64,000 bases of DNA from Luteolibacter sp. LG18 (lineage in GTDB: Bacteria > Verrucomicrobiota > Verrucomicrobiia > Verrucomicrobiales > Akkermansiaceae), in the NCBI RefSeq assembly GCF_036322585.1, contig NZ_AP024600.1, positions 1,178,001-1,242,000 on the forward strand, written 5' to 3'. The position numbers and the translations under genes were made by a program. The notes under the pieces were generated by a model. That model saw only the letters and a list, made by a program, of their open reading frames with translations, searched no databases and was not told the DNA's origin. Shown one piece after another: positions 1-64,000 of this stretch; the stretch's first letter is position 1, and every line of letters starts with the position of its first letter.

Positions 1-212
1 AGCAGGAAACCGCCCGCCACCCTCCCGACATGACCCGAAATCATGGCCGGACGGGGAGCATACGGGGAATCGCGTAGGCAAATCGGCTCCTAACAGGGCA
101 ATTTGCACCACGCGGATTTCTCCTGTGGACATTCGGGAAAGAGCGGCTTCGCTGACGCCGTCTTCGCTCTGAGAATCCCCTTCCGCGACGGCGACGTCGC
201 GGCCCTCCTGCC

Positions 213-3200
213 ATGTGGATCGTCCTTTTCGCCCTCCGTTACAAGTACACCATCGGAGTCTTCGCCATCCTGGTCCTTCTCTTCGGGGTGATGTCCTCCC
301 GGAAAATGTCCACCGACATCCTGCCGCGGGTGGAAACTCCGGAGATCACGCTGGTCTGGAACTACGGCGGCCTGAACGCCACCGAGATGGCGTCGAAGAT
401 CACCTCGTTCTCGGAGATCGCCACGCTCAACAACGTCGATGACCTGGTGGAGGTCCGTTCGGAAACCTCGAACGGGGTCGCGCTGGTGAAGATGCGGTTC
501 CAGCCGTATGCGGACATCAACACCGCGCTGTCCCAGGTGACGGCGGTGTCCCAGACGATCCTGCGGCGCATGCCCACCGGCACCACTCCGCCGCTGATCA
601 TCCGCACCAGCCCGTCGAGCGTGCCGATCGTGCAGCTCGTCATTTCCTCGGACACGATGACCGGCGGCCAGCTCTTCGACTACTCGCGCCTGGCGCTGCG
701 GGCGAAGATCCAGAGCATCCCGGGCCTGCGCCTCTCCCTGCCCTACGGTGGTGCCGCCCGCCAGGTCATGGTGGACCTCGATCCGGACGCGCTGAATGCC
801 TTCGGGCTGTCCGCCGCGGATGTCAGCCGCGCCATCGGCACCCAGAACCTGACCCTACCCTCCGGCCTGCTGCGCGAGGGCGAGCGCGAGCTGCCGGTCA
901 CGATGAATGCCAGCCCGGAAACGGTGCAGGCCTTCCTGGACCTGCCGATCCGCTCGGTGAACGGCAAGATGATCCTGCTGCGCGACGTGGCGAACGTGCG
1001 CGACGGCGAGGCGGTCTCGACCAATCCGGCGCGCCTCAACGGCCAGAACGCGGTGATGGTCTCGGTGCTGAAACTCGGCAGCGCGTCCACCGTGGACGTG
1101 GTCAATGGCATCCTCTCCCGCATGGATGAGATCCGGAAGGAGGCTCCTCCGGGCATGACCATCGAGCCGATCTTCGACCAATCCGTGTTCGTGAAGGCGG
1201 CGGTCGATGGCGTGCTGAAGGAGATCCTGCTGGTGGGTGGCCTGGTGGCGCTGGTGGTGCTGCTGTTCCTCGGCTCCTGGCGCTCCACGCTGATCGTGCT
1301 GACCTCGATCCCGCTGGCGCTGCTGTGCTCGATCATGGGCCTGTATCTGGTCGGCGCGACGTTCAACCTGATGACGCTCGGCGGCCTGTCGCTGGCGATC
1401 GGCATCCTGGTCGACAACGCGCTGGTGGAGATCGAGAACATCAAGCGCCAGATCGCGCTCGGGAAGGGCGTGCGGCAGGCGATCATCGATGGTGCGCGGC
1501 AGGTGGCCTTCCCCGAGTTCGTGTCGACGCTGAGCATCTGCATCGTGTTCCTGCCGATCTTCCTGCTCAGCGGCACGGCCTCCTACGTCTTCCGCCCGCT
1601 GGCGCTGGCGGTGGTCTTCTCGATGCTGGCGAGCTACCTGCTTTCCCGCACGCTGGTGCCCACGCTGGCCTCGCTGATGCTGCCCGCCGAGGTGCGGAAG
1701 GAGCGCGAGCTGGCGAAGGCGAAGCCGCGCTTCGGCCTGTTCCGCATCCACCACGGCATCGAGCACGGCGTCGACCGCCTGTCCGAAGTCCAGGGCGGCA
1801 TCCTCGGCTACGTGCTGCGCCACCGCTGGCTGGTGCTGGTGCCGATCCTGATCGCGGTGGCGATCGGGGTGTTCGCGGGCACCCACGCCGGACGCGAGTT
1901 CTTCCCGAAGACGGACGCGGGCCTGCTGCGGTTGTTCATCCGCGTTCCCCCCGGCGGCCGGGTGGAGGACACCGGTGCTGTGATGGCGGAGATCCAGCGC
2001 GAGATCCGCACCATCATCCCGAAGGACGAGCTTTCGTTCGTGGTCGAAAACATCGGCGCGCCCAACTCGGTGAACCTGGCGTGGGTGGAAAGCACGTCGA
2101 ACAGCTCGTCGGACGGTGAGATCCTCGTCCAGCTCGCGGACCACCACCATCCGACGCTGGGCTATGAAGTCGCGATCCGCGACATGCTGACGAAAAAGTT
2201 CCCGCAGGTGCAGTCGTTCTTCCGCCCGGCGGACGCCACCAGCCAGACGCTGGCGTCCGGCTCGCCCACCACCTTCGAGGTGCGCTTCACCGGCCGCGAT
2301 GTCCCCGGCAACCTGGCGCTGGCAAAGGAGCTCAAGGAGCGCTTCAAGCAAGTTCCCGGTGCGGTGGACATCACCCTGCGCGAGGTGCTGGACCAGCCCG
2401 GCTACGTCATCCGCGTCGACCGCGCCCGCGCCGCCTACCTCGGCGTGACCCAGCAGGACGCGGCCAATGCGTTGCTGGCGGCGCTCGGCAGCGGTGGCAC
2501 AGTGTCGCCGAGCTTTTGGGCGGACCCGGAGAAGGGCGCGTCCTACGACGTGCAGGTGCTCGCCCAACCTTCCGAGCTGAAATCCACCGAGCAGCTTCTC
2601 AACCTGCCGATCCGCCCGAGCGCGGGCGGGAACCCGGTGCTGCTGCGCAGTTTCGCCACGCTGGTGGAACAGCGGTCCCCGGCCAGCGTTTCCCGCACCA
2701 CCCTCCAGCCGACGCTGACGTTGGTGGCGAACGTGCAGGGCCGCGACCTCGGCAGCGTGACCCGCGATCTGGAGAAGATCCTCGATGACATCCGGGCGAA
2801 GCTGAAAAACAAGCCGGGCAACGAGGTCCACCTCTTCGGCCAGGCCGCGCTGATGCAGTCCGCCTACGCCGAATTGCTCGGTGGACTCGGGCTCGCGGCG
2901 GTGCTCGTGTTCCTGGTGATGGTGATCAATTTCCAGTCGTGGTCGCTGCCGTTCGTGGCGATCAGCGGCCTGCCACTGGCCGTCTCCGGCGCGGTCGCCG
3001 CACTCTGGCTCACCGGCACGCCGCTGAGCGTGCCCGCGCTGATGGGCGTGATCATGGTCGTGGGGGTTTCCACGGCGAACAGCGTGCTGGTCAGCAGCTT
3101 CGCCCGCGACCGCCAGGTCCTGGAGGGCGCGACCGCCGCCGAGGCCGCAATGGACGCCGCCACCACCCGCCTGCGCCCGGTGATGATGACCGCGCTGGCG

Positions 3201-3422
3201 ATGATCCTCGGCGTGATCCCGATGGCGCTCGGCCACGGCGAGGGCGGCGAACAGAACGCCCCGCTCGGCCGTGCGGTGATCGGCGGCCTGGTGTTCGGCA
3301 CCTTCGCCTCGCTGTTCGTCGTGCCGACCATGTTCGCCATCGTCCGCCGCCGCTGGAAACCGCCGGTGGAGGACGAGGATTCCATCGATTCCGAAGAGCC
3401 CACCGCGGCCGAACCCGCCTGA
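213..3422 (+). CDS. efflux RND transporter permease subunit (AcrB/MdtB-like)
   Basis: Inner-membrane proton-driven pump of the RND superfamily that extrudes solutes through a tripartite channel. The 1069-residue protein has the usual RND layout: an N-terminal helix at about 10-28, a first periplasmic domain, a membrane block at about 335-480, a second periplasmic domain and a final membrane block at about 885-1010. The proton-relay helix reads ILVDNALVEIENI near residue 400: one of the two acidic residues of AcrB is kept and the second is Asn, a variant also seen in other RND pumps. The adaptor gene follows 22 bases downstream, so the two are probably co-transcribed. No outer-membrane factor lies nearby. 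There is no clear Shine-Dalgarno before the chosen ATG. Substrate is unknown. Confidence 0.93.
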   Translation: MWIVLFALRYKYTIGVFAILVLLFGVMSSRKMSTDILPRVETPEITLVWNYGGLNATEMASKITSFSEIATLNNVDDLVEVRSETSNGVALVKMRFQPYADINTALSQVTAVSQTILRRMPTGTTPPLIIRTSPSSVPIVQLVISSDTMTGGQLFDYSRLALRAKIQSIPGLRLSLPYGGAARQVMVDLDPDALNAFGLSAADVSRAIGTQNLTLPSGLLREGERELPVTMNASPETVQAFLDLPIRSVNGKMILLRDVANVRDGEAVSTNPARLNGQNAVMVSVLKLGSASTVDVVNGILSRMDEIRKEAPPGMTIEPIFDQSVFVKAAVDGVLKEILLVGGLVALVVLLFLGSWRSTLIVLTSIPLALLCSIMGLYLVGATFNLMTLGGLSLAIGILVDNALVEIENIKRQIALGKGVRQAIIDGARQVAFPEFVSTLSICIVFLPIFLLSGTASYVFRPLALAVVFSMLASYLLSRTLVPTLASLMLPAEVRKERELAKAKPRFGLFRIHHGIEHGVDRLSEVQGGILGYVLRHRWLVLVPILIAVAIGVFAGTHAGREFFPKTDAGLLRLFIRVPPGGRVEDTGAVMAEIQREIRTIIPKDELSFVVENIGAPNSVNLAWVESTSNSSSDGEILVQLADHHHPTLGYEVAIRDMLTKKFPQVQSFFRPADATSQTLASGSPTTFEVRFTGRDVPGNLALAKELKERFKQVPGAVDITLREVLDQPGYVIRVDRARAAYLGVTQQDAANALLAALGSGGTVSPSFWADPEKGASYDVQVLAQPSELKSTEQLLNLPIRPSAGGNPVLLRSFATLVEQRSPASVSRTTLQPTLTLVANVQGRDLGSVTRDLEKILDDIRAKLKNKPGNEVHLFGQAALMQSAYAELLGGLGLAAVLVFLVMVINFQSWSLPFVAISGLPLAVSGAVAALWLTGTPLSVPALMGVIMVVGVSTANSVLVSSFARDRQVLEGATAAEAAMDAATTRLRPVMMTALAMILGVIPMALGHGEGGEQNAPLGRAVIGGLVFGTFASLFVVPTMFAIVRRRWKPPVEDEDSIDSEEPTAAEPA

Positions 3423-3444
3423 ACCCCCTTTCCCATTTCCCGTC

Positions 3445-4512
3445 GTGAAACGCTTCCTTCCGCTCCCGCTCGTCATCGCCTGCACCGCCCCGGCCCTCGC
3501 CGACAAGGTGGAGGTGAAGGTGATCACCCCGAAACCGGCGACCCAGCCCCGCGCCTTCGAGGTCCCGGCCCGCACCGAACCCGCCGAGACCGCCACCATC
3601 TTCAGCCGCGCCACCGGCGTGATCCATGAGCGCAAGGTCGACATCGGCGACCGCGTGGCGGCCGGTGACGTGCTCGCCACCATCGATGCCCCGGAAATCG
3701 CCCGCCAGATCGAGGCCGCCCAGGCCACGATCGACCAGGCCGAGGCCAAGGCCAAGGTCGCCCGCACCGTGGCCACCCGCTCGGAAGGCCTGCTCAAGGA
3801 GAAGGCCGTGTCAAAGGAGGCCACCGAGCAATCGACCGCCACCGCCGAGGAACTGGACGCCTCGGTCCGCGCCTACCGCGCCGAACTCGGAAAGCTCCAG
3901 GAACTCCAGAAGTTCATGACCATCCGCGCGCCGTTCGACGCGACCATCACCGCCCGCAAGATCGACCGCGGCGACCACGTCAACGGCGACCCCTCGTCCG
4001 CGGACGCGTGGTTGTTCCAGCTCTACCGCATCAACGAGCTGCGGGTGGTCGTCCAAGCCCCGCCGGATCTCGCGCTGCGGCTGGAGACCGGCACCGAGGG
4101 CAAGGTCAGCTTCCCCGAGCTGCCGGGCAAGAAGTTCACCGCCAAGGTGGCGCGCACCAGCCGCTCGATCGAGACCGTATCCGGCACCATGCGCGCCGAG
4201 CTGCTGCTGAAAAACGACGACCGCGCGCTGCCCTCCGGCCTGAGCGGCACCGTGACCTTCGACCTCGCCCCGGCCCCCGGCACCTTCCTGGTGCCGACCA
4301 ACACCCTGATCGTGCGCGCCGGCAAGGCCAGCGTGGCGACCGTGGTGGACGGCAAGGTGAAGCTGGTGGAGGTCGGCCAGGGCCGCAACCTCGGCGAATC
4401 CGTGGAAGTCACCTCAGCGGGCCTCACCGGCCAGCCGGTGATCGTCAGCCCGAACGCCCTGATCCGCGAGGGCGATGAGGTCAATGCCGTGCCGCTGCCG
4501 CCGAAGAAATAA
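3445..4512 (+). CDS. efflux RND transporter periplasmic adaptor subunit (HlyD/MFP family)
   Basis: Membrane-fusion protein that links the RND pump upstream to an outer-membrane channel. The start is GTG and gives a short signal peptide ending near PALA. An N-terminal lipoyl-like half motif (RATGVIHERKVDIGDRVAAG) is followed by a helical hairpin at about residues 85-150 rich in Ala, Glu and Lys, then the second lipoyl half and a beta-barrel region. The length of 355 residues is normal for the family. The stop codon is followed within two bases by a palindromic repeat, which probably ends the operon. Confidence 0.92.
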   Translation: MKRFLPLPLVIACTAPALADKVEVKVITPKPATQPRAFEVPARTEPAETATIFSRATGVIHERKVDIGDRVAAGDVLATIDAPEIARQIEAAQATIDQAEAKAKVARTVATRSEGLLKEKAVSKEATEQSTATAEELDASVRAYRAELGKLQELQKFMTIRAPFDATITARKIDRGDHVNGDPSSADAWLFQLYRINELRVVVQAPPDLALRLETGTEGKVSFPELPGKKFTAKVARTSRSIETVSGTMRAELLLKNDDRALPSGLSGTVTFDLAPAPGTFLVPTNTLIVRAGKASVATVVDGKVKLVEVGQGRNLGESVEVTSAGLTGQPVIVSPNALIREGDEVNAVPLPPKK

Positions 4513-4514
4513 CC

Positions 4515-4605
4515 CAAGGAGTAGGGACATTCCTGTCCCGTTCTTCCTCTTCCCTGCCTTTGGATCGCTTCGCGAAGAACGGGACAGGAATGTCCCTGCT
4601 CCTTG
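4515..4605. repeat. family A palindromic repeat, 31-bp arms
   Basis: Inverted repeat with arms 4515-4545 and 4575-4605 that differ at one base, separated by a 29-base loop. Each arm holds the core GGGACATTCCTGTCCC, which can itself fold as a 6-bp hairpin. A longer perfect copy lies at 22133-22252 and split arms flank queG at 56056 and 57150. The repeat starts two bases after the adaptor stop codon and could act as a terminator-like structure. Confidence 0.9.
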
Positions 4606-4974
4606 ATTGCGCCTGCGGCGCCATTGCCAATGCACCACGCACCCCCGATAGGGAATTTTGCAACCCGGGAAGCCTCAGTCACTTCCCGTGCAAACTGCGA
4701 TTTTTACAAACGAGCCATTTGATTTCAGCGGCTTGAGGCACGAGGGTCACCTTTGGCCCATGGATTGCGATGGTTGTTCCAAGAGATTCGATCTCGATTG
4801 CACAACCCGAACGATCATGAAAAAGAACCGCACACCTCTTCGCGCCGGCCATTCCCACGAACACGCCGGTCTCATCAATTACCTGGCACTCATGCATGCC
4901 ATTTCCCACCCGGAAACGGCGGAGGCTGCCGGGCGTTGAGCGGAGAGGGGGCCAAACCCCGATCCGTCCATTCC
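4606..4974. other. gap without a convincing gene
   Basis: A 369-base gap of lower G+C than its surroundings. It holds one possible 40-codon reading frame at 4817-4939 (start MKKNRTPLRAGHSHEHAG) with no ribosome-binding site or recognisable family. The promoter of the entericidin-like gene should lie here, but no clear -35/-10 pair is visible. Confidence 0.5.
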
Positions 4975-5115
4975 ATGAAATCGATTCCGTCCCTTCTGAA
5001 GATCGCCCTCGCCATTCTCGCCGGAGCCGCCCTGAGCTCCTGCGGCACCATCGCCGGATTCGGCCATGATGTGCACAAGGCGGGCCGTGCGATCGAACGC
5101 ACCGCCAACAGCTGA
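4975..5115 (+). CDS. entericidin A/B-like small lipoprotein
   Basis: A 46-residue lipoprotein precursor. Residues 1-23 form a signal peptide with a lipobox (AALSSC), so Cys23 would be the lipidated N-terminus. The mature part GTIAGFGHDVHKAGRAIER matches the entericidin EcnA/EcnB pattern (G-T-x-x-G-x-G-x-D-V-x-x-x-G-x-A-I). Entericidins are small envelope lipoproteins linked in enterics to stationary-phase lysis, and in most phyla their role is not known. The DUF2383 gene starts five bases after the stop, so the two are probably co-transcribed. Confidence 0.8.
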   Translation: MKSIPSLLKIALAILAGAALSSCGTIAGFGHDVHKAGRAIERTANS

Positions 5116-5120
5116 CGTCC

Positions 5121-5621
5121 ATGAACTCCACCGTCGCCGAGCCTTCCGTCAAACCCTTAGATTCCACTGAAATCCGGGCCAGCCGGATGCTCGGTGACCT
5201 CATCCGGATCTGCCGGGATGGGGAAGATCTCCACCGCTCGGCCGCCGAACGGTGCACGTCCGATCCGCTCCGCTGCGCGCTGATGGAACGCTCCCATCAG
5301 CGCGCTGGATTCGTCGCGGCGCTCCAGACCCTCCAGCGCCGCCACGGCGACTCCGCCCGCGAGGGTGGCTCCGTGACCGGTGCCGTCCACCGGGCATGGA
5401 ACGAACTCCGCGACGTCTTCTCGCCCTCCAGCGATGACTCGATCCTGGGCGAGCTGGATGCCCACGAGGCGACCGCGATCCAGAGCTACCGCAACATCCT
5501 CGATGACTTCCCGGCCGGGCTCTACCCCGCCGATGCCGCGGTGATTTCCTTCCACCTGCGCGAGATCGGGCGTTCCCGCGACGGGCTGCGGGCGCTGCAA
5601 AGTGCCAGCGTAACTGGCTGA
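5121..5621 (+). CDS. PA2169-family four-helix-bundle protein (DUF2383)
   Basis: A 166-residue soluble helical protein. The pattern LGDLIRICRDGEDLHRSAAE near residue 25, followed by helices rich in Glu and His and a late HEATAIQSYRNIL segment, fits the DUF2383 ferritin-like four-helix bundle. In other bacteria these are stress-associated proteins of unknown biochemistry, often encoded near small envelope stress proteins such as the entericidin-like gene just upstream. Gene spacing of five bases suggests translational coupling. Confidence 0.72.
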   Translation: MNSTVAEPSVKPLDSTEIRASRMLGDLIRICRDGEDLHRSAAERCTSDPLRCALMERSHQRAGFVAALQTLQRRHGDSAREGGSVTGAVHRAWNELRDVFSPSSDDSILGELDAHEATAIQSYRNILDDFPAGLYPADAAVISFHLREIGRSRDGLRALQSASVTG

Positions 5622-5677
5622 AATCCGGGATTGGAAAGATCCCGGAACCAGCGAACGTAGGGCGATTTTTGTGCTCT

Positions 5678-7762
5678 ATGTCTGCTGCATTGCATCGATC
5701 CGTGATGGTCATGGTCTGTACCCCCGCCGCATTCGGCGCGGTGGAACTGGCCAATGAAGCCGCCCTTCAGACAACCGCCACGACGCCGCAGGGTCGATAC
5801 GAGCTGGCGGTCGCCGAGCTGAAACGGATCGCCGGCCCGGAACTGGAGAAGATGACGGGGTCGTCCGACACCCGCTGGTTTGCCCAAGACCTGCTGGCCT
5901 CGAAGGAGCGGATGGCGGACCTGATGCTGTCCGGCCCGCTGGACAACCCGGCGAAGTCGCTGCGGATCCTGGCCGCGATCTGGAAGTCCGATCCGAAGGG
6001 ACTGGTCAACCGCCAGGAGCAGACGACCGCCGCCGCGGTGGCGCTGATGTTTGCCAAGGATAAGTGGCCGGAGGACAAGGCGGTGGACCGCTACAAGTTC
6101 TACCGAGATTCCCGCCTCGCCGGGAAACTGCACCCGCAGTTCGACACGCTCGACACTTGGGAAAAACGCTTCGTCGTTTCCGGTGGCCAGAACGGCGGCT
6201 GGTCCGACATCGGCGGCGCGTGGGGTGATGACTCGCTGGTGTGGCTGCGCGACAACGTGAAGCTCACCGCGAAGGAATACACCGGCGCGTGCTGGCAGGC
6301 TCCCTACAAGCTCAACAACCTCTTCGGCGATTCGATCCACGGCGCGAACTACTACGCACCCTTCAGCAACGTGATCCACGCCGAGCGCGTCCGCGATGTC
6401 GGCGGCGTGTGCGGCTCGCTGTCCCACTACGGCGCGAACGCGGCGCGGGCGAACGGCCTGCCCGCCATCACCATGGGCGAGCCCGGCCACTGCGCCTACG
6501 CGGTGCGCGTGGCCCGCGGCGATTGGGAACCCGCCTATAGCCTTTCGTGGCAACGCGGCCTGCACATCAGCCTGTGGGGCAACACCTGGACGCAGCTCAT
6601 GCTTCAGGAGAAGATCTTCGGCGACAAGGCGGCCTACGACCGCTGCATGGCCCACGTCTGGCAGGCACGCGCCCTGAAGGGCAAGAATCCGGCGCTCGCC
6701 GAACTGGCCTACCAGGCCGCGCTGGAGGTTCAGCCGATCAATTACCCGGTGTGGTGCGAATCGCTCGAGTTCCTGCGCGATGTCCGCAAACCCACCGCTC
6801 AGGCCTGGGAAATCATCGGCAAGTCGGTATCCACCGCGCTGGCCGGGTATCCGGAAGCCGCCTGGGACGTGCTGTCGAAAATCGACGAGGCCGCGCTGAA
6901 GGCTCTGCCCGCCGACAAGCGGATGGCCTTCTTCCTGAAGTATCACGAACTGATCTCGAAGCAGGACGGCCCGGTGATGTGGGACTACGAGAAGGCGCTC
7001 GATGCCCAGGCCAAGGCGCTGGGCGACGACAAGGCGCAGGATCTGGCGTTCTTCGAAAAGGTGCTGTCGATCGAGTCCGGCTCGAAGTCGTGGTTCGCGC
7101 CGACGATCGCGTGGGGCCAGAAACGTTTCGCCACCGACGCGGCCTCGACCAACGCGTTCTTCGCGGTGCTCGGCCGGGTGTTCGCTTCGGCGGCCTCCGG
7201 CGGCAACCAGGATGGGCTGAAAAGCGCGCTCGGCCCGGCGATCCTCGCCGCGGAAGAAGCGGGCAACGTCGACGCCTTCCAGTCGCTCGGCAAGGCGGGC
7301 AGGTCCTTCAGCAAGTCCGCGCCCCAAACCGCCGAGGGCTTTCCCGGCGACCTCCTCTCCTCCGGCGGTTTGCTCAAGGTTTCCTCCACCTGCCAATACG
7401 ATCACCCGGAGAACCACTGGGGCGTGATCGAGGCGGATGGCGGTTCGTTCCACACCGACAAGCAGAAGCGCCCGAACGCGGTGGTGCGGCTCGGCAAACT
7501 CGGCGACCTGAGCGGGATCGTGATCCTCGGCACCGATTACGGTCAGAACGGCGGCCGCCAGATGCCGCTGAAGGTATCCGTCTCCGAGGATGGCAACACC
7601 TGGCACGAGGTCTTCCGCACCACCGATCAGAAGGGCCCGTGGCGCATCCCGCTCTCCGGCAAGGCCACCCGCGTCCAATACGTGAAGGCGGAACGCGATG
7701 ACGATCGCGAGGAGTTCTTCCACCTCGCGGGCATCCGCGTTTACGGCCGCCGCCTCCAGTAA
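5678..7762 (+). CDS. exported protein with transglutaminase-like core and C-terminal discoidin-like domain
   Basis: A 694-residue protein with a probable signal peptide ending near AAFGA. The middle has GGVCGSLSHYGAN (Cys near residue 245) followed some 27 residues later by GEPGHCAYAV (His near 270), the Cys-His spacing of transglutaminase/papain-like folds. A helical region follows. The last 130 residues, with phrases such as DGGSFHTDKQKRPNAVVRLG and LKVSVSEDGNTW, resemble an F5/8 type C (discoidin) carbohydrate-binding domain. ATG at 5678 is preferred over an in-frame TTG at 5669. The gene is followed after 19 bases by a thioredoxin-fold gene. Domain calls are from motif reading only. Confidence 0.65.
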   Translation: MSAALHRSVMVMVCTPAAFGAVELANEAALQTTATTPQGRYELAVAELKRIAGPELEKMTGSSDTRWFAQDLLASKERMADLMLSGPLDNPAKSLRILAAIWKSDPKGLVNRQEQTTAAAVALMFAKDKWPEDKAVDRYKFYRDSRLAGKLHPQFDTLDTWEKRFVVSGGQNGGWSDIGGAWGDDSLVWLRDNVKLTAKEYTGACWQAPYKLNNLFGDSIHGANYYAPFSNVIHAERVRDVGGVCGSLSHYGANAARANGLPAITMGEPGHCAYAVRVARGDWEPAYSLSWQRGLHISLWGNTWTQLMLQEKIFGDKAAYDRCMAHVWQARALKGKNPALAELAYQAALEVQPINYPVWCESLEFLRDVRKPTAQAWEIIGKSVSTALAGYPEAAWDVLSKIDEAALKALPADKRMAFFLKYHELISKQDGPVMWDYEKALDAQAKALGDDKAQDLAFFEKVLSIESGSKSWFAPTIAWGQKRFATDAASTNAFFAVLGRVFASAASGGNQDGLKSALGPAILAAEEAGNVDAFQSLGKAGRSFSKSAPQTAEGFPGDLLSSGGLLKVSSTCQYDHPENHWGVIEADGGSFHTDKQKRPNAVVRLGKLGDLSGIVILGTDYGQNGGRQMPLKVSVSEDGNTWHEVFRTTDQKGPWRIPLSGKATRVQYVKAERDDDREEFFHLAGIRVYGRRLQ

Positions 7763-7781
7763 CCCCACTCACCCTCCGACC

Positions 7782-8699
7782 ATGATCCGTTTTCTCCTCG
7801 GTGGCCTGTGCGCGGCCACCTGTCTCACCACCGCCTTCGGCCAGCGCGTGGCCGATTTCACCGCCGCGCTCGAACAGGCGAAGGGCTCGAAAGCCGACAT
7901 CGCCGTGTTCGTGCACGGCTCGGACTGGAACCGTCCCGGCGAGGCCGCGGCGAAGATCTGGAACGATCCCCGCTTCCTCTCCGGCATCGGTCCGGACGTG
8001 CTGCTGATGGACATCGACCGCAAGGAAAGCCCGGGCGAAGCCGACAAGGCGCTGGCGAAGCGCAATGAAAAGGGCAACTCGGCGGTGCGCAGCGTGCCGG
8101 CCGTGGCGGTCTACGACAGCGAGGGCCGCCTGGTGGGTTCGTTTTCCGGCACCGCCGAGATCGAGGCCGCGGGTGGCCTGATCCCGGCGACCAAGAAGCT
8201 GCTGGCGATCCGCCGCGAGCGCGATGGCTTCTGGAAGGACGCGGCCGGTGCCAGCGGGATGATGAAGGCGGGCCGTCTCGGCCAGGGACTCGACCGCATG
8301 GACATGGGCCTCGGCCCGAAGGGGATCTACAAGCCGGTGTTCGAGGAGATGAAGAAGGCCGATCCGGAGGACAAGTCCGGCTACATCGCGAAGTACTCGT
8401 TCTCCGGTGAGAAGCTCGTCGACCTGGCACTGGACAAGGCGGAGAAGAAGGAGTTCGGCGAGGCCGAGAAGGAGTTCGACAAGTGGGACGCCAACCCGCG
8501 CCTGTCCGCGAAGCAGAAGCAGGAGCTGCAGGCCGCCCGCTTCGCCCTCTACCAGCGCTGGCCCGAAAAGAAGGACAAGGTCCGCCCGGTGCTGGAGAAG
8601 ATGCGCGATGCCGATCCGAAGTCCGAGCTCGGCCAGGCCGCGGTGAACTACCTGAACCTGCTCTTTAAGGACAAGAAGAAGGGCGAGCCGCAGGCGTGA
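7782..8699 (+). CDS. exported protein with thioredoxin-like fold
   Basis: A 305-residue protein. An in-frame ATG exists upstream, but the start at 7782 gives a typical signal peptide (MIRFLLGGLCAATCLTTAFG). Residues about 35-145 read as a thioredoxin-like strand-helix pattern: ADIAVFVHGSDWNRPG, then VLLMDIDRK, then SVPAVAVYDSEGRLVG with the cis-Pro position. No CxxC is present; SDWN occupies the active-site position, so it is unlikely to be a redox enzyme. The C-terminal half is Lys/Glu-rich and helical. It probably works with the exported discoidin-like protein 19 bases upstream. Confidence 0.6.
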   Translation: MIRFLLGGLCAATCLTTAFGQRVADFTAALEQAKGSKADIAVFVHGSDWNRPGEAAAKIWNDPRFLSGIGPDVLLMDIDRKESPGEADKALAKRNEKGNSAVRSVPAVAVYDSEGRLVGSFSGTAEIEAAGGLIPATKKLLAIRRERDGFWKDAAGASGMMKAGRLGQGLDRMDMGLGPKGIYKPVFEEMKKADPEDKSGYIAKYSFSGEKLVDLALDKAEKKEFGEAEKEFDKWDANPRLSAKQKQELQAARFALYQRWPEKKDKVRPVLEKMRDADPKSELGQAAVNYLNLLFKDKKKGEPQA

Positions 8700-8708
8700 G
8701 TAGAAGAT

Positions 8709-8735
8709 GTAGCTGAAAGCTCTGCTTTCGGCTAC
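8709..8735. terminator. hairpin between convergent genes
   Basis: Arms of 12 bases (GTAGCTGAAAGC and GCTTTCGGCTAC, one mismatch) around a three-base loop. It fills the gap between two converging genes and could terminate both, although no T-run follows. It resembles the other intergenic palindromes of this window and may be a repeat family member. Confidence 0.55.
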
Positions 8736-8738
8736 GCT

Positions 8739-9203
8739 TCACCCCTCAAACCCCGCGTCCGGCGGCAGGTTCCGGCCGGTAGCGGCGGCGACGGCGAGCA
8801 CGTCGCAGCGCTCGTTCTCGGCATTGCCGGCGTGGCCGCGCACCCACTTCCAGGTCATCTTGTGGGGCGAGGAGGCGCTCACCAGCCGCACCCACAGGTC
8901 CTGGTTTTTCACCGGGCCGCCGGTGGAGGTTTTCCAGCCCTTCGCCTTCCAACCCTTGATCCAGTTCTTGGTCAGGGCGTCGATGACGTAGCGGGAGTCC
9001 GAGTGCAGCTCCACCTCGCATGGCTCGCTGAGTTCCTCCAGCGCGGCGATGGCGGCGAGCATCTCCATCCGGTTGTTGGTGGTGTGGGCGAAGCCTTGGG
9101 AAAGCTCCAGGCGGTGCTTGCCATAGAGCAGCACCACGCCATAGCCGCCCGGCCCGGGATTGCCCCGGCACGCGCCATCGGTGAACACGGTGACGCGTTT
9201 CAT
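8739..9203 (-). CDS. rnhA: ribonuclease HI
   Basis: Degrades the RNA strand of RNA-DNA hybrids. The 154-residue length equals that of the E. coli enzyme. Catalytic acidic residues are visible: Asp in [13 protein letters not shown] (residue 9), Glu in NNRMEMLAA, Asp in HSDSRYV and Asp in [21 protein letters not shown] carries the conserved His loop. The frame is open to 9287, but ATG at 9203 gives the standard N-terminus [10 protein letters not shown]. It converges with the thioredoxin-fold gene. Confidence 0.95.
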
Positions 9204-9291
9204 GGAACCGGAACGAAGGGTGGAAGGTTGATGGAAGGAACCACGGCGCATGCCGTAGTGCGGATACGCGCTTCCATCAACCGCCAAGCGA

Positions 9292-10488
9292 TCAAATCAC
9301 GCCAAGGTCCTTGCCCGCCTTCACGAAGGCCTCGATGCCCTGGTCGAGCTGCTCGCGGGTGTGCGCGGCGCTGATCTGGGTGCGGATGCGGGCGGTGCCC
9401 TGCGGAACCACCGGGTAGAAGAAGCCCACGGCATAGACGCCGTTTTCGAGCAGCTTCTCCGAGAACTTCTGCGACAGCGCGGCATCGCCGAGTATCACCG
9501 GGGAAATCGGGTGGTCCTTGCCCGCGATGGTGAAGCCGGTGCTGGCCATCGCCTCGCGGAAATAGCGGGCGTTGTCCTTCACCTTGTCCGCGAACTCGGT
9601 GGACGCCTCCAGCATCTCGAACACGGCGAGCGAGGCGGCGACGATCGGCGGCGCGATGGTGTTCGAGAACAGATACGGGCGGGAGCGCTGGCGCAGCAGG
9701 TCGATGATCTCCTTCTTGCCGGAGGTGTAGCCACCGGAAGCACCGCCGAGCGCCTTGCCGAGCGTGCCGGTGGTGAGGTCGATCTTGCCGAAGAGGCCGC
9801 AGTGCTCATGCGTGCCGCGGCCGCGCTCGCCGAGGAAGCCGGTGGAGTGGCAGTCGTCGAAGTGAACGATGGCCCCGTATTTCGCGGCCAGCTCATGCAC
9901 CTTGTCGAGCTGGGCGATGATGCCATCCATCGAGAACACGCCGTCGGTGGTGATCAGCTTGAAGCGCGCGCCGGCGGCATCGGCCTCCTGGAGCTTCGCC
10001 TCGAGGTCGGCCATGTCGTTGTTCGCGTAGCGGAAGCGCTTCGCCTTGCAGAGGCGCACGCCGTCGATGATCGAAGCGTGGTTGAGCGAGTCGGAAATGA
10101 CGGCGTCCTCCGGGCCAAGCACGACCTCGAACAGGCCGCCGTTCGCATCGAAGCAGGACGGGTAGAGGATGGTGTCCTCGGTGCCGAGGAAGGCGGAGAT
10201 CTTTTCCTCCAGTTGCTTGTGGAGGGTCTGGGTGCCGCAGATGAAGCGGACGGATGCCATGCCGAAGCCCCAGCGGTCGAGCGACGCCTTGGCCGCTTCG
10301 ACGACCTTCGGATGGTCGGCGAGGCCGAGGTAGTTGTTCGCACACATGTTGATCACGGTGCGGCCGTCCTTCAGGCGGACGGTGGAATTCTGGGTCGAGT
10401 CGATGAGCCGCTCGCGCTTGTAGAGACCCGCGTGGTCGATCTCGGCGAGGGTTTGCTGGAGGTGAGAAACAAAACTATCCGGAAACAT
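9292..10488 (-). CDS. kbl: glycine C-acetyltransferase (2-amino-3-ketobutyrate CoA ligase)
   Basis: PLP-dependent alpha-oxoamine synthase that cleaves 2-amino-3-ketobutyrate with CoA to glycine and acetyl-CoA in threonine breakdown. The 398-residue length is the same as E. coli Kbl. Signature segments include [12 protein letters not shown] near the N-terminus, [10 protein letters not shown] (PLP ring and Asp), and the Schiff-base Lys in [13 protein letters not shown]. The frame opens seven codons earlier, but ATG at 10488 (MFPDSFVSH) is the more natural start. The usual partner threonine 3-dehydrogenase is not adjacent, so another source of aminoketobutyrate or a distant tdh must be assumed. 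Confidence 0.93.
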
Positions 10489-10573
10489 GACGGCGCGAGG
10501 ATGAACCACGAAGCCCGCCCGATGGCACGAAATTTTTCCGGGCGGGTGGGGATTCCCATGGCGCGCAACCCGT

Positions 10574-11353
10574 TCAGGGCGGCGGAGTTTCCTCCCCGTC
10601 GGGCGGGCGGCGGTGGCCGGGCGCGGCGTGGGACCGGTGGCGCGGCAGGTTCGCCAGCGGCAGCCCGGCCTCGATCCCCGGCAGCGGCGAGTGGCGGAGG
10701 CGCGAATGGCCGTCGTCCGGCACTTCCGGGGCCACCCGGATCTCGGCCTGGGCGGCGCTGAGTCCCAGCACGATCATGGTGAGGAAGACCGCCGAGATCG
10801 CCATGCAGAGCAGCGGGAACCACCAGAACTCCGAGCCATCCATGATCCACGAGCTGACGCTGAATCCGATCCAGCCCAGCCACCAGTGGGGCACCAGCCC
10901 TTCCACGCTCCGCCGGTCGATGTGGCGGTAGGTGATGGCGATAATCTCCTTCATCGCGATGCAGGGGCCGACGAGGTGGTAGATCGGGATGAAATAGGAC
11001 ACCACCGCCAGCCACGGCGTCGTGTTGATCCGGTTCCGCTCCAGCCGCCGCGCGTTGACCGCACAGCGGTGGGTCCACATCAGGAAGGTCACCGCCGCCG
11101 CGCTGAACATCAGCAGCGCCTCGCGGGCGGGATAGCGGACGCTCAGCCGCCCGTCGCTCCACTGGCTGGTGCTGTCCCGTCCGATGATCAGCAGCACCGT
11201 CACGCAGACGACGTAGAGCCAAACGAACCCCACCGACAGCACGCCGAGGGTCCGCGGGTCCTTCAAATCCTCGCAGCCCACCGGCCTGCCCACCCGTGGC
11301 GGGTGCGCCTCCGCGGCGGGAGCGGCGTAGGGATTGTCGTCCGGTTCGGGCAT
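10574..11353 (-). CDS. DUF4328 domain-containing membrane protein
   Basis: A 259-residue membrane protein. The N-terminus is a Pro/Ala-rich cytosolic tail ([15 protein letters not shown]), followed by about six hydrophobic segments. The DUF4328 pattern is clear: [18 protein letters not shown], then [20 protein letters not shown] with AMKEI, then a tryptophan-rich [12 protein letters not shown]. The C-terminal tail of about 40 residues is Pro/Arg/His-rich and probably disordered. Function of the family is not known. ATG at 11353 is preferred to the one seven codons upstream. Confidence 0.8.
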
Positions 11354-11458
11354 GCTGTCCGCAGGGTGGCGCATCCGGCGGAGGTCTGCACGCGTGTTTC
11401 ATGCCGGGGATTCCATTCTGAATAAAATCCCCGCCCCCGCCGTTCCACCTCCACCCCA

Positions 11459-12310
11459 ATGAAACCCATCCGTCCACTCCTCACCCTGACCGCCGCCCTG
11501 GCTTTCGCCATGCCGGTGGGTGCCGAAGAGCCAAAGCCCGCGCCGAAGCCGCCCGAGCTCGCGCGGGAAGACACGCCCGAGGGCCCGCCGGGATCGTCAG
11601 ATCCCTTCGCCGCGGATTCGGCCCCTTCCTCAACGACGAACGGGATTCCCGCGGCCCGGCTGAAGGAAAACCGGCCCGCCGTGCACCTCCGGATCGAAAC
11701 GTGGCAGATCCCCACCCTCGAAATCACCCGCAAGCTCGACGCCGGACAGGACGCGGCCGAAGTCGCCAAGTGGCGCGAGGAATGGCTCGGCAAGCCCGAC
11801 GCCGCCCAGCTCGTGCTTTCCCCGGCGATCTCCGTGGACGCATCCACCCGCATGAAGGCGGAATCGATCCGCGAATTCATCTATCCCACGGAATACGAGC
11901 CCCCGGAACTCCAGCCCACCAAGGAGCCAGCCAACGCCCCCGCCAAGGCTGACCCCAATATGTTTTCGTGGCTCAGCGCCACCCTGACCAAGGCCACTCC
12001 GACCGCCTTCGAAACCCGCAACACCGGCACCACCTTGGAAGCGCTCGGCATGCCGGTGACGACCGCCAAGGACGCCTGGGACATCCTGGCGACGGTGGAG
12101 GATGTCGCCCTGCTCGGATTCAATGCCTCCGGCGAAAAGGAAATGCACATCGAGATGCCCTGCTTCTCCTCGTTCCGCACCGGCGGGCTCACCCGGCTGC
12201 GGCTCGGCGAGTGGCGGCTGCTCTCGGTCATGTCGCCTCCCGGTGGCCTCGACCCCGCCCGCCCGAAGGACCGCTGGGTCACACTGATCCGGATCGATCC
12301 CGTGAAGTGA
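11459..12310 (+). CDS. secreted secretin-core-like protein
   Basis: A 283-residue protein with a clear signal peptide (cleavage after VGA). A Pro-rich linker follows, then a region with PTAFETRNTGTTLEALGMPV, HIEMPCFSSFRTGGLTRLR and GEWRLLSVMSPPG. This order of phrases is shared with the 255-residue protein at 20591-21358, which has FETRNVGSTLEIEPTLGDD, so the two are diverged paralogs. The pattern resembles the beta-strand core of type II secretion secretins (G-x-x-L-E-V-x-P-x-I), but the membrane barrel end is absent. Function unknown. It stands alone between a divergent gene and rpe. Confidence 0.62.
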   Translation: MKPIRPLLTLTAALAFAMPVGAEEPKPAPKPPELAREDTPEGPPGSSDPFAADSAPSSTTNGIPAARLKENRPAVHLRIETWQIPTLEITRKLDAGQDAAEVAKWREEWLGKPDAAQLVLSPAISVDASTRMKAESIREFIYPTEYEPPELQPTKEPANAPAKADPNMFSWLSATLTKATPTAFETRNTGTTLEALGMPVTTAKDAWDILATVEDVALLGFNASGEKEMHIEMPCFSSFRTGGLTRLRLGEWRLLSVMSPPGGLDPARPKDRWVTLIRIDPVK

Positions 12311-12404
12311 CGCGTTTTCCCATGAACGAAACCGCGTTTCGCCATGAAAATTGACCGCCACTTGTGACTTGGCAGGCCCGGACTCCGCCGCTTCTCTCTC
12401 CGGC

Positions 12405-13073
12405 GTGATCCAACGAACCTTCCACGACCGGGTGGTGGCGCCGTCCTTGCTGGCGGCGGATTTTTCGCGTGTGCGTGAGGAAGTGACCCGCGCCATCCAC
12501 GCCGGAGCCGATTGGCTGCACCTCGATGTGATGGACGGCCATTTCGTGGACAACATTTCCTTCGGCCCCGCGATGGTCCAGACGGTCCACGAGACCAACG
12601 ACATCTTCCTGGACGTCCACCTCATGATCTCCCGCCCGGACCATTACCTGTCGCGCTTCGTGGCGGCGGGCGCGGACCTGATCACCGTGCACGTGGAAGC
12701 CGAGCACGACGTGGCCGAAACCCTGCGCCGCATCCGCGAGGCCGGGTGCCAGGCAGGTCTCGCGCTGAATCCCGCCACCCCGTTCGAGGCGGTGATCCCC
12801 TATCTCCACCAGATCGACCTGCTGCTGTGCATGACCGTGGTGCCGGGTTTCGGCGGCCAGGCGTTCATGCCGGAGGTGCTGCCGAAGATCGAAGCCGCGG
12901 CGAAATACCGCGCCGAGCACGGCTTGGCCTACCACATCGAAGTGGACGGCGGCATCGTCACCGAAACCGCGAAACTCTGCGCCGAAGCGGGAGCGAACGC
13001 GCTGGTCGCGGGCTCCTCCACCTTCCGCGCGCCGGACATGGCCTTCGCCGTGGCCGAAATCCGCTCGGCTTGA
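12405..13073 (+). CDS. rpe: ribulose-phosphate 3-epimerase
   Basis: Interconverts ribulose 5-phosphate and xylulose 5-phosphate in the pentose phosphate pathway. The TIM-barrel signatures are all present: VAPSLLAADFS, HLDVMDGHFVDNISFGP (metal-binding His and catalytic Asp), DVHLMISRP, TVVPGFGGQAF and HIEVDGGIV with catalytic Asp. GTG at 12405 gives 222 residues with a normal N-terminus; an in-frame TTG at 12351 would add 18 residues and cannot be excluded because neither has a good ribosome-binding site. Confidence 0.94.
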   Translation: MIQRTFHDRVVAPSLLAADFSRVREEVTRAIHAGADWLHLDVMDGHFVDNISFGPAMVQTVHETNDIFLDVHLMISRPDHYLSRFVAAGADLITVHVEAEHDVAETLRRIREAGCQAGLALNPATPFEAVIPYLHQIDLLLCMTVVPGFGGQAFMPEVLPKIEAAAKYRAEHGLAYHIEVDGGIVTETAKLCAEAGANALVAGSSTFRAPDMAFAVAEIRSA

Positions 13074-13141
13074 TTTTGAAACGGGATTCCTTTTTGGCGT
13101 AAGAATCGCCGGGCTTGCGGTAAACTTTACCGGAAGCCCCA

Positions 13142-13672
13142 ATGACGGAACGCCCGCGAAATCCCGAGGAACGCATGGTCGGCTGGATCGCCAGCCACCA
13201 GGCCGCCCTGCACCGCTACATCCTCTCCCTGCTGCCGGACCGCAGCCTGGCGGATGACGTGCTGCAGGAGACCAACCTCGTGCTGTGGCGGAAGGCCGCG
13301 GACTACGATCCGGAGCGCCCGTTCCTCGCCTGGGCCTTCGGGATCGCCCGCCATCAGGTGATGGCCGCCCGCCGCGATGCCGGGCGCGACCGCCATGTTT
13401 TCAATGACCAGCTCGTCGAGCTCCTCGCCGACGAGCATTCCACCGACGACCACGCCTCGCCGGTGCAGGAGGCGCTGGAAAGCTGCCTCCGCCAGCTCCC
13501 GGGCCAGCAGCGCGAGCTGATCCTGGCCCGCTACGAACCCGGCGCCTCGGTGCAGGATCTGGCGAAAACCCGCTCGAAATCCCCCGGCGCGCTGTCCGTG
13601 CTGCTGCTCCGCATCCGCAAGGCGCTCGAAGATTGCATCGAGCGGAAACTCGGCACCTCCGCCCTGTCATGA
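13142..13672 (+). CDS. RNA polymerase sigma factor, Rhodopirellula/Verrucomicrobium family
   Basis: Sigma-70-like factor of 176 residues of the ECF-related group found in the PVC superphylum. Region 2 spans about residues 10-85 (SLADDVLQETNLVLWRKA, PFLAWAFGIARHQVMAARR) and region 4 about 115-165 (RELILARYEPGASVQDLAKT). The stop codon overlaps the ATG of the next gene by four bases, coupling it to a FecR-domain protein. That arrangement and the downstream DUF1553 gene suggest a dedicated sigma/FecR regulatory pair controlling this operon. Confidence 0.92.
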   Translation: MTERPRNPEERMVGWIASHQAALHRYILSLLPDRSLADDVLQETNLVLWRKAADYDPERPFLAWAFGIARHQVMAARRDAGRDRHVFNDQLVELLADEHSTDDHASPVQEALESCLRQLPGQQRELILARYEPGASVQDLAKTRSKSPGALSVLLLRIRKALEDCIERKLGTSALS

Positions 13673-14967
13673 ACCCGGACCGTCTCGATCTCCTGATCCA
13701 AGGCCTGTTCGATGGCACGCTCGACGATGCCACCCGCACCGAGCTGAACGATCTGCTGCTGGAGTCGAAGGACGCGCGCGATCGCTACCGCCGCGCCACC
13801 ACCCTCCATGCCGCGCTGACGCGCCGCGCCGCCGCCGAGCCGGAGGCGGTCAATGTCGTGCCATTCTCGGCCCGCCGGGTGTGGGTGCGGAACCTCGCCG
13901 CCGCGGCCGCCGTGGCGCTCCTCGGCGCCGCCGCCGCCCTCTATTTCCACAAGCCGGGTCCGAAGGCCCGGGTGGTGGCCGCCACCGATTCGCAATGGGG
14001 CGGCTCGATCCACCTCGCCGCGAACGACCGGCTGCCCGCCAACACGCCGCTGGAGCTGGTCCGCGGTGTGACCGAGATTTCCTACCCCAGTGGCGCCCAC
14101 GTGACGCTCGAGGGACCGTGCCGCTTCCAGCTCGACAAGCCGGAGGCCATCACCGTGCTCCACGGCCGCGCCTCGGTCCACGCGCCGCCGGGAGCCCAGG
14201 GGTTCCGTGTGGACACACCGGGCGGCCGCTTCGTCGATCTCGGCACCCGTTTCGGCCTGGCCGTGGGCAGCGATGGCGCGAGCCCCGTCATCCTCACCGA
14301 GGTTTACGAGGGCGAGGTGCAGGTGGATGCCGTGGCCGGAAAGCCGCGCCTCTACCGTGGCGACGCCCGCGCGCTGCTTCAGGACACCGGCGTGCCGCGC
14401 CTGCTCACCTCGCTGGATGCCGATCCGGTGAACGTGCCGCGCATCCTGCCGACCAGCTCATCCGCCTCCCCGGCCAACAACCTCGCCCTCGGCAAACCGG
14501 TCACCAGCCCCGGCTACTGCATCCGCCCGCACGGCTCGGTGTTTCCGCCGGAGAACCTGACCGATGGCCGCACCGACGACACCGGCGTGCCGGGCGATTG
14601 GTCGTTCTGGCTCGCGCCGAACGGCGAGAACGGGGAGTTCACCGTGGACCTGGAGAAAGCCCAGACCATCGGCCGCATCTCGCTCCAGAACACCGCCAAC
14701 CGCCGCAACAACGACCGCGGCATCGCGTCCTTCCTGGCCTTCGTTTCCACCGACAACGTGTATTTCACCCCGGTCGCCGAGGGCTCGCTGCCCCGCATCG
14801 ACACCCGCGCCTCCGGACCGTTCCCGTTCCATGACTTCCCCTTCGCGCCGGTCGAAGCCCGCTACGTGAAGATCGTGGTCACGGACCACTACCGGAACAA
14901 CTCCCGCCCGCCCGAAAACGAGAACCACAGCGGCGGCCTGAACGAAATCCGCGTTTTCTCCGAATGA
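13669..14967 (+). CDS. FecR-domain transmembrane regulator with C-terminal discoidin domain
   Basis: A 432-residue membrane protein. The N-terminal 65 residues are an anti-sigma-like cytosolic helical part (LIQGLFDGTLDDATRTELND), followed by a Val-Arg-rich stretch and one transmembrane helix at about 72-92. The FecR region follows with ISYPSGAHVTLEGPC, FRVDTPGGRFVDLGTRFGL and ILTEVYEGEVQV. From about residue 270 an F5/8 type C-like domain appears (LALGKPVTSPGYCIRP, ENLTDGRTDD, FTVDLEKAQTIGRISL, FLAFVSTDNVYFTPV). The extracytoplasmic lectin-like domain could sense a glycan and signal through the N-terminus to the sigma factor. It overlaps both neighbours by four bases. Confidence 0.87.
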   Translation: MNPDRLDLLIQGLFDGTLDDATRTELNDLLLESKDARDRYRRATTLHAALTRRAAAEPEAVNVVPFSARRVWVRNLAAAAAVALLGAAAALYFHKPGPKARVVAATDSQWGGSIHLAANDRLPANTPLELVRGVTEISYPSGAHVTLEGPCRFQLDKPEAITVLHGRASVHAPPGAQGFRVDTPGGRFVDLGTRFGLAVGSDGASPVILTEVYEGEVQVDAVAGKPRLYRGDARALLQDTGVPRLLTSLDADPVNVPRILPTSSSASPANNLALGKPVTSPGYCIRPHGSVFPPENLTDGRTDDTGVPGDWSFWLAPNGENGEFTVDLEKAQTIGRISLQNTANRRNNDRGIASFLAFVSTDNVYFTPVAEGSLPRIDTRASGPFPFHDFPFAPVEARYVKIVVTDHYRNNSRPPENENHSGGLNEIRVFSE

Positions 14968-17834
14968 AGTCCCGCCTGGCACTCCTCCTCCCCGCGCTCG
15001 CGCCACTCGTCTGCCACGGCGAGGTCGATTTCGCCCGCGACGTGCAGCCGATCCTCAATGCCAAGTGCACCGCGTGCCACGGCGGCGTGAAGGAGGCGGG
15101 CCACGTCTCGTTCATCTACCGCGACAAGGTGCTGGGGAAGGGCGAGTCCGGAAAGCCGGTGGTCGTCCCCGGCGATCCCGATGCCTCGGAAATGATCCGC
15201 CGCATCGTGACCCACGATCCGGACGATGTGATGCCGAAGCCCGAGCACGGCCCGCGCCTGCCGGACAAGGAGATCGCCACGCTCACCCAGTGGGTGAAGG
15301 AGGGCGCGAAGTGGGGCGAGCACTGGTCGTTCGTGAAACCGCAGCGCCATCCCGCGCCCGCCGTTTCGAATGCCGCGTGGTGCCGTAATCCGATCGATGC
15401 CTTCGTCCTCGCGCGCCTCGATACCGAGAAGCTCAAGCCCTCGCCCGAGGCCGACCGCGCCTCGCTGCTGCGCCGTGCCTCGCTCGATCTGACCGGCCTG
15501 CCGCCCTCGCCCGCGGAACTTGATACCTTCGAGAAGGACACCGCGCCGGATGCCTACGAGAAACAGGTCGACCGCCTGCTGGCCTCACCCGCCTTCGGCG
15601 AACGCTGGGCCTCGGTGTGGATGGACCTCGCCCGCTACGCGGATTCCGAGGGACTCGGCCTGGATCACCGCCGGAACACATGGAAATACCGCGACTGGTT
15701 GATCGAGGCGTTCAATGCCGACATGCCGTTCGACCGCTTCGCCACCGAGCAGCTAGCAGGCGACCTGCTGCCGAACCCGACGCTCGACCAGCGGATCGCC
15801 ACCACCTTCCAGCGCCTCACCCAATCGAACGACGAGGGTGGTACCGATGACGAGGAGTTCCGGGTGTCCGCCGTGCTCGACCGCGTGAACACCACCTGGG
15901 AGGTGTTCCAGGGCCAGACCTTCGGCTGCGTGCAGTGCCACAGCCACCCCTACGACCCGATCCAGCACGACGAATACTACAAGTTCGCCGAGTTCTTCAA
16001 CCAGACGCGGGATTCGGACCTCTCCGAGGACCTGCCGGTGACCCGCGTGCCGCTCGACCGCGCGAAACACGCGGAGGCCGGCCAATACGAGACCGCGATC
16101 GCGAAGGCGGAATCCGCGTTGTACGAGATCCATGGTAAATTGACCGCCGCCACCGCGTGGACGCCGGTGAAGGAGATGACCGCCACCGGCAAGGGCACGA
16201 AACTCAAGACCGTGGCGCAGAGCGGCTGGGCGGAGTTCCGCACCGAGGGCAATGTCGCCAGCAACTCGGTCCACACCCTGGACTGCGCCGTGGCCGCGGA
16301 CGCGCCCGCCCTCACCGCGCTGCGCCTGGAGGTGCTGCCGCTGGACGAGGCCAAGGCCCGCCTGACCCCGGAGTGGGGATCGTTCCTGAAGAAGATCGAA
16401 GTGAGCGTCCTGCCCGCCGATGGCACGCCCGCCCGCCCGGTAACGCTTGCCCGTCTGGTCGGGGACGAGGAGCATCCTCTTTTCGACCCGGAGAATTCGC
16501 TCAAGGGCAAACAGGGCTGGGGCCCCTACAGCAAGATCGACCGCGCCCGCTGGTGCGTGGCGATCCCGCAAGCCCCGATCGTGATGGGCCCCGGCGATAA
16601 GATCCGGGTCACGCTGACGAACGGCGGCACGATCATCTCCAGTTTCCCGATGGTGGCGAAGCGCGGACGCCTCTCCACCACCAGCGACCCGGCGTGGTCG
16701 AACCTGCTGACCCGCCCGGACGTGACCGCACTGCGTGGCACCATTCAGGACGCGGACAAGAAGCTCGCCGCCATTCCCACCACCACCGTGCCGGTGATGC
16801 GGGAGCTGGAGCCGGCCGCCCGCCGCGAGACCCACGTCTTCGTGCGCGGCAACTGGCTCGACAAGGGCACGCTGGTGGAAAAGGCCGATGTTCCCGCGAT
16901 CTTCCCGCGCCTGCCGAAGGACGCGCCCGCCAACCGCCTCGGCCTCGCCCGCTGGCTGACGTCCACCGACAACCCGCTGACCGCCCGCGTGGCCGTGAAC
17001 CGCTTCTGGCTGGAACTCTTCGGCACCGGCCTGGTCGAGACCGCCGAGGACTTCGGATCGTCCGGCGTGAAACCATCCCACCCCGAACTGCTCGACGATC
17101 TCGCCGTGCGTTTCGAGACGGACCTGAAGTGGAGCATGAAGCGCGTGCTGCGCGAGATCGCCACCAGCGCCACCTACCGCCAGAGTTCGGTGATCCCGCC
17201 CGGCATGGCCGAGCGCGACCAGTCGAACCGCCTGCTCGCCCGCGGCCCGCGCCAGCGCCTCACCGCCGAGATGGCCCGCGACCACGCGCTCGCCGTGTCC
17301 GGCCTGATTTCCAGCCAGCGCTTCGGCAGCCCCGCCTTCCCGCCGCTGCCGCCGGGTGTGTGGAAACCCTTCGATTCCGGCGACACCTGGACCACCCCGG
17401 CGGAGGGGAACGCCGACCGCTACCGCCGCTCCGTCTACACCTACTGGAAACGCAGTATTCCCTACCCGACCTTCTCCACCTTCGACGCGCCCACCCGCGA
17501 GCTGTGCAGCAAGCGCCGCATCGTCTCGAACACCCCGCTCCAGGCGCTCACCGTGTTCAACGACCCGGCCTTCGACGAATGCACCCGCGCGCTGGCCAAG
17601 CGCCTCCAGAATCTCCCCGGCGACGCCCGCGCCCGCATCGCCGCCGGTTACCAGCTCACCACTTCCCGCGCCGCCGCCCCGCAGCGGCTCGACCAGCTCG
17701 TGAAGCTCTTCAACGACCTCGGCGATCGCTTCAAGTCCACCCCCGACCCCAAGGCCGGGGCCACGCCCGAAGCCGCCGCCTACAACGTGACCTCCTCCGT
17801 CCTCCTCAATCTCGATGAGGCGCTGGTGAGGTGA
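14964..17834 (+). CDS. PSCyt1/DUF1549/DUF1553 c-type cytochrome-like protein
   Basis: A 956-residue exported protein of the Planctomycete/Verrucomicrobia family. After a signal peptide, a cytochrome c-like PSCyt1 domain carries CTACH (Cys35, Cys38, His39). DUF1549 occupies about 130-360 and ends with a second heme-like motif, CVQCH. A beta-rich linker covers about 400-560, and DUF1553 runs from about 690 to 930 (LARWLTSTDNPLTARVAVNR, RQRLTAEMARDHAL, NTPLQALTVFNDPAF). These proteins are usually encoded with DUF1501 proteins and are thought to act in periplasmic polysaccharide breakdown, but the chemistry is not established. It overlaps the FecR gene by four bases; the DUF1501 gene follows after a repeat. 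Confidence 0.92.
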   Translation: MKSRLALLLPALAPLVCHGEVDFARDVQPILNAKCTACHGGVKEAGHVSFIYRDKVLGKGESGKPVVVPGDPDASEMIRRIVTHDPDDVMPKPEHGPRLPDKEIATLTQWVKEGAKWGEHWSFVKPQRHPAPAVSNAAWCRNPIDAFVLARLDTEKLKPSPEADRASLLRRASLDLTGLPPSPAELDTFEKDTAPDAYEKQVDRLLASPAFGERWASVWMDLARYADSEGLGLDHRRNTWKYRDWLIEAFNADMPFDRFATEQLAGDLLPNPTLDQRIATTFQRLTQSNDEGGTDDEEFRVSAVLDRVNTTWEVFQGQTFGCVQCHSHPYDPIQHDEYYKFAEFFNQTRDSDLSEDLPVTRVPLDRAKHAEAGQYETAIAKAESALYEIHGKLTAATAWTPVKEMTATGKGTKLKTVAQSGWAEFRTEGNVASNSVHTLDCAVAADAPALTALRLEVLPLDEAKARLTPEWGSFLKKIEVSVLPADGTPARPVTLARLVGDEEHPLFDPENSLKGKQGWGPYSKIDRARWCVAIPQAPIVMGPGDKIRVTLTNGGTIISSFPMVAKRGRLSTTSDPAWSNLLTRPDVTALRGTIQDADKKLAAIPTTTVPVMRELEPAARRETHVFVRGNWLDKGTLVEKADVPAIFPRLPKDAPANRLGLARWLTSTDNPLTARVAVNRFWLELFGTGLVETAEDFGSSGVKPSHPELLDDLAVRFETDLKWSMKRVLREIATSATYRQSSVIPPGMAERDQSNRLLARGPRQRLTAEMARDHALAVSGLISSQRFGSPAFPPLPPGVWKPFDSGDTWTTPAEGNADRYRRSVYTYWKRSIPYPTFSTFDAPTRELCSKRRIVSNTPLQALTVFNDPAFDECTRALAKRLQNLPGDARARIAAGYQLTTSRAAAPQRLDQLVKLFNDLGDRFKSTPDPKAGATPEAAAYNVTSSVLLNLDEALVR

Positions 17835-17850
17835 TTCGAAACCACAGACG

Positions 17851-17939
17851 CAAGACTTGAAGACGTAAGAAGCAAGAGATCAGAGCAAAGCGCCGAACCC
17901 ATTCTCTCCCCTCTTACTTCTTCCAGTCTTGCTTCTTAC
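17851..17939. repeat. inverted repeat between the DUF1553 and DUF1501 genes
   Basis: Two overlapping inverted pairs: 17851-17870 with 17912-17931 (20 bases, two mismatches) and 17865-17876 with 17928-17939 (12 bases, perfect). The arms hold AAGACTTGAAGACGTAAG and GTAAGAAGCAAG. It lies inside an operon-like gene pair, so it may adjust read-through between the two genes. Confidence 0.7.
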
Positions 17940-17951
17940 TTCTCCTCTCCC

Positions 17952-19430
17952 ATGAACTTCCTCGAACAGATCCAGCACGACCGGCTCCAGCAGGTGACGC
18001 GCCGACATTTCCTGCGCGATTGCACCACCGGTCTCGGCGGGATGTGGCTGGCCAGCCAGGGATTGGCGAACGCCGCCGGCAAGCCCGCGATCGTCCGCAA
18101 CACCGATGACCCGCTGGCCGCACTCGCACCGCTGCTCGCCCCGAAGGCGAAGCGCGTGATCTTCCTCCACATGGTCGGCGCGCCGAGCCAGCTCGATCTC
18201 TTCGATTACAAACCCGAGCTCCACCGCCTCAGCGGCCAGGAGTGCCCGAAGGAATTCCTGGAGGGCAAGCGCTTCGCCTTCATCCAAGGCGTGCCGAAAA
18301 TGCTCGGCCCGCAGTTCCCCTTCAAACAATACGGCCAGTCCGGCGCGTGGTTCTCCGACCGCCTGCCGAACCTCGCGCAACACGCGGACAAGCTCTGCTT
18401 CATCAAGACGATGCAGACCGACCAGTTCAACCACGGCCCGGCCGAACTGCTCGTCCACACCGGCAACCAGAACCTCGGCTATCCCTCGATCGGCTCGTGG
18501 GTGACCTGGGGCCTCGGCACCGACAACCGCAACCTGCCCGGCTTCATGGTGCTCATCTCCGGCGGCCGTATCCCGCGCGTGGGGGCCTCGATCTGGGGCT
18601 CCGGCTTCCTGCCTTCCGTTTACCAAGGCGTGCAGTGCCGCTCCAGCGGAGAACCGGTCCTCAACGCCGCCAACCCGCCCGGCATCAGCCGCGACGTCCG
18701 CCGCACCGCGCTCGACGCCCTCGACCAGCTCGACCGCCAGACCCACTCGCAGTTCAACGATCCGGAAACGCTCACCCGCATCGCGCAGTACGAGATGGCC
18801 TTCCGCATGCAGGTCTCGGTGCCGGAGGTGATGGACATCTCGAAGGAGCCCGCCCACATCCACGAGATGTACGGCACCCAGCCGGGCAAGGAATCGTTCG
18901 CGAACAACTGCCTGCTCGCCCGCCGCCTCGCCGAGGCCGGCACGCGCTACATCCAGCTCTTCGACTGGGGCTGGGACTCGCACGGATCGAACGCAAGCGA
19001 ATCGATCAACGACGGCTTCGTGAGGAAGTGCCGCGACATCGACAAGCCGATCTCCGCCCTGCTCACCGATCTCGAACAACGCGGCCTGCTGGAGGACACG
19101 CTCGTCGTCTGGAGCGGCGAGTTCGGCCGCACCCCGATGCAGGAGAACCGCGGCGGCACCACCAACAAGTTCGTCGGCCGCGACCACAACCCCGGCGCCT
19201 TCACGCTGTGGATGGCCGGCGCGGGCGTGAAACCCGGTTTCACCTACGGCGAGACCGACCCCGTCGGCTACAGCGCCGCCAAGGACCCGGTCCACATCCG
19301 CGACTTCCACGCCACCATGCTCCACCTGCTCGGCTTCGACCACAAGAAGCTGTCGTTCCCCTTCCAGGGCCTCGACCAGAAGCTCACCGGCGTGAAACCC
19401 GCCAAGGTGGTGAGCGGTATACTAGCGTAG
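17952..19430 (+). CDS. DUF1501 domain-containing protein
   Basis: A 492-residue protein of the DUF1501 family, related to the alkaline phosphatase/sulfatase fold. The N-terminus RRHFLRDCTTGLGGMWLASQ is a twin-arginine-like export signal (residues about 17-40). Family landmarks include FLHMVGAPSQLDLFDYKP, NHGPAELLVHTGNQN, SWVTWGLGTDN, WDSHGSN, VVWSGEFGRTP and the C-terminal DFHATMLHLLGFDH. It is the standard partner of DUF1553 proteins, here 117 bases downstream of one, and probably acts with it in the periplasm. The substrate is not known. Confidence 0.93.
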   Translation: MNFLEQIQHDRLQQVTRRHFLRDCTTGLGGMWLASQGLANAAGKPAIVRNTDDPLAALAPLLAPKAKRVIFLHMVGAPSQLDLFDYKPELHRLSGQECPKEFLEGKRFAFIQGVPKMLGPQFPFKQYGQSGAWFSDRLPNLAQHADKLCFIKTMQTDQFNHGPAELLVHTGNQNLGYPSIGSWVTWGLGTDNRNLPGFMVLISGGRIPRVGASIWGSGFLPSVYQGVQCRSSGEPVLNAANPPGISRDVRRTALDALDQLDRQTHSQFNDPETLTRIAQYEMAFRMQVSVPEVMDISKEPAHIHEMYGTQPGKESFANNCLLARRLAEAGTRYIQLFDWGWDSHGSNASESINDGFVRKCRDIDKPISALLTDLEQRGLLEDTLVVWSGEFGRTPMQENRGGTTNKFVGRDHNPGAFTLWMAGAGVKPGFTYGETDPVGYSAAKDPVHIRDFHATMLHLLGFDHKKLSFPFQGLDQKLTGVKPAKVVSGILA

Positions 19431-19431
19431 T

Positions 19432-19458
19432 AGTAGCATAAGCATTCCTGCTTGTGAG
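19432..19458. repeat. family E repeat after the DUF1501 gene
   Basis: Contains an imperfect hairpin formed by ATAAGCA and TGCTTGT around TTCC. It begins one base after the TAG stop codon of the DUF1501 gene. A second copy of the same 27-28 base unit lies at 61902-61929, there too a few bases beyond a stop codon. Confidence 0.75.
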
Positions 19459-19515
19459 CGGGTGCAGCGGACCTTCGCTGGCAACCCGCGCTGATCCCCA
19501 TCGGCCCGCCATCCT

Positions 19516-19545
19516 CATGCGCAAGTTGGAAACCCGCGCTACTTC
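19516..19545. repeat. family F repeat overlapping the serpin-like gene stop
   Basis: Unit starting CATGCGCAAGTTGGAAAC and ending GCTACTTC. It overlaps the 3' end of the minus-strand serpin-like gene and provides its last AAG codon and TAG stop. A second copy at 52574-52603 has the same relation to the GH20 gene. Confidence 0.75.
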
Positions 19546-20594
19546 ATCAGACCCTCCACGCTCCCGAACCACACCGCCGCGCACGGCCACTCCGCCTTCT
19601 CCCTCCACAGGAACAGGAAGAACGGGCGATCAAACCAGAAGCGCCGAGGAAAGGCCTTTTGAAGATCCGTAACACCTCCGAAAGGACGGATCTCCATGGC
19701 CGCGGTCGATTGAAACTTCACCCCCTTCGCATCGACTCCCAGACTCGCCGAGGTCGTGGCCTGTGCGACCCGCCAGGGCGTCTGGCTCTTTTTGAAAAAC
19801 AGGTTGCCGCTGAACTTCGCGCCCAGATCCTGAGCCGCATCCAATTGGATCTCGGGAATCCGTAGATCGTCCCCTTCGTGGAGACGTTTCTCGTTCCACT
19901 CCATTTTCGCCTCTTCCGCCGAGCCCCACCCTCGCTTCCAGGTTTCCACCCACCGGATGGCCTCCATCATCGGCTGCCCCTCCTTCGGCAGGTAGAGGAT
20001 CATCGTATCATCCCCCTTCTTGGAAAGGAATTGCAGGGCATACGTCCCCTCGGATGGTCGGAACGCGAGCACCCGCACCTGCTCGCCAAACTCATAGGAC
20101 GCATCCCCCTTCACGCCGAAGAACTTCACTCCGCCCCCGGTCGGCTGCCATGTCAGCTTCGCCGCACCGGACGGCGCGAATTCCTTCGCGAACAGGAAAT
20201 CACGCCGGATACCGACAAAGGCCGCCAGACCGCTGCCTCCCGACGAGAAGGGTTTCCCCTCCCCGCCAACCAGCTTCCTCCATTTCGCGTTGGCCTGCTC
20301 CGTCAGCTCCAGCGTGGAGGGCCCCGCCACCGCGAACCAGCCATCCTTCGGCAAGACGTCCTCTTCCTTCCAGCGGAAATCCCGCATCCGCGCCACCAGC
20401 GGATTGGGAGGATCGACCCTGTCGAAAGGCGTCGAACTCTTCGGCCCGATCAACCGGTCGAACGCCGCCTGCATCGCAGCCGTCCATACGATGGTCTTCC
20501 CCGGCGCGCACTCCACGGCCGGATGAGCCACGACTTCCACCTCCGCAGTCGCGACCGTCACCCAAGCGAGCCAAAGGAAGGGCGCTTTCATCAC
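19539..20594 (-). CDS. serpin-like secreted protein
   Basis: A 351-residue protein with a signal peptide. The C-terminal FWFDRPFFLFL fits the serpin signature ([LIVMFY]-x-x-[DNQ]-[RKHQS]-[PST]-F), and serpin landmarks occur in order: KKGDDTMILYLPKEG (compare DDLSMVIVLPKEG), IPEIQLDAAQDLGAK at the position of strand 6A, and TTSASLGVDAKGVKFQ in place of the hinge before the reactive loop. The hinge lacks the run of small residues needed for inhibitory loop insertion (VKFQST instead of AAAAT), so it may not be an inhibitor. Length is slightly below the usual 370-400. It overlaps the secretin-core-like gene upstream by four bases. Call rests on motif reading; no search was done. Confidence 0.6.
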   Translation of the reverse strand: MMKAPFLWLAWVTVATAEVEVVAHPAVECAPGKTIVWTAAMQAAFDRLIGPKSSTPFDRVDPPNPLVARMRDFRWKEEDVLPKDGWFAVAGPSTLELTEQANAKWRKLVGGEGKPFSSGGSGLAAFVGIRRDFLFAKEFAPSGAAKLTWQPTGGGVKFFGVKGDASYEFGEQVRVLAFRPSEGTYALQFLSKKGDDTMILYLPKEGQPMMEAIRWVETWKRGWGSAEEAKMEWNEKRLHEGDDLRIPEIQLDAAQDLGAKFSGNLFFKKSQTPWRVAQATTSASLGVDAKGVKFQSTAAMEIRPFGGVTDLQKAFPRRFWFDRPFFLFLWREKAEWPCAAVWFGSVEGLMK

Positions 20595-21358
20595 TTGGTC
20601 TTCCCGGCTTTCACCGCAATCACATCCGCGCGCACGATCACGAAGACTTTGCGGGTCATGTCTGTTTCGTCATTGGAGCCCTTTGGGGAAAGCAACCCGA
20701 CCAATTGGCTCTGCCCGTCCCACAGGCTGAGAGACGTATTGGTTCTCATGCTGTAAAACAAAGGCATCTTCATCGCAGCCTCCTGCCCATTGGCATCTTT
20801 CGGGCTCACGACATCCAAGCTGCCGGCACGGAAGATGACTTCGGGCACGAACCGCAGATCGACGGTCTTGTTATCGTCCCCCAGCGTCGGTTCGATCTCC
20901 AAAGTGCTGCCCACATTCCGGGTTTCGAACGACGTTGGCACGAAAGCCCCCGGTTTCCCCTCCCCGGCTTTTCCATCCGGAGGCGCGAACTCCGTCGGAT
21001 AGGTCGTCTCACGAAACGATTCCGTGGTGGCCTTCTGGCCAGACCTTCCGACCCCAGCCAGGGTTTCAACGATCTTTCCCTTTCCCGCGTCCACCATTCC
21101 CTGCAGCGCCTCCCGCAGTTTGTCACCATCCTTGCCAAGTTTCTCCTTGTAGAGCAGCCGGGTGGCCTCCTCGTGTGGCACCTCGATAAACTCCACCGTC
21201 ACCTGCACCAAGCGGGGCGTGGCGGGATCGGTCTCGTCGAACAGGCCGGGGTTCTCGCCCTTCTCGAATGCCGGCGGCGCGGGACGGGGCTCACCCGGCT
21301 CCGCGAACGCGGATCCAGCAAACAGGAGACATAACCATGGCACACCGTTTCCAATCAT
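20591..21358 (-). CDS. secreted secretin-core-like protein
   Basis: A 255-residue exported protein (signal peptide ending SAFA). VQVTVEFIEVPHEEATRLL opens a region seen at the start of secretin domains. SFETRNVGSTLEIEPTLGDD and DLRFVPEVIF closely follow the type II/III secretin core pattern, and MPLFYSMRTNTSLSLWDGQS corresponds to the next strand pair. The final transmembrane beta-strands and the multimer-forming N-domains are missing, so it is not a channel. It is a diverged paralog of the protein at 11459-12310. A good GGAG site precedes the ATG. The serpin-like gene downstream overlaps it by four bases. Confidence 0.68.
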   Translation of the reverse strand: MIGNGVPWLCLLFAGSAFAEPGEPRPAPPAFEKGENPGLFDETDPATPRLVQVTVEFIEVPHEEATRLLYKEKLGKDGDKLREALQGMVDAGKGKIVETLAGVGRSGQKATTESFRETTYPTEFAPPDGKAGEGKPGAFVPTSFETRNVGSTLEIEPTLGDDNKTVDLRFVPEVIFRAGSLDVVSPKDANGQEAAMKMPLFYSMRTNTSLSLWDGQSQLVGLLSPKGSNDETDMTRKVFVIVRADVIAVKAGKTK

Positions 21359-21405
21359 CTCCGCACCATGTCAGGAACTCCCGCCATGGCAAGACAGCGG
21401 CCATT

Positions 21406-21720
21406 TCAAGCGTCGTCCCACCTCACCTCCACCTCATCGGACATCCACCCGAAGACCCAGTCTCCATACCGGGCCCATCCCTTCACGATGCCTCCGGCTG
21501 AATCCCGCGCCTCGATCCGGAAGACGTGCTGGTTCGGAGAGCCGGTGAAGGTGAACGGGCCCTTCTTGAAGGCGCGCGCCTCGATCTCCAGCAACTGGAA
21601 ACCATTCCGCGAAAGCCAGTCCGCCACCTCGGAGCGGGCCCGGGCGTCGACCGCGAACAGCATGAAGGTTCCAACGGAAACCGCCAGAACCACCACGAGG
21701 ATGGGAACCATGTTGTGCAT
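21406..21720 (-). CDS. small membrane protein, tandem paralog 1
   Basis: A 104-residue protein with one N-terminal transmembrane helix (about 4-23) and a soluble domain. The domain contains ADWLSRNGFQLLEIEARAFK, KGPFTFTGSPNQHVFRIEA and ends EVEVRWDDA. It is about half identical by eye to its neighbour at 21738-22055, including ...GPF-x-x, the paired GWAR and the C-terminal VEVRWD. The pair is a tandem duplication, separated by 17 bases. The family is not recognised; it may be an envelope component of the operon that continues with the secretin-like and serpin-like genes. Confidence 0.7.
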   Translation of the reverse strand: MHNMVPILVVVLAVSVGTFMLFAVDARARSEVADWLSRNGFQLLEIEARAFKKGPFTFTGSPNQHVFRIEARDSAGGIVKGWARYGDWVFGWMSDEVEVRWDDA

Positions 21721-21737
21721 TCCGGGAAAACGTCGGC

Positions 21738-22055
21738 TCAGGCACCATCCCATCTTACCTCCACATCGTCCTCCAACAGGCCGAAGAACCACCCGCCGCA
21801 GCGGGCCCATCCGTGTCTCACCGAGCCATCGCGATCGCGGACCGTGATCCGGTAGACCAACTGGGACTTCGAAGAGGTGAACCAGAACGGTCCTTTCAGA
21901 AAGGTCCTGAGCTCGCTCTCCACAAGCTGGTATCCCGAACTGGCGGCCCAGTTCTCCAAAAGCCCGCGTGAACGGGAATGACGACGCCCCTCTAGAAAAA
22001 GGCCCAGCACCGCCACAAGCGGTATCACGAGTATCCATGGCCCCATGTCGTTCAT
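21738..22055 (-). CDS. small membrane protein, tandem paralog 2
   Basis: A 105-residue protein with an N-terminal membrane helix (about 5-21) and a soluble domain containing LLENWAASSGYQLVESELRT, KGPFWFTSSKSQLVYRITV and the C-terminal DVEVRWDGA. A strong site (TAGGAGG) sits seven bases before the ATG, which fixes the start. First gene of the apparent four-gene operon running to 19539. Upstream is a long palindromic repeat. Function unknown. Confidence 0.72.
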   Translation of the reverse strand: MNDMGPWILVIPLVAVLGLFLEGRRHSRSRGLLENWAASSGYQLVESELRTFLKGPFWFTSSKSQLVYRITVRDRDGSVRHGWARCGGWFFGLLEDDVEVRWDGA

Positions 22056-22132
22056 CCTCTTTCCTCCTAACGACTTTCCTTGTGACAGGTTTCCACCCGG
22101 CCGCCGATTGCAAAGCGACCTGCCGATTCCCA

Positions 22133-22252
22133 TGGCTGGGAGCCTCAAGGAGTAGGGACATTCCTGTCCCGTTTTCAAAAACCTCCCAGCTTCGCTGGCA
22201 AATCTTCAAGAGACGGGACAGGAATGTCCCTACTCCTTGAGGCTCCCAGCCA
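22133..22252. repeat. family A palindromic repeat, perfect 40-bp arms
   Basis: Arms 22133-22172 and 22213-22252 are perfectly complementary over 40 bases with a 40-base loop that has its own hairpin (CCAGC TTC GCTGG). The core is the same as at 4515-4605. This is the longest and cleanest copy of the family, lying between a divergently oriented operon start and the recA terminator. Confidence 0.93.
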
Positions 22253-22258
22253 CGGAAA

Positions 22259-22286
22259 GAAGCGCGGGTCTTTCAACCCGCGCTTC
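22259..22286 (-). terminator. probable recA transcription terminator hairpin
   Basis: An 11-bp perfect stem (GAAGCGCGGGT / ACCCGCGCTTC) with a six-base loop, 33 bases beyond the recA stop codon. On the recA strand it is followed only by TTTCC, so the T-run is short. It may also be a small intergenic palindrome of the repeat type. Confidence 0.55.
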
Positions 22287-22318
22287 CAACACCAACGGCG
22301 AACGACTGCCGTGACCTG

Positions 22319-23359
22319 TTACTTCTTGGCCGCGTCGAGCTTCTCGCGGACCTTCTCGGAAAGTTCGGTGTAGAGAGCCTCATCGGCCTTGAGCGCTTCC
22401 TTCGCCGCGTCGCGGCCCTGGGCGAGCTGGGTGCCGTTGTAGGCGAACCACGAACCGCGCTTCTGGATGATGTCCATCTCCAGCGCCAGATCGAGGAGCG
22501 AGCCGGTGGAGGAGATGCCCTCGGCATACATGATGTCGAACTCGCACTCGGTGAACGGCGGCGCGACCTTGTTCTTCACGATCTTGATCTTGGTGCGGTT
22601 GCCGGTGACGGTGCCGTCGGTGGCCTTGATCTGGCCGATGCGGCGGATGTCCACGCGGACGGACGAGAAGAACTTCAGCGCGCGGCCGCCGGGAGTGGTT
22701 TCCGGATTGCCGAACATCACGCCGATCTTCTCGCGGATCTGGTTGGTGAAGATGCAGACGGTGCGGGCCTTCGCGATCAGGCCGGTGAGCTTGCGCATGG
22801 CGGCGCTCATCAGGCGGGCCTGGGTGCCCACGGTGGAGTCGCCGATGTCGCCCTCGAGCTCCTGCTTGGTGACCAGCGCGGCCACGGAGTCGAGCACGAT
22901 GACGTCGATGGCGTTCGAGCGGACCAGCGCCTCGCAGATCTGAAGGGCCTCTTCACCGGAGGACGGCTGGGAGACGAGCAGGTCGTCCAAATTCACGCCG
23001 AGCTTGCGGGCGTACTGGGGGTCGAGGGCGTGCTCGACGTCGATGAAGGCCGCCAGCCCGCCCTTCTTCTGGGCCTGGGCGATCGCGGTGAGGGTGAGGG
23101 TGGTCTTGCCGGAAGACTCGGGGCCGAACACCTCGATGATGCGGCCGCGGGGGAAACCGCCGACGCCGAGCGCGCGGTCGATCAGCAGGTTGCCGGTCGG
23201 AATGACATCCACGTCCACGCGGTGGCCATCGCCCATCCGCATGATCGCCGCCTCGCCGAACTCCTTCTGGATGCTGGAGATCGCGAGATCGAGGTTCCGC
23301 TTGCGGGCTTCGGCAAGCTTGTCAGCGGCGGCGTCTTCGGAGGCGGTCTTGGCGGGCAT
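22319..23359 (-). CDS. recA: recombinase RecA
   Basis: Strand-exchange ATPase central to homologous recombination and to LexA cleavage in the SOS response. The 346-residue protein has Walker [11 protein letters not shown] near residue 70, [19 protein letters not shown], Walker B-like [12 protein letters not shown], and the loop [20 protein letters not shown]. Length and motifs are normal. The LexA box 45 bases upstream of the ATG implies SOS control. A hairpin terminator follows the gene. Confidence 0.98.
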
Positions 23360-23403
23360 GACGGCACCCTAACGACGAACACTGTTCAGACAAGCCAAAA
23401 AGA

Positions 23404-23417
23404 TGTTCGACTGAACA
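23404..23417 (-). promoter_or_regulatory. LexA box of the recA promoter
   Basis: TGTTCGACTGAACA is a perfect match to the palindrome TGTTC-N4-GAACA reported as the LexA-binding motif of Verrucomicrobia. It lies 45-58 bases before the recA start codon. The ROK-family gene ends 22 bases further on in the same orientation. Confidence 0.9.
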
Positions 23418-23438
23418 AAAAAGAGCCTCAATCCGATT

Positions 23439-24392
23439 TCAAGGCTCCACCGGATAGCCCGCTTGCTCCAGGGCCAGGGCCGCGGCACCGATCATGCCAG
23501 CCTCATTGCCGAAACGCGCGGGCAGGATCATGAGGTGGTCTTTGAAGGGCGGCGAAAGCTGGGCGTAGAGGTGGCTGGTCATGGGGCCGAACACCAGATC
23601 CCCGGCACGGGCCACGCCGCCGCCGATGATGATGGCCTCGGGATTGAGCAGCCAGCAGCAGTTCATGATGGTGCAGGCGAGCTTCTCGCCGACATCGTCC
23701 CAAATCTGGAGAGCGATCGGATCCCCCGCGTGCGCCGCGGCGGCCAGGCCGGCCGGGGTGCAATCCTCGGCGGACTTGTGGGTGCCCGCGGCGTGGTAGG
23801 CCTCCACGGCGGTATTGGTGATCTCGTTGTTGCCGATGTAGTCCTCCAGCGCGCCGAGGTTGCCGTAGGCGCCGCGGCGGCCGCGGTAGTCGATGGAGGT
23901 CTGGCCGACCTCACCCGCGCCGTGGCGGGCACCGCGGATCATCTGGCCGTTCGCGATGATACCACCGCCCACCCCGGTGCCGAGCGTGAGGCAGACGAGG
24001 TGCTTCAGGCCGCGGCCCGCGCCGCGCTTCCACTCGGCGTAGGCCATGCAGTTCGCGTCGTTCTCGACGATGGTCGGCAGCCCGGTCTTTTCCTGGAGCT
24101 TCGCCTTGAGCGGGATCTCCACCCAGCCGCGGACATTGGTGAGATTGTAGACGACGCCGCGGTCGAAATCGACGAATCCGGGCATCCCCACACCGATAGC
24201 CGCGATGTGCGAGTGCCGGGAACGCAGGTCCTCGACGACCCGGACCATCGCGTCGATGAGCGCCTCGGGCTCGTCGAAGTCCTGGGTGGAAATCGGCGGG
24301 GCGTGGTCGATGACGTTGCCGCGGAAGACGACACCGGTCTTCACCGAGGTGCCGCCGAAGTCGATGCCGATTGCCAAGGGGGTGTCGCTCAT
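23439..24392 (-). CDS. ROK family protein (sugar kinase/glucokinase-like)
   Basis: A 317-residue cytosolic protein of the ROK group. The phosphate-binding loop IGIDFGGTSVKTG lies at the N-terminus, catalytic Asp in NDANCMAYAE, and the family signature GTGVGGGIIANGQMI in the middle. The zinc site normally has a His in EIGH and C-x-C-G-x-x-G-C-x-E. Here these positions read EVGQ and AYGNLGALE, so all zinc ligands appear replaced, while the fold signature is kept. It probably phosphorylates a hexose. ATG at 24392 is chosen over an upstream in-frame start. Confidence 0.88.
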   Translation of the reverse strand: MSDTPLAIGIDFGGTSVKTGVVFRGNVIDHAPPISTQDFDEPEALIDAMVRVVEDLRSRHSHIAAIGVGMPGFVDFDRGVVYNLTNVRGWVEIPLKAKLQEKTGLPTIVENDANCMAYAEWKRGAGRGLKHLVCLTLGTGVGGGIIANGQMIRGARHGAGEVGQTSIDYRGRRGAYGNLGALEDYIGNNEITNTAVEAYHAAGTHKSAEDCTPAGLAAAAHAGDPIALQIWDDVGEKLACTIMNCCWLLNPEAIIIGGGVARAGDLVFGPMTSHLYAQLSPPFKDHLMILPARFGNEAGMIGAAALALEQAGYPVEP

Positions 24393-24483
24393 GAGTGTCC
24401 CATCAGACGTATCGGCAGGGCGGAAACTTCCAAGCGTCAAGTGCCCGACCTCCAACAGAAATCACCCCGTACGCGGGAAAACT

Positions 24484-25221
24484 TCACCCGAACACCGCCA
24501 CCGCGACGCGGCGCAGGCCATCGAGCGTGATGTCCGCGTCCACCGCCTGAATTTCCGGGACGCCCGCCGCAATGAGCGCCGCGTCCCCGCCGGTGGCGAT
24601 GATCGCCACGTCCCCGGGCAACTCCTCCAACAGCTTCGACAGGATCTCCTTCACCAGCCCGCGGTAGCCATACACGGCCCCCACCTGCATCGCATGGACG
24701 GTGGATTTTCCGATCGCCGAGGGCGGCTCCGCCAGCTCCACCACCGGCAGCAGCGCGGTGCGGCGGGTAAGATACTCGCTCATCGAGCCGAGGCCCGGGG
24801 CGATCACGCCTCCGATCCAGGCGGGCGAGGCGTCCACCACATCGAAGGTCACGGCGGTGCCGAAATCGATCACGATGGCGGGCGCGTGGTGGCGGTGGAT
24901 CACCCCCACCGCGTTCGCCAGCCGGTCCGCGCCGATCTGCGCGGGGTTCGGATAGTCGATGCCGAGACCCAGCGGGCTGTCCGGGCCTAACAAATGCACC
25001 GGCGCGCGGCGGCCGAGCTCGGCGGCGAGGATCGCCCGCTTCGCCGGGACGACCGAGCCGATCAGGACAGCCTCGAACGCCACCCCCTCCAACAGCTCCG
25101 CCAGCGTCTCGGGGCCGATCTCCGGCGTCGCGATCGTGCCGCGCCACTCCAGCAGCCCGGAGGCGTCCCCGAGCGCGAATTTGGTGCGGGTGTTGGAATT
25201 GTCGACAAGCAGCCAGGCCAT
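24484..25221 (-). CDS. coaX: type III pantothenate kinase
   Basis: Catalyses the first step of coenzyme A synthesis, phosphorylating pantothenate. The 245-residue protein has the ASKHA N-terminal phosphate motif LLVDNSNTRTKF, the GADRLANAVGV loop, VIDFGTAVTFDVV, IGGVIAPGLGSM and IATGGDAALI. The preferred ATG at 25221 lies five bases after the stop of the upstream gene, so the two are in one operon. Confidence 0.94.
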   Translation of the reverse strand: MAWLLVDNSNTRTKFALGDASGLLEWRGTIATPEIGPETLAELLEGVAFEAVLIGSVVPAKRAILAAELGRRAPVHLLGPDSPLGLGIDYPNPAQIGADRLANAVGVIHRHHAPAIVIDFGTAVTFDVVDASPAWIGGVIAPGLGSMSEYLTRRTALLPVVELAEPPSAIGKSTVHAMQVGAVYGYRGLVKEILSKLLEELPGDVAIIATGGDAALIAAGVPEIQAVDADITLDGLRRVAVAVFG

Positions 25222-25225
25222 GGCG

Positions 25226-25675
25226 TCACCAGTGGTTGGAGAGGAAAAGTTTCGGGCCGTCGGCACCCACCGCCGGGACTCCGCCGCCGGACTTCACCGA
25301 GAGCGTGCCATCGTTCAGCTTCAATTCCAACGGCCCGTTGAGATCCGCCGGCTCCAGCCAGAACTTCAGCCACAGCCGCTGGTCGGGGGCCTCGCCCTCG
25401 TTTCCGGCCAGCGTGGTGTCCGCCGGTTCCAGCACCCGGCCGGAGGCGGTCTTGAGGGTCACCGGCTTGGTATCGTCGTGGCGGGCCTCGCCGCCGCGCT
25501 CCAGCATCAGGTCGAGCCAGTAGTAGGAATGGTCCCGCTTGAGCTGGGCCTGGACGATCTTGAAACGAGCCGCGGGATCGGCATGCCAGTCGTAGGGCCG
25601 CAGCCACGCCCACGCGGCGAACGCGGACACCAGCAGGAGCAGGCAGAGGAGGATGGCGGTGACGCGGCGCTTCAC
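25226..25675 (-). CDS. single-pass membrane-anchored protein of unknown family
   Basis: Likely 149 residues, starting at GTG 25675, which gives KRRVTAILLCLLLLVSAF as an N-terminal membrane anchor. Upstream in-frame GTG and TTG codons to 25711 are alternatives. The rest is soluble and probably beta-rich: DHSYYWLDLMLERGGEARHD, ADTTLAGNEGEAPDQRLWLK, PLELKLNDGTLSVKSGG. It ends five bases before coaX on the same strand. No family recognised. Confidence 0.68.
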   Translation of the reverse strand: MKRRVTAILLCLLLLVSAFAAWAWLRPYDWHADPAARFKIVQAQLKRDHSYYWLDLMLERGGEARHDDTKPVTLKTASGRVLEPADTTLAGNEGEAPDQRLWLKFWLEPADLNGPLELKLNDGTLSVKSGGGVPAVGADGPKLFLSNHW

Positions 25676-25715
25676 GCCACCGACGGGAGCGGGAAGCACC
25701 GCCGCATGCAAATGA

Positions 25716-25747
25716 AAAGGGCGGACCGGATGACCGGCCCGCCCTTT
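25716..25747 (-). terminator. rho-independent terminator of the ammonium transporter gene
   Basis: Stem AAAGGGCGG / CCGCCCTTT with an inner CCGG-CCGG pair. On the reverse strand the hairpin is followed by TTTTCATTT. It lies 28 bases beyond the amt stop codon. Confidence 0.75.
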
Positions 25748-25775
25748 GACAGGAGAGGTGGGGAGGAAACGGGGA

Positions 25776-27302
25776 TCAGTGCTCGTAGCCTTCTTCGCCG
25801 TGGTCGGCGAGGTCGAGACCGATGCTTTCCTCTTCCGGAGTCGGGCGGAGACCCACGACGGCCTTCACGATCAGGGCGATCACGATGGTGGCGACGATCG
25901 AGATGGCGAGCGTGATGCCGATCGCGATGAACTGGCCGGTGATGAGGCCGGACTTGTTCAGGACCAGCTTGCCAGCGGCGTCGGCCACGGCCAGGCCGTT
26001 CTTGCCGGCGTAGTCGGGCAGCAGCAGGTTGCTGTTCGCGTCGCTGGAGGCGAGGAAGCCGGTGACGATGGCACCGAGGGTGCCGCCGACGGCGTGGACG
26101 CCGAAGGTGTCGAGGGCGTCATCATAGCCGAACTTGCCCTTCAGGATGGTCACGAAGATGTAGGGGACCAGACCGGCGAGGAGACCGATGATCATCGCGC
26201 CGTTGGCGGTGACGAAACCGCAGGCCGGGGTGATCACGACGAGGCCGGCGACGACACCCGAGCAGAAACCGAGGACGCTCGGCTTGCCGCGGTGAACCCC
26301 TTCGATCAGGGCCCACACGAAGCCCGCGGTGGCGGCGGCCAGGGTGGTGGTCATGAAGGCGTTGGAGGCGACGCCGTCAGCGGAGAGGGAGGAACCGGCG
26401 TTGAAGCCATACCAGCCAACCCAGAGCATGCCGGTGCCGACCATGCAGAGCACCATGCTGTGCGGGGCCATCTTGTCCTTACCGAAGCCGATGCGCTTGC
26501 CAAGGATGAGGCAGAGGACGAGAGCGGACCAACCGGAGGTCATGTGGACCACGGTGCCGCCGGCGAAGTCGATCGCGGTGACCTTGGCGTCGGAGTTCCA
26601 CACGCCGTTCATCAGGCCGGTGCCACCCCACACCATGTGGGCCATCGGGAAGTAGACCACGACCATCCAGAGGGCGACGAACACCATGATGGCCTTGAAC
26701 TTCATGCGCTCGGCCACGGCACCGATGATCAGGGCCGGGGTGATGATGGCGAACATGAGCTGATACATGCAGAACACGCTCTGGGCAGGCCAGGCGGCGT
26801 AGGTCGTGTTAGGCGCGGCGCCCACGTCCTTCAGGAAGAAGTATTCGGTGCCGCCGATGAAGGGGCTCTTGAGGTTCACGCCGAACACCAGGCTGTAGCC
26901 GAAGGCCCACCACATGATGGTGACCAGACCGGCGATGCCGAGGCACTGGGCGCAAATGGAGAGGACGTTCTTGCTGCGCACCAGACCGCCGTAGAACAGG
27001 GCGAGGCCGGGCAGCGTCATGAACAGCACCAGCGCCGCACAGATCATCAGGAACCCGTTGTGACCCGGACCGGACTGATCCTTGAGGGACTTGGTCGGAG
27101 CCGCGTCGTTCTTGAAGTAGTGCTCGATGTCGGTGAGACGCTCTTCAACGGTCGGGGGGGCATCGGCTGCCGGGGCGGCGGGAGCGGCGGCGGCCGGGGC
27201 GGCCGGTTCCTGGGCATACGCGGGAGTCACCAGCGGCACGGCAGCAAACGCGATCGCCGCGGCGACAACGGCCGACAGTTTTCGGAAGTGTGTTCGAATC
27301 AT
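25776..27302 (-). CDS. amt: ammonium transporter (Amt/Rh family)
   Basis: Eleven-helix membrane channel for ammonium uptake. The 508-residue precursor begins with a signal peptide (ending PAYA) and an Ala/Pro-rich linker, then a domain with FYGGLVRSKNVL, AWPAQSVFCMYQLMFAIITP, DFAGGTVVHMTSGW and the pore His in TFGVHAVGGTLGAI. ATG at 27302 is chosen over one 16 codons upstream because it gives the signal peptide. A near-perfect sigma-54 promoter lies 75 bases upstream. No PII (GlnK) gene is adjacent. Confidence 0.95.
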   Translation of the reverse strand: MIRTHFRKLSAVVAAAIAFAAVPLVTPAYAQEPAAPAAAAPAAPAADAPPTVEERLTDIEHYFKNDAAPTKSLKDQSGPGHNGFLMICAALVLFMTLPGLALFYGGLVRSKNVLSICAQCLGIAGLVTIMWWAFGYSLVFGVNLKSPFIGGTEYFFLKDVGAAPNTTYAAWPAQSVFCMYQLMFAIITPALIIGAVAERMKFKAIMVFVALWMVVVYFPMAHMVWGGTGLMNGVWNSDAKVTAIDFAGGTVVHMTSGWSALVLCLILGKRIGFGKDKMAPHSMVLCMVGTGMLWVGWYGFNAGSSLSADGVASNAFMTTTLAAATAGFVWALIEGVHRGKPSVLGFCSGVVAGLVVITPACGFVTANGAMIIGLLAGLVPYIFVTILKGKFGYDDALDTFGVHAVGGTLGAIVTGFLASSDANSNLLLPDYAGKNGLAVADAAGKLVLNKSGLITGQFIAIGITLAISIVATIVIALIVKAVVGLRPTPEEESIGLDLADHGEEGYEH

Positions 27303-27376
27303 GATGGTCAGGGTTGGTCGGATGGTTCGCCGGGGACCACGGGCATCCACATCCCCGGGGCGGCAACCGGGGCAAA

Positions 27377-27393
27377 AGCAACCGCCGTGCCAA
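27377..27393 (-). promoter_or_regulatory. sigma-54 promoter of amt
   Basis: TTGGCACGGCGGTTGCT on the reverse strand matches the sigma-54 consensus TGGCACG-N4-TTGC at every conserved base, with the -24 GG and -12 GC at the required 10-base spacing. It lies 75 bases upstream of the amt start codon, so expression is expected under nitrogen limitation through an NtrC-type activator. Confidence 0.9.
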
Positions 27394-27669
27394 GTTCCCG
27401 CGCGCCACCAAAGCCCTTCTTTTTCTCCAACAAAAAAGCCGATTCTCCCCTTGCCAACGAAGTCTTCCGGCCCTTAAAAATGAAGGCAGCGGACCGCATT
27501 CCGCCCCGTTTCCCCTAGACAAGATCCTCAAGAAGAGTTAAATAACTCGCCCGGAAGGTCAACGTCACGGGGGTTTCAGGCCCGCGGGATGCACCACCCC
27601 AAATGCTTTTCCTATCAAGCCGCCCTGCGGTCCGGTCAGGAAAGACACCAGCAACCGAAAACAGAAACC

Positions 27670-28488
27670 ATGATGCGCAACTATCGCAAAACCATTGGCG
27701 CCCTGGCCGCAGCCTCCGCCCTCGTGGCTGGCTATGCCTCGGCTGAAGTCGAAGGCGAACTTCACATCGGCTACAGCTCCGACTACATCTTCCGTGGTTC
27801 CGACCAGGGTGATGGCCTTGCCGAAGCCGGTGCCGACGTCTCCACGCAGTACGCCGGTCTCACCTTCTCGGGTGGCCTGTGGTACGGCTCCATCGAGAAC
27901 AGCGACCTGTTCAACTTCGGCCCGATCGGTATCCCGGACCACTACAGCGAGCTCGACGTCTACGGTGAAGTCTCCAAGGACTTCGGCTTCGCGACGGCTT
28001 ATGTCGGTGCCATCTGGTACCACTACGCCGACAACGACATCGCCACCCCGTTCGGCGACATCAAGCTCCGCGACGACTCCTCGGAACTCTACTTCGGCCT
28101 TAGCCGCGAGATCTACTGGGGCATCAACGGCTCCCTTACCTACTACTGGGCCCTGGAAGGTGAAAACGGTGGTTACACCGAACTCGCCCTCGACAAGACC
28201 TTCAAGCTCCACGACTGCGTCGATCTCGTCGCCGGCGTGAAGACCGGTTACTTCATCGAGGAAAGCGGTTTCGCCCACATCACCCCGCAGCTCACCCTCA
28301 ACGTGAAGGTCACCGACACCTTCACCGTGAGCCCGTACGTCGCCTACTCCATCGAAGGTGACGAGCTGGCCACCGTCTACGGCAACAACAAGATCCAGGC
28401 GGTTGCCAACGCCCTTTCCGGCGGCAACTTCCCGCCGAGCGAAACCAACCACTTCTACGGTGGCGTGAAGCTCTCGGTGAAGTTCTAA
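27670..28488 (+). CDS. TorF family putative porin, copy 1
   Basis: A 272-residue outer-membrane beta-barrel precursor. The signal peptide ends GYASAEVEG, and the mature part has alternating aromatic beta-strands starting HIGYSSDYIFRGSDQGDG and ending HFYGGVKLSVKF with a terminal Phe. It is about two-thirds identical by eye to the second copy downstream. It diverges from amt, which is 367 bases away. In several other bacteria such porins lie beside ammonium transporter and PII genes. No sigma-54 site was found for this copy. Confidence 0.82.
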   Translation: MMRNYRKTIGALAAASALVAGYASAEVEGELHIGYSSDYIFRGSDQGDGLAEAGADVSTQYAGLTFSGGLWYGSIENSDLFNFGPIGIPDHYSELDVYGEVSKDFGFATAYVGAIWYHYADNDIATPFGDIKLRDDSSELYFGLSREIYWGINGSLTYYWALEGENGGYTELALDKTFKLHDCVDLVAGVKTGYFIEESGFAHITPQLTLNVKVTDTFTVSPYVAYSIEGDELATVYGNNKIQAVANALSGGNFPPSETNHFYGGVKLSVKF

Positions 28489-28532
28489 TCACCCGGCCGC
28501 GGCTCCTCACGGACCGCGGTTAGAGATTACCT

Positions 28533-28567
28533 GGGAGCGGTCGCGCGAGCGACCGCTCCCTTTTTTT
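28533..28567 (+). terminator. strong rho-independent terminator after porin copy 1
   Basis: A 12-bp stem (GGGAGCGGTCGC / GCGACCGCTCCC) with GCGA loop, followed by seven T residues. Confidence 0.93.
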
Positions 28568-28568
28568 G

Positions 28569-28593
28569 CCCCGGCTCCAACCGGGGGTTTTTT
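28569..28593 (+). terminator. second terminator hairpin
   Basis: CCCCGG / CCGGGG stem followed by a G and a six-base T run, directly behind the first terminator. Two terminators in series isolate porin copy 2. Confidence 0.7.
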
Positions 28594-28619
28594 GTTAGGA
28601 GGGAACATTCCACCTCCCT

Positions 28620-28636
28620 TTGGCACGTTGGTTGCT
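28620..28636 (+). promoter_or_regulatory. sigma-54 promoter of porin copy 2
   Basis: TTGGCACGTTGGTTGCT matches TGGCACG-N4-TTGC at all conserved positions, with the -24 GG and -12 GC 10 bases apart. It lies 66 bases before the ATG of the second TorF gene and only 27 bases after the terminators. Confidence 0.9.
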
Positions 28637-28701
28637 AGAAGCTGGAAATGGTATCCCCGGGGGCCACCGTCCCCCGGAACCGTTACCCGAAACCGAAAAC
28701 C

Positions 28702-29502
28702 ATGATGCGCAACTATCGTAAAACCATCGGTGCCCTCGCCGCTGCTTCGGCCCTCATCGCGGGCCACGCCTCCGCGGAAGTCGAAGGCAACATCCACATC
28801 GGCTACAACTCGGACTACATCTTCCGTGGCTCCGACCAGGGCGACGGCATGGCCGAAGCCGGTGCCGACGTTTCCACCGAGTACATGGGTCTGAAGTTCG
28901 CCGGCGGCCTCTGGTACGCCTCCATCGAGAACAGCGACCTGTTCAACCTCGGCCCGGTCGGCATCCCCGATCACTACAGCGAGCTCGACGTCTACGGCTC
29001 CGTGTCCAAGGACTTCGGCTTCGTGACCGCCTCGGTCGGCTACATCTGGTACCACTACGCCGAGAACGACATCGCCACCCCGTTCGGCGACCTCAAGCTC
29101 CGCGACGACGCCCAGGAAATCTACTTCAGCCTGGCCCGTGAGATCTACTGGGGCATCAACGGCTCCCTCACCTACTACTGGGACATCGAGACCGACAACG
29201 CCGGCTACACCGAGCTGGGCCTCGACAAGACCTTCAAGCTCCACGACTGCGTCGATCTCGTCGCCTCCGTGAAGACCGGTTACTACCTCGAGGAGAGCGA
29301 GTGGGCCCACGTGACCCCGTCCCTCACCCTCAACGTGAAGGTCAGCGACACGCTCACCATCAGCCCGTACCTCGCCTACTCCGTCGAGCTCGACGGTCTC
29401 GACACCGTGGCTGGCAACAACAAGATCCAGAGCCTCATCGGCGTGCCGCCGGGCGAGACCAACCACTTCTTCGGTGGCATCAAGGCCTCCGTGTCGTTCT
29501 GA
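28702..29502 (+). CDS. TorF family putative porin, copy 2
   Basis: A 266-residue outer-membrane beta-barrel precursor: signal peptide ending HASAEVEG, mature strands beginning NIHIGYNSDYIFRGSDQG, and a C-terminal Phe. It lacks about eight residues before the last strand that copy 1 has. The ATG-ATG start matches copy 1. It has its own sigma-54 promoter and a terminator, so it can be expressed alone under nitrogen control together with the ammonium transporter. Confidence 0.83.
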   Translation: MMRNYRKTIGALAAASALIAGHASAEVEGNIHIGYNSDYIFRGSDQGDGMAEAGADVSTEYMGLKFAGGLWYASIENSDLFNLGPVGIPDHYSELDVYGSVSKDFGFVTASVGYIWYHYAENDIATPFGDLKLRDDAQEIYFSLAREIYWGINGSLTYYWDIETDNAGYTELGLDKTFKLHDCVDLVASVKTGYYLEESEWAHVTPSLTLNVKVSDTLTISPYLAYSVELDGLDTVAGNNKIQSLIGVPPGETNHFFGGIKASVSF

Positions 29503-29532
29503 TCCAACGGAACGTCCGAACCTCATCCCAAA

Positions 29533-29559
29533 GGCGGTCGCGCGAGCGGCCGCCTTTTT
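29533..29559. terminator. bidirectional terminator
   Basis: Stem GGCGGTCGC / GCGGCCGCC with GCGA loop and a T run on the forward strand. It sits between the TorF gene and the converging recombinase gene, whose stop codon it touches. Confidence 0.85.
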
Positions 29560-30449
29560 CATGCCCGCGGATGGGCGTCGTCGTAGGCCTTCCTCAGCCG
29601 CTCCTTGGTGACGTGGGTGTAGATCTGGGTGGTGGAGAGCGAGGCATGGCCCAGCAGGGTCTGCACCGAGCGCAGGTCCGCCCCGGCATCCAACAGGTGG
29701 GTGGCGAAGGTGTGGCGGAGCTTGTGGGGGCTGATCTTGAAGGGAATCGAACTGTACTTGAGATACTTCTTCAGGAGCTGGTCGATCGCCTGCTGGGTGA
29801 TGCGGGCGCGGACCTTGCTGACGAACAGCGGCCCGGAGGAAACCTGAGCCTGCTGCCGATAGTGCTGGATCGCCGTCATCGCTGGGCCGCCCACCGGCAC
29901 GATCCGTTCCTTCGCTCCTTTGCCGGTCACCCTAACCGTGCCCGACACGAAATCGACGTCCCCCACCTCCAGGCCGGTGAGCTCCGAAATGCGGAGGCCG
30001 CAGGAGTAGAACAACTCGAGGATGGCGGTGTCCCGCGCCGGGATCCATGCCACCGATTGCTTCGGCAGCGGCAGCTTCTTCGGCATCTCGAGCAGCTCCT
30101 CCATCTGCGCGAGGCTCAGCACCACCGGCAGGGAACGCTCTGGCTTCGGCAGCTCCACCAGCGCCACCGGGCTGTTCGCCAGCCCGTGGCGAAGCACCAC
30201 GAACTTGTAGAACGAACGGAGCGCCGCGAACCGCAGCCGGATCGTGGCCCGCTTGAAGCCCTGCTTCATCAGCTCGAACAGGTAGGCGCGAAATTCATCC
30301 GCCTCGCAGTCCTTCCACCCCGCGAAGCGCTCGCCCCGCCAGGTTTCGAAGGCCCCGAGCGCTTCCAGGTAATTCCGCTGCGTCAGCGGCGACGCGCTCT
30401 TCTCGGTATCGAGGAAGCGCATGAAATCATCGACCAGAGCGTCCGCCAT
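29559..30449 (-). CDS. xerC: tyrosine recombinase, XerC-like
   Basis: Site-specific recombinase of 296 residues. The N-terminal SAM-like core-binding half runs to about 100. The catalytic domain carries Arg in GLRISELTGLEVGD, the beta-hairpin Lys in GKGAKERIVP, H-x-x-R in HKLRHTFATHLL, His in LLGHASLSTTQIYTH and the nucleophilic Tyr in that same segment. It is similar in length and motifs to XerC proteins that resolve chromosome dimers with XerD. The XerD-like gene is 24 kb away at 54826-55710. Confidence 0.85.
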   Translation of the reverse strand: MADALVDDFMRFLDTEKSASPLTQRNYLEALGAFETWRGERFAGWKDCEADEFRAYLFELMKQGFKRATIRLRFAALRSFYKFVVLRHGLANSPVALVELPKPERSLPVVLSLAQMEELLEMPKKLPLPKQSVAWIPARDTAILELFYSCGLRISELTGLEVGDVDFVSGTVRVTGKGAKERIVPVGGPAMTAIQHYRQQAQVSSGPLFVSKVRARITQQAIDQLLKKYLKYSSIPFKISPHKLRHTFATHLLDAGADLRSVQTLLGHASLSTTQIYTHVTKERLRKAYDDAHPRA

Positions 30450-30500
30450 CGCCCGCCATGAAAGCCTTTTTCCCGATCCACTCCAAGCACAATGGCCTCG

Positions 30501-31424
30501 TCACGGCGCCACGGGAGCACCGTATTTCAGGAACTCCTTGAACGGTCCCGGCAAGGGTTGCCCCGCCCCCAGCGTGTCCTCATACAACCGCGCCACGGCC
30601 GCGGCCTCCAACAGGTGCTGGCGGCCCGCCACGTCCCGCGCCTCGTCCGCCGAGCCCCAGCGCCGGATCGCCGTCTGCACGTCCGGGTCCGCCTTGTGGA
30701 TGCGCAGGACATTGAGCGCCGCCTGGCGCGCGATCGTTTCGGAGGCACCGCCGTCCGCGGTGATCGCCGTGTTGTAGGCATCAAGCGCCTCGGTCGGCTT
30801 GCCGAGATTCTCCAAGGCGACCCCATGACAAAAGGCGATCTGTGCCCGCTGGTAGCCCGGCAGTTCCTCGTCCGCACGCTCGACCGCCATTGCGTCGAGT
30901 TTTTCCCAGCTCTTCGTCCGCAGCGCGTCCCAGAACACCAGGATCTCCAGTTGTCGCAACTGACAGTCCCGGACCAAGCCGCTGCTGCGGAAGGTTTCCA
31001 GCGCCTTCGCGAGCGCCTCCGGATCGTCCATCTGGCGCAGGCACTCCAATTCGTAAAAGCCCGCGATCGAGGCCGGGTTTTCCGCCAGATCGTGGATCGC
31101 CTGATAGGTCGCCCGCACCGCGGCGAAGCGCTCCCGCGCCTCCTTGTATTTCCGGCCACGGTACAGCGCCAGCGCCTCCCGGAGCGACTGCGGTTTGAAA
31201 AAGTAGACCGACTTCACCTTGGCCGCGTCCATTTCGGCCACCGGCCCCGCCAGCTCCGTCTCCCGGTAGTGCAGCACACGGTCCGCCACGGCGGTCAGCC
31301 ACACCTCCTGGAAATCGCCGCTCTCCTGGATGAGATACGCCCGGACCGCCGCGGGAGGAGCCTCCGCACGGATCGGCGACAAGCAAGCGGCCCACATCAG
31401 GGCGAACATCACCAGTAGTTTCAT
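30501..31424 (-). CDS. exported TPR-like protein of unknown function
   Basis: A 307-residue protein with a signal peptide ending PIRA. The helical pattern (YRGRKYKEARERFAAV, ELECLRQMDDPEALAKAL, GVALENLGKPTEALDAYN) indicates tetratricopeptide repeats. Its start overlaps the stop of the 609-residue TPR gene by four bases, so the two are translated together and may form an envelope scaffold. Function unknown. Confidence 0.75.
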   Translation of the reverse strand: MKLLVMFALMWAACLSPIRAEAPPAAVRAYLIQESGDFQEVWLTAVADRVLHYRETELAGPVAEMDAAKVKSVYFFKPQSLREALALYRGRKYKEARERFAAVRATYQAIHDLAENPASIAGFYELECLRQMDDPEALAKALETFRSSGLVRDCQLRQLEILVFWDALRTKSWEKLDAMAVERADEELPGYQRAQIAFCHGVALENLGKPTEALDAYNTAITADGGASETIARQAALNVLRIHKADPDVQTAIRRWGSADEARDVAGRQHLLEAAAVARLYEDTLGAGQPLPGPFKEFLKYGAPVAP

Positions 31425-33250
31425 CGACGCGGCCCTCCTTCCTCCCGGCGCTTCGTCTTGGCGGCTTCCTGGATGCGCGCCAGGTTCGCCTTGGCGTCCT
31501 CGGCCACGCCCGCATGATCCCGACCGCGCGCGAGTTCGATCGCTTTCTTGAACGCGGCTTCCGCGCCCGCGGGATCGTTGGCGGCTTCCAACACGGTCCC
31601 TTTCAGATTCATCGCCACGTCGAGATTGTCCGCTTCCGGAAACTCCCGGCCCAACCGCGCGATCGTTTCCAAGGCTGGCGCGGTTTCATGATTCGCGGCA
31701 TGGACGCACGCGCGGTCGTAGAGCGCGTAGGCGATGAACGGGTTGCCCGGCCGCTCCGCCGCCTTTGCCAGGAAGCCATCGAGCAACGGTCCCGCCTTCG
31801 CCCAATCCTGGAGGCGGGTCCGGTTCGATGCCTGGAAATAGAGCGCGTCCAGGGCGAAGCGGCTCGTCGGATACTTCGTAACGTGCTCATCGAGGAGCGG
31901 CTGGGCCTTCTCGGCCTGCCCGGTGTAATAGAGCGCGCCTCCGAGCACGTGCAGGCAGAGATCGTGGTCTTTGGTCCCTGCTTGCAGGCTCCCGACCAGC
32001 GGGGTCGCGAGGTCCACGCAGCGGTCGTAGAGCCCGCCGAAAAACAAAGTGGTGAGCATCGTGTTCCGGACCTCCGCCGCATGGCCGGACTTCGGGAAAT
32101 CCGCGAGGAACTTGCGGCCGTGCTGGTCCATTTTGAGGGGCTCGCCGATGAGCGACGAGGTGCGCACGAGATTGAACAAATTCTCTTCCCGGGCCGCGGC
32201 TCGCGGGTAGTAGCGCTCCAGTTGCTCGTAAGCCGCGCAGGCACCGCGGAGATTGCCAGCCTGCTCGTGGAGCAGCGCGATCCCCGCCAGCTTCACCACC
32301 TCCATGGACTGGCCGCCACGGCGTTCCTCCTCCAGCTTGGCGAGATCCGCCTGCATCCGCGCGCGGTCGACCAAGCGGGCACTATCGACCAGCGCTGGCC
32401 GCGCGGACAGCGCGGCGAGCCCCGCCTTCAGGGCATCGATCGCCACGCTGGTGTCCGGCACCAATTGATAGATCGCGAAGGCCGCGCGGCGGAATCCCGC
32501 CGCGGTCGCGTCCGCCGCCAGCTTCAGATAGGTGCGCCCGTAGGCCGCGGCATCCGCCGGTGCGAAGGTGAGGTCGGCGCGGTTCTTCGTCAGGCAGTCC
32601 AACAGGGCAGCCTCGTTCTTCTCGCGGATCGCGGCGGCCACCAGTTCCTGGAAACCCGTCACCAGTGCGGCATCCGGAGTCGGAAACGTCTCCTTGTTCC
32701 GCAACGCGATCTCGAGGTTCTCACAGCCTTCCGCAAGCTGGCCGAGCTTGAACTGGCTGACCGCGAAGTTCACGTGGAAGATGCCCTGTGGGAACGAGTC
32801 CGCGTTGCGGTCCCGCTCATCGAGGAACTTCCGGAACATCCGGGTCGCGAGGTCCCAATCGCCCGCGCCCACCGCCGCATCGCCCCATTTCAGCAGCGCC
32901 TTCTTGTGATAGAGATTGCCGCGATCGGTGCCGGTGTTCGGATAGCCTTGGTAGCAGCGCTGGAAGGAGGCCGCTGCCTCTTTCCAGCTCCGGAGCTGGA
33001 GCTCGCAGATGCCGCGGCGGTACCAGATGACGCCGAACTGCGCGCCGTAGAGTTTCGCCGCTTCCTTGTCGTAGGTGTCGGTCACTCTGACCAACAGCGG
33101 TAGCGCCACGTCCCATTTCTCCGCGTCCATCGCAGCGAGCGCCTCGGTCACGAGCTTGCCCAGTTCCCCTTCCGCCTCGACCGCACGGGCCGGCACCACC
33201 GCCACCAGGGCGGCCACGGCGCAGGGGATGATGGAGCGTGGGATGGCCAT
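31421..33250 (-). CDS. exported TPR repeat protein
   Basis: A 609-residue helical protein with a signal peptide ending PARAVEA. Repeats are recognisable throughout, for example SWKEAAASFQRCYQGYPNTG, DWDLATRMFRKFLDERDRN, GQAEKAQPLLDEHVTKYPTS and PAGAEAAFKKAIELARG. The spacing of 30-40 residues between repeat units fits TPR/Sel1-type solenoids. Likely a periplasmic or outer-membrane assembly factor. It follows endonuclease III by 11 bases and overlaps the 307-residue gene. Confidence 0.82.
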   Translation of the reverse strand: MAIPRSIIPCAVAALVAVVPARAVEAEGELGKLVTEALAAMDAEKWDVALPLLVRVTDTYDKEAAKLYGAQFGVIWYRRGICELQLRSWKEAAASFQRCYQGYPNTGTDRGNLYHKKALLKWGDAAVGAGDWDLATRMFRKFLDERDRNADSFPQGIFHVNFAVSQFKLGQLAEGCENLEIALRNKETFPTPDAALVTGFQELVAAAIREKNEAALLDCLTKNRADLTFAPADAAAYGRTYLKLAADATAAGFRRAAFAIYQLVPDTSVAIDALKAGLAALSARPALVDSARLVDRARMQADLAKLEEERRGGQSMEVVKLAGIALLHEQAGNLRGACAAYEQLERYYPRAAAREENLFNLVRTSSLIGEPLKMDQHGRKFLADFPKSGHAAEVRNTMLTTLFFGGLYDRCVDLATPLVGSLQAGTKDHDLCLHVLGGALYYTGQAEKAQPLLDEHVTKYPTSRFALDALYFQASNRTRLQDWAKAGPLLDGFLAKAAERPGNPFIAYALYDRACVHAANHETAPALETIARLGREFPEADNLDVAMNLKGTVLEAANDPAGAEAAFKKAIELARGRDHAGVAEDAKANLARIQEAAKTKRREEGGPRR

Positions 33251-33261
33251 CGGGAAAAGGG

Positions 33262-33903
33262 CTACGGTTTCACCGGAGTCTTCCGTTCGAACAATTCGCG
33301 GCACAGCGGGCACTTCGTGCCATCGCAACCGCGGGCGGTGCAGTACTCTCGGCCGTAGAAAATGATCTGGAGATGGAGGCGGTTCCAGCGGGCCTTGGGG
33401 AAAAGCTTCTTCAGGTCGCGCTCGGTCTCCACCACGTTGCGCCCGGAACTGAGTTTCCACCGTTTCGCCAGCCGGTGGATGTGGGTGTCCACCGGGAAGG
33501 CGGGCACGCCGAAGGCCTGGGCCATCACCACCGAGGCGGTCTTGTGGCCCACCCCAGGCAGCGCTTCCAAGGCATCGAAATCCGCGGGCACCTCGCCGCC
33601 ATGCTCTTCCACCAGAATCCGGGACAGCCGCGAGATCGCGGAGGCCTTCTGCGGCGACAGCCCGCATGGCCGGATGATTGAGCGGATCTCCTCCTCCGGC
33701 ACCTCCATCATCGCCTCCGGCGTGTTCGCACGGGCGAACAGGGCCGGCGTGATCTGGTTCACCCGCACGTCCGTGCACTGGGCGGAAAGCAGCACCGCGA
33801 TCAGCAACGTGAACGCGTCGGTGTGGTCGAGCGGGATCGGGGTCTCCGGATACAGCTCGTCCAAGCGGCGGGACACGTGGGCGACACGCTCCGATTTCGT
33901 CAT
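33262..33903 (-). CDS. nth: endonuclease III
   Basis: Base-excision repair DNA glycosylase/AP lyase for oxidised pyrimidines. The 213-residue protein has the HhH motif LEALPGVGHKTASVV with catalytic Lys, and the catalytic Asp in VDTHIHRLAKR. The iron-sulfur end reads CTARGCDGTKCPLC, giving C-x4-C-x4-C-x2-C rather than the E. coli spacing C-x6-C-x2-C-x5-C, so the cluster loop is a variant form. ATG at 33903 is chosen over an open frame extending upstream. Confidence 0.94.
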   Translation of the reverse strand: MTKSERVAHVSRRLDELYPETPIPLDHTDAFTLLIAVLLSAQCTDVRVNQITPALFARANTPEAMMEVPEEEIRSIIRPCGLSPQKASAISRLSRILVEEHGGEVPADFDALEALPGVGHKTASVVMAQAFGVPAFPVDTHIHRLAKRWKLSSGRNVVETERDLKKLFPKARWNRLHLQIIFYGREYCTARGCDGTKCPLCRELFERKTPVKP

Positions 33904-34016
33904 GGCTGAAGCATTCCACGACCATGCGGACGAGGCCAAGGAAAGAGCGCCGCCCACCGCCACGTTATCGAAACTGTCATTGGCAAGCGGGTCCCGCCTG
34001 CCACCCTCCCACCCCG

Positions 34017-34781
34017 ATGCGGAAACTGGTCTGGCTGCTGGGAATCGCCACCGTCCTCGGAGCGGCGGCATGGAAATTCGCGCCCGAGCTGCAGAAGCTC
34101 GCGCCGCAAGCCACCCTCCCCGATCCCGGCCCGAAGCCGAATGCCGCCCGCTACGCGAGCCTGTGCCAGGAACTCGCGGCCCGGCGGCAATCCCTCGCGA
34201 CCCGCTGGAAAAAGACCCGCAACGCGCGCGAAAAGGAGTCCATCGAGAACGAAGCCCGTACCGCCCTCGAATCCCAGCTTCCCGCGATGATGCGCTGCTG
34301 GCTGGGCACGCCGTGGGATTTCAACGGCACCGCCACCGAGCCCGGCGGCGGGAAGATCGCCTGCGGCTACTTCGTGGCCACCCTCCTGCGCGACGCGGGC
34401 TTCCGGGTGGACCGCGCCCGCCTCGCCCAGCAGGCGTCCGAGAACATCATGCGCAGTTTCCTGGACGCCAAAGCCTGCCACCGCACCGCGGGACAGCCGT
34501 ACGACGCCTTCGCCGCCGCCGTTCACGCCGCCGAGCCCGGTATTTCGATCGTGGGGCTGGATTCCCACGTCGGCTTCCTCGTGAACACGGCCGACGATTT
34601 CCACATGATCCACTCGTCCGGCTCACAGCCGTGGTGCGTGGTCGACGAACCCAGCGCCGAGGCCGGGGTGCTGAAGCGCTCGAACTACCGCGTGACCGGC
34701 CACCTCACGGCCGATCGCGGCGTGCTCCGCAAGTGGCTGTCCGGGGACACGATTCCGGTCCGCGTCCCCGGCAATACTTGA
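34017..34781 (+). CDS. NlpC/P60-like exported protein
   Basis: A 254-residue protein with an N-terminal hydrophobic segment (KLVWLLGIATVLGAAAW) and a helical stretch at 45-90. The second half has GTPWDFNGTATEPGGGKIAC, where the Cys is followed by GYFVATLLRDAG, and then GLDSHVGFLVNTADDFHMIH with the His. This Cys...His arrangement fits the NlpC/P60 papain-like fold of cell-wall amidases, though the family match is distant. The gene is transcribed divergently from nth. Confidence 0.65.
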   Translation: MRKLVWLLGIATVLGAAAWKFAPELQKLAPQATLPDPGPKPNAARYASLCQELAARRQSLATRWKKTRNAREKESIENEARTALESQLPAMMRCWLGTPWDFNGTATEPGGGKIACGYFVATLLRDAGFRVDRARLAQQASENIMRSFLDAKACHRTAGQPYDAFAAAVHAAEPGISIVGLDSHVGFLVNTADDFHMIHSSGSQPWCVVDEPSAEAGVLKRSNYRVTGHLTADRGVLRKWLSGDTIPVRVPGNT

Positions 34782-34790
34782 TCGGTCCGA

Positions 34791-35501
34791 TCAGGCGATG
34801 TTGGTGAACACCACCTGCACGTCGTCGTCGTCCTCAACCTTGTCGAGAATCACCTGCACCTCGTCCATCTGGGCCTCGGTGAGTTCCACCGGGGTGGTCG
34901 GAATGCGCTCGAGACCCGCCTTCTTGGTGGCGATGCCGAGCGCTTCGACGCCCTGGGTGAGGGCGGAAAATTCGGTGTAGGGGGCGATGGCGCGGGCGAG
35001 GCCGTCCTCAACATTGAGCTCTTCCAGGCCGCTGTCGATCAGGGCGAACTCGATTTCTTCGAGGTTCATGTCCGGCGTCACCTCGAACTCCACCACCGCC
35101 TTGCGGTTGAACATGAAATCGAGCTGACCGCTCTGGACGATCTGGCCGCCGTTCTTGTTGAAGATGGTCTTCAGGTTCACCACCGAGCGGTTGGTGTTGT
35201 CGGTGGCGCACTCGATGTAGAACAGGCTGCCGTGCGGGCCCTTGCCCTCGTAGTAAACCTCCACGATGTCCGCGGCGTCATTGCCGGCGGCACGCTTGAT
35301 GGCGGCGTCGATCTTGTCCTTCGGCAGGTTCTGGGCCTTGGCGTTGGCGATGGCCATGCGCAGCGGGGCGTTGCCCGCCGGGTCCGGCCCGCCGTTCTTC
35401 GCGGCCATGGTGATGGCTTTGGAAAGCTTCGGGAACACCCGGGACATCGTGTCCCAGCGTGCTTCCTTGGCGCGGCGTCGGCATTCAAAGGCTCTTCCCA
35501 T
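34791..35501 (-). CDS. YebC/PmpR family DNA-binding protein
   Basis: A 236-residue protein of the YebC family, reported to act as a transcription regulator and, more recently, as a translation factor at Pro-rich stalls. The typical beginning is RRRAKEARWDTMSRVFPKLS and the body contains NVEDGLARAIAPYTEF and an acidic end (DKVEDDDDVQVVFTNIA). Start MGRAFECRR at 35501 is preferred. Confidence 0.92.
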   Translation of the reverse strand: MGRAFECRRRAKEARWDTMSRVFPKLSKAITMAAKNGGPDPAGNAPLRMAIANAKAQNLPKDKIDAAIKRAAGNDAADIVEVYYEGKGPHGSLFYIECATDNTNRSVVNLKTIFNKNGGQIVQSGQLDFMFNRKAVVEFEVTPDMNLEEIEFALIDSGLEELNVEDGLARAIAPYTEFSALTQGVEALGIATKKAGLERIPTTPVELTEAQMDEVQVILDKVEDDDDVQVVFTNIA

Positions 35502-35580
35502 GGTCGTGAACGGTGGTTCGCCGCCCATTCAACCCGTCCCACGGCGGAGGGCAAGGCGGGAACGGTACTTCAGATTTTTG

Positions 35581-35678
35581 AACCACGGATGAAGAGGATA
35601 TTCACGGATGACAGGGATTCGGGGTTCCACCCGGCTCCACACTCTTCCCATCCGTGTCCATCCTCTTCATCCGTGGTT
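35581..35678. repeat. family C inverted repeat
   Basis: Perfect 18-base inverted arms AACCACGGATGAAGAGGA (35581-35598) and 35661-35678, with another CACGGATG inside the loop. Units of this type (CACGGATGA) are familiar from intergenic regions of Verrucomicrobia and Planctomycetes. It fills most of the gap between yebC and rlmN. Confidence 0.8.
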
Positions 35679-35749
35679 GAAATCCCTGCCTTTCCGAGCT
35701 TTCGCGATTCGCCATTTACCATTCACCCGTTAAGACTTACGGAAGCGCC

Positions 35750-36847
35750 GTGACCGATCTGAAGCCCGCCCTGACTGGAATGACCCCGGAGACCCTCGCC
35801 GAATGGCTGAAGGGCGAGGGCGAACCCGCGTTCCGGGCCGGGCAGATCCTCAATTGGATCTGGAAGAAGAAGGTCTCGTCGATTGACGAAATGACCAACC
35901 TCTCCGCGGCCCTGCGAGCGAAGCTGGCGGAGCATTTCCGCCTCCACGCGCTGGAGCACACCCACACCCAGGGCAGCCACGACACCACCCGCAAGTTCCT
36001 CTTCCGCCTCCACGACCACCGCTACGTGGAAAGCGTGCTCATTCCGGCGAACCCCGCGCTCTACGGCGAGAAATCGGACCGCCGCACGCTCTGCGTGTCC
36101 TCCCAGGTCGGTTGCGCCTACGGCTGCAAGTTCTGCGCCTCCGGTCTGGCCGGGTTCACCCGCCACCTCCAGCCCGCCGAGATCGCCGGGCAGGTGCTGG
36201 CCGCCGAGATGCTCAGCGGCGAGCGCGTGGACAACCTCGTCTTCATGGGCATGGGCGAGCCGCTGGCGAACCTCGACAACCTGCTCACCGCGATCTCGAT
36301 CATCACCTCGGAGTGGGGCCTCCATCTCGGAGCCCGCCACCTGACGATCTCCACCTCCGGCCTGGTCCCGCAGATCCAGAAACTGGCCGATCACCCCCAG
36401 CAGATCCGCCTCGCGATCTCGCTCCACGGCGCGACCGACGAGGTCCGCGGCCAGATCATGCCGGTGAACAAGAAGTGGGGCACGGACGAGCTCTTCGGCG
36501 CGCTCGACTACTGGAACTCGAAGAAGAAGCAACACCTCACGCTTGAGTACATCCTGATCGACAACGTGAACGACTCGCTCGAGCAGGCCCGCATCCTCGC
36601 CGGCCATGCCCGCCGCCTGAACGCGAAGGTGAACCTCATCCCCTACAACACCGTGGAGGGCCTCGACTGGGTCCGCCCCAGCGAAACCCGCTGCAAGGCG
36701 TTCCGGGACATCCTCAAGAACGCAGGGGTTTCCGCCACCCTGCGCCTCGAAAAGGGCCACGACATCGACGCCGCCTGCGGCCAGCTCCGCCTCAAGCAGG
36801 AGACCGAGGAAGGCATCATCGCCGCCCCGGCGAAGCGGTCGCTCTGA
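35750..36847 (+). CDS. rlmN: 23S rRNA (adenine(2503)-C(2))-methyltransferase RlmN
   Basis: Radical SAM methylase acting on 23S rRNA A2503 and some tRNAs. The 365-residue protein has the C-x3-C-x2-C cluster motif (CAYGCKFCASG), VFMGMGEPLANLDNL, RLAISLHGATDEVR and a late Cys in SETRCKAFR for the dual methyl-transfer mechanism. The start is GTG. The stop codon is directly followed by a family B repeat. Confidence 0.95.
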   Translation: MTDLKPALTGMTPETLAEWLKGEGEPAFRAGQILNWIWKKKVSSIDEMTNLSAALRAKLAEHFRLHALEHTHTQGSHDTTRKFLFRLHDHRYVESVLIPANPALYGEKSDRRTLCVSSQVGCAYGCKFCASGLAGFTRHLQPAEIAGQVLAAEMLSGERVDNLVFMGMGEPLANLDNLLTAISIITSEWGLHLGARHLTISTSGLVPQIQKLADHPQQIRLAISLHGATDEVRGQIMPVNKKWGTDELFGALDYWNSKKKQHLTLEYILIDNVNDSLEQARILAGHARRLNAKVNLIPYNTVEGLDWVRPSETRCKAFRDILKNAGVSATLRLEKGHDIDAACGQLRLKQETEEGIIAAPAKRSL

Positions 36848-37068
36848 AGGAGTTGAGCCTTTAGGCGAGGAATGTCTTCCGGGGGGCGGAGGATCTGGAG
36901 ATTTTAGCCGCAAAAAGGCGCAAAAATCGCAAAAGGGAAGAGTTGGAGCCCGTGGAACGGGTTCCGCTACAGCCCGTCTTCTCTTCCTGAAAACTGAACA
37001 CTGCCAACTCGCAAACTTTCAGGCCTCCGCCTCCCCGGAAGACCTTCCTCGCCTAAAGGCTCGACTCC
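36848..37068. repeat. family B repeat element, copy 1 (about 220 bp)
   Basis: A MITE-like element with long terminal inverted arms: 36849-36892 and 37024-37068, core GGAGTTGAGCCTTTAGGCGA. The middle is A-rich (GCCGCAAAAAGGCGCAAAAA). A second copy lies at 39147-39368. The right end encodes the last residues (about ESSL) and TAG stop of the CDGSH gene on the opposite strand, while the left end starts immediately after the rlmN stop. Confidence 0.9.
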
Positions 37069-37280
37069 CCCCCCACGCACCGCAACGCGCGCCCAGTCTG
37101 CGGGCACTTGCACCATCGCACGGTGGTCCTTTGGCCCACCTCGAACTTCACCGGCTGCATGCCGGTGCCCTTGTGGGAGCCATCGCAAAACGGCGGGAAG
37201 CTGGAGCGCCCGCAGGCGCACCACCAATGGACGCCCGCCTCGACTTCCAGTTCGAACGGCTTCGCAGGTTCCTCGGCCAT
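37053..37280 (-). CDS. CDGSH iron-sulfur domain protein
   Basis: A 75-residue mitoNEET-like protein. CACGRSSFPPFCDGSH (residues about 22-37) is the complete CDGSH motif C-x-C-x2-S-x3-P-x-C-D-G-S-H that binds a 2Fe-2S cluster. A second half-motif, CKCPQTGRALRC, is degenerate and lacks CDGSH. The C-terminal residues ESSL and the stop are encoded by a family B repeat. A TTG at 37316 is possible but ATG at 37280 is better. Confidence 0.9.
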   Translation of the reverse strand: MAEEPAKPFELEVEAGVHWWCACGRSSFPPFCDGSHKGTGMQPVKFEVGQRTTVRWCKCPQTGRALRCVGGESSL

Positions 37281-37312
37281 CGCTTTGACGCTGCCAGGAT
37301 CCCGGGAACCAA

Positions 37313-37558
37313 TCAATGCGGGAACACGCCGGGCTCCTGAGAAGGAGTATCCAGATGCGCCACCGGGGCCTCACGGGTCTCCTCTAGGGAGATCAAGGAG
37401 CCTTCATGGACGGCCGGAGCCACCCGCTGGGCGGACACCGGAACCGAACCCTTGCCCAGCGCCGGATAGTCCTTCGGAGAGACATCGCGGACGTAAGTGA
37501 TTGTCAGCCAGGTCGCGAACAGGGCGCCCGATGCACAGACAAATGCAGTTGCTTTCAT
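37313..37558 (-). CDS. small single-pass membrane protein
   Basis: An 81-residue protein with an N-terminal membrane helix or signal (ATAFVCASGALFATWLTITY), followed by a polar tail SPKDYPALGKGSVPVSAQR and more Pro/Glu-rich sequence. An AGGAGG-like sequence precedes the ATG. Family not recognised. It lies 32 bases upstream of the CDGSH gene and probably shares its transcript. Confidence 0.6.
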   Translation of the reverse strand: MKATAFVCASGALFATWLTITYVRDVSPKDYPALGKGSVPVSAQRVAPAVHEGSLISLEETREAPVAHLDTPSQEPGVFPH

Positions 37559-37647
37559 TCAGGAGGTAAGGAGCAGCGGTGGCCGCCGGGGACCCGCGGG
37601 TTATAAACGAGTTGCGGGGCTTTGCAAAGGAAAATCCCCCGGCCCGG

Positions 37648-39081
37648 TCAGCTTCCGTGGCGACCCAGCACCTTCGGCGCGCTGGCCGACCCGAAGCGGT
37701 CGATGGCCGTCACCGCCACCGCGTCCGCCGCCGGAATGGTGATGCCATTCCCCGATGCGGGCGCGACCTTCACCATTTTCCACTGGCTGCCGTAGCGAGC
37801 CTGGATGGCCACCTTGGCGGTGTTCGCATCCGAGATCACCCAGCGGACGAAGGTGCCGCCGCCATTGGTCTGGGCGCTCACGCCGGGCGAAGCCGGGGCG
37901 CGGCTGCTGACCCACGGCATCGGCGGCACGGCCGCAGGCTGGGTGTAGGTGCTGGCGAGCTGGGTGGCGATGCCGCCGCGGTTGGTGACCAGGCTCTTCG
38001 CGCTCCACTGGATGTTGCCCACGTAGTTGCGGCCGATCGAGCGGCTGAGCTGGATCTGGTTGATGATTTCGGAGGCCGGGCGGCCCGGGTCCTCGGAGCT
38101 GTTGATGCGGGCGGTGGCGATGCCCGGCCACACCGGGCGGCTGCCCTGCTGGCGCCACCAGGAGAGGAGGGTCGAGAAACTCTGCTTCGCCGGGGCATTC
38201 CGCCAGTAGAGCTGCGGGGCGAGGTAGTCGACCCAACCGTTGGCCAGCCACTTCCGCGAATCGCAGGCGAGGTTTTCGTAACCGTCCAGACCGGCCTCGA
38301 TGCCCGCCGGGACGCCGGGGCGCCAGATGCCGAAGGGGCTGATGCCGACCCGCACCCACGGCTTCTGCTGTTTGACCGCCGAGTAGAGGTTGCTCACGAA
38401 GCCGTCGACGTAGGCGCGGCGCTCGGCCGGGGTCTTGCCGTCCTTGAAGACCATGCCGCCGGACGGATAGGGGTAGAAGTAATCGTCCATGTGCACGCCA
38501 TCGATATCGTAGCGTTTCACCACGTCCAGGATCACGCCGGTGGCGCGGGAGCGGGTTTCCGGCAGCGCCGGGTCGCACCATTTCATCGAGCCGTAGGGCT
38601 TCACCATCCGCGGGTTCGCGCAGGTCACGTGGCTGCTGCAGCAGGTGATCGAGCTGCTGGAAATGGCGCGGAAGGGATTGAACCACGCGTGGACCTCGAT
38701 CCCGCGGGCGTGGGCCTCGCGGACACAGAAGGCCAGCGGATCGTAGCCGGGCGAGCTGCCCATGGTGCCGGTGAGCCACGGGCTCCAGGGCTCGATGGAC
38801 GACTGGTAGACCGCGTCGCAGTGCGGGCGGACTTGGAAGACCACGGCGTTCATATTGAGCGCCGCCATCTTGTCGAGGATGCCGCGCAGTTCCGCCTGCT
38901 GCTGGGCCGCGCCCAGGCCCTTCGAGCTGGGCCAGTCGAGATTGTAGATGCAGGCCACCCACGCGCCGCGGAACTCACGGGTGATCGCCGGCGGCCGGTC
39001 CGCGATCGGCGCAAAGGCCTGCGAAAAGGCCGGGAGCGTGGAGAGCAGCCCGAGGACCGGGAGAAGCAGACGGCGCATCAT
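37648..39081 (-). CDS. glycosyl hydrolase family 10-like exported protein (DUF187/GHL10)
   Basis: A 477-residue exported protein. The signal peptide is MMRRLLLPVLGLLSTLPAFS. The DUF187/GHL10 TIM-barrel begins FRGAWVACIYNLDWPSSKGL and continues with NAVVFQVRPHCDAVY, EVHAWFNPFRAIS, YDIDGVHMDDYFYPYP, VRVGISPFGIWRPG and DYLAPQLYWRNAPAKQ. The last 100 residues, after RNYVGNIQWSAKS, look like a fibronectin-type accessory domain (FVRWVISDANTAKVAIQAR). Its substrate is unknown; related proteins act on cell-wall or extracellular polysaccharides. Confidence 0.9.
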   Translation of the reverse strand: MMRRLLLPVLGLLSTLPAFSQAFAPIADRPPAITREFRGAWVACIYNLDWPSSKGLGAAQQQAELRGILDKMAALNMNAVVFQVRPHCDAVYQSSIEPWSPWLTGTMGSSPGYDPLAFCVREAHARGIEVHAWFNPFRAISSSSITCCSSHVTCANPRMVKPYGSMKWCDPALPETRSRATGVILDVVKRYDIDGVHMDDYFYPYPSGGMVFKDGKTPAERRAYVDGFVSNLYSAVKQQKPWVRVGISPFGIWRPGVPAGIEAGLDGYENLACDSRKWLANGWVDYLAPQLYWRNAPAKQSFSTLLSWWRQQGSRPVWPGIATARINSSEDPGRPASEIINQIQLSRSIGRNYVGNIQWSAKSLVTNRGGIATQLASTYTQPAAVPPMPWVSSRAPASPGVSAQTNGGGTFVRWVISDANTAKVAIQARYGSQWKMVKVAPASGNGITIPAADAVAVTAIDRFGSASAPKVLGRHGS

Positions 39082-39146
39082 GGCCCGCATCATGGCCCCG
39101 AATCCGGTAACCGGCAAGCCACAGAGTCTAACAGTCAGGTTTTCTT

Positions 39147-39368
39147 AAGGAGTTGCGCCTTTAGGCGAGGAAGGTCTTCCCGGGGGCGGAGGATCTGGAG
39201 ATTTTAGCCGCAAAGAGGCGCAAAAATCGCAAAAGGAAGAGCCGGAGATCGTGGAATAGGCCCCGCGAAAGCCCGGCTTCTCTTCCTGAAAACTGAACCC
39301 TGAAAACGAGCAAACTTTCAGGCCTCCGCCTCCCTCTAAAAACCCTCCTCGCCTAAAGGCTCAACTCC
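39147..39368. repeat. family B repeat element, copy 2
   Basis: Same element as at 36848-37068, with arms 39149-39192 and 39323-39368. The inner part differs by scattered substitutions only. The right end encodes the last two residues and TGA stop of the DUF2339 gene on the opposite strand. Confidence 0.9.
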
Positions 39369-42276
39369 CGCCCTCCTTCGGAGCCTCCTCGTCCAGCAGC
39401 CGCTTCATCATCGGCGCGAAGCGGTGATAGAACAGGCCCAGCACCACCAGCGCCAGGCCGAGCGCGACGAACGAGACCACCCGCATGAAGGTGGTGAAGT
39501 CCCACACGTCCGCGAGAAACAGTTTGCACAACGCCAAGCCCAGCAGGATGAAGCCGGTCTTGCGGGAGGTCACGCGGTCCAGCAGCAGGCCGAGCGACAC
39601 CAGCCCGAAGCCGCTGATGGTCCACAGCACCACCACCGACCTCCAGCCGTATTCGTCCACCACGATACGAGTGCTCCAGACGGTGAAAAGCCCGCAGGCC
39701 AGCCACGGCAGCGTCTTGTCCACGAAGCCCTTCAACATCCCCGCGGGCTTCACCTTCGGCGTCACCAGCGCGATCCCCGCCACCAGGAGCACCAGCACCA
39801 CGCCTTCGAACAGGTAGCCGTGGAACCGCGATTGCCACCCGAAGAGCAGCACGTGTGCATAGGCCACCAGCGAGGCGAAGGTCCATCCCCAGGCATCGAC
39901 GGGCGCGATCTGCTTCCGCCACCACGCCAGCGCGAAAGCCGCCGCCGCGGACAGGGCCATCAGGTCGATGAAGCCGCGCGGCACGGCGTAGAGCAAAGCC
40001 GCCGCCCACGCGACGAAGAGCGTGCCGCGCGCGATCACCACCTGTGGGAGAGTCGTGGCTTGGTCACGACGCCAGCTTGAGAGCAGCGCCATCCCCGCCG
40101 CCGCCACCGCGGGCGTGAACGACATCGCCTTCGATACGCCTTCCTGGTGGGTGAGGATGGCGTGCCAGACGATGAGCAGCGCGCCGATGTTCAGGAACGG
40201 CGCGGTGAACTCGAGACGCAGCATTTTCAGGAACCGGGCCAGCGCCACGAACGCCACCGCAGCCACCGCCAGCGGCGCCACCTGCCAGGCCACCACCGGT
40301 TGCAGCAGGTTCAGCAGCTTGTAGAACACCAGCGGCACCAGCAGCGATTGGAGCCACCCAAAGGCCTGCGGTGATTCCGCGGGATCGCTGGTGAACCACA
40401 GGTCGGTTTCCGGCACGGGCTTCGGGCGATGCCACAGCAGGCACGCCGCGAAGGTGGCCGCGAGCGCGCAACCGAATCCGGCGATGCTTCCATCGAGCCG
40501 TGCGTAAGCGATCGCCGCGACGGAGAAGAACCCGGACGCCCACGCCACCTCCGGCAGCCAGCGGCGGCGGTCCACCAGCAGCGAGAGTGCGACAAACCCC
40601 GCCGACAGCCCGCAGACCACCGGCAGCTTCAGCACATCATCGAGACGCGCCACCCAGCCGCACTGGAGAATGGCCAGCGCCGCATAGAACAACGCCGCGG
40701 AGGCCGACCGCAGTTCAGTGGAAGTCGTCCCCTCCGCGGGGCGATCCACATTGAAGCGCACGATCAACGCCGAGCCCGCGACCAGCACCGCCGCAAGCAC
40801 ACCGCTCCACATCGGCCCCGCCGGATTCTCGATCTCCTTGAGGAACAGCTCGAACAAGGCCGCTCCCAGACCCGCCGCCAGGCAGAACGCCAGTTCCGGG
40901 GTCTTCCGGAAACGGTGGAACGCGATCGCAAGGGCCAGCGACTCACCCGCCAACGCCAGCGCGAGGTGGTAGCCATCGAACTTCAACACCACCGCCAGGC
41001 TCAGCGCGGCGAGTCCCTGCACCAGGTTCGACGCCGCCGCGGTGTCCTCGCGCTTGCGGCCGAGCGCGCCCATGATCACCAGCACCGCACCGAACACCGC
41101 CGGCACTTTCCAGAAGCCCACCGGTCCGTAGCGCGACAGCCAGACCAGGGTGAAGGTCAGGAAGAACAGCCCGTTGTTCGCCGCGGTGAAGAACGCGCGG
41201 CCACGGTCGCCCAGCGACTCGCGGAAACGACCGAGCATACCTGGGATGGCGAAAATCGCCCAGCTTCCCGGCAGAAACCACAGGGTCGCCCGTGCGTCGC
41301 CCTGACCCGCGCCCGCCGCACCGAGGAGCTGCCAGCCGCCAAAGGCCGCGTAGGTGCCCACCAGCGAGGCAATGCCGGGACCACTCCAGCCCGGCCGCAG
41401 CATCAGTGCGATACCCATCGCGGCCAGGAACAGGTTTGAAAGCGACGACAGCCAGTCGAGCGGCTGGATCATGGTAGCGTAGGACGCCAGCACGATCCCC
41501 ATCACCGCCGTGGCCCGCGATTGCCGGAGCCATGACACCGCTCCGATCAAGCCCGCGGCCCCGAGCAGCAGCACCGCCGCCAGCACCGGGTTCTCGATCA
41601 CCCGCACGCGCGCCACGTGATGCGCCGCGTAGGTGCAGTAGTAGAAAAACGCCAGTCCACCGGCCACCAACACCTCGCCGTAGCGCTGGTAGCCCTCCTT
41701 CCGCGACAGCCTCCAACCGGTGCCGCCGATCACGAAGGACCAGGTGTACATGATCGCCAGCCGCACGCCCGGCGGCAGACGGTGGATCCAGTTGTGGTAG
41801 GCCCAGTTCGCGCCGAGCACGAGGCCGGTGAGCAGCAGCACGATCCCGATCCGCACCAGCCACACCTTGCCGAGCTGCTGTTCGAATGCCTCGGCCTTCG
41901 GCATCGGTGGAGGCACCGGCAGACGCGGGTCCGGCATCACCTTCGTCTCGATCTTCGGCTGCGGAACCGCGGCCGAAAGGGCCGGGGAAGGAGCCGAAGG
42001 CGGAAGCGGCGGTGGCGTGGACATGGCGACCACATGCATCTCCGCCTCGTGCTTCGCCTCCTGCAGATGCTTCAGAAGCGGCGGCTCCGGTTCCACCACC
42101 GGCATCGGCGGCGGCGTTTCCTCCGGCAGCTCGAGCCCCACCTGCTGCTCCAGCACGTCGAGATCGGCCTTCAGTTTGACGATCGATTCCCAGTGCTTCG
42201 TCTCCACGTTCTCCAGCCGTTTCCGGAGCCGGTCAATCGCGGCGGCAAGCTCGGCCTGGCGGAGGGGATCATTCAT
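39361..42276 (-). CDS. DUF2339 multi-pass membrane protein
   Basis: A 971-residue integral membrane protein. Residues 1-50 form a coiled coil (ELAAAIDRLRKRLENVETKH), followed by a Pro-rich linker to about 130, then 25 or so hydrophobic helices typical of the DUF2339 family (for example KVWLVRIGIVLLLTGLVLGA, RYGEVLVAGGLAFFYYCTYAA). The function of the family is not known. Its last residues GS and stop come from a family B repeat. It starts 99 bases after the secretin-core-like gene upstream and may be in its operon. Confidence 0.9.
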   Translation of the reverse strand: MNDPLRQAELAAAIDRLRKRLENVETKHWESIVKLKADLDVLEQQVGLELPEETPPPMPVVEPEPPLLKHLQEAKHEAEMHVVAMSTPPPLPPSAPSPALSAAVPQPKIETKVMPDPRLPVPPPMPKAEAFEQQLGKVWLVRIGIVLLLTGLVLGANWAYHNWIHRLPPGVRLAIMYTWSFVIGGTGWRLSRKEGYQRYGEVLVAGGLAFFYYCTYAAHHVARVRVIENPVLAAVLLLGAAGLIGAVSWLRQSRATAVMGIVLASYATMIQPLDWLSSLSNLFLAAMGIALMLRPGWSGPGIASLVGTYAAFGGWQLLGAAGAGQGDARATLWFLPGSWAIFAIPGMLGRFRESLGDRGRAFFTAANNGLFFLTFTLVWLSRYGPVGFWKVPAVFGAVLVIMGALGRKREDTAAASNLVQGLAALSLAVVLKFDGYHLALALAGESLALAIAFHRFRKTPELAFCLAAGLGAALFELFLKEIENPAGPMWSGVLAAVLVAGSALIVRFNVDRPAEGTTSTELRSASAALFYAALAILQCGWVARLDDVLKLPVVCGLSAGFVALSLLVDRRRWLPEVAWASGFFSVAAIAYARLDGSIAGFGCALAATFAACLLWHRPKPVPETDLWFTSDPAESPQAFGWLQSLLVPLVFYKLLNLLQPVVAWQVAPLAVAAVAFVALARFLKMLRLEFTAPFLNIGALLIVWHAILTHQEGVSKAMSFTPAVAAAGMALLSSWRRDQATTLPQVVIARGTLFVAWAAALLYAVPRGFIDLMALSAAAAFALAWWRKQIAPVDAWGWTFASLVAYAHVLLFGWQSRFHGYLFEGVVLVLLVAGIALVTPKVKPAGMLKGFVDKTLPWLACGLFTVWSTRIVVDEYGWRSVVVLWTISGFGLVSLGLLLDRVTSRKTGFILLGLALCKLFLADVWDFTTFMRVVSFVALGLALVVLGLFYHRFAPMMKRLLDEEAPKEGGS

Positions 42277-42375
42277 GGGTCAAAAAACGGAAGGACGTTC
42301 AGGAAGGATCTAACATGAGCCGGCGGGCTTTATCCAATCGATTGTGGCGAGCGGTTCATCGTGGAAATCGATGGA

Positions 42376-43947
42376 TCACCGGGTGTCTTCACTGCCCAGC
42401 GCCCGCACCACTTCGGCACGCAGCAACAGCCCCGTTCTCTTCCCACCCGCCTCGGAAACCTGCCACTCCAGGTCACGGCCCACTGCCAACGTGACATTGG
42501 CCGAAGCCTCGACGACCGCTCCCGCCATTGCCGCGGGCAATAGGCATTCGTGGTGGAGATCGACGAGCGAATCACTATCTCCGATTGTCGGTTCGACAAT
42601 CCACCGCAGCAGGTTCCCGCCCTTCCCCGCGCAATCCACCACGGCTCTCCGGCCTGATCGACCGGTGACGCTCATTTCTTTCACCGCCGCCGGAGTTGCC
42701 CCTTGCTCCACCATCCGCAGGCCCACCCGAACGTTTCTAGGAGGATACGTGCACCCTGGCTCGACCAACATGTCGATCTGGTCCAACAGAGGCAAAGCCC
42801 CCTGTTCCACCACGGCCAAGTGCAACTCGTTCCGCATCGGATCGTAGCAAGCCCAATCCCGCTCCCCCAAAACGATTCCGCAATTCTTTAGCAGCGGTTT
42901 CACATCCAGCAGCTTGCCGCCGATCCCCCCCAGCAAGGAAGCGGGCACCTTGATCTCCTTCAGGCCCGATAGGGCATCGGCAGCGGAAGGATCCGCAGTC
43001 AGCCCCTTGATGGCTTCAACCGGCAACCAGTAGGTTTTCTTCGTCAGCTTCGTGCCGGCGATCTCCACTTCGAGCGCGGGTTTGAGGTAGGCATCGTCTA
43101 CCCCCGGCACCAAGGCTTCCGCCTTCCCCGCACGCTCCACCCAACGGGCCTCCCGCAACAAGGTGCCATCCGCTAGCACCCGGTGCGCCTCACCGCAGAT
43201 CCTCCAGGTCTCTCCCGAGGGCGACACCACCTGGAAAAAGAGCAGTGACTTGGAACTCGCATCCGCGATGCTGACCCCGGAATCGACTGACCACGACAGA
43301 TCGCCGTCCTGGCACCGCTCGGCCCATTCCAGCTTGAAGGGCAGGTCGATCGTGTCCGGGGAGTCCGCGAACTCCGGCTGCCCGCTGAACTTCACCGAGG
43401 CAATGCCCGGAGCCGGGAGTACATCCGTCGCTTTCCAGCTCCCGGCCAGCTCTCTCCCGGATCGCCCCCGGCATTCCACGCGCCGCACCGGCTTGTCCGC
43501 CGGGTCATTCCCGCGGAACCACTCGAATGAAAGGGTCGCCATCTTCGGCTGTCTCTCGAAGCGGGAAAACCGCTCCACCGTGCCGAGCAATGACAAATCC
43601 CCATGGGCAATGAGCAGGTGCCGGGTTTCATTCCAGATCACCCAGGATCCCGCCGACATCTTCGACACGCGCTGGAACGCCGGGCCCAGGTCGAACAACC
43701 GATCGCCCTTGGCCGCAAACACCGTGAGCGAGGGTGGCTCCGGGATCTCCTTCGCCACGACTGCCCCGGGTTCCGGCACCACAACGAACGGAGCAGGACT
43801 GAACGGATCGCTGGGTCCCTCGGTAGGCCCACCGGGGGCCGTCAATTCCGCCACCGGCGAGACCGCGAAATGCCAGGCCGCGGTCGCCTCATCCGCCCGA
43901 ACGGAGGAAGCCACAACCAGAACCAAGGCCAGTCCTATCCGATACAT
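42376..43947 (-). CDS. large secretin-core-like secreted protein, copy 1
   Basis: A 523-residue protein with a signal peptide (ending SSVRA). A segment near residue 100 (AGSWVIWNETRHLLIAHGDL) resembles a secretin N-domain, and the same kind of segment recurs as YDPMRNELHLAVVEQG. The C-terminal quarter has LRWIVEPTIGDSDSLVDLHHE, which follows the secretin core pattern. It is a diverged tandem duplicate of the 516-residue neighbour: VVSPSGETW against VVSPTGESW, DVKPLLKNCGIVLGERD against DLKPPLVKLGLPLADGD. No membrane barrel. Function unknown. Confidence 0.7.
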   Translation of the reverse strand: MYRIGLALVLVVASSVRADEATAAWHFAVSPVAELTAPGGPTEGPSDPFSPAPFVVVPEPGAVVAKEIPEPPSLTVFAAKGDRLFDLGPAFQRVSKMSAGSWVIWNETRHLLIAHGDLSLLGTVERFSRFERQPKMATLSFEWFRGNDPADKPVRRVECRGRSGRELAGSWKATDVLPAPGIASVKFSGQPEFADSPDTIDLPFKLEWAERCQDGDLSWSVDSGVSIADASSKSLLFFQVVSPSGETWRICGEAHRVLADGTLLREARWVERAGKAEALVPGVDDAYLKPALEVEIAGTKLTKKTYWLPVEAIKGLTADPSAADALSGLKEIKVPASLLGGIGGKLLDVKPLLKNCGIVLGERDWACYDPMRNELHLAVVEQGALPLLDQIDMLVEPGCTYPPRNVRVGLRMVEQGATPAAVKEMSVTGRSGRRAVVDCAGKGGNLLRWIVEPTIGDSDSLVDLHHECLLPAAMAGAVVEASANVTLAVGRDLEWQVSEAGGKRTGLLLRAEVVRALGSEDTR

Positions 43948-43994
43948 GATCCGCTTGTCGCAAATACATGAACCATTCGCAAGAACCTGGAAGC

Positions 43995-45545
43995 CTATCG
44001 TTCCCTCTCGATCACCACGGGATCGACATCCACCTTCATCGACAGGGTGATCTTCCGCTCACCGGTTTCGGCCGTGCCGAAGGGGGTCTCACGTCCCTTG
44101 ACGACGGTGAGCTTCCCTTTGGCAGCCAATCCCGGCAAGGTCGGGAAACCGTCGAGATCCAGTTCGTGGCGGAGTTCGAGGATTTGCCCGTTCTCCTTCA
44201 ATTCCGGCTCAACCTCGAAGGACAGCATGAGGTTTTCATTTTGATCCTCACAGGTGAGAACTTGCTTTTGCCCGCTGCGGACCAACAGCCTCGCTCCGGC
44301 CACAACCGGGCCATTCGCCTCCCCACCCGCCACTCCACGGAACGTGGCCGTCAGATTGAGAGGCGGTGGCAGGTTGCACATGGGCATGAGCAGATCCTCC
44401 ACATGCCTCAGGCTCTCCGCATCCTTGGACGCCACCACCAGACGCCTCAACCGCGGATCGAATGCAGCATAATCGCCATCCGCCAACGGCAGACCCAGTT
44501 TGACCAGCGGCGGTTTGAGATCCCACATGGTCACCGGCGCGAATTCCCTCAACCCGTCTGGAATCACTGCGTCCTGGCAAGCCGCCGGTCGTGGCACATC
44601 GATCCCACCCCGTTCGGCGGCGTCAAAGGGGTTCTGCGGCTCCTCCGGCACGTCGTATCCAGCCGTTTTGAAGATCCCTCTCGCCTCATCCGCTCCGAGA
44701 TCGAGCTCCGCCACGGTGAGCAGGGAGCCTTGGACGGTGACAGTCCCCAAACGATGAACCAGATGATCCGGCGTACGCTGCCTCACGAACTCTGCCTTGC
44801 CCGCGACTTCTCTCAAACAGGACGTCTCTGCAGGCGAGCCATCCAAAAGCAAGTCACGCGCCTTGACCGTCACGGTCCAGGACTCGCCGGTCGGGGACAC
44901 CACCTGGGAAATCACCCGCTCCCTGTCCCTCGATGTCTCGGTCAGGAAACTACTCATGAAGCGCCATTTCAGCGGGCCGCCTTCCCGCGCTTCCTTCCAA
45001 TCCACGGCCAAGCGGATATCCGCCGCCAAGCGATCATCCGTCAGGATTGGCTCCGCTTCCACATCGATCTCGCCCAAGGTCCCCGCTCCGGATACCTCCC
45101 ACCGGGTGTCGGATTTGAAACCCGGCCGGTCGATGACTTCCGAGCGGTAAACAGGCTTGGCTCCGGCAGGCAAAGGGTCACCCGGGGCAATTCCACGATA
45201 CCATGCGAGCGAAATGCCGGCCAAATGGGGCTCTTGGAGAAACGGCCTCAAGTCCGCGCGATCGAGCGTGTAGCGGTTGCCGCGGGCGATCAACAGGCGG
45301 CGTGTCGAGTTCCAGACCAACCAAGCGCCTTGCCCAAACGTCTCTTCCGCGCGCAGCGCCTTGCTGAGATCCACCAGCCCGTCGCCCTTCGAAGAGAACA
45401 CGGAAGGAACAGGGGTCTCCGGGATCTCCACGCCTTCCTGAAGCGCTTCAGGTGGTGCGGCCAGCCGCCATGCCTGGGTCACGTCCTCCGCACGAGCGGC
45501 GACGATACAGGCGGTAAGACACAAAACGGGCCATGCGCTCAGCAT
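43995..45545 (-). CDS. large secretin-core-like secreted protein, copy 2
   Basis: A 516-residue protein with a signal peptide (ending VAARA). It has QGAWLVWNSTRRLLIARGNR near residue 75, SQVVSPTGESWTVTVKAR in the middle, AAFDPRLRRLVVASKD near 350, and MLSFEVEPELKENGQILELR at about 440. It matches copy 1 in the order of all these segments. The two genes are 47 bases apart; the kinase-like gene lies 64 bases upstream, suggesting one operon. Confidence 0.7.
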   Translation of the reverse strand: MLSAWPVLCLTACIVAARAEDVTQAWRLAAPPEALQEGVEIPETPVPSVFSSKGDGLVDLSKALRAEETFGQGAWLVWNSTRRLLIARGNRYTLDRADLRPFLQEPHLAGISLAWYRGIAPGDPLPAGAKPVYRSEVIDRPGFKSDTRWEVSGAGTLGEIDVEAEPILTDDRLAADIRLAVDWKEAREGGPLKWRFMSSFLTETSRDRERVISQVVSPTGESWTVTVKARDLLLDGSPAETSCLREVAGKAEFVRQRTPDHLVHRLGTVTVQGSLLTVAELDLGADEARGIFKTAGYDVPEEPQNPFDAAERGGIDVPRPAACQDAVIPDGLREFAPVTMWDLKPPLVKLGLPLADGDYAAFDPRLRRLVVASKDAESLRHVEDLLMPMCNLPPPLNLTATFRGVAGGEANGPVVAGARLLVRSGQKQVLTCEDQNENLMLSFEVEPELKENGQILELRHELDLDGFPTLPGLAAKGKLTVVKGRETPFGTAETGERKITLSMKVDVDPVVIERER

Positions 45546-45609
45546 GACTCGCTTTTGGCGAGTCCGGTGGAGAAGTCAACCGCCCTGACAACGCCGAAGG
45601 AAGTCCGGA

Positions 45610-46551
45610 TCACAAATCATCGTCGCTCACGCCTTCACCGAACTCGATCCGCGTAATCGGCCGGCCTTCTCTCAAGCAGCGGGCATCGTCGACAGCGTTG
45701 CGCAGCCAGCGGCAATCGCGGAGGTATTCCACCGGCACCGGTGCGACCAGCGCATCGATCACCGAGGGACGGTTCCGATCATCCAACATGATGTTCCGCT
45801 CATGCAGATCCGTGACCAGCCAACCTTCCCCGTTCAGCCAGAGAACGCCGACGGTCCGGGAACAGGTGGTGGTTTCCGGGAGCAGGCCGTACATCATGCC
45901 GAGCGCCTTGTGCTGGTTTTGTTTCAGCAATCTGGAGCCCGCCGTTTGGTCCGGGATTTCCTTCGCCAGTGGTTGTTTGACGACGAGGTAATTCCCATCC
46001 GTCGACAGCCCGGCGATTTCAGTCGGCAGTCCACCGGCCTGGTTCAAAAGGGCGAGTTTCGCCAGGGTGGTCATCAGGTCCGCGTTCCGCAGCTCGACAT
46101 CGAACCGGCCCTCGCCTCTGGAGACGAGGGTCGCGGCCTTGCCCAGGCTGCCGTCGATCCTCAGATCGAACAATTTGTAGACCACCCCGAAGGCATCATC
46201 GCGGAAGGGCGAGGCCTCGGCGCCGGGCCTGAGAGGAATGAGGATCCGCGAGGAGATGAGACTGTCCTCATCGTGGAAAATGCCCAGTTGCTCCAGGTCG
46301 ATCAGAGGGACCCGGTGCCGTCGGCAGAGCGTTTCGAAGGCCTCTTGCCAATCATCAAGTGAAACCGCTCCGCGGGATGGAGCTTGCTCAAATGCCTGGC
46401 GGATTCCTTTCGTTCGCTCTCGGTTAAGGGCAACGCAAGCTGGTCGCTGCTGGTCGTGGGGCCAACCTCCGAGGATGGCGGTGGGGATTCCGAGCCGCGG
46501 ATCGTCGTGTTTCCAAACGAACCCCTGTTCTGCCGGGAATGTTCCATTCAA
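45610..46551 (-). CDS. kinase-fold protein related to polyvalent-protein kinases
   Basis: A 313-residue soluble protein. GWLVTDLHERNIMLDDRNRP carries the D-x-x-x-x-N catalytic-loop pattern of protein-kinase folds, followed by SVIDALVAP at the position of the metal-binding Asp, and FGVVYKLFDLR may hold the ATP-binding Lys. This combination resembles the Ser/Thr/Tyr kinase domain found in phage and plasmid polyvalent proteins. The open frame begins with TTG, with no good ribosome-binding site, so the N-terminus is uncertain. It heads the operon with the two secretin-like proteins. Confidence 0.6.
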   Translation of the reverse strand: MNGTFPAEQGFVWKHDDPRLGIPTAILGGWPHDQQRPACVALNRERTKGIRQAFEQAPSRGAVSLDDWQEAFETLCRRHRVPLIDLEQLGIFHDEDSLISSRILIPLRPGAEASPFRDDAFGVVYKLFDLRIDGSLGKAATLVSRGEGRFDVELRNADLMTTLAKLALLNQAGGLPTEIAGLSTDGNYLVVKQPLAKEIPDQTAGSRLLKQNQHKALGMMYGLLPETTTCSRTVGVLWLNGEGWLVTDLHERNIMLDDRNRPSVIDALVAPVPVEYLRDCRWLRNAVDDARCLREGRPITRIEFGEGVSDDDL

Positions 46552-46689
46552 AGGAGGGTGGGTTGGAGGTGTGGGAGCCGGGGGGCCAGCTTCCCATCCC
46601 GGGTGAACCAGCCGCCGGAAGGGTAGCCGCTCATCCCACCCCTTTCAAGGGAGGATGAACGGCGGCTTCAAAATCCGGGCAATGGCCGG

Positions 46690-48774
46690 TCACGCGATCC
46701 CGGCGCGGACGAGCAGCGGCTCGAGTTCGGGATCGCGGCCCATGAAGCGGCGGTAGAGTTCGTCCACCGGAGCGGAGTTGCCCTTGCTGAGGATGTGCTC
46801 GCGGAAGGAATAGCCGGTCTCGGGATTGAGCACGCCTTCCTTCTTGAAGCGGGTGAAGGCGTCCGCATCCAGCACCTCGGCCCACTTGTAGGAGTAGTAA
46901 CCCGCGGCATAGCCGGTGGGGCTGCTGAAGAGGTGGTTGAAGCGGCGCGCCATCGACGGCGTGTCGGTCTTCAGCGGCGTGCGGTAGTCGGCGAGGATCT
47001 CGCGGTCCACCGCGTCGAGGTCGCGGCCGCGGTAGTGGTCGAAGTGGATGTGCAGATCGAGGTCGAGCTTGCCGAAGGCGAGCTGGCGCATGAAGGCGGT
47101 GGCGCTCATGTAGTTCTCCGCGGCCTTCATCTTGGCGAAGAGTTCATCCGGGATCGGCTCGCCGGTTTCGAAGTGGCGGGCGAAGAGATCGAGCGACTCG
47201 CGGTCCCAGCAGAAGTTCTCCATGATCTGCGAGGGCAGCTCGACGAAGTCCCACGGCACGTTGGTGCCGGCGAGCGACTTCACCGGCACATCGCTGAGCA
47301 GGCCGTGGAGCAGGTGGCCGAACTCGTGGAAGACGGTCTCGACCTCGCCATGGGTGAGCAGGGCGGGCTTGCCACCGACCGGCGGCGACATGTTGCCGGT
47401 GATCAGGCCGAGGTGGGGCTCGTCCGGGCCGCCGGTGTGGAGGCAGTTCATCCACGCGCCGCCGCGCTTCGGCTCGCGCGGGTGCCAATCGGCATAGAAC
47501 GAGCCGAGATGGCGGCCGGTCTTCGAATCGTGGATCTCGTAGAAGGTGACCTCGGGGTGCCAGACCTCGATGACGTCCGCAGGCGCATCGGCTGGGCGCT
47601 GGCCGCGCTCGTAGTAGACCACCTCGCGCTGGCGGATGGTGATGCCGAAGAGGCGGGACGAGAGCTCGAACATGCCGGCCATCACGCCCTCGACGGGGAA
47701 GTAGGGGCGCAGCGCCTCGTCATCGAGATCGTAGTTCTCCTTGCGCTGGCGCTCGGCCCAGTAGCCGGTTTCCCACGGCTGGAGGTCGTCGGCGGGGGCC
47801 TGGTTGGCGGCGGCCTTGTAGGAACGGAGCTGCTTGTAGTCCGCCAGGAAGCCGGGCTTCACACGGGCGTGGAGGTCCTCGGTGAAACGCAGCGCGGTCT
47901 TGCCGTCCTTCGCCATGCGGCGCAGCAGCGTGAGATCGGCGAAGTCGTCGTGGCCGAGGATGGCGGCCTTCTCGTGGCGGAGTTCGAGGATCTTCCAGAC
48001 CAGCCCGGTGTTGTCGAAATCGCCGGTGGCCCCGACCTTGCTGGACGCCTCCCAGACCTGGTGGCGGATGCCATCGTCATGCAGATACTGCATCACCGGC
48101 CCCATCGAGGGATACTGGAGGGTGAAGCGCCACGCGGGCTTGTCCTCGGTGGCCACGCCCTTCGCCTTGGCGTTGGCGAGCGCCGCGGCCTTCGAGGAAT
48201 CCGGGAGGCCGGCGAGCTTCGATTCATCGTCGATCACCAGCTCCCAGGCATTGGTCGAATCGAGGACGTGCTCGGTGTATTCCTGGGTGATCTTGGAAAG
48301 CTCCGCCTCCAGCTCGGCGATGCGGGCTTTCTTGTCGGCCGGGAGGTCGGCGCCGGACTGGACGAAATCGTTCATCGTCTCCTCCACGAAACGGCGGCGC
48401 ACCGGATCGAGCTGCTCGACGGCGGCGCTGCGGCCGAAGGTTTTCAGCACGGTCCAGAGCGCGTCATCGAGCGGGATCGAGGCGTAAAAATCGGACACCT
48501 CCGGCAGCATCGCGTTGAGGGCGGCGCGCTGTTCCGGGCCATCGTTGACGGAATCGAGGTGGTTGAGCAGGCCCCAGCCGCGGCTGAGCGGTTCGGTGGC
48601 CTTTTCGAGCGCGGCGAAGGTGTTCTCGTAGGTCAGCGCGGCAAGGTCGGCGGCGCGGATGGCATCGAGGCGGTCCTTGGCCTGCGCGAGCGCGTGGCGG
48701 ATGTCCGGCTCGACGGCTTCGGGGACGAGGGTGGACCAGCGGACGTGGAAGGATTCGTCGAGGAACGGATGCAT
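46690..48774 (-). CDS. prlC: M3 family metallopeptidase (oligopeptidase A-like)
   Basis: Zinc oligopeptidase of 694 residues that degrades short cytosolic peptides. HEFGHLLHG near residue 478 supplies the HExxH zinc ligands, with the third ligand Glu expected in the following helix (FVELPSQIMENFCWD). The N-terminal helical domain and length fit oligopeptidase A/dipeptidyl carboxypeptidase Dcp. No signal peptide. A 138-base gap with no clear feature separates it from the kinase-like gene. Confidence 0.95.
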   Translation of the reverse strand: MHPFLDESFHVRWSTLVPEAVEPDIRHALAQAKDRLDAIRAADLAALTYENTFAALEKATEPLSRGWGLLNHLDSVNDGPEQRAALNAMLPEVSDFYASIPLDDALWTVLKTFGRSAAVEQLDPVRRRFVEETMNDFVQSGADLPADKKARIAELEAELSKITQEYTEHVLDSTNAWELVIDDESKLAGLPDSSKAAALANAKAKGVATEDKPAWRFTLQYPSMGPVMQYLHDDGIRHQVWEASSKVGATGDFDNTGLVWKILELRHEKAAILGHDDFADLTLLRRMAKDGKTALRFTEDLHARVKPGFLADYKQLRSYKAAANQAPADDLQPWETGYWAERQRKENYDLDDEALRPYFPVEGVMAGMFELSSRLFGITIRQREVVYYERGQRPADAPADVIEVWHPEVTFYEIHDSKTGRHLGSFYADWHPREPKRGGAWMNCLHTGGPDEPHLGLITGNMSPPVGGKPALLTHGEVETVFHEFGHLLHGLLSDVPVKSLAGTNVPWDFVELPSQIMENFCWDRESLDLFARHFETGEPIPDELFAKMKAAENYMSATAFMRQLAFGKLDLDLHIHFDHYRGRDLDAVDREILADYRTPLKTDTPSMARRFNHLFSSPTGYAAGYYSYKWAEVLDADAFTRFKKEGVLNPETGYSFREHILSKGNSAPVDELYRRFMGRDPELEPLLVRAGIA

Positions 48775-48888
48775 GACGTGGTTCTTTTGATGGGAAAGGC
48801 GGGAAAGTGAAGCCGGGAATTACATCGCCCGCGAAGGGCCGGTTTGTCTTGTCTGGATTTCCGGCTCCGGACGAGATAACAACCCGCC

Positions 48889-49611
48889 ATGGCCTCGGAG
48901 CACCCTTATTTCAACCCGTATTCCACCTCCGGAACGATCGCCCAAAGCCCGCAGGAAACGCGGCTGGATTTCGTCAAGAAAACCTACTGGCACCTCGCGG
49001 CGGCGATGGCGGCCTTCGCGATCCTCGAAACCCTGCTGCTCAAGGCCGGGCTCGGCGAAGTGGCCATGCGCGCCGCCTTCGGCAGCCGCATCGGCTGGCT
49101 GCTCGTCCTCGGCGGATTCGCGCTGGTGGGCTCCATCGCGGACCGCTGGGCACGCAGCTCGACCTCGCTCTCCACCCAGTATCTCGGCCTGGCCGTCTAC
49201 GTGGTGGCGGAAGTCATCATCTTCCTGCCGATGCTGGCGCTGGCCCCGATCGTCTCGGGTGACCCGCTGGTGCTCGGCAAGGCGGCGGTCGTGACCTGCG
49301 CGATGGTGCTGGGCCTGACGGCGGTGGCGTCCTCGACCCGCACCGACTTCACCTTCATGGGCGGCTTCCTCAAGGTCTGCGGCATGGTCGCGCTGGGCGC
49401 GGTGGTGCTGGCCTGCCTGACCCCGATCACGCTCGGCTTCTGGTTCAGCGTGGTGATGGTGGTCTTCGCCAGCGCCTGCATCCTCTATCAGACCAGCGCG
49501 ATCCAGTATCACTACCAGCCGGGCCAGCACGTGGCCGCGGCGCTGAGCCTCTTCGCCAGCGTGGCCCTGCTGTTTTGGTACATCCTGCGCATCTTCATGC
49601 GCCGGAACTAA
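48889..49611 (+). CDS. Bax inhibitor-1 (BI-1)/YccA family membrane protein
   Basis: A 240-residue inner-membrane protein with seven hydrophobic helices. The N-terminal cytosolic part ends RLDFVKKTYWHLAAAMAAFA; TSAIQYHYQPGQHVAAALSL near the C-terminus and CILYQTS fit the BI-1/TMBIM family. In bacteria such proteins bind FtsH or act as a calcium leak. Transcribed divergently from the oligopeptidase gene. Confidence 0.92.
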   Translation: MASEHPYFNPYSTSGTIAQSPQETRLDFVKKTYWHLAAAMAAFAILETLLLKAGLGEVAMRAAFGSRIGWLLVLGGFALVGSIADRWARSSTSLSTQYLGLAVYVVAEVIIFLPMLALAPIVSGDPLVLGKAAVVTCAMVLGLTAVASSTRTDFTFMGGFLKVCGMVALGAVVLACLTPITLGFWFSVVMVVFASACILYQTSAIQYHYQPGQHVAAALSLFASVALLFWYILRIFMRRN

Positions 49612-49675
49612 GCCCAGCCGCTTTTCCCGGGCCCGATTGCAAAAGCGTTCTCACCCGTATTTCCGGCCCGATTTT

Positions 49676-49791
49676 GACAGAATTAACAGAATTAACAGAA
49701 TTAACAGAATTTTGCAGGATTTACAGAATAGGCAAAAACCGGACCGCTTTCCACGATCCTGTTAATTCTGAAAAATTCTGTTAATTCTGTC
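49676..49791. repeat. family D AT-rich repeat
   Basis: Starts with GACAGAATTAACAGAATT and has two or three direct copies of AGAATTAAC, then ends with the exact reverse complement at 49774-49791. The ends are perfectly inverted over 18 bases. A+T content is far above the rest of the window. Confidence 0.85.
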
Positions 49792-49835
49792 TGACTTGGC
49801 TCGCGTGTCCCAAGGAGCCATCTCCCAAAAGATTC

Positions 49836-50324
49836 TCAGGGGCCGGTCGCTTCGAAACGGCCGGCCTCTCTGTTTTTCCGGACCTTGCCGGCCTCGAAAA
49901 TGGTGCCGTTCATCGCCAGATGGACGCCGGGCGGCAGCGATTGGACCGCACCGAGGGCGAGGCCGAGATTGAAAATGGCATCGGTGGTCTTGAAGCGGGC
50001 GGGCGCGAGCGCGCCGGTCAGCACAATGGTCTTGCCCGGGATGCCGGTGAGCTTTTCCGCGGTGAGGGACATCGTGTCCGTGCCATGGGTGATGAGGATG
50101 CGGGATTCCGGTGCGGCCTCGCAGGCGGCACGGATCGCGGCACGGTCGTCATCGTTGATCTCCAGGCTGTCCTTCCGCATCAGGGACTCCAGCCGCCACT
50201 CGAGCGCCACCCCGGCCTCGCGGAAGACGTGGGGCACGGTGGGCTCGCCGACCTCGTATTCCGAGGAGGCGTCGAAGTAGACCTTGTCGATGGTGCCGCC
50301 GGTGGTGAGGACGAGGACGCTCAT
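49836..50324 (-). CDS. short asparaginase-domain protein
   Basis: A 162-residue protein that corresponds to the N-terminal catalytic domain of L-asparaginase. LVLTTGGTIDKVYFD gives the first active-site Thr loop and ILITHGTDTMSLTAEKL the second. The whole C-terminal domain of classical asparaginases (about 150 residues) is absent, a known compact version. Its start codon overlaps the stop of the uracil-DNA glycosylase gene by four bases. Confidence 0.88.
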   Translation of the reverse strand: MSVLVLTTGGTIDKVYFDASSEYEVGEPTVPHVFREAGVALEWRLESLMRKDSLEINDDDRAAIRAACEAAPESRILITHGTDTMSLTAEKLTGIPGKTIVLTGALAPARFKTTDAIFNLGLALGAVQSLPPGVHLAMNGTIFEAGKVRKNREAGRFEATGP

Positions 50325-51208
50325 TTGAGGAAATAGCCGCGCTGTTTGTCGGAGACCGGCATGCCGAGCAGCTCCATGACCTCCAGCATGTCCTCCCAGA
50401 CCTTGCGCTTGTCCAGGTTTCCGGAGGTGGTGCGCAGCAGGTAGCTGGGGTGGTAGGTCACGCGCACCGGCACGCCTTCGAACTCATGCCACCTGCCACG
50501 CATGCGGGCCACGCCTTCATCGGTGCCGAGCAGGCCCTTCGACGCGGTGCCGCCGAGGGCGACGATGCACTTCGGGCGGACGATGCCGATCTCGCGGCGG
50601 ATGAAGGGCAGGCAGGACGCCATTTCCTCGTCCGTGGGCGGGCGGTTGTTCGTGGTCTGGCCGGGGATAGCCGGGCGGAACTTGACGATGTTCGAGATGT
50701 AAACCGCCTCGCGGCCAAGGCCCATGGCGCGGAGGATGTCGGTGAGTTTCTGGCCGGCGGGACCGACGAATGGCTCGCCCTGGCGCTCCTCCTGATAGCC
50801 CGGCGCCTCGCCGACGAGCATCAGGTCGGCCTCGGGATTGCCCACGGAAAACACCATGGTGTCCCGCAGGGTGCCGAGCGAGCGGGCGGCAGTCCAATTC
50901 TGGGCCTGGGCCTTGAGCGCGGCGATCTGGTCGGCGGCGCTGCCATCCGAGGCGCGGACCTCGGCGATGACCGGGGCCGGGCGCGGCGTGGGCGCGGGCT
51001 CCAGCACATCGGAAAGCGAAAAGGCCGGGCTTTCCGGCGCGGGGCGGGCGGGTGGGGGCGGCGGAGCGGGAGCCGCGGCCGGACGTTTCGAGCGGGCATT
51101 GAGCTCGCGCAGGACCTGGCGCGCGCCTTCATCGAGATGCACATGGGTCACCCCGCGCGCCTCTTCGGCACGCAGGAACTCAATCAGGGCATCGACCGGA
51201 CGACTCAC
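50321..51208 (-). CDS. uracil-DNA glycosylase family protein (type 4-like)
   Basis: Base-excision DNA repair enzyme, 295 residues from GTG 51208. A Pro-rich N-terminal region (about 45-85) leads into the UDG fold: VFSVGNPEADLMLVGEAPGY (motif A), EPFVGPAGQKLTDILRAMG, and VTYHPSYLLRTTS (motif with catalytic His). Family 4 enzymes hold an Fe-S cluster with two N-terminal Cys; here that region reads ARSLGTLRDT and has no Cys, although Cys in ASCLPFIRRE and PKCIVALGG remains. Confidence 0.88.
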   Translation of the reverse strand: MSRPVDALIEFLRAEEARGVTHVHLDEGARQVLRELNARSKRPAAAPAPPPPPARPAPESPAFSLSDVLEPAPTPRPAPVIAEVRASDGSAADQIAALKAQAQNWTAARSLGTLRDTMVFSVGNPEADLMLVGEAPGYQEERQGEPFVGPAGQKLTDILRAMGLGREAVYISNIVKFRPAIPGQTTNNRPPTDEEMASCLPFIRREIGIVRPKCIVALGGTASKGLLGTDEGVARMRGRWHEFEGVPVRVTYHPSYLLRTTSGNLDKRKVWEDMLEVMELLGMPVSDKQRGYFLK

Positions 51209-51331
51209 GCGGGCGACGCTAGCGGGCGATCCGGAGAGGCGCAACCGTGGTCTCCTCCGGGCAGCGGATTCCAATCGCCGGGCCGCCTTGTAGTTGTCCC
51301 GGCGGCGGGATTCGCGCAGCATCGTCCCGGA

Positions 51332-51730
51332 TTGAGCGAACCGCCCCTGATTCCCAACACCTCGACGACCGGCCGCTGGTTCACCGCCCGCAGACTGTGG
51401 TCGAAGCTCAGCCGTGCCGCGAAATTCGCCGGGGAAAAGGTCCTGCTCACCGCCCTGATCCTGTTTTACTGCCTCCAGGACAAGGACACACCCGCTTGGG
51501 CGAAGGGGGTGATCGTCGGTGCGCTCGGCTACCTGATCCTACCGGTGGACCTGATCCCGGACGCGATTCCCGGCGTCGGCTACTCGGACGACTGGGGCGC
51601 GCTGGTGGGCGCGCTCGGCACCGTGGCCGCCTACATCAAGGACGAGCACAAGGACAAGGCCCGCGCCCAGATTGACCGCCTGTTCGGCCTCAAAAAAGAA
51701 TCCCCGCCCCCGCCGCCGGAATTTTCCTGA
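51332..51730 (+). CDS. YkvA family protein (DUF1232)
   Basis: A 132-residue protein with DUF1232: a hydrophobic stretch ALILFYCLQDKDTPAWAKGV, then GALGYLILPVDLIPDAIPGV and YSDDWGALVGALGTVAAYI. The LPVDLIPDxIP signature is typical. The start is TTG 51332; no ATG or GTG is available between the last upstream stop context and the domain. Probably a membrane-associated protein of unknown role. Divergent from the UDG gene. Confidence 0.85.
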   Translation: MSEPPLIPNTSTTGRWFTARRLWSKLSRAAKFAGEKVLLTALILFYCLQDKDTPAWAKGVIVGALGYLILPVDLIPDAIPGVGYSDDWGALVGALGTVAAYIKDEHKDKARAQIDRLFGLKKESPPPPPEFS

Positions 51731-51776
51731 AGGATTTCGTCCGGGGCGTGGTATGGATGCGCCGGACACCACGACC

Positions 51777-52544
51777 ATGATCCGCCCCGTTCTCACGTAT
51801 CTCGCGCTGGCCGGATTCGCCGCCGCCGCACCGCACATCGATGTCGACGCCTTCGGCAAGAGCCTCGGCGGCTGGAAGGGCAAGACGGTGACCTATTCGC
51901 TCTCCGGCAGCGAGTACAAGACCTACAAGCCGGAGATCTCCCCCACCCCGGACGGCGGGATTTTCGTTTCGATCCGCATCGACCACGTCCGCGGCTGGCT
52001 GTCGTCCGACGACCACGCGGTGCTCGAAATCACGGTGGCGCCGAACGCGACCATCGCCTCCGCCCAGTCCAGCCTGGCGCTCCAGGGCATTTCCATTTCC
52101 AGCGATCTGATCCGCGGCAGCGCGGACGCGGGCGCACACGTCGGCGGGGTCGGCGCGGCGGTGAAGATCGGCGGCGACCTAGTTGCGGACCTATCCTCGA
52201 AGCTGCTCCGCGAGAAGATCGTGGAGGCGGGCCGGGTGTCGTTCCCGGCGGCGATCCGCCACAATTACAACCATCTCTACCAGGCCATCCGCACCGAGGA
52301 CGGCCAAGCCCCTCCGCCGATGCCCGCGGTGAAGGAAGCGGAAAAACCGAAGGAGCCGGAGAAGCCCAAGGAGGGCGACAAGCCGAAGGACACCGCGAAG
52401 CCGGCGGAGGCCGGCAAGCCCGCCGAACCGGCGAAACCCGCGGACCCGAAACCGGCCGAAGCCAAGCCCGCGGAAACCAAGGCCCCGGAGAACGCGAAGC
52501 TGGAGATCAAGCCCGTCGGCTCGACGCAGGAGTTGAAGAAGTAA
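51777..52544 (+). CDS. exported protein with Pro/Lys-rich C-terminal tail
   Basis: A 255-residue protein. A signal peptide (LTYLALAGFAAAAPH) precedes a folded region of about 150 residues (VDVFG-type SLGGWKGKTVTYSL, VLEITVAPNATIASAQSSLA, GDLVADLSSKLLREKIV). The last 75 residues are low-complexity (KPKEGDKPKDTAKPAEAGKP), probably an extended linker. The family was not recognised. It follows the YkvA gene by 46 bases. Confidence 0.7.
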   Translation: MIRPVLTYLALAGFAAAAPHIDVDAFGKSLGGWKGKTVTYSLSGSEYKTYKPEISPTPDGGIFVSIRIDHVRGWLSSDDHAVLEITVAPNATIASAQSSLALQGISISSDLIRGSADAGAHVGGVGAAVKIGGDLVADLSSKLLREKIVEAGRVSFPAAIRHNYNHLYQAIRTEDGQAPPPMPAVKEAEKPKEPEKPKEGDKPKDTAKPAEAGKPAEPAKPADPKPAEAKPAETKAPENAKLEIKPVGSTQELKK

Positions 52545-52573
52545 CTCGCTGCGGAACCGGCGTCCGCTCCACC

Positions 52574-52603
52574 CATGCGCAAGTTGGAAACTGACGCTAC
52601 TTC
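52574..52603. repeat. family F repeat, second copy
   Basis: Near-identical to the unit at 19516-19545 (CATGCGCAAGTTGGAAAC followed by GACGCTACTTC). It overlaps the 3' end of the minus-strand GH20 gene, giving its last AAG codon and TAG stop. Confidence 0.75.
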
Positions 52604-54708
52604 TGGTCCGCGGACACTTTCACCGATTCGTCCTCGATCCAGCGGCCGCCGGACTGTTTCACGGGGATAAAGGTGTAGCTCCAGTTCTGCGCGCCGTAGC
52701 CGAAGGGCACGCGCAGCAGCACTTTGTTCCAGCCGGCCTTCAACTCGACCTTCGACGGCTCGCGGGTCCAGTAGAACTCCTCGTCCTCCAGCGGCTCTTC
52801 GTTGGCCGGGGCGAACCAGGTCGGGCTGAGATGCTTGTGCGCGCCGGGGTTCTTCCACGCGGGCGCGGGCAGCGGCTGGTCATTCACCCACACCTGCGCG
52901 CCGAAGGCATCCCACTTGCCCGCCGCGGGGATGCCGCCGCATTGGCGGTTCGAGCGGTTGGGTGTTTCGAAACCGATCCACGCGTCGAGGGTCCGCGCCT
53001 GCTTCACGTGAACGTAGGTGAGCGCGTAGGCGGTGGAGATACCGGAACGCGGCAACACGCCTTCCTTGCCGCGGTCCGACAGCATGATCGTGCCACCGGT
53101 GGCGGGTTTCCAGGCGTAGCTGGCGGTGCCGATGGTGTAGGACGGCTGAATCTTCGTCTCCGGCTCGAAGGCATTGTCGCCCGGCTCATCCTTGCCGCGC
53201 GGGATCGGCCCGAGCACCTGCCAGGAAAGCTGCGAGGTCTTCACGAACGGGAACGGCTGCCCGGCGAAATAGGCATCGCGGTGGGCGGCCAGCCGGTTCT
53301 CGAACTCGCGGTAGGCCTTGCCCTCCGGGGTCTCGGCGGCGGGCTGCACGCTGTAAAGCGCCTTCGCATCGGCGGGACGCCCGTGCCAGAAGCACTCCGC
53401 GAACGCCAGGGTGCCCGGCCACACCGGGTTGTGCTTGAAGATGTTCACCTTGTCCGCCACCCGGATGTCCGGCCAGCAGCAGAGGATGCCACCGAGCGCC
53501 TTGTCATCGCCCAGCACCCGGCGCGCAGGTTGGCGGAAGAAATAGCGCTGCACCGTGATCAGCGGATCGTAGCCGTTCAGATAGCCGCCCGCGGAGTCGA
53601 CGAACGGCGCGCTGCCCTTGTCGGAGTGGTTCACGCCCTCGTCGCCCCAGAGCTGGCGGATCGTTTGGTCATCCGCCTTCAAGCCCGGGCTCCACACCAG
53701 CGGCTTGCGGCCGCCATCGCGCACCGCCTTGAGCATGCGGGTCATGAACTGCTGGGGATCCTTGATCTTCACCTCATCGGAGCCGATGTGCAGATACGGG
53801 CAGTCGGCGGTGGGAATCTCGCGGCAGAACTCGGCGATGAGTTTCTCCAGCACTTCCATGCCTTGGTCGGATCCCATGCTGAATCCGAAGGCTCGGTCGA
53901 AGAAGGCGCTGTGCCCGGGCATGTCCAGCTCCGGGATGACGGTGATGTGGCGCGCCTTGGCGTAGGCGATCACGTCGCGGATCTGCGCGTAGCTGTAGAT
54001 CTGGCCGTGATCGCGGGTCTGGAACTTCGGGTCGTTGAGCTGAGGGTAGGCCTGACACTCGATCCGCCACGCCGGATTGTCGGTGAGATGCCAGTGGAAG
54101 ACGTTCAGCTTGTAGGCGGCGAAGCGGTCGATCTGCTGCTTGAGCGATTCCACGGTTTGGAAATTCCGGCCGGTGTCATGCATGAACCCGCGCAGGCCGA
54201 AGGCCGGCCAATCGCGGATCGACGTCTGCTGCACCAGTACGCTGCCCTTTTCCCCGCGCAGGAGCTGCCGGAGCGTCTGGACCGCGTGGTAGGCCCCGGA
54301 CGCGTCGGTGCCGCGGAGTGTCACGCCATCCGCGGCGACCGCCAGCGTGTAACCCTCCGCCTGCGTCACCACGCCGGGCTGGATGGCGAGGTTGATCCGG
54401 CCCGGTTTCGCCGGCAGCGGCCCCTCGGCAGGAACACCGGCGGTTTCCAAGCCCTTCCCGGCGAAGATCGCGGCCAACTCGCGCAGCGCGGGGGCCAGGT
54501 CCGCCTGCTGTTTGGCCGGGAACACGATCTCGGTCGAGGCCGCCGGTTTCCAATCGCCCTGTCCCCAGCGCACCTCCTGCGGGAAGGGAATGAGCGCGCT
54601 CTTCGCCTGCGCGAGCTGGGCGGGCGGCACCGGATAGGACCAGGCGGGCTCGGCGGCGGAAAGCGGCGACAGCAAGGATAGCAACAGTGGGCAAAGGAGA
54701 CGGTTCAT
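52597..54708 (-). CDS. exported glycoside hydrolase family 20 (beta-N-acetylhexosaminidase)
   Basis: A 703-residue exported enzyme that removes terminal N-acetylhexosamine from glycans such as chitin fragments or muropeptides. Signal peptide MNRLLCPLLLSLLSPLSAAE is followed by the GH20b N-terminal domain (EIVFPAKQQADL to GYTLAVAADGVTLRG). The TIM-barrel begins ALRGFMHDTGRNFQTVESLK and has FHWHLTDNPAWRIE, ITVIPELDMPGHS and the catalytic HIGSDEVK with Asp-Glu. The last 170 residues form an accessory beta domain. ATG at 54708 is preferred. Confidence 0.94.
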   Translation of the reverse strand: MNRLLCPLLLSLLSPLSAAEPAWSYPVPPAQLAQAKSALIPFPQEVRWGQGDWKPAASTEIVFPAKQQADLAPALRELAAIFAGKGLETAGVPAEGPLPAKPGRINLAIQPGVVTQAEGYTLAVAADGVTLRGTDASGAYHAVQTLRQLLRGEKGSVLVQQTSIRDWPAFGLRGFMHDTGRNFQTVESLKQQIDRFAAYKLNVFHWHLTDNPAWRIECQAYPQLNDPKFQTRDHGQIYSYAQIRDVIAYAKARHITVIPELDMPGHSAFFDRAFGFSMGSDQGMEVLEKLIAEFCREIPTADCPYLHIGSDEVKIKDPQQFMTRMLKAVRDGGRKPLVWSPGLKADDQTIRQLWGDEGVNHSDKGSAPFVDSAGGYLNGYDPLITVQRYFFRQPARRVLGDDKALGGILCCWPDIRVADKVNIFKHNPVWPGTLAFAECFWHGRPADAKALYSVQPAAETPEGKAYREFENRLAAHRDAYFAGQPFPFVKTSQLSWQVLGPIPRGKDEPGDNAFEPETKIQPSYTIGTASYAWKPATGGTIMLSDRGKEGVLPRSGISTAYALTYVHVKQARTLDAWIGFETPNRSNRQCGGIPAAGKWDAFGAQVWVNDQPLPAPAWKNPGAHKHLSPTWFAPANEEPLEDEEFYWTREPSKVELKAGWNKVLLRVPFGYGAQNWSYTFIPVKQSGGRWIEDESVKVSADQK

Positions 54709-54797
54709 GGCGCGAACAAAACAAAGGAACAAATGACCCCTACGCTACGGGTCACCCGGAAACCTCTATCGCGGTTGGTTGACCCAACCACGGACCA

Positions 54798-54822
54798 GTC
54801 CGCGTGTGGGACTCGAACCCAC
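54798..54822 (-). other. tRNA 3' end fragment (T-arm and acceptor strand)
   Basis: The reverse strand reads GTGGGTTCGAGTCCCAC, a 5-bp T-stem with a canonical TTCGAGT loop, followed by the seven-base strand ACGCGGA where the 3' acceptor would be. No matching 5' acceptor, D-arm or anticodon arm is found upstream, so it is not a complete tRNA. It lies directly behind the stop codon of the XerD-like gene, like an attachment-site remnant. Confidence 0.6.
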
Positions 54823-54825
54823 AGC

Positions 54826-55710
54826 CTACCCGCGCGGGTGGAACTGGCGGTGGACCGACTTCAGCCGGGCGGCGTCCACGTGGGTGTAGATCTGGGTGGT
54901 GGCAATGTCCGCGTGACCGAGCAGCTCCTGGATCACCCGCAGATCCGCGCCGCCCTCCAGCAGGTGGGTGGCGAACGAGTGTCGCAGCAGGTGGGGGTAG
55001 ACATTCTGGTCGATCCCGGCGGCGGCGGCGCGTTCCTTCACCACCTCCCGCACCCGGTCCGGGGACAGAGCCCCGCCACGCACGCTGAGGAACACATGGG
55101 ACCCGGTGCGCTTTTTCACCAGGGTGGGACGCTCGTTGTGGAGGTAGCTTTCCAATGCCTCCTTCGCCTTCCCGCCGACCGGCACGATCCGTGTCTTGTT
55201 CCCCTTTCCCGTGACCCGGATGAAGCCCTCCTCGAAATCCACATGCTCCAACCGCGCTTGGCAAAGCTCCGACAAGCGCAGGCCGGAGGCATAGAAAAGC
55301 TCCAGCATCGCCCGGTCCCGGCGACCCAGCGGGCGGGCCGGGTCGATCGAGTCGAGGAGCCGCCCGACGTCGCCCGAGTGGATCGTTTCCGGCAGGGTGT
55401 GGTCCGGCCGAGGCGAGATCAACGGCTCCGCCGGGTCCATCGGCAGCTTCCCACGCGCCGCCAGCCAGCGGAAGAACACCTTCAGATGGACAGCGGTGAT
55501 CCGCAGCGAGGAGGCGATGAGGCCATCCGCCTTGCGATCGCTGAGGAAGGTCGAAAGTTCCTGGGTGCCGAGATCCGCCAGCGTGAGCTCCTTCGCCCGC
55601 ATCCACAGCGCGAGCGCTTCGAGCGACTGGCGCACCGAGAGCTGGTAGGCCGCGGACAGCCCGCGCTCGGTGGCGAGGTAGAGGATGAATCCTTCGGTTT
55701 CGCGCTCCAT
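54826..55710 (-). CDS. xerD: tyrosine recombinase, XerD-like
   Basis: Site-specific recombinase of 294 residues. Catalytic residues: Arg in GLRLSELCQARLEHVD, beta-hairpin Lys in GKGNKTRIVPVG, H-x-x-R in HLLRHSFATHLL, His in LLGHADIATTQIYTH and the Tyr that follows. N-terminal core-binding half at 1-105 (MERETEGFILYLATERGLSA). The C-terminus RLKSVHRQFHPRG is XerD-like. Its TAG stop abuts a tRNA 3' fragment. Likely the partner of the XerC-like protein at 29559-30449. Confidence 0.88.
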   Translation of the reverse strand: MERETEGFILYLATERGLSAAYQLSVRQSLEALALWMRAKELTLADLGTQELSTFLSDRKADGLIASSLRITAVHLKVFFRWLAARGKLPMDPAEPLISPRPDHTLPETIHSGDVGRLLDSIDPARPLGRRDRAMLELFYASGLRLSELCQARLEHVDFEEGFIRVTGKGNKTRIVPVGGKAKEALESYLHNERPTLVKKRTGSHVFLSVRGGALSPDRVREVVKERAAAAGIDQNVYPHLLRHSFATHLLEGGADLRVIQELLGHADIATTQIYTHVDAARLKSVHRQFHPRG

Positions 55711-55783
55711 CAGGTGATGCCGATGATCCCGGACGCCGGGGGGTGAAGCAACCTGAATCGGGGTGCCAGCGGGTCAAATTTCA

Positions 55784-55838
55784 TTGACATCCCAAGCGCT
55801 CCCGGGATTGTCACAGTAGCAAGGAACTAGAAGGAGGC
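55784..55838 (+). promoter_or_regulatory. possible promoter and ribosome-binding site of the PUR-like gene
   Basis: TTGACA at 55784-55789 is a perfect -35 hexamer, but no good -10 hexamer follows at the standard distance (best candidate ATTGTC). AGAAGGAGG at 55829-55837 is a very strong Shine-Dalgarno that fixes the start of the following gene. Confidence 0.4.
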
Positions 55839-56051
55839 ATGGTGCAAAGCGATCTACTTCACACGGAGAAGATTCTGGCCGATCGGAAAACGTTCTTCCT
55901 CGATCTGAAGGAGAACGCCCGCGGGATGGTGGTCAAGATTACCGAGGACGTTGGCGGCAACCGCGACACCATCATGGTGCCGGCGGAGCTGCTGGGCGAT
56001 TTCATCGCCGCCCTGACGGATATCAAGGCCACGGCCGACAATCACGGTTGA
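55839..56051 (+). CDS. PUR-alpha-like nucleic-acid-binding protein (DUF3276)
   Basis: A 70-residue protein whose whole length fits one PUR repeat: HTEKILADRKTFFLDLKENA corresponds to the G-R-R-T-Y-F-F-D-V-K-E core, followed by RGMVVKITEDVGGNRDTIMV and LLGDFIAALTDI. Bacterial PUR proteins bind single-stranded DNA or RNA. A strong ribosome-binding site supports the start. A family A repeat fragment follows. Confidence 0.82.
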   Translation: MVQSDLLHTEKILADRKTFFLDLKENARGMVVKITEDVGGNRDTIMVPAELLGDFIAALTDIKATADNHG

Positions 56052-56055
56052 CCAC

Positions 56056-56079
56056 GGAGTCGGGACATTCTTGTCCCGA
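56056..56079. repeat. family A repeat arm, left of queG
   Basis: GGAGTCGGGACATTCTTGTCCCG, matching the family A core but with CATTCTTG instead of CATTCCTG. The facing arm is at 57150-57172, on the other side of queG. Confidence 0.75.
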
Positions 56080-56087
56080 TTTTGGTT

Positions 56088-57134
56088 TCACGGACGGAAC
56101 GTCCTTCCGGCCGCCTGTTCGCGTCCGCGGATCTTTCCGATAGCCCAAGCCGCATGCTCCGCGATCAGCGGATCGGGATCGGCAGCCGCGATTTCCAACG
56201 CGGGCAGGTCTTCCACGGTGCCGGTGTTGCCTAGGCCCACGCAGACGTTCCGCAGGAAACGGGCGCGCTTGATGCGCTTGATCGGGGATTTCGCAAACAA
56301 CGTCCGGAACGCCTCGTCATCCAGCGACAGGAAATCGCGCAGCCGGTGGGTGAACACGCTCTCCCGGGCCAGGAATTTCGCCTCGCGGGAGACCTCCGCG
56401 AATTTGTTCCACGGACAGGCCTCCAGGCAGGCATCGCAACCGTAGATGCGGTCGCCGATTGCCTCGCGGAACTCCATCGGGATCGCCTCCTTGTGCTCGA
56501 TGGTGAGGTAGGAGATGCAGCGGCGGGCATCGACCCGGTGGGGCGCGGTGATTGCACCGGTCGGGCAGGCATCGATGCAGCGGGTGCATTTTCCGCAGTG
56601 GTCGCCGAAGGGCGCGTCGGCGGGCAGCTCGAGGGTGGTCAGCAGCTCGGCGAGGAAGAACCAGGTGCCGAGACGGCGGTGGATCTGGAGGGTGGATTTG
56701 CCGCTCCAGCCAAGGCCGGCATCGGTGGCGAAATCCCGCTCCAGCACCGGGCCGGTGTCGACGTAGTAACGCTGGATGCCGCCGAGCTTCGCCAGCTCCA
56801 CATCGAAGGCCTTGAGCTTCTTCAGGATCACATCGTGGTAGTCTTCGTTCCACGAATAGCGGGCGATCTTGTAGCCGGGATCGCCCTCCGGCAGCGGGCT
56901 GCGGCCGGGGAAGTAATTCAGGGCCAGGCAGATCACCGCCTTGCAGCCCGGCAGGACCTCGCGCGGGTCGCAGCGCCGGTGCGGGGTTTTCTCCATCCAC
57001 GCCATGTCACCGTGGCAGCCCTCGCCGATCCACTCGCGGAAGGCCTCCGCGTGGGTGGCCTCCTTCGCCACCGCGATCCGGCAATCGTCGAAGCCCAGCT
57101 CCCGGGCGATGGCTTTGACCGCAGCGGCGTCCAC
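56088..57134 (-). CDS. queG: tRNA epoxyqueuosine(34) reductase QueG
   Basis: Reduces epoxyqueuosine to queuosine at the wobble position of tRNAs with GUN anticodons. The 348-residue protein has two 4Fe-4S motifs, CGKCTRCIDACPTGAI and CDACLEACPWN, the cobalamin-binding region before them, and a C-terminal HEAT-like part. GTG at 57134 is preferred because a TTG at 57152 would read into a repeat. The gene lies between the two arms of a family A repeat. Confidence 0.92.
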   Translation of the reverse strand: MDAAAVKAIARELGFDDCRIAVAKEATHAEAFREWIGEGCHGDMAWMEKTPHRRCDPREVLPGCKAVICLALNYFPGRSPLPEGDPGYKIARYSWNEDYHDVILKKLKAFDVELAKLGGIQRYYVDTGPVLERDFATDAGLGWSGKSTLQIHRRLGTWFFLAELLTTLELPADAPFGDHCGKCTRCIDACPTGAITAPHRVDARRCISYLTIEHKEAIPMEFREAIGDRIYGCDACLEACPWNKFAEVSREAKFLARESVFTHRLRDFLSLDDEAFRTLFAKSPIKRIKRARFLRNVCVGLGNTGTVEDLPALEIAAADPDPLIAEHAAWAIGKIRGREQAAGRTFRP

Positions 57135-57149
57135 GGGGGAAGGGTTAAC

Positions 57150-57172
57150 CAAGAATGTCCCTGCTCCCAGCC
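57150..57172. repeat. family A repeat arm, right of queG
   Basis: CAAGAATGTCCCTGCTCC, the reverse complement of a family A arm with the same CATTCTTG variant as the arm at 56056. It ends four bases before the shikimate kinase stop. Confidence 0.7.
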
Positions 57173-57176
57173 AAAC

Positions 57177-57728
57177 CTAGACGTGCCCGGTGAAGAAGTA
57201 GCGGGCGCTTTCCAGAATACCGGTGGCGATTTCCCCGGAATCGAGGCCTTCGGTGTCCACGGCCTGATGGGCGGTGGCCTGATACCACGGCGTGCGCAGC
57301 TCCAGCATCGCCTCGATCTTCGCGCGGGGATCCTCGGTGTGGAGCAGCGGGCGCTCGCGGTTGCGGCCGGTGCGCTCGAGGATGGTGTCCACGGGCGCGT
57401 GGAGCCAGACGACGTAGCCGAGCTGGTGAAGCAGCTCGCGGTTCTCCGGACGGACAACCACGCCGCCGCCGGTGGAAATGATCCTCCGCGGGGCATCCGG
57501 AGCGGCCAGTTCCTGAAGCAAGGCGGTTTCCATGTCCCGGAAGGCGGCCTCGCCGGATTCGGCGAAGATCGCGGTGATCGGCTTGCCCGCGCGCTGCTCG
57601 ATCAGGTGATCCATGTCCACCAGCGGATAGCCGAGCCGCTGGTGCAGCTCACGCCCGACCGTGGTCTTCCCGCTGCCCATGAAACCAATGAGCACGATGC
57701 TTTTCGGGACGTTGACCCCTTCCGTCAT
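57177..57728 (-). CDS. aroK: shikimate kinase
   Basis: Phosphorylates shikimate in aromatic amino acid synthesis. The 183-residue protein has Walker A GFMGSGKTTVG, shikimate contact LVDMDHLIEQRAG, GEAAFRDME, ISTGGGVVVRP and the lid RNRERPLL. Length is normal. It is oriented like queG, which follows 42 bases downstream. Confidence 0.95.
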   Translation of the reverse strand: MTEGVNVPKSIVLIGFMGSGKTTVGRELHQRLGYPLVDMDHLIEQRAGKPITAIFAESGEAAFRDMETALLQELAAPDAPRRIISTGGGVVVRPENRELLHQLGYVVWLHAPVDTILERTGRNRERPLLHTEDPRAKIEAMLELRTPWYQATAHQAVDTEGLDSGEIATGILESARYFFTGHV

Positions 57729-57860
57729 GGAATGAGGCTAGCGTCTCCAGACGTTACGGCGAACCGTAAAATGCGCCGCGTTACAAACAAGGAGGCGTGC
57801 CGGCGGCCACCCCGGCTTGAGACCGGGTCCGGGCCTTGCTAGCAAACCCGCGTCACCGCC

Positions 57861-59138
57861 ATGGGCCGCCTCCTTTCCGAAATGCTCCGCACCCGCGTCC
57901 TACCGCCGCTGCGGTGGATGGTGTGGCTGGTGCCGATGGCAATGGCGGTGGGCTCGGCCTGCGCCTTCTTCCTGTGGAGCTTGGATGCGGCGACCCGGCT
58001 GCGATTCGAACATCCGTGGCTGCTGTTCCTGCTGCCGCTCGCGGGGATGGCAATGGTGTGGCTCTACCAGCGCCACGGTGGCGGCTCCGGTGGCGGCAAC
58101 AATCTCATCCTGGAGCAAATCCACGAACCCGGCGGCGGCGTGCCGAAGCGCATGGCCCCGCTGATCCTCGGCGCGACCATCCTCACCCACCTCTGCGGTG
58201 GCTCGGCCGGGCGCGAGGGCACCGCGGTGCAAATGGGCGGCAGCATCGCCAGCACCTGCGCGAAGCTGTTCCGGCTCGACCATCAGGCGCTGCGCATCCT
58301 GCTGATGGCGGGCGTGGCGGCCGGATTCGGAGCGGTGTTCGGCACGCCCTTGGCCGGAGCCGTGTTCGCACTGGAGGTGCTGGTGATCGGCCGGATCCAA
58401 TACGAGGCCTTGGTTCCCTGCCTGGCTGCGGCCTTGGTCGGGAACTGGACCTGCCAGGCCTGGGGCACGACCCACACCCACTACCACGTGATGTTCATGG
58501 AACACGCGACGTTGCCGGGCCAGGGCTTCCAGTTCGACCCGGTGCTGCTGGTGAAGGTGCTGGCCGCGGCGGTGCTCTTCGGCCTCTGCGGCAGCCTGTT
58601 CGCGAAATCCAGCCACGCCCTCGAACGGCTCTACAAAAGCTTTTGCCCGAACCCGCTGTGGCGGCCCGCCATCGGCGGCGTGATCGTCATCGCGCTGGTG
58701 TATCTGCTCGGCACGCGGGAATACCTCGGCCTCGGCGTGCAGGCGGAGCACCCCGGCGATGTGACCCTCTCCGCGTTCTTCGATGGCCGGATTTTCCCGT
58801 GGGCGTGGTTCTGGAAACTGGTGTTCACGGTCATGACCCTCTCGGCCGGCTTCAAGGGCGGCGAAGTCACGCCGCTGTTCTTCATCGGCGCGGGGCTGGG
58901 CAACGCGCTTTCCGGGCTGATGGGCGCGCCCACCGACCTGTTCGCGGCGCTCGGATTCGTGGCGATCTTCGCGGCGGCGGCGAACACCCCGCTGGCCTGC
59001 ACCCTGCTGGGCATCGAGTTGTTCGGGGCTCCGAACGCAATCTACCTCACGGTGGCGTGCTTCGTGGCCTACGCGTGCAGCGGCCACGCGGGGATCTACA
59101 AGGCGCAGCGGATCGCGGTGCCGAAACGGCAGGGGTGA
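57861..59138 (+). CDS. ClC family voltage-gated chloride channel/antiporter
   Basis: Membrane protein of 425 residues with about ten hydrophobic helices. The selectivity motifs are GGSGGGNN (for GSGIP) and [15 protein letters not shown] (for GREGP), and a further [18 protein letters not shown] is the third signature. The Thr in place of the Pro of GREGP is a variant. No C-terminal CBS domains. The stop codon touches the stop of the regulator gene on the other strand. Confidence 0.9.
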
Positions 59139-60230
59139 CTACCCCTTCGGCGGGGCGGCGATGCTCTCGCCGGGCACCCATTCCGCGGCCACGCCCATCC
59201 GCATGTCCTCAGGCTCCCATTTCTCCTCGACCCACGCCTTCAGACGCCGGGCCATGCGGGCGATGGGGAACTTGAAGCGGGCGAGATCCGGCTGGAACCA
59301 CTCGGCATTCACCTGGTCATTGAGCAGCACCACCGACACATCCTCCGGAACGCGCAGGCCGATCCGCATCAGGAAGCAGGTCACAGTGACCAGTTCCCGC
59401 CAGTCGAGCAGAACCAGGGCGGTGGGCCGCTCGCGTTTGAAAAGGGTCTCCAGAATGCTCCACGTCACATCCGGGCGCAGGTAATCGCTCTCCGGCGTGT
59501 GGTAGGCGGGCGAGTAGGCGAAACCCGCCGCCTCCAGCTCCGCCTTCGCGGTTTCCTTCATCGTGTCCAGATAGCTCTGGGGGCGGTCGCACAGGGGCGT
59601 GACGATGCGCTTGTGCCCCAGCGCGATGAGCTTCCGGTAGGCCTCGGACAACAGGTGCGCGGACTTCACCGCCACCACCGGCACCTCGTAGCCATCGGTT
59701 ACCCCGCCGAGGAACACCATCCGCACGCCGCGTTTCAGCGCCCATTCTGCGAGGCATGGCCGACCGAACAACGCGACCACCGGTTCGCCCGGCTCCGCGC
59801 CGATGAGGTTGTCCCAACTGCGGTGCGGCGTGCGGGCATGCAGGAAATCGACCACCCGGAACTCCACCTGCCAGCCCGCCGTGGACAGCAACCGCTGGAG
59901 GGTTTCAAACGTCTGGCGGCCGGACTCGGCGGTGCGCTCGATCGCCTGGTGGGTGAGCAAGATCACCCGACGGGTCTTCGGCGTGGCATCCGCCGCGGCC
60001 TTCGCCCCGCGCTCTTTCACGCGGTAAGCCTTGCGCTCGCCGGCGGACTCCAGCACCCCGTCCTTCGCGAGCTCGATCAGCGCGAGCTGGACGGTCGGCT
60101 GGGACACGCCGAGCAATCCGGCGAGGACTCGCGTGCCGGGAAGGCGGTCGGTCCATTTGCCGGCCGCGACCATGTCCCGCAGGGCCAGCGCGGCGGCTTC
60201 CACCGCGCCCACTCGTTTGATCACGCTCAC
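59139..60230 (-). CDS. GntR-type transcription regulator with LacI-like ligand domain
   Basis: A 363-residue protein. Residues 20-70 form a winged helix-turn-helix (LPGTRVLAGLLGVSQPTVQL, ELAKDGVLES). Residues about 85-363 are a periplasmic-binding-protein fold (VILLTHQAIERTAE, WDNLIGAEPGEPVVALFGRP, GHKRIVTPLCDRPQSYLDTM, RPTALVLLDWRELV). This architecture is common among Verrucomicrobia sugar regulators. The target is unknown. Confidence 0.85.
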   Translation of the reverse strand: MSVIKRVGAVEAAALALRDMVAAGKWTDRLPGTRVLAGLLGVSQPTVQLALIELAKDGVLESAGERKAYRVKERGAKAAADATPKTRRVILLTHQAIERTAESGRQTFETLQRLLSTAGWQVEFRVVDFLHARTPHRSWDNLIGAEPGEPVVALFGRPCLAEWALKRGVRMVFLGGVTDGYEVPVVAVKSAHLLSEAYRKLIALGHKRIVTPLCDRPQSYLDTMKETAKAELEAAGFAYSPAYHTPESDYLRPDVTWSILETLFKRERPTALVLLDWRELVTVTCFLMRIGLRVPEDVSVVLLNDQVNAEWFQPDLARFKFPIARMARRLKAWVEEKWEPEDMRMGVAAEWVPGESIAAPPKG

Positions 60231-60345
60231 CCCACCACCTTGCCGATCACACTGCCAAAATCAAGTAGGCAGTTCTACGCAGACGGCCCGGGCGGCCAGC
60301 ATTCGCCTTGCTTTCCGCTCGTTTCCGCCGTTCTTCTTCCCGCCC

Positions 60346-61486
60346 ATGTCCGAAGCCCACACCGCCGACCTCCTGGCGCTCGACACCGACGGCCTGAAGA
60401 GCCGCCTGTCGAAGCTCAGGAGGTATCTTTGACGTCCCGGCCCTTGAACAACAGATCGCCACGCTCGAGGAAGCGATGGGATCGCCGGATTTCTGGAACG
60501 ACTCCGACAAGGCCAAGGAGGTCAGCTCCACCGCCGCGACGCTGAAGAAGAAGCTCGAGGCCTTCCTCAAGCTCGAAAAGCGGATCGGCGACATCGAGGA
60601 GGGCGTGGCCCTCGCCAAGGAATATGGCGACGACGACATGGCGGCCGAGGCCGCCGCGGAGTTCAAGGCGCTCGACACCGACCTCGCGTCGTTCGAGCTG
60701 CTGACGCTCCTCAACCAACCCGCCGACATCTCCCCCTGCTACCTGGTGATCCAGGCCGGCGCGGGCGGCACCGAGGCCTGCGACTGGGCCCAGATGCTGC
60801 ACCGCATGTACACCCGCTGGGCGGAACGGAAGGGTTTCACCGTGGAAACGATCGACTGGCAGGACGGCGACGAAGCCGGCCTCCGCGGCGCCACCATCAA
60901 GATCACTGGCGAATACGCCTACGGCTACCTGAAGAACGAACGCGGCGTGCACCGCCTGGTGCGCATTTCACCGTTCGACTCCGCTGGCAAGCGCCACACC
61001 TCCTTCTGCGCCATCGACGCGACTCCCGAGGTTTCCAAGGAGATCAAGATCGAGATCAACGAGAAGGACGTCGAGATCACGACCACCCGCTCCGGCGGCA
61101 AGGGCGGCCAGAACGTCAACAAGGTGGAAACCGCCGTGTTGCTGCGCCACCTTCCCACCGGCATCCTGATCCGCTCGACCGCAGCGCGCTCGCAGGGCCA
61201 GAACCGCGTGCTCGCCTTCGAAATCCTCAAGTCTAAGCTCTACCAGATCGAGGAGGACAAGCAGAAGGCCGAGTCCGAACGCGCCTACGGCGAAAAGGGC
61301 GACATCTCCTGGGGCAACCAGATCCGCTCCTACGTCTTCCAGCCCTACCAGAAGGTGCTCGACCTCCGTACCGGCGAGGAAACCGGTAACATCCAATACG
61401 TGATGGACGGGGACATCGACAACTTCATCGAGTCCAAGCTCCGCGGCAAGGTCCGCGTGAAGGGCGCGAGCAACGACGACGATTGA
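60346..61486 (+). CDS. prfB: peptide chain release factor 2 with programmed +1 frameshift
   Basis: Recognises UGA and UAA stop codons. The first 28 codons (60346-60429) end at CTT, directly before an in-frame TGA at 60430; shifting by +1 places the next codon at GAC (60431) and continues to 61486, giving 379 residues. [13 protein letters not shown] carries the SPF anticodon-mimic and [16 protein letters not shown] the GGQ catalytic loop. The Shine-Dalgarno-like AGGAGG, CTT and TGAC are the classical prfB autoregulation signal: low RF2 increases frameshifting. Coordinates include the single skipped base. Confidence 0.97.
60418..60433 (+). promoter_or_regulatory. prfB programmed frameshift site
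   Basis: AGGAGG-TAT-CTT-TGAC: internal Shine-Dalgarno (60418-60423), slippery CTT and in-frame UGA followed by C, the poor-termination context that lets the ribosome shift +1. Confidence 0.95.
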
Positions 61487-61509
61487 ACTCCTAACCGGAA
61501 CCGCAGGCC

Positions 61510-61899
61510 GTGACCGGAGAGCAGATGCTGTGGGTGTTCGTGCCCCCTGTCGTTCTCTGGGTGATAGGGGCCGTCTTTTACGCCCACTTCTTGCCCGCAA
61601 TCGGCCGCTGGAAACGCCTCGGAGATCTCCTGATCTTCGAGGCGTTCGGTTGGAAGGTCCATTCACTGGACCTTCAGGAAGTCGAGTGCATCCATATCGG
61701 ACATTCGGTGTTCAAAGACCCCGGCCATCTACTGGACCTGTATTGGACGAAGAAGCTGCGCGCATACGGCTGTTTCGCCTTCGATTACCGCGGGTCGCGT
61801 TTCTATTTCATCACCCGCAAGCGCATCATCATGATCCCGGCAACGGTCGCGGTGCTGCTGCCGGATCTGATGAGTCCCTATCCGCGCGTGGGAAATTGA
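61510..61899 (+). CDS. single-pass membrane protein of unknown function
   Basis: A 129-residue protein starting at GTG with one N-terminal helix (LWVFVPPVVLWVIGAVFYAH). The soluble part contains VECIHIGHSVFKDPGHLLDL, GCFAFDYRGSRFYFITRKR and a final hydrophobic IMIPATVAVLLPDL. No family recognised. It follows prfB by 23 bases and is followed two bases after its stop by a family E repeat. Confidence 0.6.
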   Translation: MTGEQMLWVFVPPVVLWVIGAVFYAHFLPAIGRWKRLGDLLIFEAFGWKVHSLDLQEVECIHIGHSVFKDPGHLLDLYWTKKLRAYGCFAFDYRGSRFYFITRKRIIMIPATVAVLLPDLMSPYPRVGN

Positions 61900-61901
61900 T
61901 C

Positions 61902-61929
61902 AGTAGCACAAGCATTCCTTGCTTGTGAG
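61902..61929. repeat. family E repeat, second copy
   Basis: AGTAGCACAAGCATTCCTTG plus CTTGTGAG, matching the unit at 19432-19458. CACAAGCA and TGCTTGTG form the hairpin. It starts three bases after a TGA stop codon. Confidence 0.75.
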
Positions 61930-62054
61930 TGTGGCGGGCGGATCGTTCGGTAAGACCGAGCCATCCGCCCGCTTTCGTTTTGGCCCCCAGGCCGGCATGG
62001 GCAGCCACTGATCTTACTGGCTATTTCCGCCTCCAACACCAAGCGTCCGGGGGC

Positions 62055-62234
62055 ATGAGAAACTGGTGGTACGAAAGCAGCACCAAACAAAAGTGGTTTG
62101 TAGGAGGACTGCTGATGATCGGCGTGAACCTCGTCACATGGTTCATCATGGGCTTCTTTTCGCTGAAGCTGGGAACTATCACCGGCTGCGCTTTCATCCG
62201 AGCCTGGATGCTGCCTTCTGACTATGACGACTGA
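62055..62234 (+). CDS. short membrane protein
   Basis: A 59-residue protein with one helix (WFVGGLLMIGVNLVTWFIM) near the middle and a short C-terminal polar tail. A GGGGG sequence precedes the ATG. It fits no recognised family; the region between it and its neighbours carries only repeats. Existence as a gene is plausible rather than certain. Confidence 0.5.
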   Translation: MRNWWYESSTKQKWFVGGLLMIGVNLVTWFIMGFFSLKLGTITGCAFIRAWMLPSDYDD

Positions 62235-62255
62235 GTTGCTGCGCGTTCCCGGAAA

Positions 62256-62570
62256 TCAACCCTCCCGGTCCAGACTCTCCCGGCGGAAGCGACGCTCACC
62301 CCGCATCACCCCGACAATCCGGACGGTGGCTGCTTTCGGATCAAATCGATAAAAAATACGACAAGGTGCGACCACCACCTGACGATGGGTTTTGAGCGGT
62401 CGCATTTCGGAAATGAAAGAACCGGTCTCCGGAAACGAAGCCAGTTGCTCCACTCGCTTGAAAACGCGCTTCACGAAGCGTCCCGCGGCATCCGGCTTAT
62501 CAAGTGCGATGTAATCGGCGATAGCGTCGAGATCCGCCAAGGCGGGTTCGGTCCAGATCACTTCAGCCAT
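62256..62570 (-). CDS. RelE/ParE family toxin
   Basis: A 104-residue protein of the ParE superfamily: VIWTEPALADLDAIADYIAL at the N-terminus, ASFPETGSFISEMR near the middle, YRF and VGVMRGERRFR at the C-terminus. ParE toxins poison DNA gyrase, RelE toxins cleave mRNA; this one looks ParE-like. It overlaps the antitoxin gene by 13 bases, as expected for an operon with the antitoxin first. Confidence 0.88.
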   Translation of the reverse strand: MAEVIWTEPALADLDAIADYIALDKPDAAGRFVKRVFKRVEQLASFPETGSFISEMRPLKTHRQVVVAPCRIFYRFDPKAATVRIVGVMRGERRFRRESLDREG

Positions 62571-62815
62571 CGTGCCATCCGTTGTTTGGCAGCTTCGTGG
62601 GTAACCACGCGACCTTCTTCCACGGCTTTTTCACCTCGGGCGATGATCTCCAGAACGCCGAGCTTTTGCTGGGTGGCTTCGAATGTTTCGACATCCACGA
62701 GGTAGGCGGCAGGCAAGCCGTGCTGGGTGATGAGGACCGGATCACGGGCAGCCGCGAGTTCGGTCAGAATCCGGTTCGTCTCACGTTTCAGCGTGGTCGC
62801 CAGCTCGGTTTTCAT
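62558..62815 (-). CDS. Phd/YefM family antitoxin
   Basis: An 85-residue protein with the Phd/YefM start (TTLKRETNRILTELAAARDP, VLITQHGLPAAYLVDVETFE) and a C-terminal helical tail that would wrap the toxin. First gene of the toxin-antitoxin pair; such antitoxins also repress their own promoter, which should lie between 62816 and 62957. Confidence 0.87.
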   Translation of the reverse strand: MKTELATTLKRETNRILTELAAARDPVLITQHGLPAAYLVDVETFEATQQKLGVLEIIARGEKAVEEGRVVTHEAAKQRMARWLK

Positions 62816-62957
62816 AAAGTGACACTAAAGTAGCACTCGGAAGACGACAAGCGGAGGTTTTCGAAACGGCCGCCGGTTGCAAAATCCTCTCACGATTCGA
62901 ATTGATTGGAAGCCCCCGCGCCACCACTGTGTCAGGCGAACTCGAACCACCACCACC

Positions 62958-64000
62958 ATGGGCTTGATGGACTTTATCAAAGGGGAGCTGCTCGAAATCA
63001 TCGAGTGGCAGGATGACAGCCGTGACACGATCGCCTGGCGCTTCCCGGACGATGACAAGGCGATCAAGAACGGCGCGCAGCTCATCGTCCGCGAGAGCCA
63101 GACCGCGCAGTTCCTCTACCTCGGCCAGTTCGGCGACACCTTCGGCCCCGGCAAGCACACGCTGGCCACCGAGAACATCCCGGTGCTGACCCGCATCCAG
63201 GGATGGAAGTACGGGTTCCAGAGCCCCTTCAAGGCGGACGTCTATTTCGTCAACACCCGCCTCTTCACCGGCAACAAGTGGGGCACGGCGAACCCGATCA
63301 TGCTGCGCGACCAGGACCTTGGCATCGTCCGGGCCCGCGCCTACGGCACCTACGATTTCAAGGTGACGAACGTGCAGACCTTCCTCAAGGAGGTCGCCGG
63401 ATCGGACCAGGATTTCCGCGTCGATGAGTTCGCGGACGCGATGCGCTCCCGCATCGTCAGCGTGTTCTCCGACGCGCTCGCCAGCGCGCACGTGCCGGTG
63501 TTCGACGTGGCCACGCGCTACATGGACCTCGGCGACGCGCTGCTGCCGCTGATCAACCCGGTGATGTCCGCGAAGTACGGCATCGAGATCGGCAGCTTCA
63601 TCGTCGAGAACGTGTCCGTGCCGCCGGAGGTGGAGGAGGCGATCGACAAGCGCTCCGCGATGTCCGCGATCGGCAATCTCAATGACTACGTGAAGTACCA
63701 GATGGGCCAAGGCATGGCCGCGGGTGGTGGCGGTGGCGCCGCCGGCACCGCGTCCGAGCTGGCCGTGGGTTTCGCCGTGGCGAAAGAGCTGATGCAGCAA
63801 AGCGGCATGACCGGTGGTGGCACTCCGCCGCCGCTGCCAAGCGCGGTTCCCGTGGCCGCCGCGGCCCCGGCTCCCGCTCCCGCCTTGGATCTCCTCGATC
63901 CGGCGTCGATCGCCCAGATGCTCGGCGTGACCGAGGCGGACGTGATGGAGGAAATCAACTCCGGCAAGCTTCCCGCCAAGAAGATCGGCTCCAGCTACCG
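62958..64000 (+). CDS. SPFH/band 7 domain protein (virion core protein-like), truncated by the window end
   Basis: At least 347 residues, open at the window edge. The N-terminus MGLMDFIKGELLEIIEWQDD and phrases GQFGDTFGPGKHTLATENIP, FNTRLF-type FVNTRLFTGNKWGTANP, YGTYDFKVTNVQTFLKEV and SFIVENVSVPPEVEEAIDKR are those of the SPFH-domain proteins annotated as virion core protein-like (YdjI group). A Gly/Pro/Ala-rich linker follows at about 255-310. The end DPASIAQMLGVTEADVMEEI then GKLPAKKIGSSYR resembles an excisionase-type helix-turn-helix. The rest lies outside the window. Confidence 0.85.
   Translation, partial: MGLMDFIKGELLEIIEWQDDSRDTIAWRFPDDDKAIKNGAQLIVRESQTAQFLYLGQFGDTFGPGKHTLATENIPVLTRIQGWKYGFQSPFKADVYFVNTRLFTGNKWGTANPIMLRDQDLGIVRARAYGTYDFKVTNVQTFLKEVAGSDQDFRVDEFADAMRSRIVSVFSDALASAHVPVFDVATRYMDLGDALLPLINPVMSAKYGIEIGSFIVENVSVPPEVEEAIDKRSAMSAIGNLNDYVKYQMGQGMAAGGGGGAAGTASELAVGFAVAKELMQQSGMTGGGTPPPLPSAVPVAAAAPAPAPALDLLDPASIAQMLGVTEADVMEEINSGKLPAKKIGSSY

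Follow-up and report, generated by a model that had tools for sequence, protein, structure and literature searches.

An ammonium transporter gene and a neighbouring porin gene share candidate sigma-54 promoters that point to a nitrogen-regulated outer-membrane pore

Ammonium uptake has been studied at the inner membrane, and the outer membrane is usually regarded as freely permeable. A gene for a small outer-membrane porin that lies next to an ammonium transporter gene (amt), and that appears to share its type of promoter, raises the question of whether passage through the outer membrane might also be regulated by nitrogen supply, and for which solute. We address this question for a 64-kb stretch of DNA (hereafter 'the window') in which amt is divergent from one porin gene (porin 1), with a second (porin 2) next downstream (Table 1).

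Table 1. Features of the amt-porin locus in window coordinates; promoter and terminator entries are predictions.
Feature	Position	Strand	Remark
amt, ammonium transporter, 508 aa	25776..27302	-	PF00909, TIGR00836
Candidate sigma-54 promoter of amt, TGGCACGGCGGTTGC	27378..27392	-	exact consensus
CTTGCCA element, porin-directed	27450..27456	+	in 31/75 amt upstream regions, 1/27 P-II upstream regions
Sigma-70-like element of porin 1, TAGACA-N17-TAAATA	27516..27544	+	TGGACA in most relatives
Decayed sigma-54 site of porin 1, AGGCCCGCGGGATGCA	27578..27593	+	aligns with TGGCACGCGGGATGCT of relatives
Porin 1, TorF-like outer-membrane barrel, 272 aa	27670..28488	+	79% identical to porin 2
Terminator-like hairpin after porin 1, 12 pairs then T7	28533..28560	+	strong
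Second terminator-like hairpin	28569..28586	+	weaker; 5 such in region versus 1.9 expected
Candidate sigma-54 promoter of porin 2, TGGCACGTTGGTTGC	28621..28635	+	exact consensus
Porin 2, TorF-like outer-membrane barrel, 266 aa	28702..29502	+	predicted fold

A first-pass annotation of this DNA had claimed that one sequence before amt and one before porin 2 match the sigma-54 consensus at every conserved base, and had noticed no other such sites in the window. Both observations were borne out by a consensus scan, which found two zero-mismatch matches to TGGCAC-N5-TTGC in 64 kb, where 0.18 are expected; two or more exact matches arose in just one of 100 shuffles of the window, and the zero-mismatch matches to the longer TGGCACG-N4-TTGC are the same two sites and no others. 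Each has GG at -24 and GC at -12, and each is well placed, the amt site with its first base 90 nt from the amt ATG (27302) and the other pointing at porin 2, 81 nt from ATG 28702. The mechanically assigned reading-frame start of porin 2 (28648) would coincide with the point where transcription is predicted to begin, which makes ATG 28702 the more probable start codon. When up to two mismatches to TGGCACG-N4-TTGC are allowed, the window contains 24 matches against 26.17 expected, and these looser matches thus carry no numerical meaning.

The genome-wide scan that had been proposed as a check returned 19 exact TGGCAC-N5-TTGC sites in the whole genome (5.80 Mb, one contig) versus nine for a reversed control, or seven versus one when A or G was required at position 7. 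We placed all 19 relative to predicted coding frames. Six are gene-directed with room for a leader, and precede amt, porin 2, the P-II gene (TGGCACGCCCGTTGC, 44 nt before the ATG), rpoN, a MoxR-type AAA gene and dnaK; a seventh (L021) is too near the start of a DUF2383 gene, and the remaining 12 lie within predicted coding frames. The exact sigma-54-like sites ahead of dnaK and the MoxR-type AAA gene (L013:1501-1515 and L022:1501-1515) may be chance matches.

The sigma-54 gene itself and possible activators, both named in the first-pass annotation as things to look for, are present. There is one rpoN match in the genome (E 3.7e-57), preceded by a perfect sigma-54 site whose 15 bases are identical in G000 and G117 (L023:1501-1515, L267:523-537), which suggests that rpoN may control itself. 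The same 15-mer occurs, by sequence match alone, in G044, G057 and G114. The sigma-54 activator domain has eight matches in the genome, four of which look like true activators: RtcR and three proteins with a receiver domain, two of these three beside a histidine kinase by eye. Against the NtrC model TIGR01818 the three response regulators score 438.7, 433.6 and 358 bits, all under the cut-off of 558.6, so that by profile they are to be called NtrC-like only. A search for an enhancer element common to the amt and P-II upstream regions found none. Two conserved motifs, CTTGCCA and CTGGACA, were considered as nitrogen activator sites and rejected: of 27 P-II upstream regions, one contains the former and none the latter. 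Because they are nearly absent there, we read them as porin-directed elements instead, CTTGCCA being a possible second sigma-70-like promoter or regulator site.

The pairing of amt with this porin recurs well beyond the window. We searched for the porin in 97 genomes of the family and found it in 74, with 92 matches. At least 52 of these lie less than 5 kb from amt, in at least 45 genomes, with amt divergent in at least 36 cases and upstream on the same strand in at least 16; the others are on contigs without amt among the matches listed (35) or farther off (5). A second set, which may overlap the first, comprises 43 named loci; because it was collected by means of a common peptide pattern, close relatives are over-represented in it. 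At 37 of these loci amt is divergent. The related porins come from records that carry the labels Akkermansiaceae, Verrucomicrobiaceae, Luteolibacter, Haloferula, Prosthecobacter or Akkermansia, which places the window's organism in this section of the Verrucomicrobiota. Thirteen of 14 amt-less genomes are also without the porin, versus 10 of 83 amt-carrying genomes, a co-absence that is largely that of one genus (g14) and weak as independent evidence. Near 14 of the best homologues from other families of the order (flanks of up to 1.5 kb, shorter at some contig ends) no amt was found, and as far as we looked the pairing is a family trait among the homologues examined. Four of those 14 loci contain a sigma-54-like site, counted irrespective of its placing relative to genes.

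Two further arrangements were noted. A third porin copy in G117 (L167, G117:C1:3644492-3645190), 62% identical to porin 2, lies far from amt, and the 350 nt scanned for it contain no sigma-54 site. In locus L163 of G126, amt is followed by a run of three porin-like genes, of which only the middle one has a perfect sigma-54 site.

The sigma-54 sites recur before amt and before many porins across the family, as the first-pass annotation had proposed to verify. For this comparison we used the window and 60 fetched stretches, which cover most of the linked and some of the unlinked porin matches (the remainder being mostly weaker and unlinked), and counted sites that score no more than 1 and lie no farther than 140 nt from a start. 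Such a site precedes 38 of 55 amt genes, a total from which four fragmentary or truncated genes were omitted, and 26 of 69 porin genes; it appears in 0.04% (amt) and 0.09% (porin) of dinucleotide shuffles. An opposite-strand control gave nine matches for amt and none for the porin; the nine are probably sites of divergent neighbours. At the 43 named loci the counts are 34 of 37 amt genes and nine of 43 porins, one of each excluded for missing upstream DNA. Luteolibacter marinus NBU1238 (L223), for instance, has amt and the porin divergent, a near-consensus site ahead of amt and none found ahead of the porin. Predicted sigma-54 control thus does not extend to every porin: within the window's own clade, the majority of these genes have no good site.

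Sites were also found at other nitrogen genes. Among the best 30 of 81 P-II-carrying genomes, 28 P-II loci have a site 42-100 nt upstream, a raw count to be read without the shuffle baselines, which cover amt and porin; the two misses (L111, L114) belong to genus g16. In G066, a member of genus g14 in which amt, P-II and the porin were not found, two perfect divergent sites stand between the genes for glutamine synthetase III and glutamate synthase. Taken with the sites at P-II and amt, this pair makes sigma-54 seem tied to nitrogen assimilation in the family. The pair itself spans L266:2910-3245 (G066:C1, 1617409-1617744), its sites being ~320 nt apart; comparable pairs occur in G076, G085, G092, G099, G113 and G127, further members of g14, a genus in which none of amt, P-II and the porin was detected.

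What distinguishes the two porin genes of the window? The first-pass annotation had suggested that they may be expressed under different nitrogen conditions because porin 1 was without a sigma-54 site. No consensus site is present, but the decayed AGGCCCGCGGGATGCA occupies the homologous place, at -92 (~-94 in relatives), retaining GG and GC with three of 11 fixed positions altered; porin 1 is therefore not simply siteless, and it also has a sigma-70-like element. A difference in expression nonetheless remains probable. In an alignment of 20 hand-picked divergent intergenic regions the amt site is almost unchanged, TGGCAC and the GC of the -12 part being invariant, and the porin side has, ~154 nt ahead of the porin start, a porin-directed TGGACA, together with a sigma-54 site at about -94 that is found in every state from intact to lost. 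A wider set of 61 loci was picked for this layout once we knew of it, and consists of the window, the 43 named loci and 17 of the 60 stretches. It yielded 56 distinct porins whose upstream DNA was long enough. TGGACA, with at most one mismatch, lies at -146 to -159 in 50 of these 56, compared with 7.3% in base shuffles, and an intact sigma-54 site (at most one mismatch) is present in 19. A strict sigma-70 scan of the region called no promoter.

The tandem copies are consistent with a sharing-out of these two elements. In the window, G117 and L201, the first copy has TGGACA and a decayed or absent sigma-54 site, and the second has an intact sigma-54 site (TGGCACGGTGGTTGC before the porin 2 counterpart of G117) and no TGGACA. 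A tree places the window duplication before the split from G117 and apart from that of L201, with support of 99/91 for the porin 1 pair and 100/98 for the porin 2 pair, and of only 90/77 for the four together. In other genera, tandem porins that do not have this layout show no such split of promoters: L140 has a perfect site on the amt-near copy and none on the other, and both tandem copies of L138 and L139 are without TGGACA. It seems that an ancestral double promoter was divided between the duplicates, leaving porin 1 mainly with a sigma-70-like promoter and porin 2 with sigma-54 only, a possible natural case of duplicates sharing out such a promoter. A strong terminator-like hairpin stands between the two porin genes; the region has five terminator-like sites versus 1.9 expected, and the weaker hairpin beside it may thus be chance.

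The leader of the porin mRNA deserves separate mention. It is highly conserved (window:27594-27669 and relatives), with CAGCAAC invariant in the 20 aligned regions and, by eye, no clear Shine-Dalgarno sequence. A leader hairpin is weakly supported (six pairs, four with changes on both sides, -3.39 kcal/mol, 17 sequences).

The protein assignments differ in strength. The amt product matches PF00909 above the curated cut-off (E 1.2e-113, 380.3 bits, from residue 84) and TIGR00836 with 419.3 bits against a cut-off of 343.3, and by eye has an N-terminal signal-peptide-like extension. The name TorF, given to both porins in the first-pass annotation, survives as a weak resemblance and is otherwise a sub-threshold label: against TIGR02001 they score 16 (porin 1) and 21 bits, the cut-off being 47.15. 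PF09694 (Gcw_chp) has no match in the window's genome, and neither porin matches any Pfam family. An AlphaFold2 model of porin 2, built with 39 aligned sequences, reached a pLDDT of 83.9 and a pTM of 0.79 and has 12 long strands by hand count. Together, model and sequence display a barrel fold, an N-terminal signal helix and a C-terminal aromatic residue, and porin 2 is predicted to be an outer-membrane barrel of the 12-stranded type. Its closest structural matches are KdgM, VhGalP, PcoB and NanC (Z 15-17, 7-10% identity); autotransporter barrels and others are nearly equal (Z 14-15.7), so no one family is singled out, and a fold in common reveals no substrate. A search of solved structures with the porin profile returned two non-barrel matches (E 0.08-0.18), and one of plasmids found no match to porin 2.

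Composition is no better guide to the cargo. Most of the 39 aligned porins are amt-linked; as a group they are acidic, with a median of -10.6 charges per 100 residues, and contain little nitrogen compared with seven window proteins. We considered a nitrogen-sparing or cation-selective porin adapted to amt and rejected it: 14 homologues without a nearby amt are equally acidic (p 0.05, if anything more), so that acidity is no argument for ammonium, and they are even poorer in nitrogen (p 7e-5).

We propose the following reading. When nitrogen is scarce, an NtrC-type activator would wake the sigma-54 RNA polymerase at amt, the P-II gene, porin 2 and probably rpoN itself. Amt would then form the inner-membrane ammonium channel as porin 2, made simultaneously, opened a small pore in the outer membrane, and permeability to ammonium, or to another small nitrogen solute, would rise in both membranes together. 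Porin 1, which faces amt, would be served mainly by its sigma-70-like promoter, with porin 2 as the nitrogen-only copy. That amt and porin 2 are both under sigma-54 control is, from their upstream DNA, very probable, and nitrogen limitation is the likely signal. The proposal as a whole, a sigma-54 nitrogen regulon that includes amt, P-II and porin 2 and in which the ammonium cargo is a guess, we consider reasonably likely. The view that the porin is nitrogen-regulated, put forward in the first-pass annotation, gains from its company with amt and P-II in this apparent regulon; its role as outer-membrane partner of ammonium uptake is something we infer from the linkage to amt and the shared promoter type, which point to nitrogen scavenging, and ammonium as the key cargo is tentative, falling somewhat short of probable.

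Several other readings deserve to be weighed against this one. Coincidence has some footing in the genome-wide scan, where a reversed control already gives nine exact matches against 19, and where 12 of those 19 fall in predicted coding frames; the placing of the two window sites, the near-zero shuffle rate and the conservation over many genomes contradict it, and that both are chance matches is extremely improbable. The conserved TGGACA might be a regulator-binding site for the divergent promoters and not a sigma-70 promoter, since the porin sigma-54 position follows ~60 nt downstream of it, the amt site is 131-163 nt away, and the strict sigma-70 scan of this region of the window was negative. 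This we think unlikely: CTGGACA is in none of the 27 P-II upstream regions, TGGACA is retained where the porin sigma-54 site has decayed, and an A-containing hexamer follows 16-18 nt on in most layout porins, by a loose criterion.

The cargo is more debatable. Ammonium should pass general porins, which speaks for another cargo. The porin could be nitrogen-regulated and yet serve amino acids, small peptides, amino sugars or urea, its adjacency to amt reflecting shared control; the nearest solved barrels include the solute-specific channels KdgM and VhGalP, and OprD of Pseudomonas aeruginosa is described as directly controlled by NtrC (PMC13029640). Against this, the recurring neighbour is amt, in a check of neighbouring genes that covered amt; we regard this alternative as a serious one, though less likely than not. 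Sigma-54 has also been put forward as a regulator of the cell exterior in bacteria (PMC3162934), and the porin might belong to such a programme as an envelope-remodelling gene with no special nitrogen role. Its linkage to amt tells against this, as do the further well-placed sites before P-II and, in G066, beside the genes for glutamine synthetase III and glutamate synthase, and we judge it improbable.

In the boldest version, which strikes us as doubtful, the family has a dedicated Amt partner in the outer membrane, a small sigma-54-controlled ammonium pore with ancestral housekeeping and nitrogen promoters split by duplication in the window's lineage; that lineage would then have one housekeeping pore and one nitrogen-only pore, and outer-membrane permeability would be a regulated step of ammonium scavenging. 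All the same, a porin gene linked to amt by its place, and in many genomes also by its type of promoter, offers a testable case of a regulated outer-membrane step. The data also sketch a sigma-54 nitrogen regulon for a little-studied group, comprising amt, P-II, the porin and probably rpoN, to which glutamine synthetase III and glutamate synthase are added in a relative.

Among literature titles and abstract openings, in which subscription journals were thinly covered and absence is thus unproven, we recognised no amt-linked, sigma-54-controlled porin. The nearest prior idea found is one sentence on an anammox porin: KSMBR1_3177 of Kuenenia stuttgartiensis is upregulated under ammonium limitation, and its authors suggest that it may raise ammonium influx (PMC7438415). 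That porin differs in having a BBP2 domain; the section on it is silent on amt linkage and promoter, and the word 'sigma' is absent from the main text (PMC7438415). The GlnK-NtrB/NtrC-OprD pathway of P. aeruginosa, in which NtrC is described as acting directly on the porin gene (PMC13029640), resembles our proposal in placing a porin gene under NtrC, although OprD is another porin. With TorF/Gcw_chp (TIGR02001, PF09694) the resemblance is weak and extends over most of the length; 25 of the 39 aligned porins match TIGR02001 and 10 match PF09694 (E 0.01), whereas both window porins are far under the TIGR02001 cut-off and have no Pfam match. KdgM and NanC, which carry acidic sugars, share the predicted fold (best Z 16.6 and 15.7, a fold match only), but at 7-10% identity, and the window porin is strongly acidic. 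The NtrC/sigma-54 nitrogen regulon is known from glnK-amtB of Proteobacteria. There as here, sigma-54 sites precede P-II and amt, and rpoN and NtrC-like activators are present in the genome; here, in contrast, the P-II gene lies apart from amt, and the porin gene adjacent to amt has the same type of promoter.
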